From Nocardioides gansuensis (GTDB lineage Bacteria > Actinomycetota > Actinomycetes > Propionibacteriales > Nocardioidaceae), in NCBI RefSeq assembly GCF_003076135.1, contig NZ_QDGZ01000001.1:744001-808000 (forward strand): a DNA stretch of 64,000 nt. The letters run 5' to 3'. The position numbers and the translations under genes were made by a program. Positions 1-64,000 of this stretch are shown here, piece by piece. Each line of letters begins with the position of its first letter. Within the stretch, counting starts at the first letter, position 1. Under the pieces are notes generated by a model that ran no database searches, was not told the origin of the DNA, and saw only the letters and a program-made list of their open reading frames with translations.

Positions 1-1
1 A

Positions 2-910
2 CGCTTCGCCCGCTTCGAGGAGCTGCGCAGGCGCTGGGACGAGGAATACGCCAAGCTGCGCGCCCAGATGCTGATGTACAAGCAGAAGGCCGCCTACAAC
101 TCCGACATGGCCAGCCGCTACCAGGCCGCGCAGACCCGGCTGCGGAAGTTCGAGGAGGCCGGCCCGCCCACCGAGCAGCCGCGCGAGCAACAGGTCAAGA
201 TGCGGCTCAAGGGCGGCCGCACCGGCAAGCGCGCGGTCGTCTGCGAGTCGCTCGAGCTGCTCGGGCTGATGCGGCCGTTCGACCTCGAGGTCTGGTACGG
301 CGAGCGCGTGGCCGTGTTGGGCTCCAACGGCTCCGGCAAGTCCCACTTCCTCCGGCTGCTCGCCGGCGGCGGCACCGACCCCGACATCGAGCACCAGCCC
401 GTCGGCGTACCTCCCGCGCCCGTCCCGCACACCGGGCTGGCGAAGCTGGGAGCCCGGGTGCGCCCGGGCTGGTTCGTGCAGACCCATGAGCACCCCGAGC
501 TGGTGGGCCGCACGCTCCTGCAGATCCTCCACCGCGGCGACGAGCATCGCGACGGCATGGGTCGCGAGCAGGCCGCCCGGGTGCTCGACCGCTACGAGCT
601 GGCGCACGCCTCGGAGCAGAGGTTCGAGTCGCTCAGCGGCGGCCAGCAGGCGCGGTTCCAGATCCTGCTGCTCGAGCTGTCCGGGGCGACGCTGCTGCTG
701 CTCGACGAGCCGACGGACAACCTCGACGTGCAGAGCGCCGAGGCGCTGGAGGCCGGTCTGGAGGCGTTCGAGGGCACGGTGCTGGCGGTCACCCACGACC
801 GCTGGTTCGCCCGCGGCTTCGACCGCTTCCTGGTCTACGGCGCCGACGGGTCGGTCTACGAGTCGTCGGAGCCGGTGTGGGACGAGGGCCGGGTCGCCCG
901 CACCCGTTGA
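2..910 (+). CDS. ABC-F family ATP-binding protein, 3' part (5' end outside window)
   Basis: The frame is open from the left edge, so about the last 302 residues of a longer ABC-F protein are present. ABC-F proteins are soluble twin-ATPase proteins without membrane domains that act on the ribosome, in translation quality control or antibiotic resistance. The visible part holds the charged inter-domain linker (about residues 1-60, rich in R, E, K and Q) and the complete second nucleotide-binding domain: Walker A GSNGSGKS, signature LSGGQQ, Walker B LLLLDEPTDNLD and the switch histidine in VTHDRW. The short gap to the converging VOC gene (12 bases) holds no obvious hairpin. The exact subfamily cannot be set without the missing first half. 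Confidence 0.9.
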   Translation, partial: RFARFEELRRRWDEEYAKLRAQMLMYKQKAAYNSDMASRYQAAQTRLRKFEEAGPPTEQPREQQVKMRLKGGRTGKRAVVCESLELLGLMRPFDLEVWYGERVAVLGSNGSGKSHFLRLLAGGGTDPDIEHQPVGVPPAPVPHTGLAKLGARVRPGWFVQTHEHPELVGRTLLQILHRGDEHRDGMGREQAARVLDRYELAHASEQRFESLSGGQQARFQILLLELSGATLLLLDEPTDNLDVQSAEALEAGLEAFEGTVLAVTHDRWFARGFDRFLVYGADGSVYESSEPVWDEGRVARTR

Positions 911-922
911 GCAGGTGCGGCC

Positions 923-1303
923 TCAGCCGCCGCTGCCGTAGGGCCTGGTGATGATCTCCAGGCTGTGCCCGTTGGGGTCCTCCCAGTAGACACCGCGGCC
1001 GCCGTCGTTGTGGTTGATCTCGCCGCGCCGGCGGTGGAAGGGATCCGCCCAGTAGCGCAGCTCGCGCTCCTGGATGCGGCCGAAGATCTCGTCGAACTCC
1101 GGCTCGGTGACGAGGAAGGCGTAGTGCTGAGGGACCGGCTCGGAGTCGTCGAGGACGTCCAGGCTGACCCCGTTGCTCAGCTCGAGGACGAGGAACGGCC
1201 CGAACGGCTTCGGCTCGTCGAGGCCCAGGACGTCGACGAAGTGCCGGGCCGTCGCCTGCTTGTCGCGCGCGTGGACGATCGTGTGGTTGAGCTGGACAGG
1301 CAT
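923..1303 (-). CDS. VOC (glyoxalase/bleomycin-resistance fold) family protein
   Basis: A 126-residue single-domain VOC protein, starting MPVQLNHTIVHARDK and ending in the typical strand containing YWEDPNGHSLEIITRP. Metal-ligand-like residues are visible in the first strand (His in LNHTIVHA) and in the last strand (Glu in LEIITRP). The family covers glyoxalases, dioxygenases and drug-binding proteins, and the substrate cannot be read here. The frame is open further upstream to 1393, but that extension runs through a large inverted repeat; the ATG at 1303 lies seven bases after a TACCTT hexamer (complement of 1311-1316), which fits a leaderless start. Confidence 0.85.
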   Translation of the reverse strand: MPVQLNHTIVHARDKQATARHFVDVLGLDEPKPFGPFLVLELSNGVSLDVLDDSEPVPQHYAFLVTEPEFDEIFGRIQERELRYWADPFHRRRGEINHNDGGRGVYWEDPNGHSLEIITRPYGSGG

Positions 1304-1336
1304 GGCGTCCAAGGTAACGCGGCCGCTCCGTGGACC

Positions 1337-1403
1337 GGGATAGTCCGTGACGAACGGACCCTGTTCCGGCGCCGGTGAGGGTCCGATCGTCACGGACTAT
1401 CCC
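1337..1403. repeat. 25-bp near-perfect inverted repeat with 17-base loop
   Basis: The arms are 1337-1361 and 1379-1403 with one mismatch in 25 positions; the outer part of each arm reads GGGATAGTCCGTGACG towards the loop. On the minus strand it lies between the end of the protease gene (1423) and the promoter of the VOC gene (1303-1316). It has no T-run, so it could be a factor-assisted terminator, a processing site or a copy of a dispersed palindromic repeat. No second copy was noticed in this window. Confidence 0.8.
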
Positions 1404-1422
1404 AGCGGAGCGGCGTGCGACG

Positions 1423-2622
1423 TCACTCGGCGTCGGAGTCCAGCTCCATGTCGGCGCTCTGCTCGTCGCCGTCGCTCGTCCACGTCACGGTGACCGTGTC
1501 GCCGGGCCGGTAGGACCGGATGGTGGCCACCAGGGAGTCGGCGCCGGTGATGTGGGTGTCGTCGACGCGGGTGATCACGTCACCCGGCTCCAGGCCGGCC
1601 TCGTCCGCGGTCGATCCGGCGGTGACCTCCTGGACCTGGGCGCCGGAGTGTCCCTCCACCCGCGAGTCGGAGACCTGGATGCCGAGGCGCGCGTGCGTCG
1701 GAGTCTCGCCGGCGGTGATCTGGTCGACGATCGGCATGACCTCGTCGATCGGGATGGCGAAGCCGAGGCCGATCGACCCCGCGCCGCTCTCACCGAACGG
1801 CGACTCGCCGGCGGCGGTGCGGATCGAGGAGTTGATGCCGACGACCGCGCCCGTCATGTCGACGAGGGGGCCCCCGCTGTTGCCCGGGTTGATCGCCGCG
1901 TCGGTCTGGATCGCCGGGTACGTCGTGGAGTTGCCCTCCTCGTCGCGCGCGACGTTGACGGGCCGGTCGAGGGCGCTGACGATGCCGCTGGTCACGGTGG
2001 CATCGAGCCCGAACGGGGAGCCGATGGCCACCACGCCCTGGCCGACGTCGAGGTTCGCCGACTTGCCGATCGTGGCGGGGGTGAGGTCGGTGACCCCCTC
2101 GGCCTTGATCACCGCGGTGTCGGTGAGGGGGTCCGTGCCCAGGATGGTGGCCCCGGCGGTGGACCCGTCGTCGAAGGAGACCCGGACCTCGCCGCTCTCA
2201 CCCGCGACCTCGACGACGTGGTGGTTGGTCAGGATGGTCCCGTCGGCGGTCAGGATGATCCCCGAGCCCGACCCGGTGCCCTGCGGGCCTGCCACGTCGA
2301 TCTTCACGACCGAGGGGAGGACCTTGGCGGCCACCTGCTCCACGGAGCCCTCGGGAGCGGGGGCGTCCGGGGCGCTGGCGTTGGTGTCCTCGCCCGCCGC
2401 AGCGGTGCCGGCCCCGGTCGACGAGGAGGCCGGGGCCTCGTCGTGGGTGGCGTCCCAGAGGGCCGCGCCCCCGAGGCCGGCACCGCCGCCGACCAGCAAC
2501 GACGTCGCCACGACCGCCGCCGCCAGGCCGGTGCGCCGCCCGCGGGAGGGGGGAGAGGGGGGCGGCGGCCAGGTCTGGGGGTAGGCGCGGGTGTCGTCGT
2601 AGTCGTGCGGTGTCGTGCTCAT
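1423..2622 (-). CDS. Membrane-anchored HtrA/DegP-like serine protease with PDZ domain
   Basis: A 399-residue S1C protease. The order is a Pro-rich cytoplasmic N-terminus (residues 1-30), one transmembrane helix (about 32-55), an Ala/Ser/Thr-rich linker, a trypsin-like domain with the triad His135 (TNHHVVEV), Asp168 (TDTAVIKA) and Ser249 (GNSGGP), and a C-terminal PDZ domain (about 300-395, with the GLEPGDVITRVDD loop). Family members degrade or refold damaged proteins outside the membrane. The start at ATG 2622 is chosen because the longer open frame upstream is low quality and a CACGAT hexamer (complement of 2629-2634) lies six bases upstream, as in other probable leaderless genes here. The large inverted repeat follows it. 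Confidence 0.92.
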   Translation of the reverse strand: MSTTPHDYDDTRAYPQTWPPPPSPPSRGRRTGLAAAVVATSLLVGGGAGLGGAALWDATHDEAPASSSTGAGTAAAGEDTNASAPDAPAPEGSVEQVAAKVLPSVVKIDVAGPQGTGSGSGIILTADGTILTNHHVVEVAGESGEVRVSFDDGSTAGATILGTDPLTDTAVIKAEGVTDLTPATIGKSANLDVGQGVVAIGSPFGLDATVTSGIVSALDRPVNVARDEEGNSTTYPAIQTDAAINPGNSGGPLVDMTGAVVGINSSIRTAAGESPFGESGAGSIGLGFAIPIDEVMPIVDQITAGETPTHARLGIQVSDSRVEGHSGAQVQEVTAGSTADEAGLEPGDVITRVDDTHITGADSLVATIRSYRPGDTVTVTWTSDGDEQSADMELDSDAE

Positions 2623-2736
2623 GTCCCGATCGTGGGGCGCGTCCCTGTGACGTCGCTGAGAGGGCGCTGGGGAGCCGCGAAGAACGCCGGCCCTGCAAGA
2701 TCGACCGCTCCTCACGCGACCGAGGCGTGAAAGTTT

Positions 2737-2753
2737 TTGCAAACCTTGCAAGG
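2737..2753. promoter_or_regulatory. Candidate LacI-family (MalR-like) operator upstream of the amylase/pullulanase gene
   Basis: Two TTGCAA hexamers lie nine bases apart (2737-2742 and 2746-2751), and the second is the centre of the palindrome CCTTGCAAGG (2744-2753). Actinobacterial maltose/maltodextrin regulators of the LacI family bind CTTGCAAG-like sites near amylase and maltose-uptake genes; this is family knowledge. The position, about 65-80 bases upstream of the GTG start, and the AT-rich context in GC-rich DNA support an operator. The regulator gene is not in this window. Confidence 0.5.
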
Positions 2754-2816
2754 CAATGTCAGCCGAACCTACTGTGACGGCGGCCACACCACCCCGTCAC
2801 CCTCGGAGTCACGCTC

Positions 2817-5800
2817 GTGCGAAAGCCCCTCCTGGCGCTCTCCGGCCTCGTCGCCGCGGCGCCCCTCGTCCTCGCCCCCGCCACCAGCGTCGCCGACCAC
2901 ACGGACGTGCCGGCGACCGTCACGCTGGTCGGCGACCTGCAGTCCGAGCTCGGCTGCGACGCCGACTGGACCCCGCCGTGCGAGGCCACCCGCCTCGACG
3001 CGGTGCCCGGCACCACGGCGTACTCCGCGACCTTCGACGTGCCCGCGGGCTCCTGGCAGCTCAAGGTGGCGCTCGACGACAGCTGGGACGAGGCATACGG
3101 CGCGGACGGTGGCGCTGCCAACGTCCCGCTGGTGCTCCAGCACCCGGCACGGCTGGAGCTCTCCTACGACCACGCCAGCCACCGGGTGTCCGTCGCGCCC
3201 GCCGAGCAGCCCAGCGGCGAGGTCACCGACGCCGACCGGGCCCTCGCCGGCGACTCGCTGCGCGCGCCGTTGACCCGCGAGCGGTTCTACTTCGTGATGG
3301 CCGACCGCTTCGCCAACGGCGACCCGTCCAACGACGCGGGAGGCCTCACCGGCGGCCGGCTCGAGACCGGCCTCGACCCGGCGGACCACGGCTTCTTCCA
3401 CGGCGGCGACATCGCCGGCCTGCGCGACAGGCTCGACTACATCGAGGGCCTCGGGACCACGGCGATCTGGCTGACGCCGAGCTTCATGAACCGCCCCGTC
3501 CAGGGCACCGGCGCCGACGCCAGCGCCGGCTACCACGGCTACTGGGTCACCGACTTCACCCGGATCGACCCCCACTTCGGCACCAACGCCGAGCTCGAGG
3601 CCCTCATCGACGAGGCCCACGCCCGCGGGATCAAGGTCTTCTTCGACATCATCACCAACCACACGGCGGACGTCATCGACTACGCCGAGGGCCGGCACGG
3701 CTACGTCAGCAAGGACGCGGAGCCCTACCGCGACGCGGCCGGCAACGCCTTCGACGACCGCGACTACGCGGGCGGCGAGACCTTCCCCGAGCTGGACCCG
3801 CAGGCGTCGTTCCCCTACACGCCGGTCTTCCGCACCCCGGAGGACGAGAGCGTCAAGGTCCCGGCGTGGCTCAACGACCCCCGCCGCTACCACAACCGCG
3901 GCGACTCGACCTTCGCGGGCGAGTCGTCCACGTACGGCGACTTCGTCGGCCTCGACGACCTCTTCACCGAGCAGCCGCAGGTCGTCGACGGGATGGTCGA
4001 CATCTACAAGACCTGGGTGGACTTCGGCATCGACGGCTTCCGCATCGACACCGTCAAGCACGTGAACACCGAGTTCTGGCAGGAGTTCGCGCCCGCCATC
4101 CGGCAGCACGCCAGGAGCATCGGCAACGACGATTTCTTCGCCTTCGGTGAGGTGTACGACGCGAGCGCGGCGAGCATGTCGACCTACACCACGGAGGGGC
4201 GGCTCGACGCGACCCTGGACTTCGGCTTCCAGTCCTCCGGCACCGGCTTCGCCAAGGGCGCGCCCACGACCCGGCTGCGCGACTTCTTCGCCGCTGACGA
4301 CCACTACACCGACACCGACTCCAACGCCTACTCGCTGCCGACTTTCCTCGGCAACCACGACATGGGCCGGATCGGCATGCTCCTCCAGGGCGCCGGCGAC
4401 GTGCTCGAGCGCGACCGCCTCGCGCACGCGTTGATGTACCTGACCCGGGGCCAGCCGGTCGTCTACTACGGCGACGAGCAGGGCTTCACCGGCGACGGCG
4501 GCGACAAGGCCGCCCGTGAGGACATGTTCCCGAGCCAGGTCGCGTCCTACAACGACAACGACCTGATCGGCACCGACGCCACGACGGCCGACGCGAACTA
4601 CGACACCTCGCACCCGCTCTACACGACCATCCGCGGCCTGGCCCGCCTCCGCGACGAGCACCCGGCGCTCGCCGACGGCGCCCAGCTGCACCGCTACTCG
4701 AGCAACGAGGCGGGCGTCTACGCCTTCAGCCGGATCGGGGCGCAGGAGCAGCGCGAGTACGTCGTCGCGCTCAACAACGCCACGACTGCGAAGACCGTGA
4801 CCCTGCAGACCCTGATGAAGCACGGATCCTTCAAGCAGGTCTGGCCGGGGACCGGCACGCTCAAGAGTGACGCCGAGGGACGGGTCACCGTCACCGTGCC
4901 GCCGCTGTCCGCGGTCGTCTGGCGGGCGGCGGGCACGCTCGCCGAGCGCGAGGCAGCGCCGGGCCTGCACTTCGAGAAGCCGTCGGCCGGGGGCGTGGTC
5001 GGCGGCCGTGCCCCCGTCACGGTGGGCGTGCCCGAGCGCGGCTTCAACCAGGTGACCCTGGCCTGGCGCCCCGTCGGCGGGTCGCAGTGGACACGTCTCG
5101 GCACCGACGACAACGCGCCATACCGGGTCTTCCACGACGTCACGGGCCTGGCGAAGGGCACGCTGGTGGAGTATCGCGCCGTGCTCGAGGACAGCTCCGG
5201 CAACCTCGCCGTCAGCTCGACGTACGGCACCGTCGGCGACCCGCAGGCCGACCCCGGTACGCCGGGTGGTGGCGGGGGCGGAGGCCCCGTCACGCAGCCC
5301 GAGGCCGTCGCCATGCCCGGGAGCCACAACAGCGAGCTCGGCTGCCCCGGCGACTGGGCGCCCGACTGCGAGCAGGCCCAGCTCGCGCTCGACGCGCGCG
5401 ACCTGGTCTGGAAGCGCACCGTGAGCCTGCCCGCGGGTGACTACGAGTACAAGGCCGCGATCGACCGCTCGTGGGACGAGAACTACGGCGCGGGCGGGGC
5501 CCGGAACGGGCCCAACGTCCCCCTGCGCCTCGGCGCCCAGCGCGACGTCACTTTCTTCTACGACCACGCCTCGCACTGGATCACCAGCGACGCCAACGGC
5601 CCGATCGCCACCCTCGCCGGCAGCTTCCAGTCCGAGCTCGGCTGTCCCGGCGACTGGTCGCCCGACTGCATGCGCGGCTGGCTCAAGGACCTCGACGGCG
5701 ACGGCACCTATACCTTCGCGACGTCCGCCCTGCCGGCCGGGAGCTATCAGACCAAGGTGGCCCACGGCCTCTCCTGGACGGAGAACTACGGCGCCGGCGG

Positions 5801-8500
5801 CGCCCGCGACGGCGCCAACATCGGCTTCGACGTCCCTGCAGCCGGGGTCGAGATGGTGTTCTCTTATGACGTGGCCTCCCACCTGCTCACCATCACCTCG
5901 CGGGCCGGGGGCGCCAGTCCCGACCTGACCAAGGCGAAGGCGCACTGGCTGCGGAAGGACCTGCTGGCCTGGGACGTCCCCGACGCCGAGTCGCGTCGCC
6001 ACCGCCTGCACTGGTCGAGGGCAGGCGACCTGGCCGTCGACGCCGAGGCGGTCACCGGCGGCTCGAGCGTGCCGCTGGCCCACGACCCGGCCGGCCTGCC
6101 CGCACACGTGCTCGCCGACTTCCCCCACCTGGAGGGCTTCGAGGCCTTCCGGCTGGGCAAGGACGCGGTCAAGCGGGTGCCGGAGATCCTGACCGGCCAG
6201 CTCGCGGTCGCGTCGTACTCCTCCGACGGCAGCCTCTTCGACGCCACCGGGGTGCAGGTGCCCGGGGTCCTCGACGACACGTACGCCGCGGCGCAGGACC
6301 GCCAGCTGGGCGTGACCTGGTCGCGCGGCCGGCCGACGGTCGCGGTGTGGGCTCCGACCGCCCAGGACGTCGACCTCGTCGTGCGCGACCGCGCGGTGCC
6401 GATGGAGCGGCAGGCCGACGGCACGTGGATCGTGAGCGGCCCGGCGAGCTGGCGGGGCGCCGACTACCGGTTCGCGGTCACCGTGTGGGCGCCCGCGGCG
6501 GGTGAGGTGGTCCGCAACCTCGTCACGGATCCCTACTCCGTCGCCCTGACCGCCGACTCGGAGCGCTCCCTGATGGTCGACCTCGCCGACCCCGCCCTGG
6601 TCCCTGCCGGGTGGGCGGCGACGAAGCCGCCGGCGATCGCCCAGCCCGAGGACCGCAACGTCTACGAGCTGCACGTGCGTGACTTCTCCGTCGGAGACAC
6701 CACCGTGCCCGAGGCGGAGCGCGGCACCTACCGCGCCTTCACCCACGCCGACAGCGCCGGCATGACCCATCTGCGGCGGCTCGCCGGGGCGGGCCTCAAC
6801 ACGGTGCACCTGCTGCCGGCCTTCGACATCGCCACGATCCCCGAGCGCCGCACCGACCAGGCGCGCCCGGGCTGCGACCTCTCCGCGATGGCGCCCGACT
6901 CGACGGAGCAGCAGGCGTGCATCGAGGAGATCCGCGGTCGCGACGGCTTCAACTGGGGCTACGACCCGCTGCACTACACCGCGCCCGAGGGCAGCTATGC
7001 GACCGACCCGGATGGCCCGGGCCGGACCCGGGAGTTCCGCGAGATGGTGCAGTCCCTCAACGCAGCCGGTCTGCAGGTCGTGATGGACGTGGTCTACAAC
7101 CACACCGCCGCCTCCGGGCAGGCCCGGCACTCCGTGCTCGACAAGGTGGTGCCCGGCTACTACCAGCGGCTCTCGGCCAGCGGCGCCCAGGAGACCTCGA
7201 CGTGCTGCGCCAACACGGCCACCGAGCACGCGATGATGGAGAAGCTGATGATCGACTCGTGCTCACCTGGGCGCGGGACTACAAGGTCAACGGCTTCCGC
7301 TTCGACCTGATGGGCCACCACTCGCTGGAGAACATGCAGCGGCTGCGCACGGCCCTCGACGGACTCACGCTGGCCGAGGACGGCGTCGACGGGAAGTCGA
7401 TCTACGTCTACGGCGAGGGCTGGAACTTCGGCGAGGTCGCCGACGGCAAGCGCTTCACCCAGGCCAGCCAGCCCAACCTCGCTGGCTCGGGCATCGGCTC
7501 CTTCTCCGACCGGCTCCGGGACGCCGTGCGCGGGGGAGGGCCCTTCGACGAGGACCCGCGCGTGCAGGGCTTCGGCTCCGGCCTCTTCACCGATCCCAAC
7601 GGGGCGGCCGTCAACGGCGGCACGGACCAGCAGCGGGCGCGCCTGCTGCACCTCCAGGACCTGGTGAAGCTCGGCCTGGCCGGCAACCTGCGCGACTACG
7701 AGTTCGTCAGCAGCGCGACCGGCAAGCGAGTCGTCGGCCGGGAGGTCGACTACAACGGCCATCCCGCCGGCTACGCCGCCGACCCGGGCGAGACGGTCAC
7801 CTACGTCGACGCCCACGACAACGAGACGCTCTTCGACGCGCTGGCCCTCAAGCTGCCGCGGTCGACGTCGATGGCCGACCGGGTGCGGATGAACACCGTG
7901 TCACTCTCGACGGTCGCCCTCTCCCAGGGTGTCGTGTTCTGGCACGCGGGCACCGACCTGCTCCGCTCGAAGAGCCTGGACCGCAACTCCTACGACTCCG
8001 GCGACTGGTTCAACCGGGTCGACTGGACGCGCAAGGACAACACCTTCGGATCCGGCCTGCCCCTGCGCGCGGACAACGAGGCGAAGTGGGACTACATGCG
8101 TCCGCTGCTCGCCGACCCCGCGCTCGTGCCGGGCGCCGAGGCCATGGACGCGGCCCACGCGGCCGCGCTCGACCTGCTCCGGCTGCGGATGTCCTCGCCG
8201 CTGTTCCGCCTCGGGTCCGCGGAGGCGATCCAGCAGAAGGTGTCCTTCCTGGACGCCCCGCCCGGGGTCATCGCCATGCTGATCGACGACACGGCCGGGG
8301 CCGACGCCGATGCCGACCGTGACGGGATCCTCGTGGTCTTCAACGCCACTCCGCAGGAGCAGACGGTGAGTGGTACGGCGACGGGCTGGGCGCTGCACGA
8401 GGCGCAGGCCACGGGCTCGGACCCGGTCGTGAAGCAGTCGGTCGTGGACGGCGCCTCGGTCACGGTGCCGGCGCGGACGACGGCGGTCTTCGAGCGCTGA
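2817..8500 (+). pseudogene. Secreted alpha-amylase/pullulanase fusion (amylopullulanase), split by a one-base frameshift near 7260
   Basis: Two frames make one gene of about 1,894 residues. The first runs from GTG 2817 and should end in sense at about 7260; it continues out of frame to a stop at 7310. The second frame resumes at about 7261 and ends at 8500. The join reads KLMIDS then VLTWARDYKVNGFRFD if one G is restored in the run at 7257-7262. Domains: signal peptide (1-26), X25-type starch-binding module (about 36-125), GH13 alpha-amylase (about 145-700) with Asp411, Glu445 and Asp515, an Ig-like segment and Gly-rich linker, X25 modules at about 831 and 930, pullulanase N-terminal and CBM48 modules (from about 1037 and 1166), and a pullulanase GH13 domain with YELHVRDFS and NWGYDPLHY. 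The pullulanase catalytic residues (GFRFDLMGH, YGEGWNFG, DAHDNETL) all lie after the frameshift, so the product as read would keep only alpha-amylase activity. It may be a sequencing error or a true mutation. Confidence 0.88.
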
Positions 8501-8514
8501 GACCGCCCACCACG

Positions 8515-8550
8515 CGAAGGAGCCCCCGGCAGCTGCCGGGGGCTCCTTCG
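8515..8550. terminator. Perfect 36-bp palindrome, bidirectional terminator
   Basis: The two 18-base halves are exact reverse complements (CGAAGGAGCCCCCGGCAG and its complement). It sits between the convergent ends of the pullulanase gene (8500) and gltA (8577), and so can form a very stable hairpin in both transcripts. The T-run is short (CTTCGTCC), as is common in GC-rich actinobacteria. Confidence 0.85.
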
Positions 8551-8576
8551 TCCGTGCGGGTGTCGAGCGAAATGGG

Positions 8577-9887
<1,311 letters not shown>

Positions 9888-10024
9888 GTCGGCTCCTCGG
9901 TGGTGCGGTGACGTCATGGGTGAGCCCAACCTAGCCCTGACGCTTTCCGGGCGCGAAGCCGGGCGTCCGATCCTCGGCCAGAGACCCCGGCGGCGGGGCG
10001 GCCATGCGCGTCGTCTGCGGCGTT

Positions 10025-10053
10025 TTGACCCCCCTCCCGCGCGGGCGTAACCT
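10025..10053 (+). promoter_or_regulatory. Sigma-70-type promoter for rplM-rpsI-glmM
   Basis: TTGACC (10025-10030) and TAACCT (10048-10053) are separated by 17 bases, the best housekeeping promoter I see in the window. Transcription would start near 10060 and give a leader of about 165 bases before rplM. This explains most of the 338-base space between gltA and rplM (9888-10225). The leader has pairing segments such as GGTGGAAGACCTTCCGCC near 10180-10200 and could serve ribosomal protein autoregulation, but I recognise no known leader motif. Confidence 0.7.
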
Positions 10054-10225
10054 TGCTCGTCGCGACTCCTGCCGCGTCCGCCTGTCACAGGGCGGGTGCA
10101 GATCCGGACGTCATCCCACGGCCCAGGCCGACCGGGAGCGATCCGGGCAGTGTTCGTCAGAAGCCGCTGAAGCACTACCGGGTGGAAGACCTTCCGCCCG
10201 GCACTACGAACGAGAAGGCATCACT

Positions 10226-10669
10226 GTGCGCACGTACAGCCCCAAGCCCGCTGACATCCAGCGCGAGTGGCTCGTCATCGACGCCACCGACGTGGTCCTC
10301 GGCCGCCTGGCCGTCCAGACCGCCAACCTCCTCCGCGGCAAGCACAAGCCCACCTTTGCCCCTCACATGGACATGGGTGACTTCGTCATCATCGTGAACG
10401 CGGACAAGGTCGCCCTGTCGGGGAACAAGAAGGTCACCAAGATGGCCTACCGCCACTCCGGTTACCCGGGTGGTCTGACCGCGACCCCCTTCGGTGAGCT
10501 CCTCGAGAAGGACGCCCGCAAGGCTATCGAGAAGGCTGTGTGGGGCATGCTCCCGAAGAACAAGCTCGGCCGCCAGATGCTGAAGAAGCTGAAGGTCTAC
10601 GCCGGCCCCGACCACCCGCACCTGGCCCAGAAGGCCACCCCGTTCGAGATCGCCCAGGTCTCCCAGTAA
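10226..10669 (+). CDS. rplM: 50S ribosomal protein L13
   Basis: A 147-residue protein of the normal L13 length, beginning [20 protein letters not shown] and carrying the conserved [13 protein letters not shown] and [10 protein letters not shown] stretches. It binds 23S rRNA early in large-subunit assembly. The GTG at 10226 is chosen because it gives the family N-terminus and a GAGAAGG ribosome binding site lies upstream; the frame upstream to 10004 is not L13-like. It is first in an operon with rpsI (20-base gap) and glmM. Confidence 0.98.
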
Positions 10670-10689
10670 TTCGACCGAGGACTGAACTG

Positions 10690-11193
10690 ATGACTGAGAA
10701 CACCAGCACCGAGGTCGAGGAGACCTACGAGGTCAACGAGGAGGGCGTCGCCTACTCCTCCGAGAGCGCTCCCTCGGCCGACGCCCCGCTGCGTCCTGCC
10801 ACCATCGCTCCCGCCGGCGCCACCGGCCGCCGCAAGGAGGCCGTCGCCCGCGTCCGCATCGTGCCGGGCACCGGCGAGTGGACCATCAACGGCCGCACGC
10901 TCGACGACTACTTCCCGAACAAGCTGCACCAGCAGGTCGCCAACGAGCCGTTCGCGACGCTGCAGCTCGAGGGCCGCTTCGACGTGATCGCCCGCATCCA
11001 CGGCGGCGGCATCGCCGGCCAGGCCGGCGCGCTGCGCCTCGGCGTGGCCCGCGCGCTGAACGCGGTCGACGTCGAGGCCAACCGCCCGACGCTCAAGAAG
11101 GCCGGACTGCTCACGCGCGACGCCCGCGTCGTGGAGCGCAAGAAGGCCGGTCTCAAGAAGGCCCGCAAGGCGTCGCAGTTCAGCAAGCGCTGA
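10690..11193 (+). CDS. rpsI: 30S ribosomal protein S9
   Basis: A 167-residue S9. The conserved domain starts at about residue 40 ([17 protein letters not shown]) and ends with the basic tail [13 protein letters not shown], which contacts tRNA in the P site in known ribosomes. The first 40 residues are an acidic extension ([13 protein letters not shown]), common in actinobacterial S9. The ATG at 10690 follows GAGGA at 10676-10681. It is co-transcribed with rplM, and glmM starts 13 bases after its stop. Confidence 0.98.
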
Positions 11194-11206
11194 TCCTGCC
11201 CGCTCG

Positions 11207-12553
11207 ATGAGCCGACTCTTCGGCACGGACGGGGTCCGGGGCCTGGCGAACGCCTCTCTCACGGCGGAGCTGGCCCTGGACCTTTCCGTTGCTGCCGCAC
11301 ACGTGCTGGCCGACCGCGGCGAGTTCGCGGGGCACCGTCCCCGCGCCGTGGTGGGCCGGGACACGCGCATCTCCGGACAGTTCCTCGAGGCCGCGGTCGT
11401 CGCCGGGCTGGCCTCGGCGGGCGTCGACGTACTCCTGCTGGGCGTCCTGCCCACCCCCGGCGTCGCCCACCTGACCGGCGCGCTCGGGGTCGACCTCGGC
11501 GTGATGCTGTCGGCGTCGCACAACCCGATGCCGGACAACGGCATCAAGTTCCTCGCCCGCGGGGGGCACAAGCTCGACGACGCGATCGAGATCGTCATCG
11601 AGCAGCGGATGCGCGAGCAGTGGCAGCGCCCGACCGGCGCCGCCGTGGGTCGGGTCACCACGTACGACGACGCGGTCCCCGACTACGTCGCCCATCTCGT
11701 CGGCACCGTCGACCGCCCCTTGGCCGGCCTGCGCATCGTGCTCGACTGCGCCGAGGGCGCGGCATGGGAGGCCGGCCCGCGCGCGCTCCGCGAGGCCGGT
11801 GCCGAGGTGATCGCCATCCACGCCGAGCCCGACGGGCTCAACATCAACGAGAACTGCGGATCGACCCATCTGGCGTCGCTTCAGGCGGCCGTCGTCGAGC
11901 ACGGCGCCGACGCGGGCTTCGGTCTCGACGGCGACTCCGACCGCTGCCTGGCCGTCGACCACGAGGGCAACGTCGTCGACGGCGACCAGATCCTCGCGGT
12001 CCTCGCGCTCGCGCTGCGCGACCAGGGCAAGCTGGCCCGCGACACCGTCGTCGCCACCGTGATGAGCAACCTCGGCTTCGTCCGGGCGATGAAGGAGCAC
12101 GGCGTCGGCGTCCGCCAGACCAAGGTCGGCGACCGCTACGTCCTCGAGGCGATGAAGGTCTCCGGCTACTCCCTCGGCGGCGAGCAGTCGGGGCACGTGA
12201 TCCTGAGCGACCACGCCACCACCGGCGACGGCATACTCACCGCCCTGAAGGTCTGCGAGCGGATGGCCGAGACCGGCCGGTCCCTGCAGGACCTGGCCTC
12301 CGTCATGACCCGGCTGCCGCAGGTGCTCGTCAACGTCCCGGGCGTCGACAAGGGGCGCGCCGACGAGGACGCCGTGCTGGCCGCCGCCGTGGCCGAGGAG
12401 GAGGCGGTGCTCGGCGAGACGGGCCGCATCCTGCTGCGGCCCTCCGGCACCGAGCCGCTCGTCCGGGTGATGGTCGAGGCGCCCACGGTCGAGATCGCCG
12501 ACGGCGTGGCCCAGCGGCTCGCCGGTGTGGTGAAGGCGCAGCTGGCCCTCTAG
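11207..12553 (+). CDS. glmM: Phosphoglucosamine mutase
   Basis: A 448-residue enzyme that interconverts glucosamine-6-phosphate and glucosamine-1-phosphate for UDP-GlcNAc and wall synthesis. The phosphoserine loop [14 protein letters not shown], the metal-binding loop DGDSDRCL and the phosphate-binding [14 protein letters not shown] are intact. It follows rpsI closely and is the third gene of that operon; glmS, supplying its substrate, lies 2.3 kb downstream. Its TAG stop (12551-12553) is part of a TAGCCT -10 hexamer for the next gene. Confidence 0.97.
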
Positions 12554-12563
12554 CCTGCCGGGC

Positions 12564-13745
12564 GTGAGTATCAACCGCGTCCCCCTGCTGCGTCCGATGC
12601 GCGCCCGCGACATCGACGAGGAGCATCGGGCCGCGACGCCGCTCGAGCTGTTCTTCGACCTCGTCTTCGTGGTGGCCATCGCGGCGGGCGCCCGGGAGCT
12701 GCACCACGGCCTGGCCGAGGGCCACCTCGACGCCGTGCTCGGCTTCACGATGGTGTTCCTCGCGACCTGGTGGGCGTGGATGAACTTCACCTGGTTCGCC
12801 TCGGCCTACGACTGCGACGACGTGGTCTACCGGGTGCTGACCTTCCTGATCATGACCGGGTCGCTGGGCGTCGCCGCGGGCGTGCACGACATGTTCGTCG
12901 ACGGCCAGTCGACGATCCTCGTGGGCGGCTACTGCCTGATGCGGCTGGCGATGGTGGCGCTGTGGCTGCGCGCCGCGGCAGGTCACCCGGAGCGGCGGCG
13001 GACCTGCCTCACATACGCCGCGGGCATCACCCTCGTGCAGGCCTACTGGGTCGCCCGGCTGCTCGTGTCGGGGGAGGAGGCGGTCGTCGCGACCTTCTTC
13101 CTCGGCATGGCCCTGGAGCTGCTCGTGCCGTGGGTCGCCGAGCGCAACGGCAGGACCCCGTTCCACCCCCACCACATCGCCGAGCGCTATGGCCTGTTCA
13201 CGATCATCGTGCTGGGCGAGGTCATCCTGTCCATCGTGATTGCCCTCGAGGGCGCCTTCAGGCACCCGACCGGCGACCTCGTCATGCTCGTGCTGGGCGC
13301 CCTGCTGGTCGTCCTCTCGATGTGGTGGCTCTACTTCAAGCGCGACCACGCCGACCTCTTCCACTCCTCCCGGCAGCGCGTCATCTTCCTGATCGGCTAC
13401 GGGCACCTGTTCGTGTTCGCCTCCGTCGCTGCGGCGGGCGCCGCGCTCGCTGCGGCCGTCGACGTGGTGACCCACCACGCCCACGCCTCGCCCCAGTTCG
13501 CCGGGCTCGCGCTCGGCGTGCCGGTGGCGGCCTACTGCGTGGTGCTGGCCGGCATGCACGCCGCGGACGACGGGTCCGCCCTCACGATGGTGCCGGCCGC
13601 GTTGACCGGCCTGGTCGTGCTCGTCGTACCCCTCCTCGGCCTGTCGATGGGGCTCACCGTGCTGCTCGTCGGGCTCGCCCTCGCCGCGGCCGTCGTGCAG
13701 CACGTCCTTTCCGTGCCCGGTGATCTCCCGGACGCCACCGCCTGA
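12564..13745 (+). CDS. LtrA-like low-temperature-requirement membrane protein
   Basis: A 393-residue integral membrane protein with about ten to twelve hydrophobic segments. It matches the LtrA family through the N-terminal ATPLELFFDLVFVVAIA stretch and the internal FHPHHIAERYGLFTIIVLGE motif. LtrA was named from a Listeria cold-growth mutant; its biochemical role is not known. The GTG at 12564 follows TAGCCT (12551-12556) by seven bases with no Shine-Dalgarno, suggesting its own leaderless promoter built into the glmM stop codon. Confidence 0.9.
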   Translation: MSINRVPLLRPMRARDIDEEHRAATPLELFFDLVFVVAIAAGARELHHGLAEGHLDAVLGFTMVFLATWWAWMNFTWFASAYDCDDVVYRVLTFLIMTGSLGVAAGVHDMFVDGQSTILVGGYCLMRLAMVALWLRAAAGHPERRRTCLTYAAGITLVQAYWVARLLVSGEEAVVATFFLGMALELLVPWVAERNGRTPFHPHHIAERYGLFTIIVLGEVILSIVIALEGAFRHPTGDLVMLVLGALLVVLSMWWLYFKRDHADLFHSSRQRVIFLIGYGHLFVFASVAAAGAALAAAVDVVTHHAHASPQFAGLALGVPVAAYCVVLAGMHAADDGSALTMVPAALTGLVVLVVPLLGLSMGLTVLLVGLALAAAVVQHVLSVPGDLPDATA

Positions 13746-13773
13746 CGCTTCCGCGCGACTCGGCCGGGTCCGC

Positions 13774-13794
13774 GTGTGCAGATGCGCCGACTCG
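13774..13794. repeat. Single copy of the 21-base GTGTGCAGATGCGCCGACTC-type element
   Basis: The sequence is identical over 21 bases to the right arm of the palindrome after groEL (33945-33965). It lies between the convergent 3' ends of the LtrA-like gene and coaA. Here only one full arm is present; upstream, CGCGACTCGG at 13753-13762 may be a decayed partner. Confidence 0.8.
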
Positions 13795-14763
13795 TCAGAG
13801 CTTGCGCAGCCGCACGTAGCGCACCGAGTGGTCGGAGTCCTTGCGCAGCACGAGGTTGGCGCGGGCGCGGGTCGGGGCGACGTTCTGCACGAGGTTGGGG
13901 CCGTTGATCTCGTCCCAGATCCGAGCCGCCTCGTCGACAGCCGCATCGTGGGAGAGCTGGGCGTACTTGCGGAAGTAGGACTGCGGATCTCGGAAGGCGG
14001 TCTCGCGCAGCCGGAGGAAGCGGTCGATGTACCAGCCCTTGATGTCCGACAGCGCCGCGTCGACGTAGACGGAGAAGTCGAAGAAGTCGCTCACTGCCAG
14101 CCCGGTGCGGCCGTCCTCGCGCATGCGCGCCGGCTGGAGCACGTTGAGGCCCTCGATGATCACGATGTCGGGGCTCTTGATCACGACCTTCTGGTCGGGC
14201 ACGACGTCGTAGACGAGGTGGGAGTACGTCGGCGCCTCGACGTCGTCCTTGCCCGACTTGATGTCGATCACGAACCGGAGCAGGGCCTTGCGGTCGTAGG
14301 ACTCGGGGAACCCCTTGCGATGGAGGATGCCGCGTCGCTCGAGCTCGGCGTTGGGGTAGAGGAAGCCGTCGGTCGTGATCAGGGCGACGTGGGGGTGCTC
14401 GGGCCAGTGGGCGAGCATCTGCTGGAGCACCCGCGCGGTGGTCGACTTCCCCACGGCCACGGAGCCGGCCAGCCCGATCACGAACGGGGTGCGCGGGGGC
14501 TGCTGGCGATGCAGGAACTCCTCCTGCTCGCGGTGCAGCCGGCCCGCCGAGGCGACGTAGAGGCTCAGCAGCCGGGACAGGGGCAGGTAGACCTGCTCGA
14601 CCTCGCGGAGGTCCAGGGCGTCGCCGAGCCCGCGGAGCCGGGCGATCTCGTTCGGGGTCAGCGGCTGCTCGGGAGCCTGGGCGAGGGCCGCCCATGCCGC
14701 GCGGTCGAGCTCGACGTACGGGGACGACTCGCTCGCAGCTGCCAAGCCGCCGGCGTCGGACAT
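13795..14763 (-). CDS. coaA: Pantothenate kinase, type I
   Basis: A 322-residue type I pantothenate kinase, the first and regulated step of coenzyme A synthesis. The P-loop GSVAVGKST, the TTDGFLYPN stretch and the [11 protein letters not shown] strand are typical. The ATG at 14763 is chosen over an upstream extension to 14829 because a GAGAAT hexamer (complement of 14771-14776) lies seven bases upstream, leaving no room for the longer start. It is divergent from glmS, so the 64-base space between them holds both promoters. Confidence 0.95.
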
Positions 14764-14827
14764 GCGGAGGATTCTCCCACCGCCGCGATCATGGGTCGCG
14801 GCGGGGCGGCCGATAGACTCCCTGGTC

Positions 14828-16672
14828 ATGTGCGGAATCGTGGGATACGTCGGGCCGAAGCAGGCGCAGGGGGTCGTGCTCGAGGGCCTGCGGCGACTTG
14901 AGTACCGCGGCTACGACTCGGCCGGCATCGCCCTGGTCGACGGCGGCGCGATCGCGTCAGACAAGCGCGCCGGCAAGCTGGTCAACCTCGAGAAGGCCAT
15001 CGACGAGGCGCCGCTCCCGCAGTCGACCACGGGCATCGGCCACACCCGCTGGGCCACGCACGGCGCACCCAACGACCGCAACGCCCATCCCCACCTCGGC
15101 CGCGAGCGCCGGGTGGCCCTGGTGCACAACGGCATCATCGAGAACTTCGCCCGCCTGCGCGCCGAGCTCGAGGCCCAGGGCCACGAGATGCTCTCCGAGA
15201 CCGACACCGAGATCGCCGCCCACCTGCTCGAGCTCGAGGTCGACGCCGGCGCGGACCTGACGGTGGCCATGCAGCGGGTCTGCAGCCGGCTCGAGGGCGC
15301 GTTCACCCTGGTCGCGATCGACGCCCAGGACCCCGACCGCGTCGTCGCAGCCCGACGCAACTCGCCGCTGGTCGTCGGCCTGGGGGAGGGGGAGAACTTC
15401 CTCGGCTCCGACGTGGCCGCCTTCATCGAGCACACCCGCGAGGCGCTGGAGCTGGGCCAGGACCAGGTCGTCACCATCACCCGCGAGGGCGTCGCGGTGA
15501 GCGGCTTCGACGGCGTCCCCGCCGAGGGCCACCGCTACCACGTCGACTGGGACCTCACGGCCGCCGAGAAGGACGGCCACGACTGGTTCATGCGCAAGGA
15601 GATCTACGAGCAGCCCCGCGCGGTCGCCAACTCGCTGCTCGGCCGGCGCGCCGCCGACGGACAGCTCCACCTCGACGAGATGCGGCTGTCCGACCAGGAC
15701 CTGCGCGACATCGACAAGATCATCATCATCGCCGCGGGCACGTCCTTCTACGCCGGCATGGTCGCCAAGTATGCGATCGAGCACTGGTGCCGGATCCCGG
15801 TCGAGGTCGAGCTCGCCAGCGAGTTCCGCTACCGCGACCCGATCCTCAAGCACTCCACGCTCGTCGTCGCGATCAGCCAGTCCGGCGAGACCGCCGACAC
15901 GCTGCAGGCCATCCGCCACGCCCGGGTACAGAAGTCCAAGGTCCTGGCGATCTGCAACACCAACGGCTCCACGATCCCGCGCGAGTCCGACGGGGTGATC
16001 TACACGCACGCCGGCCCCGAGATCGGCGTGGCCTCCACGAAGGGCTTCCTCACCCAGCTCGTCGCCTGCTACCTGCTCGCCCTCTACCTTGCGCAGGTCA
16101 AGGGCACCCGCTTCGGCGACGAGATCGCGCAGGTCATGGACCAGCTCGACAAGATGCCGGCGCACATCCGGGCGGTGCTGGACCAGGCCGAGGAGATCTA
16201 CGCCCTGGCCCGCGAGCACGTCGACAGCCGCTCGGTCCTCTTCCTGGGCCGCCACGCCGGCTATCCGGTGGCCCTCGAGGGCGCGCTCAAGCTCAAGGAG
16301 CTCGCCTACATCCACGCCGAGGGCTTCGCGGCGGGTGAGCTCAAGCACGGCCCGATCGCGCTGATCGAGGATGGCCTGCCTGTCCTCTGCGTCGTTCCGC
16401 CCCGGGGCCGGGACTTCCTCCACGACAAGATGGTGAGCGGCATCCAGGAGGTCCGGGCCCGCGGCGCCCGCACGATCTGCCTCGCCGAGGAGGGCGACAC
16501 CTCGATCGAGCCCTACGCCGACGTGCTGATCCCGCTGCCGTCGGTGCCGGTGCTCCTGCAGCCCATGGTGGCCGTCGTACCCCTGCAGCTCTTCGCCTGC
16601 GAGCTGGCCACGGCCATGGGCCACGACGTCGACCAGCCGCGCAACCTCGCCAAGTCCGTCACCGTCGAGTGA
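14828..16672 (+). CDS. glmS: Glutamine-fructose-6-phosphate aminotransferase (isomerizing)
   Basis: A 614-residue enzyme making glucosamine-6-phosphate from fructose-6-phosphate and glutamine, the first step to UDP-GlcNAc. The N-terminal glutaminase begins MCGIVGYVG with catalytic Cys2, which fixes the start at ATG 14828. Two SIS sugar-isomerase domains follow (about 290-430 and 460-600; [22 protein letters not shown]), and the protein ends in the usual KSVTVE. TAGACT at 14814-14819 lies eight bases upstream, so the mRNA has almost no leader and no room for a glmS ribozyme. acpS follows after ten bases. Confidence 0.98.
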
Positions 16673-16682
16673 CCGCCCGCTG

Positions 16683-17033
16683 ATGATCGTCGGGGTCGGC
16701 ATCGACGTCGTCGACGTGGAGAGGTTCGAGGCTTCCCTGAGCCGTACGCCGGCGCTGCGGGACCGCCTGTTCACCGCCGCGGAGGCGGGCCGGCCGATGG
16801 CGTCGCTCGCTGCCCGCTTCGCCGCCAAGGAGGCGATCGCCAAGGCGCTCGGCGCGCCGGTGGGCATGGCGTGGCACGACGCGGAGATCGTCTCGGAGGA
16901 CACCGGCCGGCCCCGGTTCGAGATCCGCGGGACGGTCGCCGCCCGCGCCGAGGTGCTCGGCGTCGCCCACGTGCACGTGTCCCTGTCCCACGACGCCGGC
17001 ATCGCGTCGGCGGTCGTCGTGCTCGAGGGCTAG
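16683..17033 (+). CDS. acpS: Holo-[acyl-carrier-protein] synthase
   Basis: A 116-residue AcpS, which transfers phosphopantetheine from CoA to acyl carrier proteins. The two magnesium-binding motifs are visible: [10 protein letters not shown] near the N-terminus and [13 protein letters not shown] at about residues 43-55. Its length is normal. It is ten bases after glmS and one base before nnrD, so the three are probably one transcript. Confidence 0.95.
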
Positions 17034-17034
17034 C

Positions 17035-18405
17035 GTGCGCAGCGCCCACACCGTCGCCGAGGTCCGCGCGGCAGAGCAGAGCCTGATGGCGGCCCTGCCC
17101 GACGGCACGCTCATGCTGCGCGCGGCGACCGGCCTGGCCAACGCCGTGCTCGACCTCCTCGGCTCGGCCTACGGCCGGCGCGTCCTGCTGCTCGTGGGCT
17201 CGGGCGACAACGGCGGCGACGCCCTGTACGCCGGGGCGGCGCTGGCCCGCCGGGGCGTGCAGGTCGACGCGCTCCTGCTCGGCGGCAGCGTCCACGAGCC
17301 AGGGCTCGTCGCCCTCCGGACGGCCGGGGGCCGGGTCGTCGCCGAGGTGGAGCGTCGGCCCGACGTGGTCGTGGACGGCATCGTCGGCATCGGCGGGCGT
17401 CCCGGGCTGCGTCCGGAGGCCGCCGCAGTGCTGGAGGCACTCGCAGGTGTCCCGCTCGTCGCCGTGGACGTGCCGAGCGGGGTCGACGTCGACACCGGCG
17501 AGGTCGACGGGCCGCACGTCACCGCCGACGTCACCGTCACGTTCGGCACCCACAAGGTCGCCCACCTCGTCGACCCGGCCGCCGTGGCGGCCGGGGCCGT
17601 GCACCTGGTCGACATCGGCCTCGACCTGCCCGAGGCGGCGGTCACCGCGCTCCAGCGCGACGACGTGGCTGCGCTGCTGCCCAGGCCGGCCGGGTCCGAC
17701 CACAAGTACACCCGCGGCGTGGTCGGTGTCCGCGCCGGCTCCGGCACCTACCCGGGAGCCGCCCTGCTCTGCGTCGCCGGCGCGTCCTGCGGGCTGGCCG
17801 GCATGGTCCGCTATGTCGGGCCGGCAGAGGTCGCCATGCAGGTGCGGGTGGCCCACCCCGAGGTCGTGGGCGAGGGCCGGGTGCAGGCGTGGGTCGTCGG
17901 ACCCGGCACGGCCGACGGAGCGGAGGAGGCGCTGCACGACGCCCTGGCCGACGGCGTACCGCTGGTGGTCGACGCCGACGCCCTGGCTCACGCCAAGGCC
18001 CCGGTCGAGGGCAGGGCCGTCCTGACCCCGCACGCCGGCGAGCTCGCCCGGATGCTGGGCGTCGAGCGCGACGCGGTGGAGGCGCGGCAGCTGCACCACG
18101 CGCGGCTCGCGGCGGACCGCTTCGGGGCTGTCGTGCTGCTCAAGGGCCGCCGCACGCTGGTCGCCGAGCCCGGAGGGCGAGTCCGCGTGACCACGACCGG
18201 CGTGCCGTGGCTGGGCACCGCGGGCGCGGGAGACGTGCTCACGGGCGTGATCGGGGCACTGCTGGCCGCAGGGCTCGAGCCCTTCGACGCGGCCTCTGTG
18301 GGGTCGTGGCTGCACGGTGCGGCGGCCACGCTGGCGTCGCGCGGTGGCCCCGTCGTGGCGGGCGACGTCGCGTCCGCCGTCCCCCAGGTGCTGCGGGACC
18401 TGTGA
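17035..18405 (+). CDS. nnrD: Bifunctional NAD(P)HX epimerase / ADP-dependent NAD(P)HX dehydratase
   Basis: A 456-residue repair enzyme that restores damaged (hydrated) NADH and NADPH. The N-terminal epimerase domain (about 1-205) contains VGSGDNGGDALYAG and the C-terminal ribokinase-like dehydratase domain (about 215-456) ends with WLGTAGAGDVLTGVIGALLA, its nucleotide-binding signature. The bifunctional length is normal. GTG 17035 starts one base after the acpS stop. The placement between acpS and alr is common in actinobacteria. Confidence 0.95.
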   Translation: MRSAHTVAEVRAAEQSLMAALPDGTLMLRAATGLANAVLDLLGSAYGRRVLLLVGSGDNGGDALYAGAALARRGVQVDALLLGGSVHEPGLVALRTAGGRVVAEVERRPDVVVDGIVGIGGRPGLRPEAAAVLEALAGVPLVAVDVPSGVDVDTGEVDGPHVTADVTVTFGTHKVAHLVDPAAVAAGAVHLVDIGLDLPEAAVTALQRDDVAALLPRPAGSDHKYTRGVVGVRAGSGTYPGAALLCVAGASCGLAGMVRYVGPAEVAMQVRVAHPEVVGEGRVQAWVVGPGTADGAEEALHDALADGVPLVVDADALAHAKAPVEGRAVLTPHAGELARMLGVERDAVEARQLHHARLAADRFGAVVLLKGRRTLVAEPGGRVRVTTTGVPWLGTAGAGDVLTGVIGALLAAGLEPFDAASVGSWLHGAAATLASRGGPVVAGDVASAVPQVLRDL

Positions 18406-18428
18406 CGGCTGGTGCGAGGATTGCGCCC

Positions 18429-19571
18429 ATGACCGAGCCAGGACCGGCGCGCGCCGAGATCGTCGTCGATCTCGCTGCTGTGCGCCACAACGTGCGGCGG
18501 CTCGCCGAGCTGGTGGCCGCCGACGGGCCGGTGCAGATGATGACGGTGGTCAAGGCCGACGGCTACGGCCACGGCATGGTCCCGGTGGCCCGGGCGGCCC
18601 GAGCGGCGGGGGCCCACTGGCTGGGCGTCGCGACCCTCGACGAGGCGCTCGCCCTGCGCGAGGCGGGCGACACCGGACCCGTCCTGTGCTGGCTCGCTGC
18701 GCCGGGTGAGGACTACGCCGCCGCCGTCGAGGCGGGCATCGACGTGACTGCCTACTCGGTCGCCGAGCTGGACGAGATCGCTGCTGCGGGACCCGCGCGC
18801 GTGCAGGTCAAGCTCGACACGGGCCTGTCCCGCGGGGGAGCGACCCGCGCCGACTGGGAGCAGGTGCTGGGCCACGCCGCGGACCTCGAGCGGGCCGGAC
18901 GCGTCCAGGTCACCGGGCTCTGGTCCCACCTCGCGGCGAGCGACGTGCCGCAGCACCCCGCCAACGACCAGCAGGAGAAGGCCTTCCGGGAGGCTCTCGA
19001 CCTCGCCGAGGCCCTCGGGCTCCGCCCCGAGATGCGCCACCTCGCCAACTCGGCCGCCGCGATCCTCCGCCCGAGCGCACGGTTCGACCTCGTGCGGTGC
19101 GGCATCGCGTCGTACGGCCTCGACCCCGCGCCGGGCGAGACTCCCGCCCACCTCGGCCTCGTCCCGGCGATGACCGTGCGCGCCCCGCTGGTCATGGTGA
19201 AGCGGATCGCGCGCGGCGACGGCGTCTCGTACGGCCACACCTGGATCGCCGACCACGACACGACGGTGGGCCTGGTGCCCGCCGGCTACGCCGAGGGCGT
19301 CCCGCGGGCCGCGAGCAACGAGGCGTCCGTGTGGGTGGCGGGGAAGCAGCGCCCGATCCGCGGCCTGGTGTGCATGGACCAGTTCGTCGTCGATCTTGGC
19401 GACGACCAGGCCGAGGTCGGCGACGAGGTCCTGCTCTTCGGGCCTGGTGACCGCGGGGAGCCCACCGCCCAGGACTGGGCCGAGGCGGTCGGCACCATCA
19501 ACTACGAGATCGTGACCCGCGTCGGCGGACGCCTCCGCAGGCGGTACGTCGACCGGGCAGGGGCGGCATGA
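18429..19571 (+). CDS. alr: Alanine racemase
   Basis: A 380-residue PLP enzyme making D-alanine for peptidoglycan. The PLP lysine is in VVKADGYGHG and the catalytic tyrosine in GVSYGHTW. The ATG at 18429 gives the normal N-terminus; the open frame extends far upstream only because it overlaps nnrD in another frame. A GAGGAT hexamer at 18416-18421 lies seven bases upstream, so a leaderless promoter is possible besides read-through from nnrD. It overlaps the next gene by four bases (ATGA). Confidence 0.97.
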   Translation: MTEPGPARAEIVVDLAAVRHNVRRLAELVAADGPVQMMTVVKADGYGHGMVPVARAARAAGAHWLGVATLDEALALREAGDTGPVLCWLAAPGEDYAAAVEAGIDVTAYSVAELDEIAAAGPARVQVKLDTGLSRGGATRADWEQVLGHAADLERAGRVQVTGLWSHLAASDVPQHPANDQQEKAFREALDLAEALGLRPEMRHLANSAAAILRPSARFDLVRCGIASYGLDPAPGETPAHLGLVPAMTVRAPLVMVKRIARGDGVSYGHTWIADHDTTVGLVPAGYAEGVPRAASNEASVWVAGKQRPIRGLVCMDQFVVDLGDDQAEVGDEVLLFGPGDRGEPTAQDWAEAVGTINYEIVTRVGGRLRRRYVDRAGAA

Positions 19572-20629
19572 GCGCGAAGCGCAGGATCCTGGGAGCCGCT
19601 GCCGGCGCTGCCGGCCTGGTGGCTGCCGGCACGGCAGCGCGGTTCGCCCAGCAGCACCGGGTGATCGCCCGCCGCGGGGCCGGCGACACCACTCCCTTCG
19701 GCAGCCTGCACAGCCCGCGGCTCACCGTCGTCGCCGACGACGGCGTCGACCTGCACGTCGAGGTCGACGAGCCCGCGGCCGGCCGGCAGGTGGCCGGCGA
19801 CCTGACGCTCGTGTTCGTGCACGGCTACTGCCTCAGCCTCGACTCCTGGCACTTCCAGCGCGCCGCCTACCGCGGTCAGGTCCGGGCCGTCTACTACGAC
19901 CAGCGATCACACGGCCGTTCAGCACGTTCGCCCGAGGACCACTGCACGATCGAGCAGCTCGGCAAGGACCTGGCCCGGGTCATCGAGGACACCGCCCCCG
20001 GCCCGGTTGTGGTCATCGGCCACTCGATGGGCGGGATGAGCATCATCTCCCTGGCCGAGCACCACCCCGAGCTCTTCGGCGACAAGGTGGTCGGCGTCGC
20101 GCTGGTCTCGACCACCGCGGGCGGCCTCGACCCCGGGCGCGTCCTCTTCCCGATGATCCCGCTGGGCCTGGGCGGCACGGTGATCGGCCGCTTCGTGCGG
20201 GTGCTCGACCGCGGCCACCGCGTGGTCGACCTGGCGCGCAAGTGGGGCCACGTCGTCGCCGACGTCCTCGCCGACCGCTACGCCTTCGGTGACGACGTGC
20301 CCGGCCACTACGTCGAGTTCCTCTACGGGATGCTCGACGCGACGCCGTTCTCGGTGGCCGCCGACTTCTACCCCGCCTTCGCGACGCTGGACAAGTTCGA
20401 GCACGTGGAGGTGCTGGGCTCGGTCCCGACGTCGATCATCTGCGGCACCGAGGACAAGATCACCGGCATCGACCACAGCCGCAAGCTGCACACCCGCATC
20501 GCCGGGTCGAGCCTGCTGGAGTGCGAGGGCGCCGGCCACATGGTCACCCTGGAGAGGCACGACGACGTCAACAGGGAGCTGGACGACCTGATCAGCCTGG
20601 CCACGGCTCGCGTGGAGGCGGCCGGGTGA
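19568..20629 (+). CDS. Alpha/beta hydrolase with N-terminal signal anchor
   Basis: A 353-residue hydrolase of unknown substrate. An Ala/Gly-rich hydrophobic segment (about residues 7-25) suggests export or membrane anchoring. The fold is marked by the oxyanion strand VFVHGYC, YYDQRSHGRS and the nucleophile elbow GHSMGG; the late histidine is in GAGHMVTLERH. It is translationally coupled to alr and to the GNAT-TsaE gene by four-base overlaps. This gene occurs in the same place in many actinobacteria, but its role is not established. Confidence 0.9.
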   Translation: MSAKRRILGAAAGAAGLVAAGTAARFAQQHRVIARRGAGDTTPFGSLHSPRLTVVADDGVDLHVEVDEPAAGRQVAGDLTLVFVHGYCLSLDSWHFQRAAYRGQVRAVYYDQRSHGRSARSPEDHCTIEQLGKDLARVIEDTAPGPVVVIGHSMGGMSIISLAEHHPELFGDKVVGVALVSTTAGGLDPGRVLFPMIPLGLGGTVIGRFVRVLDRGHRVVDLARKWGHVVADVLADRYAFGDDVPGHYVEFLYGMLDATPFSVAADFYPAFATLDKFEHVEVLGSVPTSIICGTEDKITGIDHSRKLHTRIAGSSLLECEGAGHMVTLERHDDVNRELDDLISLATARVEAAG

Positions 20630-21501
20630 ACGTCGAGGTACGCCGCGTCGGCCCCGAGGCCGCCGCCGAGGTCGCGGCCGTCGTCAAGGCGGCCTTCTCT
20701 GCGCGTCCGCCGCTGGACCCGCCGGCCGACGCGCTGGCCGAGGACGCCAGCCACGTCGCCGCCGAGCTGCGCGACCACGGGGGGCTGCTGGCGACCGTCG
20801 ACGGGCGCCCGGTCGGCTCGGTGCTGCTGCTGCGTGATCGCGACACGCTGTGGCTGCGCCGTTTCGGCGTGCTGCCCGACGCCCAGGGACTCGGCATCGC
20901 CAACGCCCTCCTCGAGGCCATCACCGGGCCCGAGGAGTGGGCCGTCCTCGCCCGGGTCGAGCTGCCGGGGACGATCGACTTCTGGACCCGCCGCGGCTTC
21001 GTGGAGGTCGACCGCCGCTCGCCCTACGTGGAGCTGCGCAGGCCCGCCGCGTCGTCGTACGACGTGCCCGACGCCGAGGCGATGCAGGAGCTGGGAGCCC
21101 GGGTCGGCCGGGCGCTGCGCGCCGGCGACCTGGTCCTGCTCACCGGCGAGCTCGGAGCCGGCAAGACCACCTTCACCCAGGGCCTCGGCGAGGGGCTGGG
21201 CGTGCGGCCCGGCATCACGTCGCCCACCTTCGTGATCTCGCGCATCCACCCCTCGCTCGGCGAGGGCCCTGATCTCGTCCACGTCGACGCCTACCGGCTC
21301 GGCGGTGCCGCCGAGCTCGACGACCTCGACCTCGACGCGTCGCTGGACGAGGCGGTCACCGTCGTCGAGTGGGGGACGGGCGTCGCCGAGCAGCTGGCGG
21401 ACTCGAGGCTCGAGGTGGTCATCACCCGCGCGGTCGCCGACGAGGCGACCGACGAGCTCGACTCCCGGCGGGTGGAGCTGCGCCGCGTGGGCGCCCAGTA
21501 G
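20626..21501 (+). CDS. tsaE: GNAT domain fused to tRNA t6A synthesis ATPase TsaE
   Basis: A 291-residue fusion. Residues about 1-140 look like a GNAT acetyltransferase (RRFGVLPDAQGLGIANALLEAI resembles the acetyl-CoA loop; the protein continues WTRRGFVEVDR). Residues about 142-291 are TsaE, the ATPase of the TsaBDE complex that makes threonylcarbamoyl-adenosine at tRNA position 37: Walker A GELGAGKTTF, the TSPTFVI loop and HVDAYRL. Free-standing TsaE is about 150 residues. GTG 20626 overlaps the previous stop. Its TAG stop is part of a TAGCCT -10 hexamer (21499-21504) for tsaB. Confidence 0.92.
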   Translation: MNVEVRRVGPEAAAEVAAVVKAAFSARPPLDPPADALAEDASHVAAELRDHGGLLATVDGRPVGSVLLLRDRDTLWLRRFGVLPDAQGLGIANALLEAITGPEEWAVLARVELPGTIDFWTRRGFVEVDRRSPYVELRRPAASSYDVPDAEAMQELGARVGRALRAGDLVLLTGELGAGKTTFTQGLGEGLGVRPGITSPTFVISRIHPSLGEGPDLVHVDAYRLGGAAELDDLDLDASLDEAVTVVEWGTGVAEQLADSRLEVVITRAVADEATDELDSRRVELRRVGAQ

Positions 21502-21511
21502 CCTCGGGCTC

Positions 21512-22150
21512 GTGCTGCTCGCCTTCGACACCGCCACGCCACTCGTCACCGTCGCCCTGCACGACGGCTCCGACGTGGTCGCCGAGCGGCTCTCCGTGCG
21601 GCCGATGAAGCACGGGGAGCAGCTCGCCCCGCTCATCGAGGCGGTCCTGGCCGACACCGGACTGGTGCGGCAGGACCTCACCGCCGTCGCCGTGGGCGTG
21701 GGCCCGGGTCCGTTCACCGGGCTGCGGGTCGGCCTGGTCACCGCGCGAACGCTCGGCCACGCGCTCGAGATCCCGGTCTACGGCGTGTGCTCCCTCGACG
21801 TGCTCGCCGTGGAGGCCGTGGACTCCGGCGCCGTCACTGGCGACTTCCTGGTGGCCACGGATGCGCGGCGCAAGGAGGTCTACCTGGCGTCGTACGACGA
21901 GGCGGGCGCGCGCCTGTCGGGGCCGGTGGTGGCCAGGCCCGACACGGTCGCCAGCGAGGCGCCCACCGTGGGGGAGGGTGCGGTGCTCTACCCGGCGGCG
22001 TTCCCGCACGCCGTGGGACCCGTCCGCCCCAGCGCCGGCTGGCTCGCCCGGGTGGTCGCCGAGGAGCGTGCCGAGCTGCTCGACCCCGACCCCCTCTACC
22101 TGCGCCGTCCCGACGTCGAGGCGGCGAGGGCGCCCAAGTCGGTCCTGTGA
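21512..22150 (+). CDS. tsaB: tRNA t6A synthesis protein TsaB
   Basis: A 212-residue ASKHA-fold protein, partner and activator of TsaD. It starts MLLAFDTATPLVTVAL and has GVGPGPFTGLRVGL and DARRKEVYLASYD. GTG 21512 lies seven bases after TAGCCT at 21499-21504 with no ribosome binding site, which argues for a leaderless start and fixes this codon against the longer open frame. It overlaps rimI by four bases (GTGA). Confidence 0.95.
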   Translation: MLLAFDTATPLVTVALHDGSDVVAERLSVRPMKHGEQLAPLIEAVLADTGLVRQDLTAVAVGVGPGPFTGLRVGLVTARTLGHALEIPVYGVCSLDVLAVEAVDSGAVTGDFLVATDARRKEVYLASYDEAGARLSGPVVARPDTVASEAPTVGEGAVLYPAAFPHAVGPVRPSAGWLARVVAEERAELLDPDPLYLRRPDVEAARAPKSVL

Positions 22151-22626
22151 TCCGCTCCGCGACACCGGCCGACATCCCGGCCCTCGCGGCCCTCGAGGCC
22201 GACCTCTTCGGCGTCGACGCCTGGGACGAGAAGGCGCTGGCGGCCGAGCTGACCGCGCCCGGCCGGCACTTCGCGGTCGACGACGGGCTGCGCGGCTACG
22301 TCGTGACGGCGACGGCCGGTGACATCACCGACCTGCTGCGCATCGGGGTGCGCCCCGACTGCCGTCGCGCAGGCCTGGCGTCCGCCCTCCTCGAGGAGGC
22401 CCTCGCCCACACCGGCGAGGCTGACCGGATGCTGCTCGAGGTGTCCGCCGGCAACCGGGGGGCCGTCGCGTTCTACCTCGCCCGCGGCTTCGCGCAGGTC
22501 GACGTGCGACCCCACTACTACCGCGACGGCTCCGACGCGCTCGTGCTGCTGCGCGACCTCCCGCAGAGCGGTGCCTCCCGCACGGGCACGCCATCATCGA
22601 TCCGACACAATGGCGACCATGACTGA
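22147..22626 (+). CDS. rimI: Ribosomal protein S18-alanine N-acetyltransferase family protein
   Basis: A 159-residue GNAT enzyme. The acetyl-CoA-binding loop [22 protein letters not shown] and the C-terminal [23 protein letters not shown] are typical of RimI, which acetylates the N-terminus of ribosomal protein S18 in E. coli. It sits between tsaB and tsaD, a common placement in actinobacteria. The last 20 residues ([19 protein letters not shown]) are beyond the normal domain and overlap the tsaD start. Confidence 0.92.
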
Positions 22627-23665
22627 CGCGCCGCTCGTGCTGGGGATCGAGACGTCCTGCGACGAGACCGGGGTCGGCATCGTGCGGGGGCACACCCTGC
22701 TGGCCGACGCCGTCGCGAGCAGCGTCGACGAGCACGCCCGCTTCGGCGGGGTGGTGCCGGAGGTCGCGAGCCGGGCCCACCTCGAGGCGATGGTGCCGAC
22801 GATCGAGCGGGCGTGCGAGACCGCCGGTGTGGCCCTGACCGACCTGGACGGCATCGCCGTGACGAGCGGGCCTGGCCTGGCCGGTGCCCTGCTCGTGGGA
22901 GTCGCGAGCGCCAAGGCCCTGTCGATAGCGCTCGGCAAGCCGCTCTACGGCGTCAACCACCTCGCTGCCCACGTGGCCGTCGACCAGCTCGAGCACGGGC
23001 CGCTGCCCGAGCCGTGCCTGGCGATGCTGGTCTCGGGCGGCCACTCCAGCCTGCTGCTGGTCGAGGACGTCACCACGGGTGTCGACCCGCTGGGCGCGAC
23101 GATCGACGACGCGGCAGGGGAGGCGTTCGACAAGGTCGCGCGGCTGCTGGGGCTGCCGTTCCCGGGCGGGCCGCACATCGACCGGGCGGCCGCGAGCGGC
23201 AACGCCGTGGCGATCGACTTCCCCCGCGGGCTCACCAGCCGCCGCGACCTCGAGCGACACAGGTTCGACTTCTCGTTCTCCGGGCTCAAGACCGCGGTGG
23301 CGCGCTGGGTGGAGACCCAGCAGCGGGCCGGCGCGACCATCGACGTGGCCGACGTCGCCGCGTCCTTCCAGGAGGCGGTCTGCGACGTGCTGACGCGCAA
23401 GGCGCTGGACGCCGCGGCGACCCATGGGGTCGAGGACATCCTGATCGGGGGCGGCGTGGCCGCCAACAGCCGGCTGCGGGCGATGGCCGTGGAGCGCGCC
23501 GCCGCGAAAGGACTCCGGGTGCGGGTGCCGAGGCCGGGGCTGTGCACCGACAACGGTGCCATGGTGGCCGCCCTGGGAGCCGAGCTCATGCAGAGAGGTC
23601 GAGCGCCGTCGGCGCTCGACCTCCCTGCAGACTCGTCCCAGCCCGTGACCACCGTGGTGGCCTAG
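22619..23665 (+). CDS. tsaD: tRNA N6-adenosine threonylcarbamoyltransferase TsaD
   Basis: A 348-residue enzyme transferring the threonylcarbamoyl group to tRNA A37. It begins [20 protein letters not shown] and has the iron-binding motif NHLAAH and [13 protein letters not shown] 22619 is chosen; an in-frame ATG at 22610 (MATMTDAP) is an equal alternative since neither has a clear ribosome binding site. It ends the tsa block and converges, seven bases apart, on the low-complexity gene at 23673. Confidence 0.97.
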
Positions 23666-23672
23666 GTCCGGG

Positions 23673-25064
23673 TCACCTCAGGACGCCGGGACCGCCGTCC
23701 TCGTCGCTGAGCCAGTCCTGCTCGAAGACCATCGCGTCCCGCTGGTCCTGCTCGCGCTCGTCCTTCTTGCCGCCGCGGCGACCGGCAGCGCCGGCGCCGG
23801 CACCGGCAGCGCCCCGGCCGCCGGCCTTGCCTGCGCCTCCGCGACCACCGGCCTTGCCGGCCGCGCCCGCGGCTCCGGCGCGGCCTGCCGCACCTGCGGC
23901 TCCGGCGCGGCCGGCTGCACCGGCCCGGCCGGCAGCGGCACGGCCGGCGGCGTTGGCGGCCGCGCTGCGGGACAGCGAGCTGGCACCGCCAGCCCGGCTG
24001 GTGGCGCCGATGCCCTTGACCCCGGACGAGCGCAGGCTGGAAGCGCCCGAGATCGCGCCCTTGATGGCACCCCCGATGGCACCGCCGCCCAGTGCTGCCG
24101 CGGCCACGCCGCCGGCACCGACACCGCCTGAGGTGCTCGGGGCGCCCGGTGCGCCCACGGGGCCACTGGGGTTGTAGTCGGTGCCACCCTGGGGGGCACC
24201 GCCGTAGGTGGTCGTCGGGCCGTCGCCAGGGCCGTTCGGCGGTTGCGGGTGCGGCGGCCAGTCCGTCGGGTTGGGCGGCGGCCACTCCGGTGGCACCGGA
24301 TCGAAGTGGGGCGGCCTCGGCGGCGGCGGGTCGTCGTGGTCCTTCGGCGGCGGGGGCTCGTCGTCGTGGTCCTTCGGCGGGGGAATATCCGTCACGTCCC
24401 GAGGCGGCGGCGGAGTGGTGGTGGTGCCGGGACCAGGCGGGACACCGCCGGGTCCACCGGGGCCGGTTGGGCCGCCGGGGCCGCCGGGGATGTTCGCCGG
24501 CTCGGTGGGGTCGGGCATCCCGTGGATCGCCTTCATCGGCGGGATGGCGTCGATGAACGCACCGTCCAGCTTGGTCGTCCACGTCGAGGCGGCCGACTCC
24601 TGCTGGCTGTACGCCTGCTGGTACGCCGCCTGCTGCGAGTCGGCCTTCGTCTTGGCCTTGCCCTCGGCCTCGATCTCTTCTGGCGTCGGCTGGACGCCCG
24701 GGGTCCGGTTCGGCGGCACGTACGGCGGCGGCGCCTGTAGGTCCTCCATCGAGTCGAGCGCCGCCCGGGCGTTCTTGATGACGCCCGACACGTGCTCGAG
24801 GGCCTCTCCGCCGGCCGCGAGCTTCTCCGACTTCGCCCGCATGCCCTTGGAGCTCTTCAGCAAGGCATCGTGGAGGGCGTTCGCGGTCTCGCTCTGCTGA
24901 CCGAGGATGTCACGGACGTTGGGCGCGCCCTGGGCCAAGCCGTCGGCGATGAGCCCGAGCGCCTCGGCCTTCTGCTTCCAGTCCGTGCCCGAGTCGCTGA
25001 TGGCGGAATGGCGCTCGCCGTACAGGTACTTCTCGAGCTGCAGGCGCTCAGGTCCCTTGGTCAT
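23673..25064 (-). CDS. Low-complexity protein with helical N-terminal domain, ESX/PPE-like candidate
   Basis: 463 residues, function not recognised. Residues about 1-130 look like a helical bundle without a signal peptide (DWKQKAEALGLIADGLAQGAPNV, then long Ala/Lys/Glu-rich helices). Then come a Pro-rich stretch (about 130-290) with collagen-like GGPGGPTGPGGPGG and two PPPKDHDD units, a Gly/Ala segment with a possible hydrophobic helix, an Arg/Lys-Ala-Gly repeat tail, and an acidic end VFEQDWLSDEDGGPGVLR. This arrangement, and the translational coupling to a small helical W-containing protein, resembles actinobacterial ESX (type VII) substrates or their partners. That is inference: no EccC, EccD or mycosin gene is in the window. 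Confidence 0.75.
   Translation of the reverse strand: MTKGPERLQLEKYLYGERHSAISDSGTDWKQKAEALGLIADGLAQGAPNVRDILGQQSETANALHDALLKSSKGMRAKSEKLAAGGEALEHVSGVIKNARAALDSMEDLQAPPPYVPPNRTPGVQPTPEEIEAEGKAKTKADSQQAAYQQAYSQQESAASTWTTKLDGAFIDAIPPMKAIHGMPDPTEPANIPGGPGGPTGPGGPGGVPPGPGTTTTPPPPRDVTDIPPPKDHDDEPPPPKDHDDPPPPRPPHFDPVPPEWPPPNPTDWPPHPQPPNGPGDGPTTTYGGAPQGGTDYNPSGPVGAPGAPSTSGGVGAGGVAAAALGGGAIGGAIKGAISGASSLRSSGVKGIGATSRAGGASSLSRSAAANAAGRAAAGRAGAAGRAGAAGAAGRAGAAGAAGKAGGRGGAGKAGGRGAAGAGAGAAGRRGGKKDEREQDQRDAMVFEQDWLSDEDGGPGVLR
23775..23970 (-). repeat. Coding repeat of Ala-Gly-Arg/Lys units
   Basis: This stretch encodes about 65 residues of units such as GRAGAAGRAGAAGAAG and GKAGGRGGAGKAGG near the C-terminus of the protein at 23673-25064. 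The DNA is a run of imperfect GGCCGGC/GCCTGC-type repeats and could vary in length between strains by slippage. Confidence 0.75.
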
Positions 25065-25537
25065 GAGTCGCCTCCCGCCGGAGTTGGCGCCGCACACGCA
25101 GCGGCGTTGAACGTCGGCGAGGAGATGCACTCCGTCGAGGTGGCCAGGTTCGAGTAGGTCACGCCGTCGTTCTCGTCGATCCCCGTCACGTCCTTGGCAT
25201 AGGCCTCGAGCTGGGTGCCGAGGTGCCGCAGGTTGTCGGCCATGCCCTCGAACGCCTCGATGACCACTTCGTGCGCCAGGTTGGCGTTGGTGGCCAAGCG
25301 GTAGCCCCCCGAGTGAGAGTCGCCGAACCAGGTGGGCTCGAGTCCCATCGGCTTGGCGGCTGCGAGCTTGTCGGCGTCGAGCTCCAGGGAGTCCAGGATC
25401 TCCTTGATCTCGGGGGTGATCGTGACCCCCGCGACGGTGAGCGCGTTCTTCACCAGGTTGATGTCTGCGAGCAGCATGTCGTCCCCGTTCCCGGCCCGAG
25501 AGCCGTCTAAACCCCCATCAGGGAATTTCATCGTCAT
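25061..25537 (-). CDS. Small helical protein, WXG100/ESX-like candidate
   Basis: 158 residues with no signal peptide. It has an N-terminal helical part (ADINLVKNALTVAG; EILDSLELDADKLAAA), a turn with Trp and Gly (TWFGDSHSGGYRL), then a long helix (AHEVVIEAFEGMADNLRHLGTQLEAYAKDV) and an unstructured Ser/Thr/Ala tail with two cysteines. This helix-turn-helix layout is what WXG100-like ESX proteins look like, but the classic WXG spacing is not exact. It overlaps the following gene by four bases, so the two are one operon. The start is uncertain: ATG 25537, or 25477 (MLLADIN). Confidence 0.7.
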   Translation of the reverse strand: MTMKFPDGGLDGSRAGNGDDMLLADINLVKNALTVAGVTITPEIKEILDSLELDADKLAAAKPMGLEPTWFGDSHSGGYRLATNANLAHEVVIEAFEGMADNLRHLGTQLEAYAKDVTGIDENDGVTYSNLATSTECISSPTFNAAACAAPTPAGGDS

Positions 25538-25578
25538 CCACTACGGTGACGTCTGTCCAAATCGGGTTGGAGGCTTGT

Positions 25579-26184
25579 ATGAAGTCAGTCTTGCTGGCGG
25601 GACTGTCCGTGCTCCTGTTCGTGGCGGGCGCGTGCAGCGAGCAGGATCCGGCGGCTGGAGAGCCGACCGTGACGCCGTCATCGAGCCCGTCCGCAGCCTC
25701 CGAAGAGCCTGCATCGTCCGAGTCGCAGACTCCGGTGCCATCGGCAGTCGCTCCGGCAGACGGTCGCCGGATCAATCTCGAGCACGCGACGGTGCACATC
25801 CCCACGGGCTGGGACGTCGATGAGTCGATGCTCACGGAACACATCGCGTCCACGGGATCGCGTGCCGACGTGGCGGCGAACAGGTTTGCCGTCGCTGTGC
25901 TCGGCACCTACGGAGCAACTCTCGACGAGGCTGCCAAGGCCATCATCAAGCAGAACAAGGGTCGCGTCGCCTACGAGCGGCTACCAGACTTCGAGCTCGA
26001 CGGGATCCGCGCCACCCACCTGGAGGGCAAGGGGATCTCGCAGAACAAGGACTACTTCGTGCGGATGGCGTCGCACTACGCGGGCGTCACCTACAACATC
26101 GGCTTCGGTTTCGACCCCGAGGTCTCGGAGGAGGAGCGGGACCAGGTCATGGACTCGATCCTCGCCAGCTGGACCTGGAAGTGA
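25579..26184 (+). CDS. Lipoprotein of unknown function (first of a tandem pair)
   Basis: 201 residues. A signal peptide ends in FVAGAC, a slightly unusual lipobox, followed by a Ser/Pro/Glu-rich linker (about 20-65) and a compact domain of about 135 residues (GRRINLEHATVHIPTGWDV to MDSILASWTWK). The ATG at 25579 has an excellent TTGGAGG site. It is divergent from the ESX-like operon and 29 bases ahead of a second lipoprotein of the same layout whose end (MESIFASMEWD) is alike, so the two are probably paralogues. Function unknown. Confidence 0.85.
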   Translation: MKSVLLAGLSVLLFVAGACSEQDPAAGEPTVTPSSSPSAASEEPASSESQTPVPSAVAPADGRRINLEHATVHIPTGWDVDESMLTEHIASTGSRADVAANRFAVAVLGTYGATLDEAAKAIIKQNKGRVAYERLPDFELDGIRATHLEGKGISQNKDYFVRMASHYAGVTYNIGFGFDPEVSEEERDQVMDSILASWTWK

Positions 26185-26213
26185 CAGCCGCCTGACGGCT
26201 TGGACGGGGACCC

Positions 26214-26798
26214 ATGAGGGGATCGATGGCGGCGACGGCCGCCTGCGTGGTGCTGCTGGGCGGCTGTACGTCGGGTGGTGCCGACGGGCCACCGGCGGGT
26301 GTGCCCGGCGGAGAGACAGCGACTACGGAAGCCGACTCGGTGGCGCCCACGAGTGAGCCCAACGAGGGCACACCGTCGGTCGAGCCGGCCGACGGAAAGC
26401 TCTACGAGATGGAGTCGTCGCGATTCCGGCTGCCGAAGAAGTGGTATGTCACGTCTGGTTCTGCGTCAGGCCAGATGGCTGCCTATGCGCTCCCCTCCCT
26501 GACGATGACGGCCCGCGACTGGCCGGACCTAGCGAGCGAGACGGAGTACATGGCCGCCGAGACACTCAAGGAGCGCCAGAAGGGCGGGAAGTACCGTCGG
26601 GTCGAGGACATCGAGCTCCCGATCTGCAGCGCCTACCAGATCGTGGGGCACAACCGTGCCGACGATGAGTACGAGATCGTCGTGGGTTGCACCGCGCGGG
26701 GAAGGCAGTATCACTACTCGTTCGCCACTGGTGAAGGTGGCGACGAGGTGATCCGTCCTGTCATGGAGTCGATCTTCGCGTCGATGGAATGGGACTGA
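26214..26798 (+). CDS. Lipoprotein of unknown function (second of a tandem pair)
   Basis: 194 residues. The lipobox is LLGGC near residue 18, followed by a Gly/Thr/Glu-rich linker and a domain that shares its start (FRLPKKWYVTSG, compare VHIPTGWDVDES) and end (PVMESIFASMEWD) with the upstream lipoprotein. Two cysteines (LPICSAYQIV, VVGCTARG) could form a disulfide outside the membrane. It follows 29 bases after its neighbour and converges on the propeller gene at 26839. Function unknown. Confidence 0.83.
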   Translation: MRGSMAATAACVVLLGGCTSGGADGPPAGVPGGETATTEADSVAPTSEPNEGTPSVEPADGKLYEMESSRFRLPKKWYVTSGSASGQMAAYALPSLTMTARDWPDLASETEYMAAETLKERQKGGKYRRVEDIELPICSAYQIVGHNRADDEYEIVVGCTARGRQYHYSFATGEGGDEVIRPVMESIFASMEWD

Positions 26799-26838
26799 CC
26801 AGGACTTGGCGTCACTGCAGATGGGCTGAAGCGGGACC

Positions 26839-28029
26839 TCACTGCTCCACCAGGATGAACGGGGACTCGGCGTAGTCGGGCGACTTGCGTGGCTCGGCCG
26901 CCTGCTCCACGGATCCGTCCAGGCCAACGCGGTAGAGCCGCCAGAGGCCGTCGGCGAAGGAGTGGTGCGCGACCAGCAGGTGGGTGGCGTCCTCCCAGAT
27001 GCGGTAGTTCACGAACCCGTCGCCGGCGTCGTACTGCACCTGACGCCCGCCGCTCCCCGTGTCGAGGATCGCGACCATCGACTGGCCGGCGCCGTCCTGG
27101 TAGGCGTCGCTCGCCATCACCCAGGCGCCGTCGGGCGAGAAGGCCTCGAGCGAGGTCTCGCACGTCTCCCACTTCCGGGCGCCCCCCTCGAACACCGCGC
27201 TGCAGAAGGTCAGCTCGATCGAGTCGGCAGCCGTCAGCCCTGCGACCAGCCGGTCACCGTGGGCGTCGCTGATGCTCAGTACGTCGGTGACCGGCCTGGT
27301 CACGTTGCCGTCGAGGTCCACCCGGCCCATGCCTCCTTCGGGGCCGGGCGCGCTGTAGTAGATCGCGCAGCCGTCGGGGCAGCCGTCGGCACCGTTGACC
27401 GCGGTGAGCATGCCGTAGGGGACGTCTGCCTCGATCGTGGTCGTGGCCTCAGCGGTGCGGACCTGGATCGGACCGTGCTCACCCCCCAGGGCGTAGGCGA
27501 TCACCGAGCCGTCCTCGTTGGCGACGACCGGTCCCTCCATCGGGGTGGAGGCCAAGACCTCGCCGGACTCGTCGAGCTCGTCCATCCTCTTGAAGCCGGT
27601 CTCGTCGTCGTTCCAGACGGCCAGGACGTCGCCCGCCACCAGGTGCACCGAGACGTATGGCCGCTCGGTCGCGATGGTGGTGCCGTCGGGTAGGTGGATG
27701 GTCCGGCCCTCGATCCAGGCGACGCGCGGGGCCTCGCCGACAGGGGCGTCGGGCGACAGCACCACCTGCTCGGCGACCGGCGTCGGCACCGGCGTCACGG
27801 GCATGGGCTCTTCGGCCCGCCGTGCGTCGCCGCCGGAGAAGATCGCCACTGGCACGATCACCGCGGCAGCGGCCAGCAGGCCGGCCCCGGTCGCGAGGCG
27901 CCGGTTGCGGCGGATCGACCGGGCCTTGCCGGTCACGTCGTGCAGCGTCAGCGGAGCGTCGGCCAGGTGGTCCACGCGCCCCCGCAGGGTGGCCGCCAGC
28001 TCGCGCTCGAGCTCGTCGTGGGTGTTCAT
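26839..28029 (-). CDS. Single-pass membrane protein with beta-propeller-like outer domain, probable partner of the adjacent sigma factor
   Basis: 396 residues: a cytoplasmic N-terminus of about 45 residues (HDELERELAATLRGRVDHLADAPLTLHD), one transmembrane helix (about 47-65, GAGLLAAAAVIVPVAIFSGG), and a large outer domain with repeated beta strands (RVAWIEGRTIHLPDG, SVIAYALGG, GAWVMASDAY), as in propellers. It is translationally coupled (ATGA overlap) to the SigE-family sigma gene, the usual place of an anti-sigma factor. I see no zinc-binding anti-sigma motif (HXXXCXXC), so the regulatory role is inferred from context only. The ATG at 28029 is set by the overlap. Confidence 0.8.
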   Translation of the reverse strand: MNTHDELERELAATLRGRVDHLADAPLTLHDVTGKARSIRRNRRLATGAGLLAAAAVIVPVAIFSGGDARRAEEPMPVTPVPTPVAEQVVLSPDAPVGEAPRVAWIEGRTIHLPDGTTIATERPYVSVHLVAGDVLAVWNDDETGFKRMDELDESGEVLASTPMEGPVVANEDGSVIAYALGGEHGPIQVRTAEATTTIEADVPYGMLTAVNGADGCPDGCAIYYSAPGPEGGMGRVDLDGNVTRPVTDVLSISDAHGDRLVAGLTAADSIELTFCSAVFEGGARKWETCETSLEAFSPDGAWVMASDAYQDGAGQSMVAILDTGSGGRQVQYDAGDGFVNYRIWEDATHLLVAHHSFADGLWRLYRVGLDGSVEQAAEPRKSPDYAESPFILVEQ

Positions 28030-28553
28030 CGCTCCTCCTCCCGGGGATCGCTGGCTCGTGGGTCGAGTGACCGGGGTGCGCGCTGCCGCAGCGCGGCCAG
28101 CGCCCTGCTGGCCTGCGACTTCACGGTGCCGACGGAGACGCCCAGGGCGGCGGCGATCTCCGCCTCGCTGAGGTCCTCGTAGTAGCGGAGCACGATCACG
28201 CTGCGCTGCTTCGGCGGCAGCGTCTGGACGAAGTCCCACAGCTCGCCGCGCAGCCCCTCGTCGTACTCGTCGACGTGCGGCGCCTCCGGCAGCGTCTCGG
28301 TCGTGTGCTCCTTGCGCTTCCACGCGCGGCGCCACAGCGAGTTGTGCTCGTTGACCAGGATCCGCCGCGCATAGCCGTCCACCGCCCCGTGGTCGCGCAG
28401 CTTGTCCCACGAGAGGTAGAGCTTGGCCAGCGCCGTCTGGACGAGGTCCTCGGCGGAAGCGCGGTCACCCGTGAGCAGGTATGCCGTGCGGAGCAGGGCA
28501 GGCTGTCGCGCAGCCATGTACGACGAGAACTGCTCGTCCCTGCTACGCGACAT
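28026..28553 (-). CDS. SigE-family (ECF-like) RNA polymerase sigma factor
   Basis: 175 residues. Region 2 is RTAYLLTGDRASAEDLVQTALAKLY (core and -10 binding) and region 4 is RSVIVLRYYEDLSEAEIAAALGVSVGTVKSQASRAL (-35 binding helix-turn-helix). The N-terminus RDEQFSSYMAARQPALLRTA is typical of the SigE family of actinobacterial sigma factors. The ATG at 28553 has GGGAGAC upstream; the frame is open to 28736 but that part is proline-rich and unlike the family. It is first in an operon with the membrane protein at 26839. Confidence 0.93.
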   Translation of the reverse strand: MSRSRDEQFSSYMAARQPALLRTAYLLTGDRASAEDLVQTALAKLYLSWDKLRDHGAVDGYARRILVNEHNSLWRRAWKRKEHTTETLPEAPHVDEYDEGLRGELWDFVQTLPPKQRSVIVLRYYEDLSEAEIAAALGVSVGTVKSQASRALAALRQRAPRSLDPRASDPREEER

Positions 28554-28574
28554 CAGGTCTCCCGCGACCACGCT

Positions 28575-28591
28575 CGTTGTTCCGGACAACG
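28575..28591. promoter_or_regulatory. Palindrome upstream of the sigma factor gene
   Basis: CGTTGT-TCCGG-ACAACG is a 6-bp-arm inverted repeat 22 bases upstream of the sigma start. Read on the minus strand it contains GGAAC, the core of many extracytoplasmic sigma -35 elements, so it may be a self-regulated promoter or an operator. The evidence is weak. Confidence 0.35.
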
Positions 28592-28681
28592 CTCCACCTC
28601 CTATCCAATCGCTGTGAGGACGCGAGGTGGGGGAGTTGGGTTGCATCGGGGTGCCCGGTGGCGTGCTGCGAGGATGGTCGG

Positions 28682-30472
28682 GTGCCGAGAAGGGTCGCGA
28701 CCGGGGTGCTGGCGCTCGCGCTGGCGCTGTCGGCATGCTCCGGTGACGGCGGCCCCGGGCCCGAGACGCCTACCTCGTCGCCCGGCGCCTCTTCCGGCGC
28801 CGAGGCGAAGCCCCCGCCGAGCCCGGCCGAACGACTCGGCCTGACGACGGGGTGGGGGCCGGGCCAGGCGGAGCTCGAGCAGGCCGTCCGGCTGGTGAGG
28901 AGGATGCCGCTCCCCGACCTCGCCGGCCAGGTGATCGTCGCCGAGTGGCAGGGCACCGCGGCGCCGGTGGCCCTGGTGCGTGACCTGCACCTCGGCGGAG
29001 TGATCGCCTTCGCCGAGAACGTCGCCTCCACCAGCCAGATCCGCGCGGTCAACGCGGCCCTGACCCGCCAGGTGCCGCGGCGCTGGCCGCTGTGGCTCTC
29101 GGTGGACCAGGAGGGCGGCATCGTCGAGCGGGTCAAGGGCGACGCGACCAGGTTCCCCACGTTCATGAGCGCCGGGGCCGCGAAGAGTCTCAATCTGACC
29201 CGCAGGGCCGCCCGCGCCAGTGGCGCCGAGCTCCGCGGGCTCGGCTTCACCGTGGTCTTCGCGCCCGACGCCGACGTGACGGCCGGGCCAGGTGACCCGA
29301 CGATCGGGTCGCGCTCGGCCGGCTCCCGGGCCGAACAGGTGGCCACCGCGGTGGGGGCCGCCCTGGCCGGCTACCAGGCCGCCTCGATCGTGCCGGTCGT
29401 CAAGCACTTCCCCGGCCACGGGTCGGTGCCGCAGGACAGCCACCTCACCCTCCCGGTGCAGACCCGCACCCGCAAGCAGCTCCAGGCCGTCGACCTCGTG
29501 CCCTTCCGCGCCGCGATCGACGCGGGGGTGCCGGCGATCATGGTCGGCCACCTCGACGTCCGGGCCATCGACCCACGCGTCCCTTCGTCCCTGTCGCGCA
29601 AGGTGGTCACCGGGCTGCTGCGCGACGAGCTCGGCCACGACGGCCTGGTCGTGACCGACTCGCTCTCGATGGCCGGCGTCGCCCGCGGTCGTACCCCGGC
29701 GCAGTCGGCCGTGCAGGCCCTGCGCGCCGGCAACGACGTCCTCCTGATGCCGCCCGCTCCGGCAGAGGCGCGCGCCGGGATCGTCCGCGCGGTGCGGACC
29801 GGGTCGCTGACCCGGCGGCGGCTCGAGCAGGCGGCCGCCCGCCAGGTCGCCCTGCTGCTGCATTTCCGCGGCACCCCGGCCCAGCGTCGGGGCGCGCCGC
29901 CCGGCTCCGGCGGTGCCGCCTCGCGGGCGCTGTCGGCCGGCGCGCTCACCGTGGTGGCCGGCCCCTGCCGTGGCCGGCTGGTCGCGGGCAGCGTGACGCC
30001 CACCGGCGACCCGGTGGCGGTGGCCAACTTCATCGCCGCCGCGCGGGCCGCCGGGCTCGGCGTACTCCTCCGCCGGGCGGTGCCCGCCCACCTCACACAG
30101 GCCACGCCACCGCCGGCGCGGGAGAAGAAGGAGAAGAAGGCGGCGTTCGAGCGTCGCCGGCGTGCCTGGGCGGCGGCGGAGCGGCGCCGGAAGCAGGAGC
30201 TCGCCGCCTGGCACCGCGCCGAGGAGGCGCGCCTCGCAGCCGGCACGAGCATCGGCTTCAGCGGCTACGACTCCGGCACCTACGACGGCGAGATCGCCGT
30301 CGCCGTCGACACACCGTACGCCCTCGGCGAGGTCTCCGCGCCGGTGCGGATCGCGACGTACGGCGACACGATCGGCGCGATGTCCGCGCTCGTCGACGTG
30401 CTGCTCGGCAAGGCGCGCGCCACGGGCACGGTGCCCGTCGACGTGGCCGGCGTCGAGCGGCGGGGCTGCTAG
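28682..30472 (+). CDS. Glycoside hydrolase family 3 lipoprotein, NagZ-like beta-N-acetylhexosaminidase
   Basis: 596 residues. A lipobox (ALALSACS) makes it a probable lipoprotein. The GH3 barrel (about 60-400) has WLSVDQEGGIVERV, the NagZ signature KHFPGHGSVPQDSH with its catalytic His/Asp pair, and the nucleophile Asp in LVVTDSLSM. NagZ enzymes remove GlcNAc from wall fragments. A second domain (about 400-596) holds a charged Lys/Glu/Arg-rich coiled segment near 485-530 and is not typical of cytoplasmic NagZ. The GTG at 28682 lies six bases after GAGGAT, giving a clean signal peptide; the longer upstream frame is not plausible. Confidence 0.92.
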   Translation: MPRRVATGVLALALALSACSGDGGPGPETPTSSPGASSGAEAKPPPSPAERLGLTTGWGPGQAELEQAVRLVRRMPLPDLAGQVIVAEWQGTAAPVALVRDLHLGGVIAFAENVASTSQIRAVNAALTRQVPRRWPLWLSVDQEGGIVERVKGDATRFPTFMSAGAAKSLNLTRRAARASGAELRGLGFTVVFAPDADVTAGPGDPTIGSRSAGSRAEQVATAVGAALAGYQAASIVPVVKHFPGHGSVPQDSHLTLPVQTRTRKQLQAVDLVPFRAAIDAGVPAIMVGHLDVRAIDPRVPSSLSRKVVTGLLRDELGHDGLVVTDSLSMAGVARGRTPAQSAVQALRAGNDVLLMPPAPAEARAGIVRAVRTGSLTRRRLEQAAARQVALLLHFRGTPAQRRGAPPGSGGAASRALSAGALTVVAGPCRGRLVAGSVTPTGDPVAVANFIAAARAAGLGVLLRRAVPAHLTQATPPPAREKKEKKAAFERRRRAWAAAERRRKQELAAWHRAEEARLAAGTSIGFSGYDSGTYDGEIAVAVDTPYALGEVSAPVRIATYGDTIGAMSALVDVLLGKARATGTVPVDVAGVERRGC

Positions 30473-30476
30473 CCGC

Positions 30477-31670
30477 TCAGAGCGGCTCGACCAGCAGCGC
30501 GGTGCCCTGGCCCGCCGCCCGGGTGAGCACGAGCGTGCCCTCCTCTTCGCCGGAGAGCGCGAGCCGCTTGCGCAGCTGCTCCGGCACGACCGCCACGCCC
30601 CGCTTCTTGATCGCCAGCCGGCCAATGCGGCGCTCACGGAGCGCCGCCTTGAGCTGCTTCTCGCGGTAGGGCAGCTCCTCGACGACCCGATAGGACCGCG
30701 CGAAGGGGGTGCGGAACGGCGCGTCGGACGTCACGTAGGCGATGTGCTCGTCGAGGAGTCCGCCGCCGACACCGGCCGCGACGGCGGTGACGAGGCCGGC
30801 CCGGATCACGGCGCCGTCCGGCTCGTAGAGGAAGCCGCCCAGCGGTCGCAGGGGCCGCGGCTGGCCGTCGAACGGGTCGTCCTCGGCGGTGAGGGTGGCC
30901 AGGCCGCCGGTGCCGATCACGGTGGCCCGGCGCGGGGTGGTGGCCAGCGCGGGCGACCAGATCGCCGCCTCCTTCACGTCGCCGGCCTCGCTCACCCACT
31001 CGGCCTCCACGCCCTCGGGCAGCATCTCGTGCGGAATGCCGGGCGCGACCTTGACGACCGCGCGGCCATGGAGGAGGTCGAGCACCCACGACCACGGCGG
31101 CGTCCAGCCCTCCGCGTCGAAGACCCGGCCACGCCCGCCGCGCCTGGCGGGATCGGCGTACGCCGCGCCGAAGCCGCCCACGTCGACAGCCGTCGCGTCG
31201 GCGACCTGGACGGCGCCAGCCAGGCCCAGTGCGTCGAGGTTGGCCTGCGCGAAGGCCACCCGCACCGGGTCGGTGTCGACTCCGGCAGCGATCAGCCCCG
31301 CTCGGGAGAAGGCGATCAGGTCGCCGCCGATGCCGCAGCCGAGGTCGATCACGGTCCCCGCAGGGACCGCTGCCGCGACCCGGGCCGCCCGGTGCTCGGC
31401 GACGCGCATCCGGGTCGCCTGCTCGAGGGCGTCGGGGGTGAGGAAGAGATGGGGGGCCAGCTCGCCGAACTTGGCGACCGCCCGCTCCCGCAGCTGGACC
31501 TGGGTCATCGCGGCGGCGGCGTGCGCGGCCTCGGCCTCCGGCGCTGCCTTCCGCAGCGCGGTGCCGGCACGCACCGGATCGCCCGCGTGGTCGACGTACG
31601 CCGTCATGGCCAGGTCGACCAGGCGCCGCCCGTCGTCGGTCAGCAGCCACGTCGCCGTCTCGAGGTCCAC
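30477..31670 (-). CDS. Class I SAM-dependent methyltransferase (THUMP-like C-terminal domain)
   Basis: 397 residues. The Rossmann motif I is GTVIDLGCGIGGDLIAFSRAG (about 100-120) and the acidic ribose-binding residue is in AAGVDTDPV; YADPARRG is in the place of the catalytic DPP(Y/F)-type motif. The C-terminal part (ALRERRIGRLAIKKRGVAVVPEQLRKRL) matches the THUMP-like domain seen in actinobacterial homologues, suggesting a nucleic-acid substrate; this is inference. It starts with GTG 31670, is divergent from groES and converges on the GH3 gene five bases away. Confidence 0.88.
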   Translation of the reverse strand: MDLETATWLLTDDGRRLVDLAMTAYVDHAGDPVRAGTALRKAAPEAEAAHAAAAMTQVQLRERAVAKFGELAPHLFLTPDALEQATRMRVAEHRAARVAAAVPAGTVIDLGCGIGGDLIAFSRAGLIAAGVDTDPVRVAFAQANLDALGLAGAVQVADATAVDVGGFGAAYADPARRGGRGRVFDAEGWTPPWSWVLDLLHGRAVVKVAPGIPHEMLPEGVEAEWVSEAGDVKEAAIWSPALATTPRRATVIGTGGLATLTAEDDPFDGQPRPLRPLGGFLYEPDGAVIRAGLVTAVAAGVGGGLLDEHIAYVTSDAPFRTPFARSYRVVEELPYREKQLKAALRERRIGRLAIKKRGVAVVPEQLRKRLALSGEEEGTLVLTRAAGQGTALLVEPL

Positions 31671-31698
31671 CCCCGCATCCTGTCAGCGCGATGCCTGT

Positions 31699-31725
31699 CT
31701 GGCACTCGTTCCGGGGGAGTGCTAA
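31699..31725. promoter_or_regulatory. CIRCE operator 1 (HrcA-binding) upstream of groES
   Basis: CTGGCACTC - nine bases - GAGTGCTAA. It matches the CIRCE consensus TTAGCACTC-N9-GAGTGCTAA at 7 of 9 bases in the left arm and all 9 in the right arm. HrcA binds CIRCE and represses groE at normal temperature. Confidence 0.9.
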
Positions 31726-31733
31726 CGTCGTCA

Positions 31734-31760
31734 TTGGCACTCTCACCCCGAGGGTGCCAG
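31734..31760. promoter_or_regulatory. CIRCE operator 2 (HrcA-binding) upstream of groES
   Basis: TTGGCACTC - nine bases - GGGTGCCAG, a second, less perfect CIRCE 35 bases downstream of the first, start to start. Two tandem HrcA sites are common at actinobacterial groE operons. The rest of the 203-base space between 31670 and 31874 holds the promoter and a leader of roughly 100 bases ending in a GGAGGT ribosome binding site. Confidence 0.82.
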
Positions 31761-31873
31761 CTTGCGATGGCATGCGATCCCCGCGACGGCGCACGCAGGA
31801 GCAGGCACCACACGTCCGGGGAGCAGACCCGCTCCCTGTGTAACCGAGTTCGAGAAAGTGGAGGTCGACAATC

Positions 31874-32167
31874 GTGTCGGTCAACATCAAGCCCCTCGAG
31901 GACCGCATCGTCGTCAAGCCGCTGGACGCCGAGCAGACCACCGCCTCCGGCCTGGTCATCCCGGACACCGCCAAGGAGAAGCCCCAGGAGGGCGAGGTCC
32001 TGGCCATCGGCCCGGGTCGCATCGACGACAACGGCAACCGCGTCCCGCTCGACGTCGCGGTCGGTGACAAGGTCATCTACAGCAAGTACGGCGGCACCGA
32101 GGTCAAGTACGCCGGCGACGAGTACCTCATCCTCTCCGCCCGCGACGTGCTGGCTGTCGTTTCCTGA
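31874..32167 (+). CDS. groES: Co-chaperonin GroES
   Basis: A 97-residue GroES, the heptameric lid of the GroEL chamber. It begins [23 protein letters not shown] and contains the mobile loop ([17 protein letters not shown]) and the [11 protein letters not shown] strand. GTG 31874 follows GGAGGT at a good distance. It is first in the groES-groEL operon, controlled by the two CIRCE sites. Confidence 0.98.
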
Positions 32168-32173
32168 TCCCCT

Positions 32174-32236
32174 CCGCCCGGAGACGTCATACGAGCGGCG
32201 GCCAGTCGGTCGCCCGCCGTATGACGTCCCGGGCGG
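32174..32236 (+). repeat. Long hairpin between groES and groEL
   Basis: CCGCCCGGAGACGTCATACG (32174-32193) pairs with CGTATGACGTCCCGGGCGG (32218-32236) with a single bulged base, enclosing a 24-base loop that can pair further. It starts seven bases after the groES stop and ends 26 bases before groEL, leaving the GAGGAG binding site free. It may be an attenuator, an mRNA processing or stability element, or a decayed mobile palindrome. Confidence 0.8.
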
Positions 32237-32262
32237 TTCCCCTTCTCCTGAGGAGCATCTGA

Positions 32263-33886
<1,624 letters not shown>

Positions 33887-33888
<2 letters not shown>

Positions 33889-33908
33889 GTCGGCGCGTCC
33901 GCACGCGC
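33887..33908. repeat. Degenerate copy of the GAGTCGGCGCATCTGCACAC element
   Basis: GAGTCGGCGCGTCCGCACGCGC keeps the GAGTCGGCGC half of the element and then diverges. Its first two bases are the GA of the groEL stop codon. Confidence 0.55.
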
Positions 33909-33917
33909 ACTGACCCT

Positions 33918-33965
33918 CGAGTCGGCGCATCTGCACACGTTCGTGTGTGCAGATGCGCCGACTCG
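33918..33965. repeat. 21-bp perfect inverted repeat (dispersed element), probable bidirectional terminator
   Basis: The left arm (33918-33938) and right arm (33945-33965) are exact reverse complements with a six-base GTTCGT loop; the right arm ends in GTGCAGATGCGCCGACTCG. The hairpin lies between the convergent ends of groEL and the glycosyltransferase gene. The same 21 bases occur at 13774-13794. Confidence 0.9.
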
Positions 33966-33977
33966 GTGCATTTCGGG

Positions 33978-33997
33978 CGTGCAGATGCGCCGACTCG
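33978..33997. repeat. Third copy of the GTGCAGATGCGCCGACTCG element
   Basis: CGTGCAGATGCGCCGACTCG repeats the right arm of the palindrome 12 bases downstream in direct orientation; it could pair with the left arm at 33918-33938 as an alternative hairpin. Confidence 0.8.
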
Positions 33998-34028
33998 ACG
34001 CTCCTTGAGCTGCTGCGTCAGCGGGGAC

Positions 34029-35579
34029 TCACCAGGGGTGGCCGAGGAAGGCCCGCCACGGGTCGTCGCAGTCGACGGCGAGCAGGGTCGGCTCCGGCTC
34101 GTTGAGGTGGTAGATCCGGTACTGCCCGCAGGCGGTGCCGACCGCCTGGTAGCCCTGGATCAGCTCCTTCTCGATCGGCTTGGTCCCCGTCTCGCTCCAC
34201 GTGTCCAGCTCGGTGATCTCCACGAACCAGGTGGGTGCGTCGGGGCCCTTGAGGAGCGCGCGCAGCTCCTTGAGGCCGGGGTCGAGGGTGCGCATCGGCA
34301 GTGACCAGAGATGGCGGTACGGCGAGGGCAGGCCGCTCGCGAACTGGAGGTCCGCGCGGCCGCCGTACACGACGAGGGTGTCGCCCGGCTCGGCGGCGGC
34401 GCCGATGGCCGCGCCGGTCCAGTACTCCGTCGGAGCCTGGCCCCGCGCCCAGTTGACGGTCCACTCGACGAGCGACGTGAGGCTGCTCAGCACCGTCAGC
34501 ACGACGACGGAGCGGGTCATCAGCGCCAGGGTGCGGTGGAGCGTGCGCCGCGGGGGGAACTCGTCGGCGACCAGCACCGTCGCGAGCGCGAGGGAGAGCG
34601 GCGGCACCAGGATGACGAGGTAGGTACGCCAGTAGCTGCCGCTCAGGACCACGCCCGCGGCGTCGACCGCGAGCATCGCGATCACCGCGCACGCCGTGAC
34701 GGGCAGCAGCCCCAGCACGCGGGGGAGGTTGAGCAGCAGCCAGAGCACGACCAGGGCCATGCCTGTCACGCAGAAGATCATCAGCAGGTTGCCGGCGCGC
34801 TCGTCGGGTGCGGCGGTGGGCTGGGTCGAGATGGTCTCGTAGGCGTCGGCCCGGAAGCCGTAGACCATGTACCAGAGGGTGCTCAGCCGCACCCCCTCCG
34901 CCAGCGCCCAGGCCAGGGTCGCCACCACCGGCACGGCGGCGCCGGCCAGCGCGGCGCCGGCCAGCCGGGCGGCCTGCGGCCAGGTGACTCGCCGGGCGAG
35001 GGCGCCCACGACCAGGAGGACGCCGCCGAAGACCAGCCCGCCGACCATGTTCTGCTTGAAGCCGACGGCCGACATCGCCAGCAGGCCGGCGAGGGCGGCG
35101 CAGCGCCACGACGGCCGGATGAGCGCCTCGAGGGCCAGCCAGCACGACGCCGCCACGAGCGGAATGCCGAGCACCTCGCCCTTCGCCGAAACCGCGTCCA
35201 CCATCGCGGTGGAGACCAGCCCGAGGGCGAGCCACGCGGTCCACGCCGCCACCCGCTCCGGCCGCGACACCCCGGCGTACGACGCGAGGCGGCGCCCCGC
35301 GGCCGCGCAGCTGAGCACCACCACCGCACAGCCCAGGGCCGCGATGACGCGCAGGAAGTAGGGGCCGCCGATCCAGTCGGACAGCCGCGTCAGGGCGATG
35401 ATCAGCGGCGGCCGGTCGACCCAGAAGTGGCCGAACATGCTGTCCGGCTGGGGGTCCCAGGCGCGGGCGACGAGGAGGAAGCCCGCCTCGTCGGGCCGAA
35501 GCGGCCACAGCGCAGAGGGGAACCTGCCCAGGGCGGCGAGCACTGCCGCCGTCCAGATCATCACCCGGGCGCTGACCAT
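34029..35579 (-). CDS. Polytopic membrane glycosyltransferase-like protein (PMT/ArnT superfamily)
   Basis: 516 residues with about eleven hydrophobic segments. The N-terminal loop has RPDEAGFLLVARAW, with the Asp-Glu pair typical of GT-C enzymes, followed by FWVDRPPLIIAL as in ArnT/PMT-like transferases that use polyprenyl-phosphate sugars. The C-terminal 130 residues form a soluble outer domain (DTLVVYGGRADLQFASGL; TWFVEITELDTWS). The acceptor is unknown. ATG 35579 lies seven bases downstream of a GAGGCT hexamer (complement of 35587-35592). It is divergent from the ACT-GNAT gene. Confidence 0.8.
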   Translation of the reverse strand: MVSARVMIWTAAVLAALGRFPSALWPLRPDEAGFLLVARAWDPQPDSMFGHFWVDRPPLIIALTRLSDWIGGPYFLRVIAALGCAVVVLSCAAAGRRLASYAGVSRPERVAAWTAWLALGLVSTAMVDAVSAKGEVLGIPLVAASCWLALEALIRPSWRCAALAGLLAMSAVGFKQNMVGGLVFGGVLLVVGALARRVTWPQAARLAGAALAGAAVPVVATLAWALAEGVRLSTLWYMVYGFRADAYETISTQPTAAPDERAGNLLMIFCVTGMALVVLWLLLNLPRVLGLLPVTACAVIAMLAVDAAGVVLSGSYWRTYLVILVPPLSLALATVLVADEFPPRRTLHRTLALMTRSVVVLTVLSSLTSLVEWTVNWARGQAPTEYWTGAAIGAAAEPGDTLVVYGGRADLQFASGLPSPYRHLWSLPMRTLDPGLKELRALLKGPDAPTWFVEITELDTWSETGTKPIEKELIQGYQAVGTACGQYRIYHLNEPEPTLLAVDCDDPWRAFLGHPW

Positions 35580-35695
35580 GGGGAGAAGCCTCTCATCGGG
35601 GTTTTCGCGCCCGAAACAACCCCGCCCCTGACCCGCAACATCGCCCGCGCACAGTGGCGTCAGCAGAGTCCGCGAAGTGCGAGGGGGAACAGCCG

Positions 35696-36592
35696 ATGCT
35701 GTGGAGAGTGCGGGCCACGTTGCCCGACCGTCCGGGAGCGCTGGCCACGCTGGCGGCCGAGTGTGGCGCCGCGGGCGTCAACATCCTCGGGTTGCAGGTC
35801 TTCCCCGGAGTCGACGCCGTCACCGACGAGCTGATCGTGCGGGTCCCCGCCGGCTGGGAGGCCGGTGCCATCGAGGCGCTGGTCGAGCGCGCCGGAGCGC
35901 ACGCCGTCGTGGCCCACCCCTGCACCGAGGCGGCCCTGGTCGACCAGTCGACCCGATATGTCCAGGCAGCCCGCGCGATCCTGTCGCAGCCGGCCCGCTT
36001 CCCCGAGGTCGTCGCCCAGCTCTTCGACGCCGAGCCCGAGCCGATCGGCGCCGTCGACCACGACTCGATGGAGATGACCGTCGGCGACGTCTCGGTGCAG
36101 GTGCACCGCCAGGCGCCGTTCACCGCCACCGAACAGGCCCGGGGGGACGCGATGGCCGAGCTGGTCTCCGATGTCCTCGCCCGGGGCCGGGACTCGGTGG
36201 CGAGCAGCGAGCCGGGCCGCCGCCTCGGTTCCGGGGTCACGCCCGACTACGTCGCCGACGACTACGCGGTCAGCGCCGTCGTGGCGGGTACGCCGGTCGG
36301 CAAGGCCGTGCTGGCCGAGGAGGCCTCCCCGGGGATCCGGCGGCTGGTCCTCGAGGTCGACCCGGCCTGGCGCCGGCGCGGCATCGGGTCCCGGCTGCTC
36401 CTCGAGGTGGCCCGGGTCGCGGGCCGGCTCGGCGACGAGGAGATGCTGCTCCTGACGCACGCCGACAACCAGGCGGTGCTGCCGATGGTGCTCGGATCCG
36501 GTCTGCGCGGGCGGATCCGGATGTCGGGTGACGTGCTGACCGTGCGCGTGCCGCTGCGTGACCTCGCGGCCAGCGGGCACCGAGCCGCCCCG

Positions 36593-36595
<3 letters not shown>
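35696..36595 (+). CDS. ACT domain-GNAT acetyltransferase fusion
   Basis: 299 residues. The N-terminal ACT domain (about 1-75: RVRATLPDRPGALATLAAECGAAG) is the small amino-acid-sensing fold of metabolic enzymes; a helical linker follows, and the last 110 residues are a GNAT domain with LVLEVDPAWRRRGIGSRLLLEVA as acetyl-CoA loop. Actinobacterial ACT-GNAT proteins are known as protein lysine acetyltransferases controlled by amino acids; this one fits that layout. The ATG at 35696 follows GAGGGGGA. Its TAG stop (36593-36595) forms the first bases of the guaB -10 hexamer. Confidence 0.88.
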
Positions 36596-38107
<1,512 letters not shown>

Positions 38108-38151
38108 GCCCATCAGGCGGGCCGGGCCCGCGGCGCCGATAGGCTGCCTGC

Positions 38152-39258
38152 GTGACTGAGATCGAGATCGGCCGGGCCAAGCGCGGCCGGCGTGCCTACG
38201 CCTTCGACGACATCGCCATCGTGCCGTCGCGACGCACCCGCGACCCCGAGGAGGTGAGCGTCGCCTGGCAGATCGACGCCTACCGCTTCGAGCTGCCGAT
38301 CGTCGCCGCGCCCATGGACTCGGTCATGTCGCCCGCGACCGCCATCGAGCTCGGCCGCCACGGCGGCCTGGGCGTGCTCAACCTCGAGGGCCTCTGGACG
38401 AGGTACGACGATCCGTCGGGCCTGCTGGACGAGGTGGCCGGGCTGCGCGGCGGCGACGCGACGCGACGCCTGCAGGAGATCTACTCCGAGCCCGTCAAGC
38501 CCGAGCTGATCACCGCGCGGCTCAAGGAGGTGCGCGAGTCCGGGGTGACCGTGGCCGGGTCGCTGTCGCCGCAGCGGACCAAGGAGTTCGCCGACGCCGT
38601 CGTGGACGCCGGCGTCGACATGTTCGTCATCCGCGGCACCACGGTGAGCGCGGAGCACGTGAGCAGCCAGGCCGAGCCGCTCAACCTCAAGGAGTTCATC
38701 TACGAGCTCGACGTGCCGGTGATCGTCGGCGGCTGCGCGACCTATCAGGCGGCGCTCCACCTGATGCGCACCGGCGCGGCGGGCGTGCTGGTCGGCTTCG
38801 GCGGGGGAGCAGCCCACACCACGCGCACGGTCCTCGGCGTCGCCGTACCCATGGCCAGTGCGGTGGCCGACGTGGCCGCGGCCCGCCGCGACTACCTCGA
38901 CGAGTCGGGCGGCCGCTACGTCCACGTGATCGCCGACGGCTCCATCGGCCGGTCGGGCGACATCGCCAAGGCGATCGCCTGCGGCGCCGACGCCGTGATG
39001 GTCGGCTCCCCGCTCGCGCGGGCCACCGACGCGCCCGGCCGCGGCTTCCACTGGGGCGGCGAGGCCCACCACCCGGACCTGCCGCGCGGACAGCGGGTCG
39101 AGTTCGGCTCGGTCGGCACGCTGGAGGAGATCCTCTTCGGTCCCAGCCGGGTCGCCGACGGCACCATGAACCTGGTCGGCGCCCTCCGCAGGTCGATGGC
39201 GACGACCGGCTACACCGACCTCAAGGAGTTCCAGCGGGTCGAGGTCATCGTCAGCTGA
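38152..39258 (+). CDS. GuaB3-type IMP dehydrogenase-related protein
   Basis: 368 residues with an IMPDH/GMPR-type barrel but without CBS domains. It begins MTEIEIGRAKRGRRAYAFDDIAIVPSRRT, typical of GuaB3 proteins found next to guaB in actinobacteria. At the catalytic loop, where GuaB has GPGSICTTR, it reads GGGAAHTTR, so the nucleophilic cysteine is replaced by His222; a normal IMPDH or GMP reductase reaction is therefore doubtful. Its role is unknown. GTG 38152 lies six bases after TAGGCT (38140-38145), a leaderless layout. Confidence 0.92.
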   Translation: MTEIEIGRAKRGRRAYAFDDIAIVPSRRTRDPEEVSVAWQIDAYRFELPIVAAPMDSVMSPATAIELGRHGGLGVLNLEGLWTRYDDPSGLLDEVAGLRGGDATRRLQEIYSEPVKPELITARLKEVRESGVTVAGSLSPQRTKEFADAVVDAGVDMFVIRGTTVSAEHVSSQAEPLNLKEFIYELDVPVIVGGCATYQAALHLMRTGAAGVLVGFGGGAAHTTRTVLGVAVPMASAVADVAAARRDYLDESGGRYVHVIADGSIGRSGDIAKAIACGADAVMVGSPLARATDAPGRGFHWGGEAHHPDLPRGQRVEFGSVGTLEEILFGPSRVADGTMNLVGALRRSMATTGYTDLKEFQRVEVIVS

Positions 39259-39295
39259 CGATGATCCGGCCGTGCCTCGTCAGTAGGGTCGGGGC

Positions 39296-40048
39296 ATGCC
39301 CGAGACCCCGGACGCCAAGCTCGCCGTCCTCATCGATGCCGACAACGCCCAGCCGGGCGGCAGTGACGCCCTGATCGCCGAGATCGCCCGGTTCGGTGTC
39401 GCGTCGGTCAAGCGCATCTACGGCGACTGGACCACGCCCCAGCTGCGGGGATGGAAGGACGCCGCCAACAAGCACGCGATCCAGCCCATCCAGCAGTTCG
39501 GCTACACGACCGGCAAGAACGCCACGGACAGCGCGATGATCATCGACGCGATGGACCTGCTCTACACGGGGCGCTTCGACGGGTTCGTCCTCGTCTCCTC
39601 CGACAGTGACTTCACCCGGCTCGCCGCCCGCATCCGGGAGTCGGGCGTGAGGGTCTTCGGCTTCGGGGAGCGGAAGACCCCCGAGCCCTTCGTCTCCGCG
39701 TGCGACCGGTTCGTCTACATGGACGTGCTGCGGGCCACCGACACCGACACCCCCGAGGCCTCGGGTCGCGCCACGAAGCTCTCCGCCAAGGCGCTGCGCC
39801 AGGACGCCAAGCTGCTGAGCCTGTGCCGCCGCGGGGTCGAGGCGGCCTCCGACGACGAGGGCTGGGCCCACCTGGGCGCCGTCGGCTCCCACATCGCCAA
39901 GCAGTCGCCCGACTTCGACCCGCGCTCGTGGGGCTATGCCAAGCTCGTCGACCTGATCACGGCGATCGGGCTCTTCGAGGTGGAGCGCACGTCGTCGGGC
40001 GAGGGCCGCGGCAGCCAGATCCGCATCCGGGAGAAATCTCGCCGCTGA
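39296..40048 (+). CDS. NYN (PIN-like) domain protein with C-terminal LOTUS/OST-HTH domain
   Basis: 250 residues. The NYN domain (about 1-150) has the acidic residues expected for a metal-dependent ribonuclease: VLIDADNAQ, NATDSAMIIDAMDLL and LVSSDSDFTRLA. The C-terminal 80 residues (EGWAHLGAVGSHIAKQSPDFDPRSWGYAKLVDLI) match LOTUS/OST-HTH, an RNA-binding winged helix often paired with NYN. A role in RNA decay is likely, with targets unknown. ATG 39296 lies six bases after TAGGGT (39284-39289). Confidence 0.92.
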   Translation: MPETPDAKLAVLIDADNAQPGGSDALIAEIARFGVASVKRIYGDWTTPQLRGWKDAANKHAIQPIQQFGYTTGKNATDSAMIIDAMDLLYTGRFDGFVLVSSDSDFTRLAARIRESGVRVFGFGERKTPEPFVSACDRFVYMDVLRATDTDTPEASGRATKLSAKALRQDAKLLSLCRRGVEAASDDEGWAHLGAVGSHIAKQSPDFDPRSWGYAKLVDLITAIGLFEVERTSSGEGRGSQIRIREKSRR

Positions 40049-40094
40049 GGCTGGCCGGCGCACGATCGATGCCGCTCCTGACAGACTGGCTCGC

Positions 40095-41813
40095 ATGACG
40101 ACTCCGCTCGCGCTGAACCCCGCGTCGCGGGCCGCCGCCCTCGGCTCCATGGCCTCCGGTGAGCTCGACGTGCTGGTGGTCGGCGGCGGCGTGGTGGGCG
40201 CCGGTGCGGCGCTCGACGCGGTCACCCGTGGCCTGCGCGTCGGCCTGCTCGAGCAGCGCGATCTCGCTTCCGGCACCAGCAGCCGCAGCAGCAAGCTGGT
40301 CCACGGCGGCCTGCGCTACCTGGAGATGTTCGACTTCGCGCTCGTCAAGGAGGCGCTGGAGGAGCGCGGCCTGCTGCTCACCCGCCTCGCCCCGCACCTG
40401 GTGCGGCCGGTGCCGTTCCTCTACCCGCTGCACAAGGCCTGGGAGCGCCCGTACGTCGGGTCGGGGATCGCGCTCTACGACGTGATGGCGATGACGGGCC
40501 GCCAGGACATGGGCGTGCCGAAGCACAAGCATGTCTTCCGCAAGCAGCTCGCCCGGATCGCCCCGGACCTGCGCACCGAGGACCTCCACGGCGCCGTGCG
40601 CTACTACGACTGCCAGGTCGACGACGCCCGCCTGGTGATGACGATCGCCCGCACGGCCGCCGACCATGGCGCGCAGATCGCGACCAGGACCAAGGTGACC
40701 GGGTTCCTGCGGGACGGCGATCGGGTCGTCGGCGTGGTCGCGCGTGACCTGGAGAACGGCGTCGACCTGGAGATCCGCGCCAGGTCGGTGATCAACGCCG
40801 CCGGCGTGTGGACCGATGCGGTGCAGGAGCTGATCGGGGGAGAGGCGACCCTCGACGTCGCCGCCAGCAAGGGCATCCACCTCGTGGTCCAGCGCCAGCG
40901 GATCCGCTCGGAGTGCGGCTTCATCACCAAGACGGAGAAGTCGGTCCTCTTCGTGATCCCGTGGGGCGCGTTCTGGATCATCGGCACCACCGACACCCCG
41001 TGGACGCACGACCTGGCCCACCCCGCGGCCAGCCGCGCGGACATCGACTACCTCCTCGGCCACGTCAACACCCTGCTCAAGGACCCGCTCGACCACGACG
41101 ACGTGGTCGGCGTCTACGCCGGCCTTCGCCCGCTGCTCAAGCCGGTGCGCCGCAAGCAGGGGCAGGAGGGCGGCGACACCTCCAAGCTCTCGCGCGAGCA
41201 CACCGTGACCAGCCCCGTGCCCGGCCTGGTGCTGATCGCCGGCGGCAAGCTGACGACCTACCGCGTGATGGCGCGCGACGCGGTCGACCATGCCCTCCGC
41301 GACGCCGACCGGGTGCCGCCCAGCATCACCGAGCGGGTGCCGCTGGTGGGGGCGTGGGCCTACGAGGCGCGCACCAACCAGCGGGTCGCGCTCAGCCGCG
41401 CCTCCGGGCTCGACGTCGGCCGGATCGACCACCTGCTGGGCAGGTACGGCGGTCTCATCGACGAGGTCCTCGACCTGGTCCGGGAGCATCCGGAGCTCGG
41501 CCGGCCGCTGGAGGGCGCGGAGCACTACCTCGCCGCGGAGGTCGCCTACGCGGTCACCCACGAGGGCGCGCGCCACCTCGACGACGTCCTGACGCGGCGT
41601 ACGCGGATCTCCATCGAGACCTTCGACCGCGGCCTCCACGCCGCGCGGCCCGCGGCGGAGCTGATGGCGTCCGCGCTGGGCTGGGACCAGGCCCGCCTGG
41701 ACGACGAGGTGGACCACTACCTCCGCCGCGTGGAGGCCGAGCGGCAGAGCCAGCTGATGCCCACCGACCACGAGGCCGACGAGGCCCGCGTCCGCGCGCC
41801 CGACATCGTCTGA
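40095..41813 (+). CDS. glpD: Glycerol-3-phosphate dehydrogenase (FAD-dependent, aerobic)
   Basis: A 572-residue flavoprotein oxidising glycerol-3-phosphate to dihydroxyacetone phosphate at the membrane. It has the FAD motif VLVVGGGVVGAGAALDAVTRG, the GTSSRSSKLVHGGLRYL stretch and WGAFWIIGTTDTPW, plus the C-terminal GlpD/GlpO helical domain. ATG 40095 lies seven bases after CAGACT (40082-40087). No glycerol kinase or facilitator gene is adjacent. Confidence 0.95.
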   Translation: MTTPLALNPASRAAALGSMASGELDVLVVGGGVVGAGAALDAVTRGLRVGLLEQRDLASGTSSRSSKLVHGGLRYLEMFDFALVKEALEERGLLLTRLAPHLVRPVPFLYPLHKAWERPYVGSGIALYDVMAMTGRQDMGVPKHKHVFRKQLARIAPDLRTEDLHGAVRYYDCQVDDARLVMTIARTAADHGAQIATRTKVTGFLRDGDRVVGVVARDLENGVDLEIRARSVINAAGVWTDAVQELIGGEATLDVAASKGIHLVVQRQRIRSECGFITKTEKSVLFVIPWGAFWIIGTTDTPWTHDLAHPAASRADIDYLLGHVNTLLKDPLDHDDVVGVYAGLRPLLKPVRRKQGQEGGDTSKLSREHTVTSPVPGLVLIAGGKLTTYRVMARDAVDHALRDADRVPPSITERVPLVGAWAYEARTNQRVALSRASGLDVGRIDHLLGRYGGLIDEVLDLVREHPELGRPLEGAEHYLAAEVAYAVTHEGARHLDDVLTRRTRISIETFDRGLHAARPAAELMASALGWDQARLDDEVDHYLRRVEAERQSQLMPTDHEADEARVRAPDIV

Positions 41814-41901
41814 ACCGCGAGGTGCCGGGGGGTGTGGCGACCGTCTCACATCCTTACTGAACGGTAGTCAACAAGCCCGTCCCGCACCTAGGCTCGGCAA
41901 T

Positions 41902-43518
41902 ATGAGTGCGCAGAACCCCCAGACGGGCCCGCTCGTCGACGGCCCGCACGACCCCGAGCACGACCCGAGGGCCTCCTACGCCCTCGAGCCCGGCTACGTC
42001 GCCGGGCTCACCCGCCGCGTCGTCAGCACCACCGGCCGGACCGCGGAGGTGGCGTCGCCGCTCGGCGGCCAGCCGCTCGCGCACATCCCGCAGTCGGGCG
42101 CCGAGGACGTCGACGCCGCCTTCGCGCGGGCCCGGCGGGCGCAGGTCGCGTGGGCGCGCACGCCGCTGGAGGAGCGCTCGGCGATCTTCCTGCGCTACCA
42201 CGACCTCCTGTTCGACCGTAGGGACGAGCTGCTGGACCTCGTGGGCCTGGAGTCCGGGAAGGCCCGCAAGGACGCCTACCTCGAGCTGGCCCACCTCGCC
42301 CTCACGGCGCGCTACTACGCGCGCACCGCGCACCAGCACCTCGACACCCGCCGCGTCGCGGGCATGATCCCCGGGGCCACCCGCACCGAGATCAACCGCA
42401 TCCCCAAGGGCGTCGTCGGCATCATCTCGCCGTGGAACTACCCGCTCACCATGGCGATCTGCGACGGCCTGCCCGCCCTGATGGCCGGCAACGCCGTGGT
42501 CGCCAAGCCGGACGCCCAGACCATGCTGACGGCTCTGCTCGCCACCCAGCTGCTCGAGGAGGCCGGCATGCCGGCCGACCTGTGGCAGGTCGTGGCGGGC
42601 CCCGGGCGCGAGCTCGGCGCGCCGATGATCCAGCGCTCCGACTACATCTGCTTCACCGGCTCCACCGCCACCGGCCGGATCGTCGCCCAGCAGTGCGCCG
42701 ACCGGCTGATCGGCTGCTCCCTCGAGCTCGGCGGCAAGAACCCGATGCTGGTGCTGCGGGACGCGCCGCTGGAGCGGGCCGCCGACGGCGCCGTACGCGG
42801 GGTCTTCTCCAACGCCGGCCAGCTGTGCGTCTCGATGGAGCGCCTCTTCGTGGCCGACCAGGTCTACGACCGCTTCGTGGAGCGCTTCGTGGCCCGCACC
42901 GAGGCGATGACGCTGGGTGCCAGCCTGGACTGGAGCGTCGATATGGGCTCGCTGATCTCGCAGGACCAGCTCGACACCGTGCAGGCGCACGTCGACGACG
43001 CCGTCGCCAAGGGGGCCCGGGTGCTCGCCGGCGGCAGGGCCCGGCCCGACCTCGGCCCGTACTTCTTCGAGCCGACCATCCTCGAGGGCGTCACGCCGGA
43101 CATGACCTGCTTCGGCCACGAGACCTTCGGGCCGGTCGTCTCGCTCTACCGGTTCCACGACGAGTCCGACGCCGTGGCCCGGGCGAACGAGGGTGACTAC
43201 GGCCTCAACGCCTCGATCTACACCCGCGACGGCGCCCGCGGCCGGGCGCTCGCCCGCCAGCTCAGGTGCGGCACGGTCAACATCAACGAGGCGTACGGCG
43301 CGACGTTCGGCTCGCTGGCCGCGCCCATGGGCGGCATGCGCGATTCGGGCATGGGCCGCCGCCAGGGTGCCGAGGGCATCCACCGCTACACGGAGGCCCA
43401 GTCGGTCGCCACCCAGCGCCTGGTGCCGATCGCGCCGATGCTCGGGATGTCCGAGGAGACCAACGCCAAGCTGTTCACGCTCGGGCTGCGCGCGATGAAG
43501 AAGCTCGGGAAGGCCTGA
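41902..43518 (+). CDS. gabD2: Succinate-semialdehyde dehydrogenase (NADP+)-type aldehyde dehydrogenase
   Basis: 538 residues of the ALDH superfamily. The catalytic Glu275 is in LELGGKNP and Cys309 in NAGQLCVS, 34 residues apart as usual; FTGSTATGR binds the nicotinamide cofactor. The overall sequence, including YALEPGYVAGLTRR near the N-terminus, is like the actinobacterial GabD2 group, which feeds succinate into the TCA cycle, but other aldehydes are possible. ATG 41902 lies seven bases after TAGGCT (41889-41894). Its stop overlaps the start of the GMC oxidoreductase by one base, so the two are coupled. Confidence 0.88.
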   Translation: MSAQNPQTGPLVDGPHDPEHDPRASYALEPGYVAGLTRRVVSTTGRTAEVASPLGGQPLAHIPQSGAEDVDAAFARARRAQVAWARTPLEERSAIFLRYHDLLFDRRDELLDLVGLESGKARKDAYLELAHLALTARYYARTAHQHLDTRRVAGMIPGATRTEINRIPKGVVGIISPWNYPLTMAICDGLPALMAGNAVVAKPDAQTMLTALLATQLLEEAGMPADLWQVVAGPGRELGAPMIQRSDYICFTGSTATGRIVAQQCADRLIGCSLELGGKNPMLVLRDAPLERAADGAVRGVFSNAGQLCVSMERLFVADQVYDRFVERFVARTEAMTLGASLDWSVDMGSLISQDQLDTVQAHVDDAVAKGARVLAGGRARPDLGPYFFEPTILEGVTPDMTCFGHETFGPVVSLYRFHDESDAVARANEGDYGLNASIYTRDGARGRALARQLRCGTVNINEAYGATFGSLAAPMGGMRDSGMGRRQGAEGIHRYTEAQSVATQRLVPIAPMLGMSEETNAKLFTLGLRAMKKLGKA

Positions 43519-45254
43519 TGGCGCAGCACCGAGCCGGCCGGAGCGGGCCGATCCACTACGACGTCCTCGTGATCGGCTCCGGCTTCGGCGGCTCCGTGTC
43601 GGCGCTCCGGCTGACCGAGAAGGGCTACCGCGTCGGGGTGCTCGAGGCGGGCGCGCGATTCCATGACGAGGACTTCGCGGCCACGTCGATCGACGCGAAG
43701 AAGTTCCTCTTCCGCCCCGAGATCGGCTGCTACGGCATCCAGCGCATCGACATGGTCAACGACTGCTTCATCATGGCCGGGGCAGGCGTCGGCGGTGGGT
43801 CGCTGGTCTTCGCCAACACGCTCTACGAGCCGCTCGACCCCTTCTACCGCGACCCGTCGTGGTCGCACATCACCGACTGGAAGGCCGAGCTGGCCCCCTA
43901 CTACGACCAGGCGAAGCGGATGCTCGGCGTCGTCGAGAACCCCCTCCGCACCCCGTCCGACGACGTGATGCAGAAGGTCGCCGAGGAGATGGGCGTCGGC
44001 CACACCTTCCACCCCACGCCCGTCGGGGTGTTCTTCGGCGGTCCCGGGGAGCAGCCGGGCGAGCGCGCCGACGACCCGTTCTTCGGTGGGGTCGGCCCCG
44101 AGCGCAGGACCTGCACCGGCTGCGGCGAGTGCATGACCGGCTGCCGCCACGGCGCCAAGAACACCCTGGTGAAGAACTACCTCTACCTCGCCGAGCAGGG
44201 CGGGGCGAAGGTGCACCCCCTCACCACGGTCACGCGCGTGCGGCCCCGCGAGGGCGGCGGCTACGTCGTGGAGGCGCGGTGGACCAAGGCCAAGCTGTCG
44301 CGGCGTACGGCTGTGAAGACCTTCACCGCCGACCACGTCGTCTTCGCCGCGGCCGCGCTCGGCACCCAGCGCCTGCTGCACAGGCTCAAGGCCGAGGGCG
44401 ACCTGCCGGAGATCTCCGACCGGCTCGGCATGCTGACCCGGACCAACTCCGAGGCGATCCTCGGCGCCATCGCACCCGACACGTCCGTGGACTACAGCCA
44501 GGGCGTCGCCATCACGTCGTCCTTCCACCCCGACGAGCACACCCACGTGGAGCCGGTGCGCTACGGCAAGGGCCCCAACGTGATGCCCCTGATGTCCACG
44601 GTGCTGGTCGACGACGTCCAGGGCGTGTCCCGCCTCAGGAGCTGGCTGCAGCAGCTGTGGGGGGCGCGGAGCACGCTCAGGGACATCTACGGCGTCCGCA
44701 GCTGGTCCCAGCGCACGGTGGTGGCCCTGGTCATGCAGACGCTGGACAACTCCATCACCACCGTCTGGAAGAAGCGCCTCGGCGTCAGCTACATGTCGTC
44801 GCAGCAGGGCCACGGTGCCCCCAACCCGACCTACATCCCCGTCGCCTACGACGTGGTGCGCCGGTTGGGAAAGGTGATGGGAGGTCGGTCGTTCTTCGGC
44901 AGCATCGGCGAGCCGCTCGATCGTCCCCTGACGGCCCACTTCATCGGCGGCTGCACCATCGGCGACTCCCCGGACACCGGCGTGGTGGACCCGTTCCACC
45001 GGGTCTACCACTATCCGGGCCTCCACATCGCCGACGGCTCGACCATCTCGGCCAACCTCGGGGTCAATCCCTCGCTCACGATCACGGCCCAGGCCGAGCG
45101 GGCGATGTCCTACTGGCCGAACAAGGGCGAGGCCGACCCACGCCCCGAGCTCGGCGAGGCATATGCGCAGGTCAGCCCGGTGGCGCCGAAGAGCCCGCTG
45201 GTGCCCGAGTCGGCGCCCGGCGCCCTGCGGCTGCCGCTCGTCCAGGTCACCTGA
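43518..45254 (+). CDS. GMC-family FAD oxidoreductase, cholesterol-oxidase-like
   Basis: 578 residues. The FAD-binding motif is VLVIGSGFGGSVSALRL and the C-terminal GMC region holds LHIADGSTISANLGVNPSLTITAQAE. A Cys-rich stretch CTGCGECMTGCRHGAKN near residue 200 is also seen in the ChoD-like group of actinobacteria; in ferredoxin-like proteins such spacing binds an iron-sulfur cluster, but that is not shown here. The substrate is likely a sterol or other bulky alcohol. It is translationally coupled to the aldehyde dehydrogenase, which could suggest an alcohol-to-acid pair. Confidence 0.88.
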   Translation: MAQHRAGRSGPIHYDVLVIGSGFGGSVSALRLTEKGYRVGVLEAGARFHDEDFAATSIDAKKFLFRPEIGCYGIQRIDMVNDCFIMAGAGVGGGSLVFANTLYEPLDPFYRDPSWSHITDWKAELAPYYDQAKRMLGVVENPLRTPSDDVMQKVAEEMGVGHTFHPTPVGVFFGGPGEQPGERADDPFFGGVGPERRTCTGCGECMTGCRHGAKNTLVKNYLYLAEQGGAKVHPLTTVTRVRPREGGGYVVEARWTKAKLSRRTAVKTFTADHVVFAAAALGTQRLLHRLKAEGDLPEISDRLGMLTRTNSEAILGAIAPDTSVDYSQGVAITSSFHPDEHTHVEPVRYGKGPNVMPLMSTVLVDDVQGVSRLRSWLQQLWGARSTLRDIYGVRSWSQRTVVALVMQTLDNSITTVWKKRLGVSYMSSQQGHGAPNPTYIPVAYDVVRRLGKVMGGRSFFGSIGEPLDRPLTAHFIGGCTIGDSPDTGVVDPFHRVYHYPGLHIADGSTISANLGVNPSLTITAQAERAMSYWPNKGEADPRPELGEAYAQVSPVAPKSPLVPESAPGALRLPLVQVT

Positions 45255-45275
45255 AAATTCCTCGACACCCGGCGT

Positions 45276-45302
45276 AACCCGCTGTGGCGGGGTTCGTTTT
45301 TC
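45276..45302 (+). terminator. Rho-independent terminator after the GMC oxidoreductase gene
   Basis: AACCCGC-TGTG-GCGGGGTT (one bulge) is followed by CGTTTTTT at 45295-45302. It is the only classical stem plus T-run terminator I see in the window, 21 bases after the stop. Confidence 0.8.
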
Positions 45303-45373
45303 CCTGTGACGGCTCGGCAGCCATGCTCCCTCCCAGTGGCCGAGACGTCAGTCCAGGCAGCTGCGTGGACGAT

Positions 45374-45410
45374 CAGGGCCCGACCACCCTCCCTCCCCGG
45401 TCGGGCCCTG
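45374..45410. terminator. 12-bp stem hairpin upstream of guaA
   Basis: CAGGGCCCGACC (45374-45385) pairs perfectly with GGTCGGGCCCTG (45399-45410). It is the second hairpin in the 310-base space between 45255 and 45564; a further 9-bp repeat TTCCGCGCT/AGCGCGGAA lies at 45425-45453. The rest of the space holds the guaA promoter (TAGACT, 45553-45558) and no gene that I can support. Confidence 0.6.
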
Positions 45411-45564
45411 GTGCTTTCCGAGCCTTCCGCGCTGAGCGGAGCGAAGCGCGGAAACGCGAGGAGGTCGAGCGAGCGCACGGCCGAGTCTGCGAGGCCGTGA
45501 CCGCGGGTCGAGACCTCAGTCAGCCGCCCACGGCCTCAGCCGGCCCCGCCGATAGACTCCGACA

Positions 45565-47142
45565 GTGACTTCACCTGCCGACCACGACCTCGTCCTCGTC
45601 GTGGACTTCGGGGCCCAGTACGCTCAGCTGATCGCCCGCCGCGTGCGCGAGGCCCGGGTCTACTCCGAGATCGTGCCCCACACGCTCCCGGTGGCCGAGC
45701 TCCTGGCCCGCAAGCCGAAGGCGATCATCCTCTCCGGCGGTCCGTCGTCGGTGTACGCCGAGGGCGCGCCGGGCATCGACGCCTCGCTCTTCGGGGCGGG
45801 GGTGCCGGTCTTCGGCATGTGCTACGGCTTCCAGCTGATGGCCCAGGGGCTCGGGGGCGAGGTCGCGCACAGCGGCGCCCGCGAGTACGGCCGCACGCCG
45901 GTGCGGGTCGTCGAGCCGGGCCGGCTGCTCGCCGACCTGCCGACCGAGCACAAGGTGTGGATGTCCCACGGCGACTCGGTCGCGGCCGCGCCCGAGGGCT
46001 TCACGGTGCTCGCCTCGACCGACGTGACGCCGGTAGCGGCCTTCGAGGACGTCGCTCGTGGTCTCGCCGGAGTGCAGTGGCACCCCGAGGTGCTCCACTC
46101 CGAGCACGGCCAGCAGGTGCTCGAGCACTTCCTCCACGAGATCGCCGGCTGCCGCCAGACCTGGACGATGCTCAACATCGTCGAGGAGCAGGTCGACCGC
46201 ATCCGCGAGCAGGTCGGCGAGAAGGGCCGCGCCATCTGCGCACTCTCCGGAGGCGTCGACTCCGCCGTCGCTGCCGCGATCGTGCAGCGCGCCATCGGCG
46301 ACCGGCTGACTTGCGTCTACGTCGACCACGGGATGATGCGCAAGGGCGAGACCGAGCAGGTGCGCCGCGACTTCGAGGAGGTCTTCGACGCGCTCGACGT
46401 CGTCGACGCCGAGGCCCAGTTCCTGGGGGCCCTCGAGGGCGTGCGCGACCCCGAGGAGAAGCGCAAGATCATCGGCCGGGAGTTCATCCGCACCTTCGAG
46501 GCTGCCGAGGTCCGGGTGTTCGGGTCGCTGGCGCCCGAGGAGCGCGGCGACACGGCGTACCTGGTCCAGGGCACGCTCTACCCCGACGTCGTCGAGTCCG
46601 GTGGGGGAGCCGGCACGTCCACGATCAAGTCGCACCACAACGTCGGCGGGCTGCCCGAGGACCTGCAGTTCGAGCTGGTCGAGCCGCTGCGCACGCTCTT
46701 CAAGGACGAGGTGCGCGCCGTCGGCGAGCAGCTCGGCCTGCCGTCGACGATGGTGTGGCGCCAGCCGTTCCCCGGTCCCGGGCTCGGCATCCGGATCATT
46801 GGCGAGGTGACCCGCCAGCGCCTCGACATCCTGCGCGAGGCCGACGCGATCGCGCGCGAGGAGCTCACCCGGGCCGGCCTGGACCGTGACATCTGGCAGT
46901 TCCCGGTCGTGCTGCTGGCCGACGTGCGGTCGGTTGGCGTCCAGGGCGACGGCCGCACCTACGGCCACCCCGTCGTGCTGCGCCCCGTCACCTCGGAGGA
47001 CGCGATGACCGCCGACTGGGCCCGGCTGCCCTACGACCTCCTGGAGCGCATCTCCACGCGCATCACCAACGAGGTCGCCGAGGTCAACCGGGTGACCGTC
47101 GACATCACCTCCAAGCCCCCAGGCACCATCGAGTGGGAGTGA
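45565..47142 (+). CDS. guaA: GMP synthase (glutamine-hydrolysing)
   Basis: A 525-residue two-domain enzyme converting XMP to GMP. The class I glutaminase has Cys86 in FGMCYGFQ and the His-Glu pair in VQWHPEVLH; the ATP pyrophosphatase domain has [12 protein letters not shown]; the dimerisation domain ends [12 protein letters not shown] 45565 lies six bases after TAGACT (45553-45558), so the mRNA is probably leaderless, as for guaB. Confidence 0.98.
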
Positions 47143-47241
47143 GCCGAGGCCTCAGCAACGGGGCCTGCCGGTCGTTCCCCAGCCCCCGGGAGTCGCTCTG
47201 TGCTGGCCGCGACCGCAGCGGACTCGCCTACAGTCAGGCCC

Positions 47242-47637
47242 ATGAGTGACAGCATGCGCGCCGTCCACCACCTCGACCTCTGGGTCTCCGAGCTCGACGT
47301 GGCCCTGGACGAGTGGGGCTGGCTGCTCGGCGAGCTCGGCTGGGAGGTCGACCTCGAGGGTGCGTCCTGGGTCGGCCCCGACGGCACCTACCTGTTCCTG
47401 GAGCGATCCGCGGACCAGCGCGACGAGCCCCACGACCGGTTGCGGCCGGGGGTGAACCACCTCGCCCTCACGGTCAGCGACCGACCGCTGCTCGACCGGA
47501 TCCGCGCCGAGTCGTCGGCCCACGGCTGGCACGAGCTGTTCGCCGACCGCTACCCGCATGCGGGAGGAGACGCGCACACGGCGCTCTACCTCGAGAGCTC
47601 CGAAGGTTTCGAGGTCGAACTGGTCGTCGGCTCCTGA
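47242..47637 (+). CDS. VOC family protein
   Basis: 131 residues, a small glyoxalase-fold protein. The repeated beta-alpha-beta units start at VHHLDLWVSELD and VNHLALTVSD, with metal-ligand-like His residues in both and Glu in GFEVELVV at the C-terminus. The substrate cannot be predicted. ATG 47242 lies seven bases after TACAGT (47229-47234) with no ribosome binding site. Confidence 0.88.
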   Translation: MSDSMRAVHHLDLWVSELDVALDEWGWLLGELGWEVDLEGASWVGPDGTYLFLERSADQRDEPHDRLRPGVNHLALTVSDRPLLDRIRAESSAHGWHELFADRYPHAGGDAHTALYLESSEGFEVELVVGS

Positions 47638-47671
47638 GGCCTGCCAGGCCCGCCGTACGATGTCCCGCGAC

Positions 47672-48388
47672 ATGCGCCGCCGCCTCTCCGCCCTCGCCCT
47701 GATCGCCGCCGCCCTGCCCACGTCGCTGGCCGGCTGCCGCTACGACGACCCCGTGCTCGTGGCCTTCGTCGCGGCCGACGCCGAGGACACCCACGCCCAG
47801 CCCGCAGACATCGAGGCGTTCGAGCAGCGCGTGGGGCAGCGGTGCGACGGCTGCGCCGTCGAGGTGTACGACGCCTCCGGCGACGCCGACACGCAGGCGC
47901 GCCTGGTCGACCAGGCTCTCGCCGCCGGCGCCGCCGTGCTCGTGCTCGAGCCGGTCGACGTCGAGGCCGCCGAGGAGCTCACGACGCGTGCGGGGGAGGT
48001 GCCGGTGGTCGCCTTCGGCGAGCTGGTGCCGGGGGCCGACCGGTTCGTCGGCCTCGACTCCGCCCCGCCCGACGGGAGCTCCGACACGGACGCGGGCGAC
48101 GACGTCGAGGCGGCCCGCGACGTGGTCTCCGGCAAGTCGAGGTCGATGGTCTTCGTGCCGGCCCGGGCGATGAGCGAGCAGGCGGCGGACGTCGCCGTCG
48201 GGCTCGCGTCGCAGACTCCAGTCGACGGTGCCACGGAGCACGAGGGCGTCCCTGCGTGGCTCTTCGAGTCCGAAGTGGTCACCCGCGACGAGCTCGCCGA
48301 GGTGCTGGTCAAGGAGGGCGTGGTCGACCTCGACGCGCTCTGCTCGGGCGAGACGGCGCGCCGGTGCGCCGACCTCGGGCTGCGCTGA
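47672..48388 (+). CDS. Sugar-binding-protein-like lipoprotein
   Basis: 238 residues. The signal peptide ends in the lipobox LAGC. The mature part has the layout of periplasmic binding proteins of the LacI/ribose type (VLVAFVAADAEDTHAQPADIEAFEQ, then QALAAGAAVLVLEPVDVEAAEE and a second lobe), but it is shorter than the usual 300 or more residues and no transporter genes are adjacent. It could be a sensor or a remnant. TACGAT at 47656-47661 favours ATG 47672 over ATG 47660. Confidence 0.78.
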   Translation: MRRRLSALALIAAALPTSLAGCRYDDPVLVAFVAADAEDTHAQPADIEAFEQRVGQRCDGCAVEVYDASGDADTQARLVDQALAAGAAVLVLEPVDVEAAEELTTRAGEVPVVAFGELVPGADRFVGLDSAPPDGSSDTDAGDDVEAARDVVSGKSRSMVFVPARAMSEQAADVAVGLASQTPVDGATEHEGVPAWLFESEVVTRDELAEVLVKEGVVDLDALCSGETARRCADLGLR

Positions 48389-48505
48389 TCTCGACTGCGC
48401 TCGGCCTGCGGCCGGTCGTTCACCGGGCGTCCACCGGAGAGGTGGTGCGCGTTCGAGGTGTCCTCCCTAGGCTGGCTCGCACCCCACACCTGCTCGGAGG
48501 AATCG

Positions 48506-49732
48506 ATGCGACGCGCACCCCTGCTCGCCGCTGCCCTGTGTGGCCCACCCCTGCTCGCCCTGCCCGTCACGGCGGACGCAGCACCCACAGAGGACAGCGA
48601 CCCGGTCCGCTTCTCCACGTTCAACGCCTCGCTCAACCGCTTCAACGAGGGGGACCTCGTCCGCGACCTGTCCACGCCGGACAACCAGCAGGCGGCCAAC
48701 GTCGCCGAGACGATCCAGCGGGTCCGCCCCGACGTCCTGCTGATCAACGAGTTCGACTACGACCCGCGCGCGGTCGACCTGTTCCGGGACAACTACCTCG
48801 AGGTGGCGCACCACGGCTCGGACCCGATCGACTACCCCTACGCCTACATCGCGCCCTCCAACACCGGTGTGCCGAGCGGCCACGACCTGGACAACAACGG
48901 CACCGTCGGCGGCGGCAACGACGCCTACGGCTTCGGCGCCTTCCCCGGCCAGTACGGCATGGTCGTCTACTCCCAGCACCCGATCGACACCGACGCCGTG
49001 CGCAGCTTCCAGACCTTCAGGTGGGCCGACATGCCCGGGGCGCTGCTGCCGGATGGCGCGGCCACCCCGGAGCCGGCCGACTGGTACTCCGCCGAGGAGC
49101 TCGAGGACTTCCGGCTCTCCTCCAAGTCGCACTGGGACGTCCCGATCGACGTCGAGGGCGAGACCATCCACTTCCTGGTGTCCCACCCGACGCCGCCGGT
49201 CTTCGACACCGCCGAGGACCGCAACGGCCGGCGCAACCACGACGAGATCCGCTTCTGGGCCGACTACGTCCACCCTGACGAGGAGGTCTCGTCCTACATC
49301 TACGACGACGAGGGGCAGTACGGCGGGCTCCCGGCGTCCGAGCGCTTCGTGATCGCGGGCGACCTCAACTCCGACCCTCTCGACGGCGACTCCGTGCCCG
49401 GCTCTGCGCAGCTGCTGCTCGACCACCCGCGCGTGAACGACAGCAACGCCCCCACCTCCGCGGGTGGACCGTGGGCCGCGCGCACCCAGGGAGGCGCCAA
49501 CGCCTCGCACGAGTCCGACCCCGTGTTCGACACTGCCGACTTCGACGACCGCCTGTGCTGCGGAGGACCCGGCAACCTGCGCGCGGACTACGTGCTGCCC
49601 TCCTCCGACCTGGAGATCGTCGAGTCCGGCATCTTCTGGCCGAAGGAGAACCAGCGGTTCTACTACCTGACCGGCGACTTCCCGTTCGTCCCGACTTCCG
49701 ACCACCGCCAGGTCTGGGTGGACCTTCGCTGA
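48506..49732 (+). CDS. Secreted endonuclease/exonuclease/phosphatase family protein
   Basis: 408 residues. A signal peptide (1-26, ending ADAAP) precedes a metal-dependent EEP domain: STFNASLNR, the metal-ligand Glu in LLINEFDYD, LVSHPTPP, IAGDLNSDP and SDHRQVWVD at the end are its motifs in order. The family includes DNases, sphingomyelinases and phosphatases; the substrate is unknown. The ATG at 48506 has GGAGGA ten bases upstream, and a TAGGCT hexamer lies at 48473-48478, so this gene has an ordinary leader. Confidence 0.9.
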   Translation: MRRAPLLAAALCGPPLLALPVTADAAPTEDSDPVRFSTFNASLNRFNEGDLVRDLSTPDNQQAANVAETIQRVRPDVLLINEFDYDPRAVDLFRDNYLEVAHHGSDPIDYPYAYIAPSNTGVPSGHDLDNNGTVGGGNDAYGFGAFPGQYGMVVYSQHPIDTDAVRSFQTFRWADMPGALLPDGAATPEPADWYSAEELEDFRLSSKSHWDVPIDVEGETIHFLVSHPTPPVFDTAEDRNGRRNHDEIRFWADYVHPDEEVSSYIYDDEGQYGGLPASERFVIAGDLNSDPLDGDSVPGSAQLLLDHPRVNDSNAPTSAGGPWAARTQGGANASHESDPVFDTADFDDRLCCGGPGNLRADYVLPSSDLEIVESGIFWPKENQRFYYLTGDFPFVPTSDHRQVWVDLR

Positions 49733-49772
49733 TCCCGGTGACGCCGGGTGGTCGGGCGCTACCTTGTGGTCC

Positions 49773-51290
49773 ATGAACGACTCGGCGTCACCTTCGCTCG
49801 GCACCACCCGCAGGGACATCCTCATCGGCGGCGCGGGTGCACTCCTGGGTGCCGCGGCAGTCGGTGGGGGCTGGGCGGTCGTCAGCTCACGCACAGGCGA
49901 CGCGCAGGAGCCGGCCGAGGGCGAGGCGGAGCCACCCGCATCGCCCGCGCCCCCCGCCGTACGCCGCTTCGTCTCCACGCAGCTGACCGCAGTCGAGGTG
50001 ACGGCCTGGCGGGCGGAGGGGGCCGCGCTCTCCGCCGGCCTGCTCTTCACCACCCCGCGGAGCCCCGTCTTCCGCGGGGTGGTCTACGACAACGCGGGCG
50101 AGCCCGTCTGGATCGAGCCGGACGGCAACGCGTGCACCGAGCTGCGGGTGCAGACCTACCGCGGACGCCCGGTCCTGACGTACTGGACCGGCCAGGTGCT
50201 CGAGGGTGTCGGCTACGGCAAGGGAGTCATCCTCGACGAGCGCTACCTGCCCGTGGCGGAGGTGCGCTGCGGTAACGGCCAGATCGCCGACCTGCACGAG
50301 TTCCAGCTCACCGAGCGGGGTACGGCGCTGCTGCTGGCCTACCCGGTCCTGCCGGCCGACCTCACCGACATCGGCGGCCCGGCCGAGGGCTGGGTCTACG
50401 GCGCGCAGGTCCAGGAGATCGACGTCGCGACCGGGGAGGTCCTCTTCGACTGGGACGGCCTGGAGCACATCGGGATCGCCGAGACGATCCGCGAGCGGGA
50501 CGTGGAGGGGGGCGAGGGTGAGTCGCAGGCCAGGCCCTTCGACCCGATCCACCTCAACTCCGTCGCGGAGGACGGCGACGCCCTGCTGCTCTCCGCCCGG
50601 CACACGAGCGCGCTCTACCGCGTCGACCGTCGGACCGGCGAGATCCTCTGGCGCTTCGGTGGCAAGGAGAGCGACATCGAGGTCCCCGAGGGTGGGGAGT
50701 TCGGCTGGCAGCACGACGCGCGGCGCCACGCCGACGGCACGGTGACCCTCTACGACAACCACGAGCCCGCCGAGGAGACCGATGCGGTCTCGGCCGCCCT
50801 CAAGTTCGAGATCGACGAGGAGGCTCGCACCGCCGCGCTCGTCCACGCGCTCCGCTACGACGACCACTACGGCTACGCGATGGGCAACGCCCAGTACCTC
50901 GAGGACGGCCACGTCGTCGTCGGATGGGGGATGGACCCGGTGCTCACCGAGTTCGACGAGTCGGGAGTGGCGGTCTTCGAGCTGCAGGGGCTCGGGCTCG
51001 GCTCCTACCGGTCCTTCCGGCACCCGTGGCGCGGCCGTCCGGCGACGCCGCCCGACCTCGCCATCGGCCCCGACGGCCAGGCCTACGTGAGCTGGAACGG
51101 CGCCACCGAGGTCGCACGGTGGCGGGTGCTCACCGGCGCGAAGCCCGGCCGCCTCCGTGAGGAGGCGACCGTCGAGCGCACCGGGTTCGAGACCGCCGTG
51201 CCGCTGGCCTCCGCGCCGGCGTACGTCCTGGCCGAGGCGCTCGACGGGGAGGGCCGAGTGCTCGGCCGCTCCCGCGTCCTGCAGGTCTGA
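49773..51290 (+). CDS. Exported arylsulfotransferase-like (ASST family) protein
   Basis: 505 residues. The N-terminus TTRRDILIGGAGALLGAAAVGGG has a twin-arginine export signal, so the protein is probably folded before export by the Tat pathway. The mature part is a beta-propeller of the ASST type (DLHEFQLTERGTALLLAYP, HLNSVAEDGDALLLSARHTSALYRVDRRTGEILWRFGG, GWQHDARRHADGTVTLYDNH), the last two containing His residues at the place of the active site. Sulfotransfer is not proven for this branch. ATG 49773 lies seven bases after TACCTT (49760-49765). Confidence 0.87.
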   Translation: MNDSASPSLGTTRRDILIGGAGALLGAAAVGGGWAVVSSRTGDAQEPAEGEAEPPASPAPPAVRRFVSTQLTAVEVTAWRAEGAALSAGLLFTTPRSPVFRGVVYDNAGEPVWIEPDGNACTELRVQTYRGRPVLTYWTGQVLEGVGYGKGVILDERYLPVAEVRCGNGQIADLHEFQLTERGTALLLAYPVLPADLTDIGGPAEGWVYGAQVQEIDVATGEVLFDWDGLEHIGIAETIRERDVEGGEGESQARPFDPIHLNSVAEDGDALLLSARHTSALYRVDRRTGEILWRFGGKESDIEVPEGGEFGWQHDARRHADGTVTLYDNHEPAEETDAVSAALKFEIDEEARTAALVHALRYDDHYGYAMGNAQYLEDGHVVVGWGMDPVLTEFDESGVAVFELQGLGLGSYRSFRHPWRGRPATPPDLAIGPDGQAYVSWNGATEVARWRVLTGAKPGRLREEATVERTGFETAVPLASAPAYVLAEALDGEGRVLGRSRVLQV

Positions 51291-51296
51291 CCCTGC

Positions 51297-53444
51297 TCAG
51301 TGCACGGTCTCGAGGGGCTCCTCCGCCGCCTCCGCCGTGAGCTCCTCGTCGGCCGTGTCGAGCTTGCTCGGCCACCAGATCTTCCCGCCCAGGTCCATGT
51401 TGATCGCGGTGACGAGCACCGAGCGGACCACCATGGTGTCCAGGATGACGCCGAGGGCGACCGCGACGCCGAGCTCGGCCAGGAAGACGACCGGGATCGT
51501 GCCCAGCACCAGGAAGGTCGCGGCCAGCACCAGCCCCGCCGAGGTGATCACGCCGCCGGTGGAGGCGAGGGCCACCAGTGAGCCCTTGCGGGTGCCGGAC
51601 TCCATGGTCTCCTCGCGGACCCGGGTCATCAGGAAGATGTTGTAGTCGATGCCCAGGGCGACCAGGAACACGAACGCGAACAGCGGGAAGCCCGGATCCG
51701 AGCCGGCGAAGCCGAAGACGTATTCGAAGAGCAGCGACGAGATGCCCATCGCGGCGCCGAAGGAGAGCACCACCGTCGCGATCAGGATCAGCGGGGCGAC
51801 CAGCGACCGCAGCAGGGCCATCAGGATCAGGAACACCACGAGCAGGATGATCGGGATGATCACGATGTTGTCCCGGTTGGCCGCGTCCTTGGTGTCGAGG
51901 TAGAAGGCCGAGCCGCCACCGACGAGGGCGTCGGCACCGTCGATCGCGTGCACGGTGTCCCGCACCCGCTCCACCGTGGCGAACGCCTCGGCCGAGGCCG
52001 GGTCGGACCCGATCGCCGCCTCCACGAACGTCACGCCGTCGGCCGTGACGGGCGCCTTGGGCGGCTCCACGTTGTCCAGGCCCGTCAGCGCGTCGACGAT
52101 GGCGTCCTCGCTGCCGGCATTGGCCACCACCATCACGGTGTTGGACTGGTCGACCAGGCCGGCGTCCTCCAGCACCTTCTGGCCGGTGATCGACTGGAAC
52201 TCCTGGGTGTAGGAGTCCTCGGTCGCCAGGCCGTTGGTGTCGAGGCGCAGCAGGCCCAGGCACGCCACCCCGAGGATGACGCTGGTGACGACCCAGACCC
52301 GCCGGGGCCGCGGCGTGATCCAGCGGCCGACCTTCGCCCACAGGCCGGCCTGGGTCGGCTCGGCGGAGCCGAACCCGGGGCGACGGGGCCAGAAGATCCA
52401 CCTGCCGGTGATCACCAGGAGGGCGGGCAGCAGGGTCACCATCACCACGAAGGTGACGCCGATGCCGATCGCCGCCACCGGGCCGAGGCCGGCGGTGGAG
52501 TTCATGTCGGCGAAGAGCAGGCAGAGCATGCCCAGCGCGACGGTGGCGGCGCTCGCCAGGATCGCCGGGGCGGCCCGGTGGAGCGCGAAGGCCATCGCCT
52601 CGTGGCGGTCCTCGTGGCGGCGCAGCTCCTCGCGGTAGCGGGCGACGAGCAGGAGGGCATAGTCGGTGCCGGCGCCGATCACCAGGATCGTCAGGATGGC
52701 GTAGGACTGGCCGTTGACGGTGAGGTCGGCATACCTGGCGAGGAAGTAGATGAGCGCCTGCGACACGAACAGCGCGACGACGGCGCTGAAGATCGGCAGG
52801 ATCCACAGCACCGGGCTTCGGTAGGTGAACAGCAGGATCAGCACCACGATGCCGAGCGTGGCGCCGAGGAGCGTGGTGTCGATGCCGCCGAAGGCCTCGG
52901 CTGCGTCGGCGGCCTGGCCGCCTGCCCCCGCGACGTAGACGTCCACGCCGTCGATCTGCGCGGCGTCACGCAGGTCGTCGGCGATGTCGGGCATCTTGTT
53001 CCACCCGTCGGCACCGAGGTCGAAGGTGACCATCGTCTGGGCAACCGTGCCGTCCTCGGAGACGGCGGGCGACCCGAACTGCTCGGCCAAGGCGGGGCTG
53101 ACGACGGGTGGCCTCTTGCCCTCAACGGGCTCCGGCACTCCCTCCATGGCGGCGAACTCGCGGGCGTCCTGCTCGATGGCCTCGCGGTCGGCCTCGGTCA
53201 GGCCGCCGTCGCGGTGGTAGACCACCAGGGTGGGGATGGCGTTGGGGTCCTGGAAGGGTGCGAGCTTCTCGAAGGCACGGGTGGACTCCGCCGACTCGGG
53301 CAGCCACGAGGAGGCCTCGTTGTTCTGCACGTCGGCCAGCTTGGCCGCGAAGACGAAGGAGCCGCCGAACACGGCGAGCCAGGCCACGAGCACGATCCAC
53401 TTGGTCACAGGGCCGGTCAGCTTGCCGGCGATCTGACGATGCAT
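51297..53444 (-). CDS. MMPL/RND-type membrane transporter
   Basis: A 715-residue polytopic protein of the MMPL group, with about twelve transmembrane helices in two repeats, each with a large outer loop after its first helix (about 35-180 and 380-510). The signatures ILVIGAGTDYALLLVARYREELR and FVFLVALGIDYNIFLMTRVREE are the conserved fourth-helix motifs that carry the proton-relay Asp. Relatives export lipids or drugs with the proton gradient. The ATG at 53444 overlaps a palindrome; TTG 53450 is an alternative. It converges on the ASST-like gene six bases away. Confidence 0.93.
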   Translation of the reverse strand: MHRQIAGKLTGPVTKWIVLVAWLAVFGGSFVFAAKLADVQNNEASSWLPESAESTRAFEKLAPFQDPNAIPTLVVYHRDGGLTEADREAIEQDAREFAAMEGVPEPVEGKRPPVVSPALAEQFGSPAVSEDGTVAQTMVTFDLGADGWNKMPDIADDLRDAAQIDGVDVYVAGAGGQAADAAEAFGGIDTTLLGATLGIVVLILLFTYRSPVLWILPIFSAVVALFVSQALIYFLARYADLTVNGQSYAILTILVIGAGTDYALLLVARYREELRRHEDRHEAMAFALHRAAPAILASAATVALGMLCLLFADMNSTAGLGPVAAIGIGVTFVVMVTLLPALLVITGRWIFWPRRPGFGSAEPTQAGLWAKVGRWITPRPRRVWVVTSVILGVACLGLLRLDTNGLATEDSYTQEFQSITGQKVLEDAGLVDQSNTVMVVANAGSEDAIVDALTGLDNVEPPKAPVTADGVTFVEAAIGSDPASAEAFATVERVRDTVHAIDGADALVGGGSAFYLDTKDAANRDNIVIIPIILLVVFLILMALLRSLVAPLILIATVVLSFGAAMGISSLLFEYVFGFAGSDPGFPLFAFVFLVALGIDYNIFLMTRVREETMESGTRKGSLVALASTGGVITSAGLVLAATFLVLGTIPVVFLAELGVAVALGVILDTMVVRSVLVTAINMDLGGKIWWPSKLDTADEELTAEAAEEPLETVH

Positions 53445-53459
53445 GCTCAAAGTTGAGCA
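53444..53459. promoter_or_regulatory. Palindromic operator candidate at the MMPL start codon
   Basis: TGCTCAA-AG-TTGAGCA is a perfect 7-bp-arm inverted repeat covering the first base of the start codon and the bases just upstream. MMPL exporters are often controlled by adjacent TetR- or MarR-like repressors; no such gene is in the window. Confidence 0.5.
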
Positions 53460-53495
53460 GATCCCGGGGACGCTCGCATCCGATATCTCCCTGAG

Positions 53496-53522
53496 GCGAC
53501 CCCGAGATCGTCTCGGGGTCGC
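53496..53522. repeat. Strong 12-bp hairpin in the MMPL/LysM divergent region
   Basis: GCGACCCCGAGA (53496-53507) pairs perfectly with TCTCGGGGTCGC (53511-53522) around a TCG loop. It lies between two divergent genes, where a terminator is not expected. The 196-base region also holds TACACT (53596-53601), a plausible -10 for the LysM gene. Confidence 0.7.
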
Positions 53523-53640
53523 TCACTCCGCCGGGAAGGATTCCGGCACTCAGGGCCGCCGCGTCCGGCTGAAGACAAGCGCCCGGTCTGGTTCCTACAC
53601 TCGCCAGACGGGCACCGGGCCCATCTCGGGAGGGGAACTC

Positions 53641-54153
53641 ATGGGACTCATCACGGACGTGCGGGTGCGGCAGCCCGCGAAGCACGACCTCGTCGGCCGC
53701 CGGTTCGTGGTCACCGGCATCGGCAACGGCTTCGAGGGGACGATCGGCATCCGGGTGCTCGATGCCCGTGGCCGCGTGCTGGTGACCGACTTCGCCCAGT
53801 CCAGCGGCGGCATGGCGGGGATCGGCGAGTTCTCCACCCGGATCACCGTGCCCGACCCGCCGCGCGACGGGAGCCGGCTCACCCTGCAGGTCTTCGGCGA
53901 CAACCCCGGCCTGCCCGATGAAGGACCGAGCCCCGGCTTCAACCTGCGTGAGGTCGAGATCATCATGTTCGCGGACCTGCAGGGCTGGCTGCTCTACCGC
54001 GTCGAGCCGGGCGACACCCTGAGCGGCATCGTCCGCAAGGTGAAGGACTTCGGCCGGGTCACGGCCAGGCAGATCGTCGCGGCCAACCCGAGGATCGCCG
54101 ATCCCGACCACATCGAGGTCGGCTGGCGGCTGCGCATTCCGCTGCGCGGCTGA
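53641..54153 (+). CDS. Gmad2-like immunoglobulin domain plus LysM protein
   Basis: 170 residues. The first 115 form a beta-rich domain of the Gmad2 type (VGRRFVVTGIGNGFEGTIGIRVLDARG, then EFSTRITV), and the last 50 are a LysM domain (YRVEPGDTLSGIV to GWRLRIPL) that binds peptidoglycan or related glycans. There is no clear signal peptide, so how it leaves the cell, if it does, is unclear. The ATG at 53641 has GGAGGGGA upstream. It converges on the SARP-STAND gene. Confidence 0.85.
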   Translation: MGLITDVRVRQPAKHDLVGRRFVVTGIGNGFEGTIGIRVLDARGRVLVTDFAQSSGGMAGIGEFSTRITVPDPPRDGSRLTLQVFGDNPGLPDEGPSPGFNLREVEIIMFADLQGWLLYRVEPGDTLSGIVRKVKDFGRVTARQIVAANPRIADPDHIEVGWRLRIPLRG

Positions 54154-54162
54154 CTCGGCCGG

Positions 54163-57100
54163 CTACTGCGGGCAGGTCTCGCGGAACGGCAGGTCGCCGA
54201 AGTGCTCCCGCCACTCGGCCTGAGTGAAGTCGCGCCCGGCCGCGGCGCATGCGAATTCGATGGCGCGCTCGAAGTTCGGCTCCCAGACGTAGACGGCGGG
54301 GTCCCTCCACCACGGAGCGATCAGGATCGACTGGCCGTCGGCACCGAACACGGGCGAGCTGAGGACGGAATGCGGCACGCGCACCCGGGCCGTGATCGTC
54401 GCCCCCGCCACGTCCCACAAGGCCACGTCGCCGTCGAAGCCACCGGAGACGAGGCGCCGGCCATCGGGGGAGAACGCGACCCAGCCCGCCCCGCCGGGAA
54501 TGCGCTCGGGCGGGCGCACCGGCCGACCGGTCTCCAGGTCGATGACCTGGACGTGGCCCTCGCTCGCGAGCGCGGCATGACGTCCGTCGGGCGAGTAGGC
54601 GAGGTGGTAGACGAACCCGAGATCCAGGGGGCCCTCGTCCACGACATTCCCCTCCTCGAGGTCGACCAGCGCCCACTTCTCCACGTCGTTCTTCCAGAAG
54701 CCCGACTCGTCCGCGCCGCCCACGATGGCGAACACGTGCCGGTCGTCGGGACCCGCGACGGCCCACGCCGTGCCACCGAGGTCCACGGGCACGCCGACTG
54801 GAGCCATGGAGGTCGCGTCCACCATCACCAGCCGTCCGGTGGCCTCCGACAACACCATCCGGTCCCCGCTCGGCATGAAGCCTGCGTCGATCGTGTCCCC
54901 GTCCACCGGCTCCTCCAGGACAAGGCGACCGGTCGCGTCCCACGCGCGTACGGCGTCGCCGATGACCTGCGCGAACCGCGTACCGGCTCGGTTCCAGGAG
55001 CCGGAGGCCCCCACGCCCTGCCCATCGTCGAACGTCGTCGTCCGCACCGTGCCGGTCGGGACGTCGAGCAGCGCGAGCTGTTCGAGCGCGAAGCTGTCGC
55101 CGCAGACGTCGTAGGCCACCTTGGTCCCGTCGAGCGCCGGGACGGTCAGGCAGGCGCCGCCGTCCCCCGTCCAGGGCAGGTCTGGGAGGCTCTCCCGCGC
55201 CAGGTAGCGCCGGTTGCCTGTCACGTCCCACTCGCGGACCGCCCCGTCCATGGAGGCGGACACCACCGTTGCTCCTCGCGCGTCCAGGTCCGCCGCGCCC
55301 GAGCTTCCCTCGGCGAGCTGCAGCCTCAACCTCTGCTCACCAGTCCGGACGTCCCACACCGCGGCGTCGCGGTCGTGCCAGATGACGGTGAGCACGCGCC
55401 GCCCGTCGTCGCTGAACCGCAGGCCACCCTGCGTCCCGGACAGGCGGAGCCGGTGCAGGACGTCTCCCGTGCGGCCATCGCGCAGCAGCGTGTCTCCGGC
55501 GGAGCCCCGTCCCTGCGCCACGACTCGACCGTCCGGGCTCAGCTCGACGACACCGAACGCCGCCTCCGTCTCGGTGGCGAGCATCCTCGTCCGGCCTGAC
55601 TCCAGGTCGTGGACCCGAAGGTCGGGCGCGACGCTGTAGACCCGCAGACCGTCAGGAGACAACGCTGCCGACGCCCAGCCCTCGGCGTTGGTGAGGTCCA
55701 CCGCAGCCACCGGCGACGACGGACGTGCGGTGTCCCAGACGAAGGCCGTCGTGGACCGTGCCTCCCATTCGCGCTCCCCCCGGACCATCCGGTTGAGGAC
55801 CGCCACTAGGCGCGCGCCGTCCTGGCTGAACTTCAGGTCGATCGTCTGCCAGCGGCCCGGGCCCATGCCCCCGGGCTGGACCGGTGCCGGCTCGAGGGTC
55901 ATGGGTTCGAGCAGCGCCACCGGTTGTCTGCTGAGTGCTGTGTAGGCAACCGCCAGATGCCGCCCGTCGGCGCTGAAGCGCATCGGGCGGACCTCCTCCG
56001 CTTCGTTGTCCCTCGAGCCCACCTGACGCTCCGCCACCTGCGCACCCGAGGTGAGATCGAGGAGTCGCACGTGGTGGTGCGTGTCCAGCACGGCGACATG
56101 TCGGCCGTCGGGATGTACGTCGAGGGTTCGCGGGTCGCTTCCCGCCAGAGGCGAGGACGCCACAAGTGCGGGCTGCTTCGAGAGGACACCGATGAGGCTG
56201 CCCAAGGTCTGTGTGGACTGGTCCGTCCGGACGGCCGCGACGCCGAGCAGCAAGGACTCCTCGAAGTCGTCGATGACGAGCGCAGTGGCAGCTGCCCGGC
56301 GGGCCAGCGCGCGCGTCTCGGACGCCGCAGCAGCTACAGCACTGTCCTGGGCGCGGACGGACTGCAGGGCGGCCAGACCACCTGCCACCAGGGCAAGGAC
56401 CAGCAGCACCACCGCTCCGGCGATCACGACCCGCTGCCGCTGGATCAGCCTGGCCTGCTCGCGCGCTCGCTCTGCAGCGCTGCGCTCCTCCACGTCCGCC
56501 AGCTCACGGGAGGCATCGAGGAAGTCGCGCTCCACCGGGGTCAGAGCGGGTGCGGTCGACCTCTGCCAGTCCAGGGCGCGCACGAGGCGGGGTCCGCGGT
56601 AGAGCTCGCTTTCGGGTCGGCCCATGCCGTCCCAGGCGTCAGCCGCCGAGCTGAGATGGTGGAGCAGCCGTCGACCCTCGACGTCGTCCTCCAACCAGCC
56701 CTGCAAGCGAGGCCAGTTGCGGGCCAGCGACTCGTGGGTGATCTCGAGGACGCCCTCGTCGCTGGTCACGAGCCGGGCGGCCACGAGCATCTCGATGAGC
56801 CGATCGTGCTCGGGGTCGGTGCCGACCAGCCGCCGGGCCACGCGGGTGCGCACCGGCTCGCCCTCGCTGCCCGGCGACAGCAGGCGCAGGACCAGGTCGC
56901 GGAGCACGTGCCGCCGCTCCGGCTCGACGTGGGCATAGAGCCGCTCCGCCGATTGGGCGACCGCGCCGCGGATGCCGCCGCTCTCGCGGTAGCCGTCGAC
57001 GGTCAGGGTGTTGCCCTCACGGCGCTTCCAGGTCTCCATCAAGGCGTGGGACAGCAGCGGCAGTGCACCCGGATCGGCGCGCACCTCGGTGACGAGCAGG

Positions 57101-58407
57101 TCGACCAGGCCAGGCTCGAGCACCAGGCCCGCCTGTCGGGCCGGCCCCACGACGGCAAGCCGCAGCCCCTCCTCGTCGAGCCCGCCGACAAGGTAGAGGC
57201 CGCGCTCGACGAGACGGCTCAGGGACGAGTACGCCGTGAGGTCGGCGAGCCGGTCAGCGCGAAGCACGACGATGACCGGCCGGGACGAAGCCTCCACGGT
57301 CAGGGCCTCGGCGAACTCCTGGCGCTCCGCCGCGTCCTCGCACAGCGTGAACAGCTCCTCGCACTGGTCCACGAGCAGGGCGTCCTGCTTTCCCGCGCCG
57401 CCGAGGCTGGTGAGCGCGTGCATCGGGTGCTGGCCGGGCGTGATGGCCAAGCACCTCGTGCCCCGCTGCGCGAGGCGCGCCGCGATGCCGGCCCGGGCCA
57501 GCGAGGACTTGCCGGAGCCCGAGGGCCCGACCAGGGCGAGCAGGCTGCCGGTGCGCAGCAGCTCGACGCAGGAGTCGATCTCGTCGTCGCGGCCGAAGAA
57601 CCGGTCGGCGTCCCCCACGTCGTACGACTTGAGGCCCTGCCACGGACACACGGCCATGCTGGGGGCCGGGGCCGACGTCGCCATGAGCGAGGGATCCTGG
57701 CGCAGGATCGCCTGCTCGAGCGCGAGGACGTCGCGGCCCGGGTCGATCCCGAGCTGCTCGGAGAGGACAGCCCGCAGCTGGTGGATGGTGCGGAGCGCGT
57801 CCGCCTGCTGGCCGGACTGGTATTGCGCCCGCGCCAGCAGCGCCCATCGCAGCTCGCGCAGGGGCGCGGCCCGCACCAGCGACTGCGCGTCGGCGACCAC
57901 CTCGCGGTGCCGCCCGGCCCGCAGCTGGGCATCCAGCCGCAGCTCCTCCGCCGTGAGCCGTAGCTCCGCCAGCCGGCGCGCCTCCGTCCTGGCGGGCGGC
58001 CACTCCTCGAGGTCGGGGAAGGGCATGCCCCGCCACGACGCGAGGGCCTCGCCGAGGACGAACGACGCGCGGTCGGTCTCGCCGAGCGTCAGCAGCTCCT
58101 GAGCCCTGGCGACGTCCCGTTCGAAGCGCCGGGCGTCGATCTGGTCGGCGGGAACCCTCAGCACGTAGCCGTCTGGTGTGGTCTCGATCGCGTCCTGGCC
58201 GAGCAGCCGGCGGAGCCGGACCACGCAGCCCTGGAGGACCTTCCCGGCCGAGGCCGGCGGCGAGTCGCCCCAGAGGGCATCGGCGAGCTGGTCGACGCTC
58301 ACCCGTTGGCCCGGGTGGGTGACCAGCGCTTCGAGGACCACTCGATCCCTGCGACTGAGCCGTGCCGAGCCATCGACGGTCAGCGGACCGAGGGCATGGA
58401 TGCCCAC
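54163..58407 (-). CDS. AfsR-like SARP regulator with STAND ATPase, transmembrane helix and WD40-like propeller
   Basis: 1,414 residues. Order: OmpR-type winged helix (about 1-95; VLEALVTHPGQRVSVDQLADALWG), bacterial transcriptional activation domain (about 100-250; RRFERDVARAQELL to YQSGQQADALRTIHQLR), STAND NTPase (about 265-600; FFGRDDEI, Walker A GPSGSGKSSLA near 291-301, DALLVDQCEELF), an Arg/Glu coiled segment, one hydrophobic helix (about 659-681; VVIAGAVVLLVLALVAGGLAAL), and WD40-like repeats to the end (about 735-1400; LSPDGRVVA, FSPDGRRLVSGG). The helix would put the DNA-binding half inside and the propeller outside, a one-piece sensor-regulator. GTG 58407 gives the normal winged-helix start; the frame runs on to 59319 without homology. 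SARP-like boxes lie just upstream. Confidence 0.9.
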   Translation of the reverse strand: MGIHALGPLTVDGSARLSRRDRVVLEALVTHPGQRVSVDQLADALWGDSPPASAGKVLQGCVVRLRRLLGQDAIETTPDGYVLRVPADQIDARRFERDVARAQELLTLGETDRASFVLGEALASWRGMPFPDLEEWPPARTEARRLAELRLTAEELRLDAQLRAGRHREVVADAQSLVRAAPLRELRWALLARAQYQSGQQADALRTIHQLRAVLSEQLGIDPGRDVLALEQAILRQDPSLMATSAPAPSMAVCPWQGLKSYDVGDADRFFGRDDEIDSCVELLRTGSLLALVGPSGSGKSSLARAGIAARLAQRGTRCLAITPGQHPMHALTSLGGAGKQDALLVDQCEELFTLCEDAAERQEFAEALTVEASSRPVIVVLRADRLADLTAYSSLSRLVERGLYLVGGLDEEGLRLAVVGPARQAGLVLEPGLVDLLVTEVRADPGALPLLSHALMETWKRREGNTLTVDGYRESGGIRGAVAQSAERLYAHVEPERRHVLRDLVLRLLSPGSEGEPVRTRVARRLVGTDPEHDRLIEMLVAARLVTSDEGVLEITHESLARNWPRLQGWLEDDVEGRRLLHHLSSAADAWDGMGRPESELYRGPRLVRALDWQRSTAPALTPVERDFLDASRELADVEERSAAERAREQARLIQRQRVVIAGAVVLLVLALVAGGLAALQSVRAQDSAVAAAASETRALARRAAATALVIDDFEESLLLGVAAVRTDQSTQTLGSLIGVLSKQPALVASSPLAGSDPRTLDVHPDGRHVAVLDTHHHVRLLDLTSGAQVAERQVGSRDNEAEEVRPMRFSADGRHLAVAYTALSRQPVALLEPMTLEPAPVQPGGMGPGRWQTIDLKFSQDGARLVAVLNRMVRGEREWEARSTTAFVWDTARPSSPVAAVDLTNAEGWASAALSPDGLRVYSVAPDLRVHDLESGRTRMLATETEAAFGVVELSPDGRVVAQGRGSAGDTLLRDGRTGDVLHRLRLSGTQGGLRFSDDGRRVLTVIWHDRDAAVWDVRTGEQRLRLQLAEGSSGAADLDARGATVVSASMDGAVREWDVTGNRRYLARESLPDLPWTGDGGACLTVPALDGTKVAYDVCGDSFALEQLALLDVPTGTVRTTTFDDGQGVGASGSWNRAGTRFAQVIGDAVRAWDATGRLVLEEPVDGDTIDAGFMPSGDRMVLSEATGRLVMVDATSMAPVGVPVDLGGTAWAVAGPDDRHVFAIVGGADESGFWKNDVEKWALVDLEEGNVVDEGPLDLGFVYHLAYSPDGRHAALASEGHVQVIDLETGRPVRPPERIPGGAGWVAFSPDGRRLVSGGFDGDVALWDVAGATITARVRVPHSVLSSPVFGADGQSILIAPWWRDPAVYVWEPNFERAIEFACAAAGRDFTQAEWREHFGDLPFRETCPQ

Positions 58408-58426
58408 CCGCTCAGGGTCTGTCCGC

Positions 58427-58489
58427 GGTATCGCCCGCGTCAACGGTCTCGATACCCGGTCGATACCGGTCCGGCCGCGCGGTGATACC
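58427..58489. promoter_or_regulatory. SARP-type operator: CGATACC heptamers at 11-bp spacing
   Basis: CGATACC occurs at 58450-58456 and 58461-58467, exactly 11 bp apart, and TGATACC at 58483-58489, a further 22 bp (two turns) on. The reverse copy GGTATCG is at 58427-58433. SARP activators bind direct heptamer repeats spaced 11 bp. The boxes lie between the SARP gene (start 58407) and the divergent small exported protein gene (58549), pointing to self-regulation and control of that gene. Confidence 0.72.
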
Positions 58490-58548
58490 GGCCGCTGCGA
58501 CAACGGAGGCATCGCGAGAACCACTCGCACCGAACCCAGGAGGAAGCC

Positions 58549-58971
58549 ATGTTCGTCCACAGCATCCGTGAGGACAGCAACCGCTGGTGGTGGACCAGTG
58601 CAGGAGCCGGAACCATCGCCTCGGCCTTCATCGCCGCCATCGTCGTCGCGCCGTCCGGGACCCACGCGATCCCGGCCGACCCGGCACCCGCCCCCGTCCA
58701 CGTCAGTGACGTCGCGCCGTCGATCGACGTCACGGGCACCCGGCCCTGCTTCATGGAGCGGGCCCACTGGAACATCGCCGTGGACGGCCCCGTCCCCCGG
58801 TGCGGTACTGCCTCCGCGAGCAGCTCGCCTACCGAGGCCAGGCGGCCGGCTCCGGCGGTGAAGTCCGCGTGCCCGCCTCGGGGCTCGATCACCGACGTCG
58901 GCGTCCCGTGGATCCCCCCGGTGCCGACCGGCTGCGACAGCATCGATCGCTGGTGGCGCTACGCCCGGTGA
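58549..58971 (+). CDS. Small exported or membrane-anchored protein, probable SARP target
   Basis: 140 residues, not recognised. It has a strong AGGAGG binding site eight bases before ATG 58549. The N-terminus (SIREDSNRWWWTSAG) is followed by a hydrophobic segment (about 18-35, AGTIASAFIAAIVVAP), then a Pro/Ala/Val linker, four cysteines (CFMERAHW, PRCGT, SACPP, TGCDS) and the end RWWRYAR. Cys-rich export suggests disulfides. The middle (residues about 84-115) also reads as a plausible peptide in the +1 frame, so paired compensating frameshifts cannot be excluded. It is divergent from the SARP gene and shares its box region. Confidence 0.65.
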   Translation: MFVHSIREDSNRWWWTSAGAGTIASAFIAAIVVAPSGTHAIPADPAPAPVHVSDVAPSIDVTGTRPCFMERAHWNIAVDGPVPRCGTASASSSPTEARRPAPAVKSACPPRGSITDVGVPWIPPVPTGCDSIDRWWRYAR

Positions 58972-58996
58972 GCTGCGCCGGATCCTCCCGTCCGCG

Positions 58997-59908
58997 TCAG
59001 CGGCGCAGGGCGGCGAGGATCCGGCGGGCCCGGGCGCCGGGGTGCCAGAAACTGCCCTCCTCGACCAGGTATTCCTCGCAGACCCCGCCGACTCGCAACA
59101 CGTCACCCCAGCGCGTCTGCACCAGCAGCATCTGGTTGTAGTAGTCCTCGAACTGACCGCCGCACGCCGGGTCCTTGAAGTGCTCCTGGTCCACGGTGTT
59201 GCGGGCCAGGTCCTCCAGCAGTACGCCGAGCTGGCGGCGCGGCACTTCTGCGGACCGCCACAGCGGGGCAGACGGGGCGTCGGGATGCCAGCAGGAGACC
59301 GCGCGCACGCCATCGGCAAGGGAGCCGGTCAGTGAGGGGGCCGGGCCGAGGGGTTCGTCGGCGTTGCAGTCGATCGGGGCGTTGGCGAGGCGACGGGGTG
59401 GCTCGCGGCCCTCGCGGCGTGCCTCGATGCGGGCGATGAAGTCCTCCAGGAGCACCTCGGCGCCGTCGTACGACGTGCCACCGACCTCGACGTCGCCGCA
59501 GCCGCCGGTGTCCCCGGACACCGAGGTCACGTCGCCGTCCGCCGTGGCGAGCAGGATCGTGTAGCCGTGGCCCCCCTGCGCCGTGCAGTAGTGGCCGTCG
59601 TCCGGCACCGGTTCGAGGCCGTTGATGGTCTCGACCAGGCCGGCGACGCCGTCGGTGAGGTCCTCCTGGGGAGGGCGCCACGCGAGGGAGCTGCTCACCT
59701 CGCAGATGCGGGCCTTCACGAAGTCGTTCGGCAGCGGCAGCCCCTCGGCCGGCTCGGCCGACCAGCCGCAGACCAGCCGGCCCGGCCTCCCGGTCGCCGA
59801 TTCCGAGGCCGACGGCGCGGTCGCCGTCGGCTCGTCGGACGACTCCTCGTCCGACCCCGCCGTGCACCCGGCCAGCACCAGCACGCCGACGAACAGCAAC
59901 CCCCTCAT
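58997..59908 (-). CDS. Lipoprotein of unknown function
   Basis: 303 residues. The signal peptide ends in the lipobox VLAGC, followed by a Ser/Glu/Thr linker and a domain of about 250 residues with eight cysteines (for example LVCGWS, ARICEV, HYCTAQ, GGCGD, DPACGGQFE, GGVCEEY), suggesting disulfides in the outer space. The family is not recognised. The ATG at 59908 is six bases after a GATCAT hexamer and gives a clean lipoprotein signal; upstream the frame is open to 60370 but overlaps the ABC gene. It converges on the small exported protein gene. Confidence 0.82.
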   Translation of the reverse strand: MRGLLFVGVLVLAGCTAGSDEESSDEPTATAPSASESATGRPGRLVCGWSAEPAEGLPLPNDFVKARICEVSSSLAWRPPQEDLTDGVAGLVETINGLEPVPDDGHYCTAQGGHGYTILLATADGDVTSVSGDTGGCGDVEVGGTSYDGAEVLLEDFIARIEARREGREPPRRLANAPIDCNADEPLGPAPSLTGSLADGVRAVSCWHPDAPSAPLWRSAEVPRRQLGVLLEDLARNTVDQEHFKDPACGGQFEDYYNQMLLVQTRWGDVLRVGGVCEEYLVEEGSFWHPGARARRILAALRR

Positions 59909-59997
59909 GTCCGGATGATCCGCCCGCCGAGACTGCTCCGCGAGGGCCAGCACGAGATCGAAGCCGAGTCGTGACTCGCCCGCAGCCCCGAAGGAGG

Positions 59998-61746
59998 TCA
60001 GGAGCCGCGGCCATGCCAGGAGTCCCACAGCGCGGCGTACGAACCACCCGCGGCGACCAGCTCGTCGTGCGAGCCGAACTCCGTGATCACGCCGTCCTCG
60101 ACCACCGCCACCCTGTCGGCGTCGTGCGCCGAGAAGAGCCGGTGGGCGATCGCGATGACCGTGCGGCCGTGCAGCACGGCCGCGAGCGAGCGCTCGAGGT
60201 GGCGGGCGGCGCGGGGGTCGATGAGCGAGGTGGCCTCGTCGAGCACCAGGGTGTGCGGGTCGGCGAGCACCAGCCGGGCCAGGGCGACCTGCTGGGCCTG
60301 GGCCGCTGTGAGCGCGCGCCGCCCGGAGCCGACCATCGTGTCCAGGCCGTCTGGCAGGGCGTCGACCCACTCGAGCGCGTCCACCGCGTCGAGCGCCGCG
60401 CGGATCTCGACGTCACCCGCACCGGGGGGCGCCGCGAGCGCGAGGTTCTCCCGCAGCGTGCCGACGAAGACGTGGTGCTCCTGGGTGACGAGCGCGACGT
60501 GCCCGCGCAGGTCACCGAGGGGAAGCTCGACCAGCCCGACGTCGCCGACGGTGACCGACCCGGTGCGCGGGGGATGGATCCCGGCCAGCAGCCGGCCGAG
60601 GGTCGACTTGCCCGCACCCGACGGGCCGACCATCGCGATCCGCTCGCCGACCCCGACGTCGAGGTCGACGCCGTGCAGGACGTCGCGCCCCTCGACGTAC
60701 GAGAACCGCACGTCCCGCGCCTCGAGCTTCTCGTCGAGCGGCTGCGCGCCGGAGACCTCGCGGTCGTCGGGCACCAGCGCGACGCCGAGCAGCCGGGATA
60801 GCGACGCCGCGCCCATCTGCAGCTCGTCCAGGATCGCCACGAGGCGCTCGACCGGGTCGATCAGCATCTGCACGTAGAGCGTCGCCGCCGTGACCTCGCC
60901 GAGCGTCACCTGGCCGCGCGTGTAGAGCCAGCCCCCGAACAGCAGCGTGCCGACCATGGGCAGGAGATAGCTGACCTCCATCGCCGGGAAGAACGCCGTC
61001 CGCAGCCTCAGCGTGTAACGCTCCGCGTCGTAGGAGTCGGCACAGTCCGTGTCGGCCGCGTCGATCCGCTGCCGTCCGAGCCCGAGCGCCTCGACGGTGC
61101 GGGCCCCTTCGACGGTGTCCGCGAGCGTGGCGTTGATCTGGGAGTACGACGCGGACTCGCGGAGGTAGCCGTCCTTGGCCCGGGCGAGGTACCACCGCAG
61201 GCCGACGGCCAGGGGAGGTACGGCGAGCAGGCAGGGCAGCGCGACCCACCACCCCACGCTGAGGGCCGCGGCGAAGATCAGCACCGCCGAGACGACGGCG
61301 ATGGTCCACTCCGGCAGCGCCCACCGGGTCGTCCAGCTGAGCTGCTCCACGTCGCGGCTGGTGCGGGTGAGCAGGTCGCCCGACCCTGCGGCCTCCACCG
61401 TGCCGACCGGGAGGTCGAGGGTGTGGGCGACGAAGTCCTCGCGCAGCTCGGCCAGCACCTGCTCGCCGAGCACCTGGCTCCGGTAGCGGGCGTAGCGGGT
61501 GAGCACCGTCTGGATCAGCAGGAACAGCGCCAGCAGCGGGGCGATCCGGTCGACGTGGGCCAGCGTCGTGCCCTCCTCGACCGCCTCCACCAGTCCGCCC
61601 AGCAGCCGGGGAGCGGCCAGGGAGGCCGCGGCGGCGAGGACGTGCAGCCCGACGGCGCTGCCGAGCAGCCGCGGATGACGGCGCGCGAGCTCCAGGGCAT
61701 AGCGGCGGACCGAGGGCCCGTCGGCGACCGGCAGGGCGGGGCTCAT
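59998..61746 (-). CDS. ABC exporter half-transporter, subunit with intact Walker A but altered signature motif
   Basis: 582 residues: a six-helix type IV transmembrane domain (about 20-320) then a nucleotide-binding domain. Walker A (GPSGAGKST, near 372), Q-loop VTQEHHV, Walker B TLVLDEATSLID and the His of IAHRL are normal, but the signature motif is LTAAQAQQ instead of LSGGQ. It overlaps the partner gene by four bases (ATGA), so the two make a heterodimer. In such dimers each ATP site uses Walker A of one subunit and the signature of the other. Substrate unknown. Confidence 0.92.
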   Translation of the reverse strand: MSPALPVADGPSVRRYALELARRHPRLLGSAVGLHVLAAAASLAAPRLLGGLVEAVEEGTTLAHVDRIAPLLALFLLIQTVLTRYARYRSQVLGEQVLAELREDFVAHTLDLPVGTVEAAGSGDLLTRTSRDVEQLSWTTRWALPEWTIAVVSAVLIFAAALSVGWWVALPCLLAVPPLAVGLRWYLARAKDGYLRESASYSQINATLADTVEGARTVEALGLGRQRIDAADTDCADSYDAERYTLRLRTAFFPAMEVSYLLPMVGTLLFGGWLYTRGQVTLGEVTAATLYVQMLIDPVERLVAILDELQMGAASLSRLLGVALVPDDREVSGAQPLDEKLEARDVRFSYVEGRDVLHGVDLDVGVGERIAMVGPSGAGKSTLGRLLAGIHPPRTGSVTVGDVGLVELPLGDLRGHVALVTQEHHVFVGTLRENLALAAPPGAGDVEIRAALDAVDALEWVDALPDGLDTMVGSGRRALTAAQAQQVALARLVLADPHTLVLDEATSLIDPRAARHLERSLAAVLHGRTVIAIAHRLFSAHDADRVAVVEDGVITEFGSHDELVAAGGSYAALWDSWHGRGS

Positions 61747-63455
61747 GCCGGCACCTCCGCGTCGCGCGTGACGACGGCCCGATAGCCGGGGCAGCTCTCG
61801 AGCAGCTCGGCGTGGGTGCCGGTCGCGACGACCCGGCCGTCCTCGAGGTAGGCGACCTCGTCGGCGGTGTCGAGGAGCAGCGGGCTCATGGTCGTCACCA
61901 CGGTGGTGCGGCCGCCCCGGTGCTCCCGCAGCCGCGCCGCGATCCGGGCCTCGGTGTGCGCGTCGACGGCAGAGGTGGGCTCCACGAGCACCAGCACCTC
62001 GGGGTCGGACGTGAGCGCCCGCGCGAGCACGAGCCGCTGGCGCTGGCCACCTGAGAACGTGCGGCCCTTCTCGGTCACCGCGGTGTCCAGGCCCTCGGGC
62101 AGCGCCTCGAGGATGTCGTCGGCCGAGGCGGTGAAGAGGGCCAGGTCGACGCCGCCGCGGCCGCCCACGTCGAGCCGCTCTCCGAGCGGGCCGGAGAAGA
62201 GCTGGGCGCCGGTGTCGCTGACCACGATCCGGCTGCGCACCTCGGCCCGGGCTAGCCCGGTCAGGGGTACGCCGCCGAGCGTGACGTCGTCGTCGACCTC
62301 CTCGCCGGCCAGGCCGAGCCGGTCGGCCAGGTGGGCCGACTCGTCCGGGCTGTCGGAGACGACCGCCAGGAGCCGGCCGGCGCGGACCAGCAGCCCCGAC
62401 CGGGCGTCGTACAGGTCGGAGCCCGGAGGCGGTGACGGCAGCAACGTCTCCGGGTCGGTGACGTCGGGTGTCAGCGAGAGGACGCGGCAGACCCGGCGCG
62501 CGGACACGCGTGCACGGATCAGCTTGTTGGCGAACTCGGTGACCGTGCGCAGGGGGATCATCAGGAACGCGGAGTAGCCGTAGAAGGCGACCAGCTCGCC
62601 CGCGGTGATCTCGCCCGCGACGGCGGAGGGGGCGCCGAGCCAGACCACGAGCACCACGAACGTGCCGGGCAGCAAGACCTGGAGGGCGTCCAGAAGCGAC
62701 TGCACCTTGGCGACCTGCACGCCGGCCTGGCGGGTGGTCTGCGACTCGCGGCGGTAGCGGGCGAGGAAGACCTGCTCGCCGCCGATGCCCCGCAGCACCC
62801 GCAGGCCGCCGACGATGTCGGCCGCGGTGCTGGCGAGCTCGCCCATCAGCTGGCGCTGGTGCGCGCTGCGGGCCTGCAGCGGGCGCAGCAGGGGACCCAC
62901 GAGCAGCATCAGCACGGGCACGCCGCACAGGACGACCACGCCGAGCGTGACCGAGGTCGACAGCAGGATCACGGAGACCAGCAGGAAGGACACGACCGCG
63001 CCGGCGAAGCGCGCGGAGATGTCCATGACCTGGCCGAGGTGGGAGATGTCGCTGCTGCCGATCGAGACGACCTCACCGGTCGAGACCTTGCGCGGCAGCG
63101 TGCCGCCGAGGTGCACGGCCTGGCGGGTCACCAGCTGGACGGTGCGGTAGGCCGCGATCAGCCAGTTGGTCACCGCGAAGCGGTGGCGCATGATCCCGGC
63201 GACCGCGTAGACGAGCCCGACACCGAGCATCACGCCCGCCCACAGCACCAGCTGCCGGGTGTCGCGGGCAGCCACACCGCGGTCGATCGCCCGGCCCAGC
63301 ACGGCGGGCATCACCGCCTGCGCGGACATCGTGAGGATGCCGAAGATCATCCCGCCGAGCAGCGTCTGCCACTGGCCCCGGGCCATCCACCACAGGAAGC
63401 GTCCCGGCCCTCGATGGTCGGCGACGCCGGGGTGGTCGAGGGGCAGGGAGCGCAC
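61743..63455 (-). CDS. ABC exporter half-transporter, subunit with degenerate Walker A, Walker B and switch His
   Basis: 570 residues, with a six-helix membrane domain and a nucleotide-binding domain that has lost its own ATP-binding motifs. The P-loop position reads VVSDSPDESAHL (about 360-372), Walker B is VLVLVEPTSAVD with Val in place of the first Asp, and the switch region is VTTMSPL with no His. The signature FSGGQRQR (near 462) is intact and would serve the partner's Walker A. GTG 63455 is preferred over GTG 63509 because TAGGGT (complement of 63463-63468) lies seven bases upstream, as in other leaderless genes here. Confidence 0.9.
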   Translation of the reverse strand: MRSLPLDHPGVADHRGPGRFLWWMARGQWQTLLGGMIFGILTMSAQAVMPAVLGRAIDRGVAARDTRQLVLWAGVMLGVGLVYAVAGIMRHRFAVTNWLIAAYRTVQLVTRQAVHLGGTLPRKVSTGEVVSIGSSDISHLGQVMDISARFAGAVVSFLLVSVILLSTSVTLGVVVLCGVPVLMLLVGPLLRPLQARSAHQRQLMGELASTAADIVGGLRVLRGIGGEQVFLARYRRESQTTRQAGVQVAKVQSLLDALQVLLPGTFVVLVVWLGAPSAVAGEITAGELVAFYGYSAFLMIPLRTVTEFANKLIRARVSARRVCRVLSLTPDVTDPETLLPSPPPGSDLYDARSGLLVRAGRLLAVVSDSPDESAHLADRLGLAGEEVDDDVTLGGVPLTGLARAEVRSRIVVSDTGAQLFSGPLGERLDVGGRGGVDLALFTASADDILEALPEGLDTAVTEKGRTFSGGQRQRLVLARALTSDPEVLVLVEPTSAVDAHTEARIAARLREHRGGRTTVVTTMSPLLLDTADEVAYLEDGRVVATGTHAELLESCPGYRAVVTRDAEVPA

Positions 63456-63575
63456 TCCTGCCACCCTACGGAGCGCCGCTTCCCGCCTCACCTGATTTAC
63501 GGCGCTCACCCAGCCCTCACGCGCCGTTCACCGCGGCGCCACGCCCACGCCGTACGGCGCCCGGACGATGCCGGG

Positions 63576-64000
63576 GTGACTGTGACCCGGGAGTCCGAGG
63601 TCCTCGACCGCGCGGCCAGCCTCGTGGTCACGCCTGCAGTGGTCGCGCACCGGGGCGCCAGCGGACACCGGCCCGAGCACACGCTCGAGTCCTACCGCAC
63701 CGCCATCCGGATGGGCGTCGACGACATCGAGCTCGACCTCGTGATCACCCGCGACGGCGTGCTCGTCGCCCGCCACGAGTCGGAGATCTCCCGCACCACC
63801 GACGTCGCCGGCCGCCCGGAGTTCGCCCACCTCCGCACGACGCGGACCATCGACGGCATCGAGCTCACCGGCTGGTTCGTGGAGGACTTCACCCTCGCGG
63901 AGCTGAAGACCCTGGCCGCCCGCGAGCGGATGCCGGGCACCCGCCCCGACAACACGGCGTACGACGGGGCCGAGGGCATCCCCACCTTCAACGAGGTGCT
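63576..64000 (+). CDS. Glycerophosphodiester phosphodiesterase, 5' part (continues beyond window)
   Basis: The first 141 residues of a GDPD enzyme, which cleaves glycerophosphodiesters to glycerol-3-phosphate and an alcohol. The catalytic motif AHRGASGHRPEHTLESY and the metal-binding DDIELDLVITRDGVLVARHE are present. The frame is open to the right edge. GTG 63576 lies six bases after GACGAT (63564-63569); the in-frame GTG at 63582 is an alternative. It has no clear signal peptide in the visible part. It is divergent from the ABC exporter pair. Confidence 0.9.
   Translation, partial: MTVTRESEVLDRAASLVVTPAVVAHRGASGHRPEHTLESYRTAIRMGVDDIELDLVITRDGVLVARHESEISRTTDVAGRPEFAHLRTTRTIDGIELTGWFVEDFTLAELKTLAARERMPGTRPDNTAYDGAEGIPTFNEV

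Follow-up and report, generated by a model that had tools for sequence, protein, structure and literature searches.

A phased array of GATACC boxes upstream of a large SARP-family regulator gene in Nocardioides gansuensis is probably a dedicated SARP operator, at which the neighbouring regulator would bind the phased boxes and activate a divergent gene for a small exported protein. The presence of the array, its spacing, its constant geometry toward a -10 element, its near-confinement to a single promoter and its co-occurrence with the small gene are established by comparison of related sequences. The stretch of DNA that was analysed, referred to below as the window, has a length of 64,000 nucleotides.

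The Box Array in the Intergenic Stretch

Three direct boxes occupy the + strand between the two divergent genes. Box 1, CGATACC (58450..58456), reads GGTATCG toward the regulator gene and its register is kept in relatives. Box 2, again CGATACC (58461..58467), lies 11 bp past box 1, a phasing that is kept in relatives as well. Box 3, TGATACC (58483..58489), follows 22 bp past box 2 and is the final box ahead of the putative -10 element of the small gene. The original prediction of CGATACC-like direct boxes at phases 0, 11 and 33 is borne out exactly by the window sequence, with TGATACC as the third box. Four of the five GATACC hexamers in the 64-kb window fall in this intergenic stretch. The hexamer itself is found 5 times in the window vs. 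9.0 times expected from shuffles, while the pair GATACC-N5-GATACC, allowing at most one mismatch, is found once vs. 0.03 expected.

An inverted copy, GGTATCG (CGATACC on the - strand), is present at 58427..58433, in the spacer that separates the -35 from the -10 element of the regulator gene. It had been described as lying further on than the direct boxes, but in + coordinates it precedes them and it follows them only when the - strand is read. Because it is the sole inverted copy among 47 loci, without a counterpart in the other 46, it stands outside the conserved design and was dropped as a design element. Perhaps it is a chance or species-specific feature.

The Regulator and Its Own Promoter

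The regulator gene (54163..58407, - strand) has a GTG start and encodes a protein of 1414 aa, which consists of an OmpR-type DNA-binding domain with BTAD, an nSTAND1 NTPase, one TM segment and WD40 repeats. The N-terminus has the domain order of the SARP family, i.e., a winged helix (PF00486, 8e-9) followed by BTAD (PF03704, 2e-34). The NTPase matches PF20703 (E 1e-102) and the WD40 repeats were matched as well. The nearest solved structures by sequence are AfsR and EmbR chains (E 3e-26 to 2e-31). The protein is not an AfsR orthologue as defined by NCBIfam NF053617, to which it gives 124 bits vs. an equivalog cut-off of 1430. Within its own genome, the regulator is the single strong nSTAND1 match (345 bits vs. 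at most 28 for the runner-up) and one of four BTAD matches.

The TM segment, recognized by hydropathy, comprises residues 660-680 (56368..56430, - strand) and has a Lys/Arg-rich N-terminal flank, with five of these residues before the segment and one after it. All 15 analysed sequences longer than 1380 aa, the window's included, have a single TM segment whose N-terminal flank carries Lys/Arg, and 14 of these 15 have a C-terminal Cys pair. The charge distribution suggests an N-in/C-out topology, with DNA binding inside the cell and the WD40 part outside, and the regulator is apparently a membrane-anchored protein. One homolog (L125, identical to L068, in genome G052) has neither the array nor the small gene nor a detected TM segment; with its 1164-aa frame it may be a soluble relative.

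The promoter of the regulator gene in the window is TTGACG-18-GACCCT, with an 18-bp spacer. Its -35 element, TTGACG (58438..58443, - strand), corresponds to TTGAC (36 rows) or GTGAC (1 row), 29-33 nt ahead of the start, in 37 stacked regions, which were chosen for, and anchored on, this very element. The -10 element, GACCCT (58414..58419, - strand), aligns by inspection with GACTGT/GACAGT of relatives. It lies just 6 nt ahead of the GTG start codon and the regulator mRNA is therefore probably leaderless. Box 1 stands 6 bp from the -35 TTGACG. Since this promoter combines a TTGACG -35 of its own with what looks like a leaderless start, and since it can do without boxes, it is probably basal.

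On its other side, the regulator gene is followed directly by a convergent ORF with Gmad2 and LysM domains (53443-54153, +). The small gene is adjoined by a lipoprotein-like ORF of 304 aa (58997-59911, -) that has no Pfam match. Further neighbours are what we take to be an MMPL-like transporter and an ABC exporter pair.

Conservation Across Relatives

Homologs of the regulator (E ≤ 1e-40) are present in at least 25 of 147 congeneric genomes, at 45 or more places, and a search of the family (E ≤ 1e-60) found them in at least 22 of 294 genomes and at least 7 of 26 genera. These counts are lower bounds, because only the best 16 (congeneric) or the best 8 (family) candidates per genome were scored. 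The comparison covers 47 loci, 32 from these searches and 15 that were fetched. L057, from one scan of genome contigs (3 loci), was dropped as a homolog because it matches the WD40 part only.

Where the homologs among the 47 loci are closer, the boxes are found again near positions -81, -59 and -48 relative to the start. A set of 35 upstream regions, each 150 bp long, contains GATACC 75 times on one strand and once on the other, this single case being the window's inverted copy, and the spacing of 61 of the 65 box pairs in these regions equals 11, 22, 33 or 44 bp. Base-shuffled upstream regions contain a mean of 0.9 sites and 0 phased pairs. Judged from this comparison, the box array is under selection, and the boxes are very probably a docking site, as yet putative, of the neighbouring regulator. 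A chance repeat or an artefact of composition would be conceivable if relatives were ignored, as three 7-mers in 63 bp could coincide, and the remaining 194 congeneric genomes do contain 11 exact pairs. However, the array is far above background and its phasing is kept over dozens of diverged sequences; conservation thus refutes this explanation to near certainty.

Homologs with less than 48% identity (L041-L049, L069-L072) were omitted from the stacking. L055, L056, L060, L064 and L068 were omitted from the stacking, the spacing and the box-agreement counts and were restored for the tree and the co-occurrence score, to which L041, L042, L045 and L113 were also added. Outside the genus, six loci of the family were compared. 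Arrays are present in L108, L109 and L111, and L110 has a degenerate one; in L112 and L113 no array was found. L112 (G279) has the same upstream sequence as L056 (Nocardioides pocheonensis) of the same family, and was omitted from the tree as a repeat of it. In a Nitriliruptoraceae bin, the same layout is found in the form GGTAAC-N5-GGTAAC-N7-TTGAC. A different case is L029/L092 (G052), where an array-bearing SARP frame with an intact promoter is merely 513 aa long. This frame is truncated, frame-shifted or the result of a sequencing error.

The Divergent Small Gene as the Likeliest Target

The small gene (58549..58971, + strand) starts with ATG and encodes a protein of 140 aa that has the C-terminal sequence DRWWRYA and, to judge from a hydrophobic segment at its N-terminus, is exported or anchored; the product has no Pfam or NCBIfam match. 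The gene is preceded by the Shine-Dalgarno sequence AGGAGG (58538..58543, +) and by a putative -10 element, GACAAC (58499..58504, +), which lies 8 bp past GATACCG. On this side of the intergenic stretch, no conserved -35 was found in the 37 stacked regions, the conserved elements being the three boxes and a weak -10. The weakness of the putative -10 is illustrated by the T at position 6, which is present in only 13 of 39 regions.

The position of this -10 follows the boxes. The first base of the last box and that of the -10 are 15 nt apart, and position 2 of the -10 is an A in 31 of 39 regions when the last box is assigned by a fixed rule, i.e., as the better of two slots. A looser choice of the last box, apparently mistaken in seven or more rows (L027, L028, L052, L053, L058, L066, L107), gives 28 of 39. 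In the seven regions in which the last box lies one 11-bp slot farther out (L026, L030, L031, L032, L035, L062, L087), the A is kept in all seven. According to the available text of PMC10936776, SARP promoters have repeats 11 or 22 bp apart and a 3′ repeat 8 bp from the -10, and the geometry of the target promoter described here, with its inferred -10, fits the definition given there. The divergent gene for a small exported protein is the likeliest target of the array, because the predicted -10 is as far from the last box as published for SARPs and shifts together with it.

The small divergent ORFs of the compared loci (n=39) encode 63 to 250 aa, with a median of 89, those of L032 and L065 extending beyond the stretch analysed. 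An N-terminal hydrophobic segment is present in 38 of the 39, vs. 20 of 165 control windows, and a lipobox in 14. By sequence, the 39 ORFs form 17 groups, with 12 and 9 members in the two largest. Because position and export are kept while the sequence differs, the small proteins appear to be fast-evolving partners.

The array and the small gene occur together. Of 46 loci with TTGAC, 37 have both the array and a small ORF (Fisher p 0.003). For this count a fixed-register position score replaced a strict five-variant box criterion, which in the tree had scored L036, L052, L060, L061 and L110 as array-less despite visible degenerate arrays. These data bear on the main alternative, in which the array is chiefly autoregulatory: the SARP would control its own leaderless promoter and the small gene would be a bystander. 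We regard this as possible, though clearly less likely than activation of the small gene. It is consistent with the fixed distance between the proximal boxes and TTGAC in most loci and with three of the 46 loci (L055, L060, L099) that keep boxes while a small ORF was not detected. The boxes of PimR, too, do not overlap a -35 in the promoters covered by the available part of PMC5930380. Against it, four loci (L056, L064, L068, L113) have kept the regulator gene and TTGAC and have neither array nor small ORF. Moreover, L030 and L062, the two loci with a small ORF and without an array in the fixed register, both carry an array that is shifted one slot relative to TTGAC, whereas its distance to the small-gene -10 is unchanged. 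In the tree, L056 nests among the array-bearing L040, L065 and L066 with support 100/99. L099 has two intact boxes, and the ABC exporter adjoining its promoter looks, by eye, like the one in the window.

A Probable, Nearly Private Operator

In the genome of the window, the exact CGATACC pair at 11 bp occurs in just two places, so that the pairs are not equally frequent throughout the genome; the second place is inside an ORF. This ORF is presumably DUF488-like. Three other pairs with at most one mismatch sit in ORFs as well, as seen by eye. With two mismatches, 17 places are found vs. 4 for a reversed control.

The confinement extends to relatives. In 215 congeneric genomes, the pattern GGTATC-N5-GGTATC-N7-TTGAC with at most one mismatch has 28 matches, in 21 genomes, and the control has 0. 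Directly ahead of a SARP start are 26 of these matches, as judged from an alignable SARP domain and not from whole genes, and by eye the other two precede apparent SARP remnants (L091, L100). In these remnants the first residues are readable, after which stops appear or the frame is lost; the small gene of L091 is still open. Exact 11-bp pairs number 26 in the 21 array-bearing genomes, i.e., 24 at SARP starts, one at a remnant and the one in the ORF of the window's own genome. Exact 22-bp pairs number 18, of which 16 are at SARP starts, one precedes a further target in genome G048 and one is in an ORF. Reversed controls for both spacings give 0 in the 21 genomes. As these genomes were picked for having the array, the enrichment shows where the pairs are located and not how frequent the system is. 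Across all 215 genomes, 37 exact 11-bp pairs are found, the 26 mentioned and 11 elsewhere; these 11 form the background and have no SARP within 1.5 kb.

A search for CGATACC pairs had been proposed as a way to define a regulon. Such a search reveals no wide regulon: the near-confinement of exact pairs to the intergenic region of the regulator speaks against a genome-wide one, and the location of 25 of the 26 pairs at a regulator promoter or remnant points to a nearly private operator instead. Two of the background loci (L177, L179) have pairs of the form GGTATCA-N3-TGGTATC near ATGGCC, with no SARP nearby, which are perhaps the operator of another regulator.

Genome G048 has a further array, with CAACGT 9 nt past the last GATACC. 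It precedes an exported VCPO-like gene (PF22778, 29.6 bits, cut-off 27), which lies about 70 bp past the SARP stop codon. This gene (L172:5343-6659, -), in which VCPO is a haloperoxidase-type second domain, would represent a second kind of target. The array has a -10 and a target and no TTGAC, which speaks against control of the regulator's own promoter as the main role of such arrays.

Box Variants and Their Recognition

The boxes within one promoter resemble each other beyond the core. Boxes 1 and 2 share the base ahead of GATACC in 21 of 31 cases (vs. 8.8 expected, p 5e-5), and boxes 2 and 3 share it in 13 of 21 (p 0.001). The agreement extends one base farther out and is not seen deeper in the spacers; the spacer columns serve as a control for these shuffles, which ignore relatedness. 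Parts of the GATACC core also vary between paralogs and agree within one promoter. In genome G089, GGATACC in L034 contrasts with CTATACC/GTGTACC in L053, and in G142 three paralogs (L031, L051, L058) have CGATACC, GGATACC and CTATACC. G119 is a counter-example, as both of its paralogs have CGATACC. L127 and L128 are two SARP and array cassettes about 5 kb apart, with the boxes GGTATCC vs. GGTATA/GGTACA. Since paralogs often have their own box variant, the circuits in one genome could be insulated from each other. The suggestion that the regulator may define another specificity is supported in that the heptamer is distinct from the AfsR and PimR boxes, but CGATACC does not represent one specificity, as it varies between paralogs.

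These variants also bear on the identity of the binding protein. At the afsS promoter, the 11-bp repeats bound by PhoP overlap with those bound by AfsR (reported in the available part of PMC10972967), and the boxes could likewise be bound by another 11-bp-repeat regulator, e.g., an OmpR-type protein such as PhoP, and not by the adjacent SARP. A general regulator should, however, recognize one sequence at many sites, whereas the array is nearly private to one promoter and differs between paralogs in the same genome (G089, G142), which makes this improbable.

In the regulator itself, the variable base shows covariation with helix residues 57, 58 and 60, which rank 4th, 8th and 15th of 220 columns, although this covariation is confounded by phylogeny, because columns outside the helix rank equally high. 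By alignment, the AfsR contact residues T88 and R92 correspond to residues 60 and 64. Taken by analogy, the AfsR contacts and the helix covariation would orient the protomers toward the regulator gene, opposite to what the promoter geometry indicates. With this orientation autoregulation could be the main role of the array, and the contact mapping is an argument in its favour.

Proposed Mechanism and Comparison With Known Systems

In the preferred reading, i.e., activation of the small gene, winged-helix/BTAD protomers would bind one face of the DNA at boxes 11 and 22 bp apart. The last box would occupy the -35 place of the divergent gene, 8 bp ahead of its weak -10, and because of this position binding would recruit RNA polymerase to the small gene in the manner of AfsR, by which the small exported protein would be switched on. 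As the array is also 6 bp from the regulator's -35, autoregulation is possible and may coexist with this activation. Binding by the regulator, activation instead of repression, the membrane topology and sensing of a ligand by the WD40 part are what we infer from these arrangements.

The best-known role of SARPs is the activation of antibiotic clusters. The reading of the array as a SARP-type direct-repeat operator, as predicted, is supported, and its heptamer is unlike the boxes of AfsR and PimR. AfsR is similar in being a large SARP with a winged helix, BTAD and a STAND-type NTPase, in its 11-bp direct repeats, in the 3′ repeat 8 bp from the -10, which is a general rule, and in acting on a small gene. 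In Streptomyces coelicolor this small gene, afsS, lies beside afsR. The afs repeats, however, are an adjacent pair overlapping the -35, whereas the last gap here is usually 22 bp, and the present system has an exported target and a nearly private operator. In addition, NOD and TPR parts are ascribed to AfsR in the available text of PMC10936776, and the afs box, given as CGTT(T/C)ATCGNN in the accessible part of PMC10972967, differs from GATACC.

PimR provides a second comparison, for which the available part of PMC5930380 is the source. PimR resembles the present system in its heptamer repeats with 4-bp spacers, in the unique target pimM and in boxes located off the -35, and the genes for PnR2 and ChxA, SARP-LAL proteins described there, are divergent from the upstream gene. 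It differs in its heptamer, CGGCAAG, in its LuxR-type ATPase half and in its occurrence in antibiotic clusters; a TM segment or an exported partner is absent from the description in that part of the paper.

Thirdly, the regulator would resemble the one-component CadC/ToxR and the co-component ToxR-ToxS and VtrA-VtrC systems, which have a cytoplasmic winged helix, one TM segment and an external domain, and in ToxR-ToxS and VtrA-VtrC the gene of a fast-evolving exported partner lies alongside (both according to the available part of PMC9214523). Here, BTAD and nSTAND1 are inserted between the helix and the TM segment, the partner gene is divergent and not overlapping, and the system is actinobacterial; the proposed likeness is one of function and does not imply homology. 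The best reading by analogy would be a dedicated SARP circuit that works like a membrane signalling cassette of the one- or co-component type. More tentatively, and with some doubt on our part, there might be a family of actinobacterial membrane-anchored SARP receptors in which the WD40 propeller outside the cell senses the small exported protein switched on by the receptor's own operator, either directly or via the condition of that protein, giving insulated feedback cassettes with paralog-specific operators that resemble co-component systems on a SARP/STAND chassis.

Among the matches listed in a search of the open-access literature, no paper on BTAD-nSTAND1-WD40 regulators or on a GATACC operator was found. 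In a word search of the available text, PMC8195603 and PMC10907252 name nSTAND1 and WD40, and the words BTAD and SARP are absent. The kind of operator is already known; new are the membrane-anchored architecture that seems to go with it, the nearly private target and the paralog-specific boxes. A SARP-type operator is in this way tied, in several genera of one family, to an exported protein and an apparent membrane-anchored receptor. The paralog-specific boxes, of which several sets can be present in one genome, are natural data for the DNA-recognition code of SARPs and for orthogonal promoters. Altogether, these elements open the testable question of what actinobacterial STAND-WD40 receptors sense and control.
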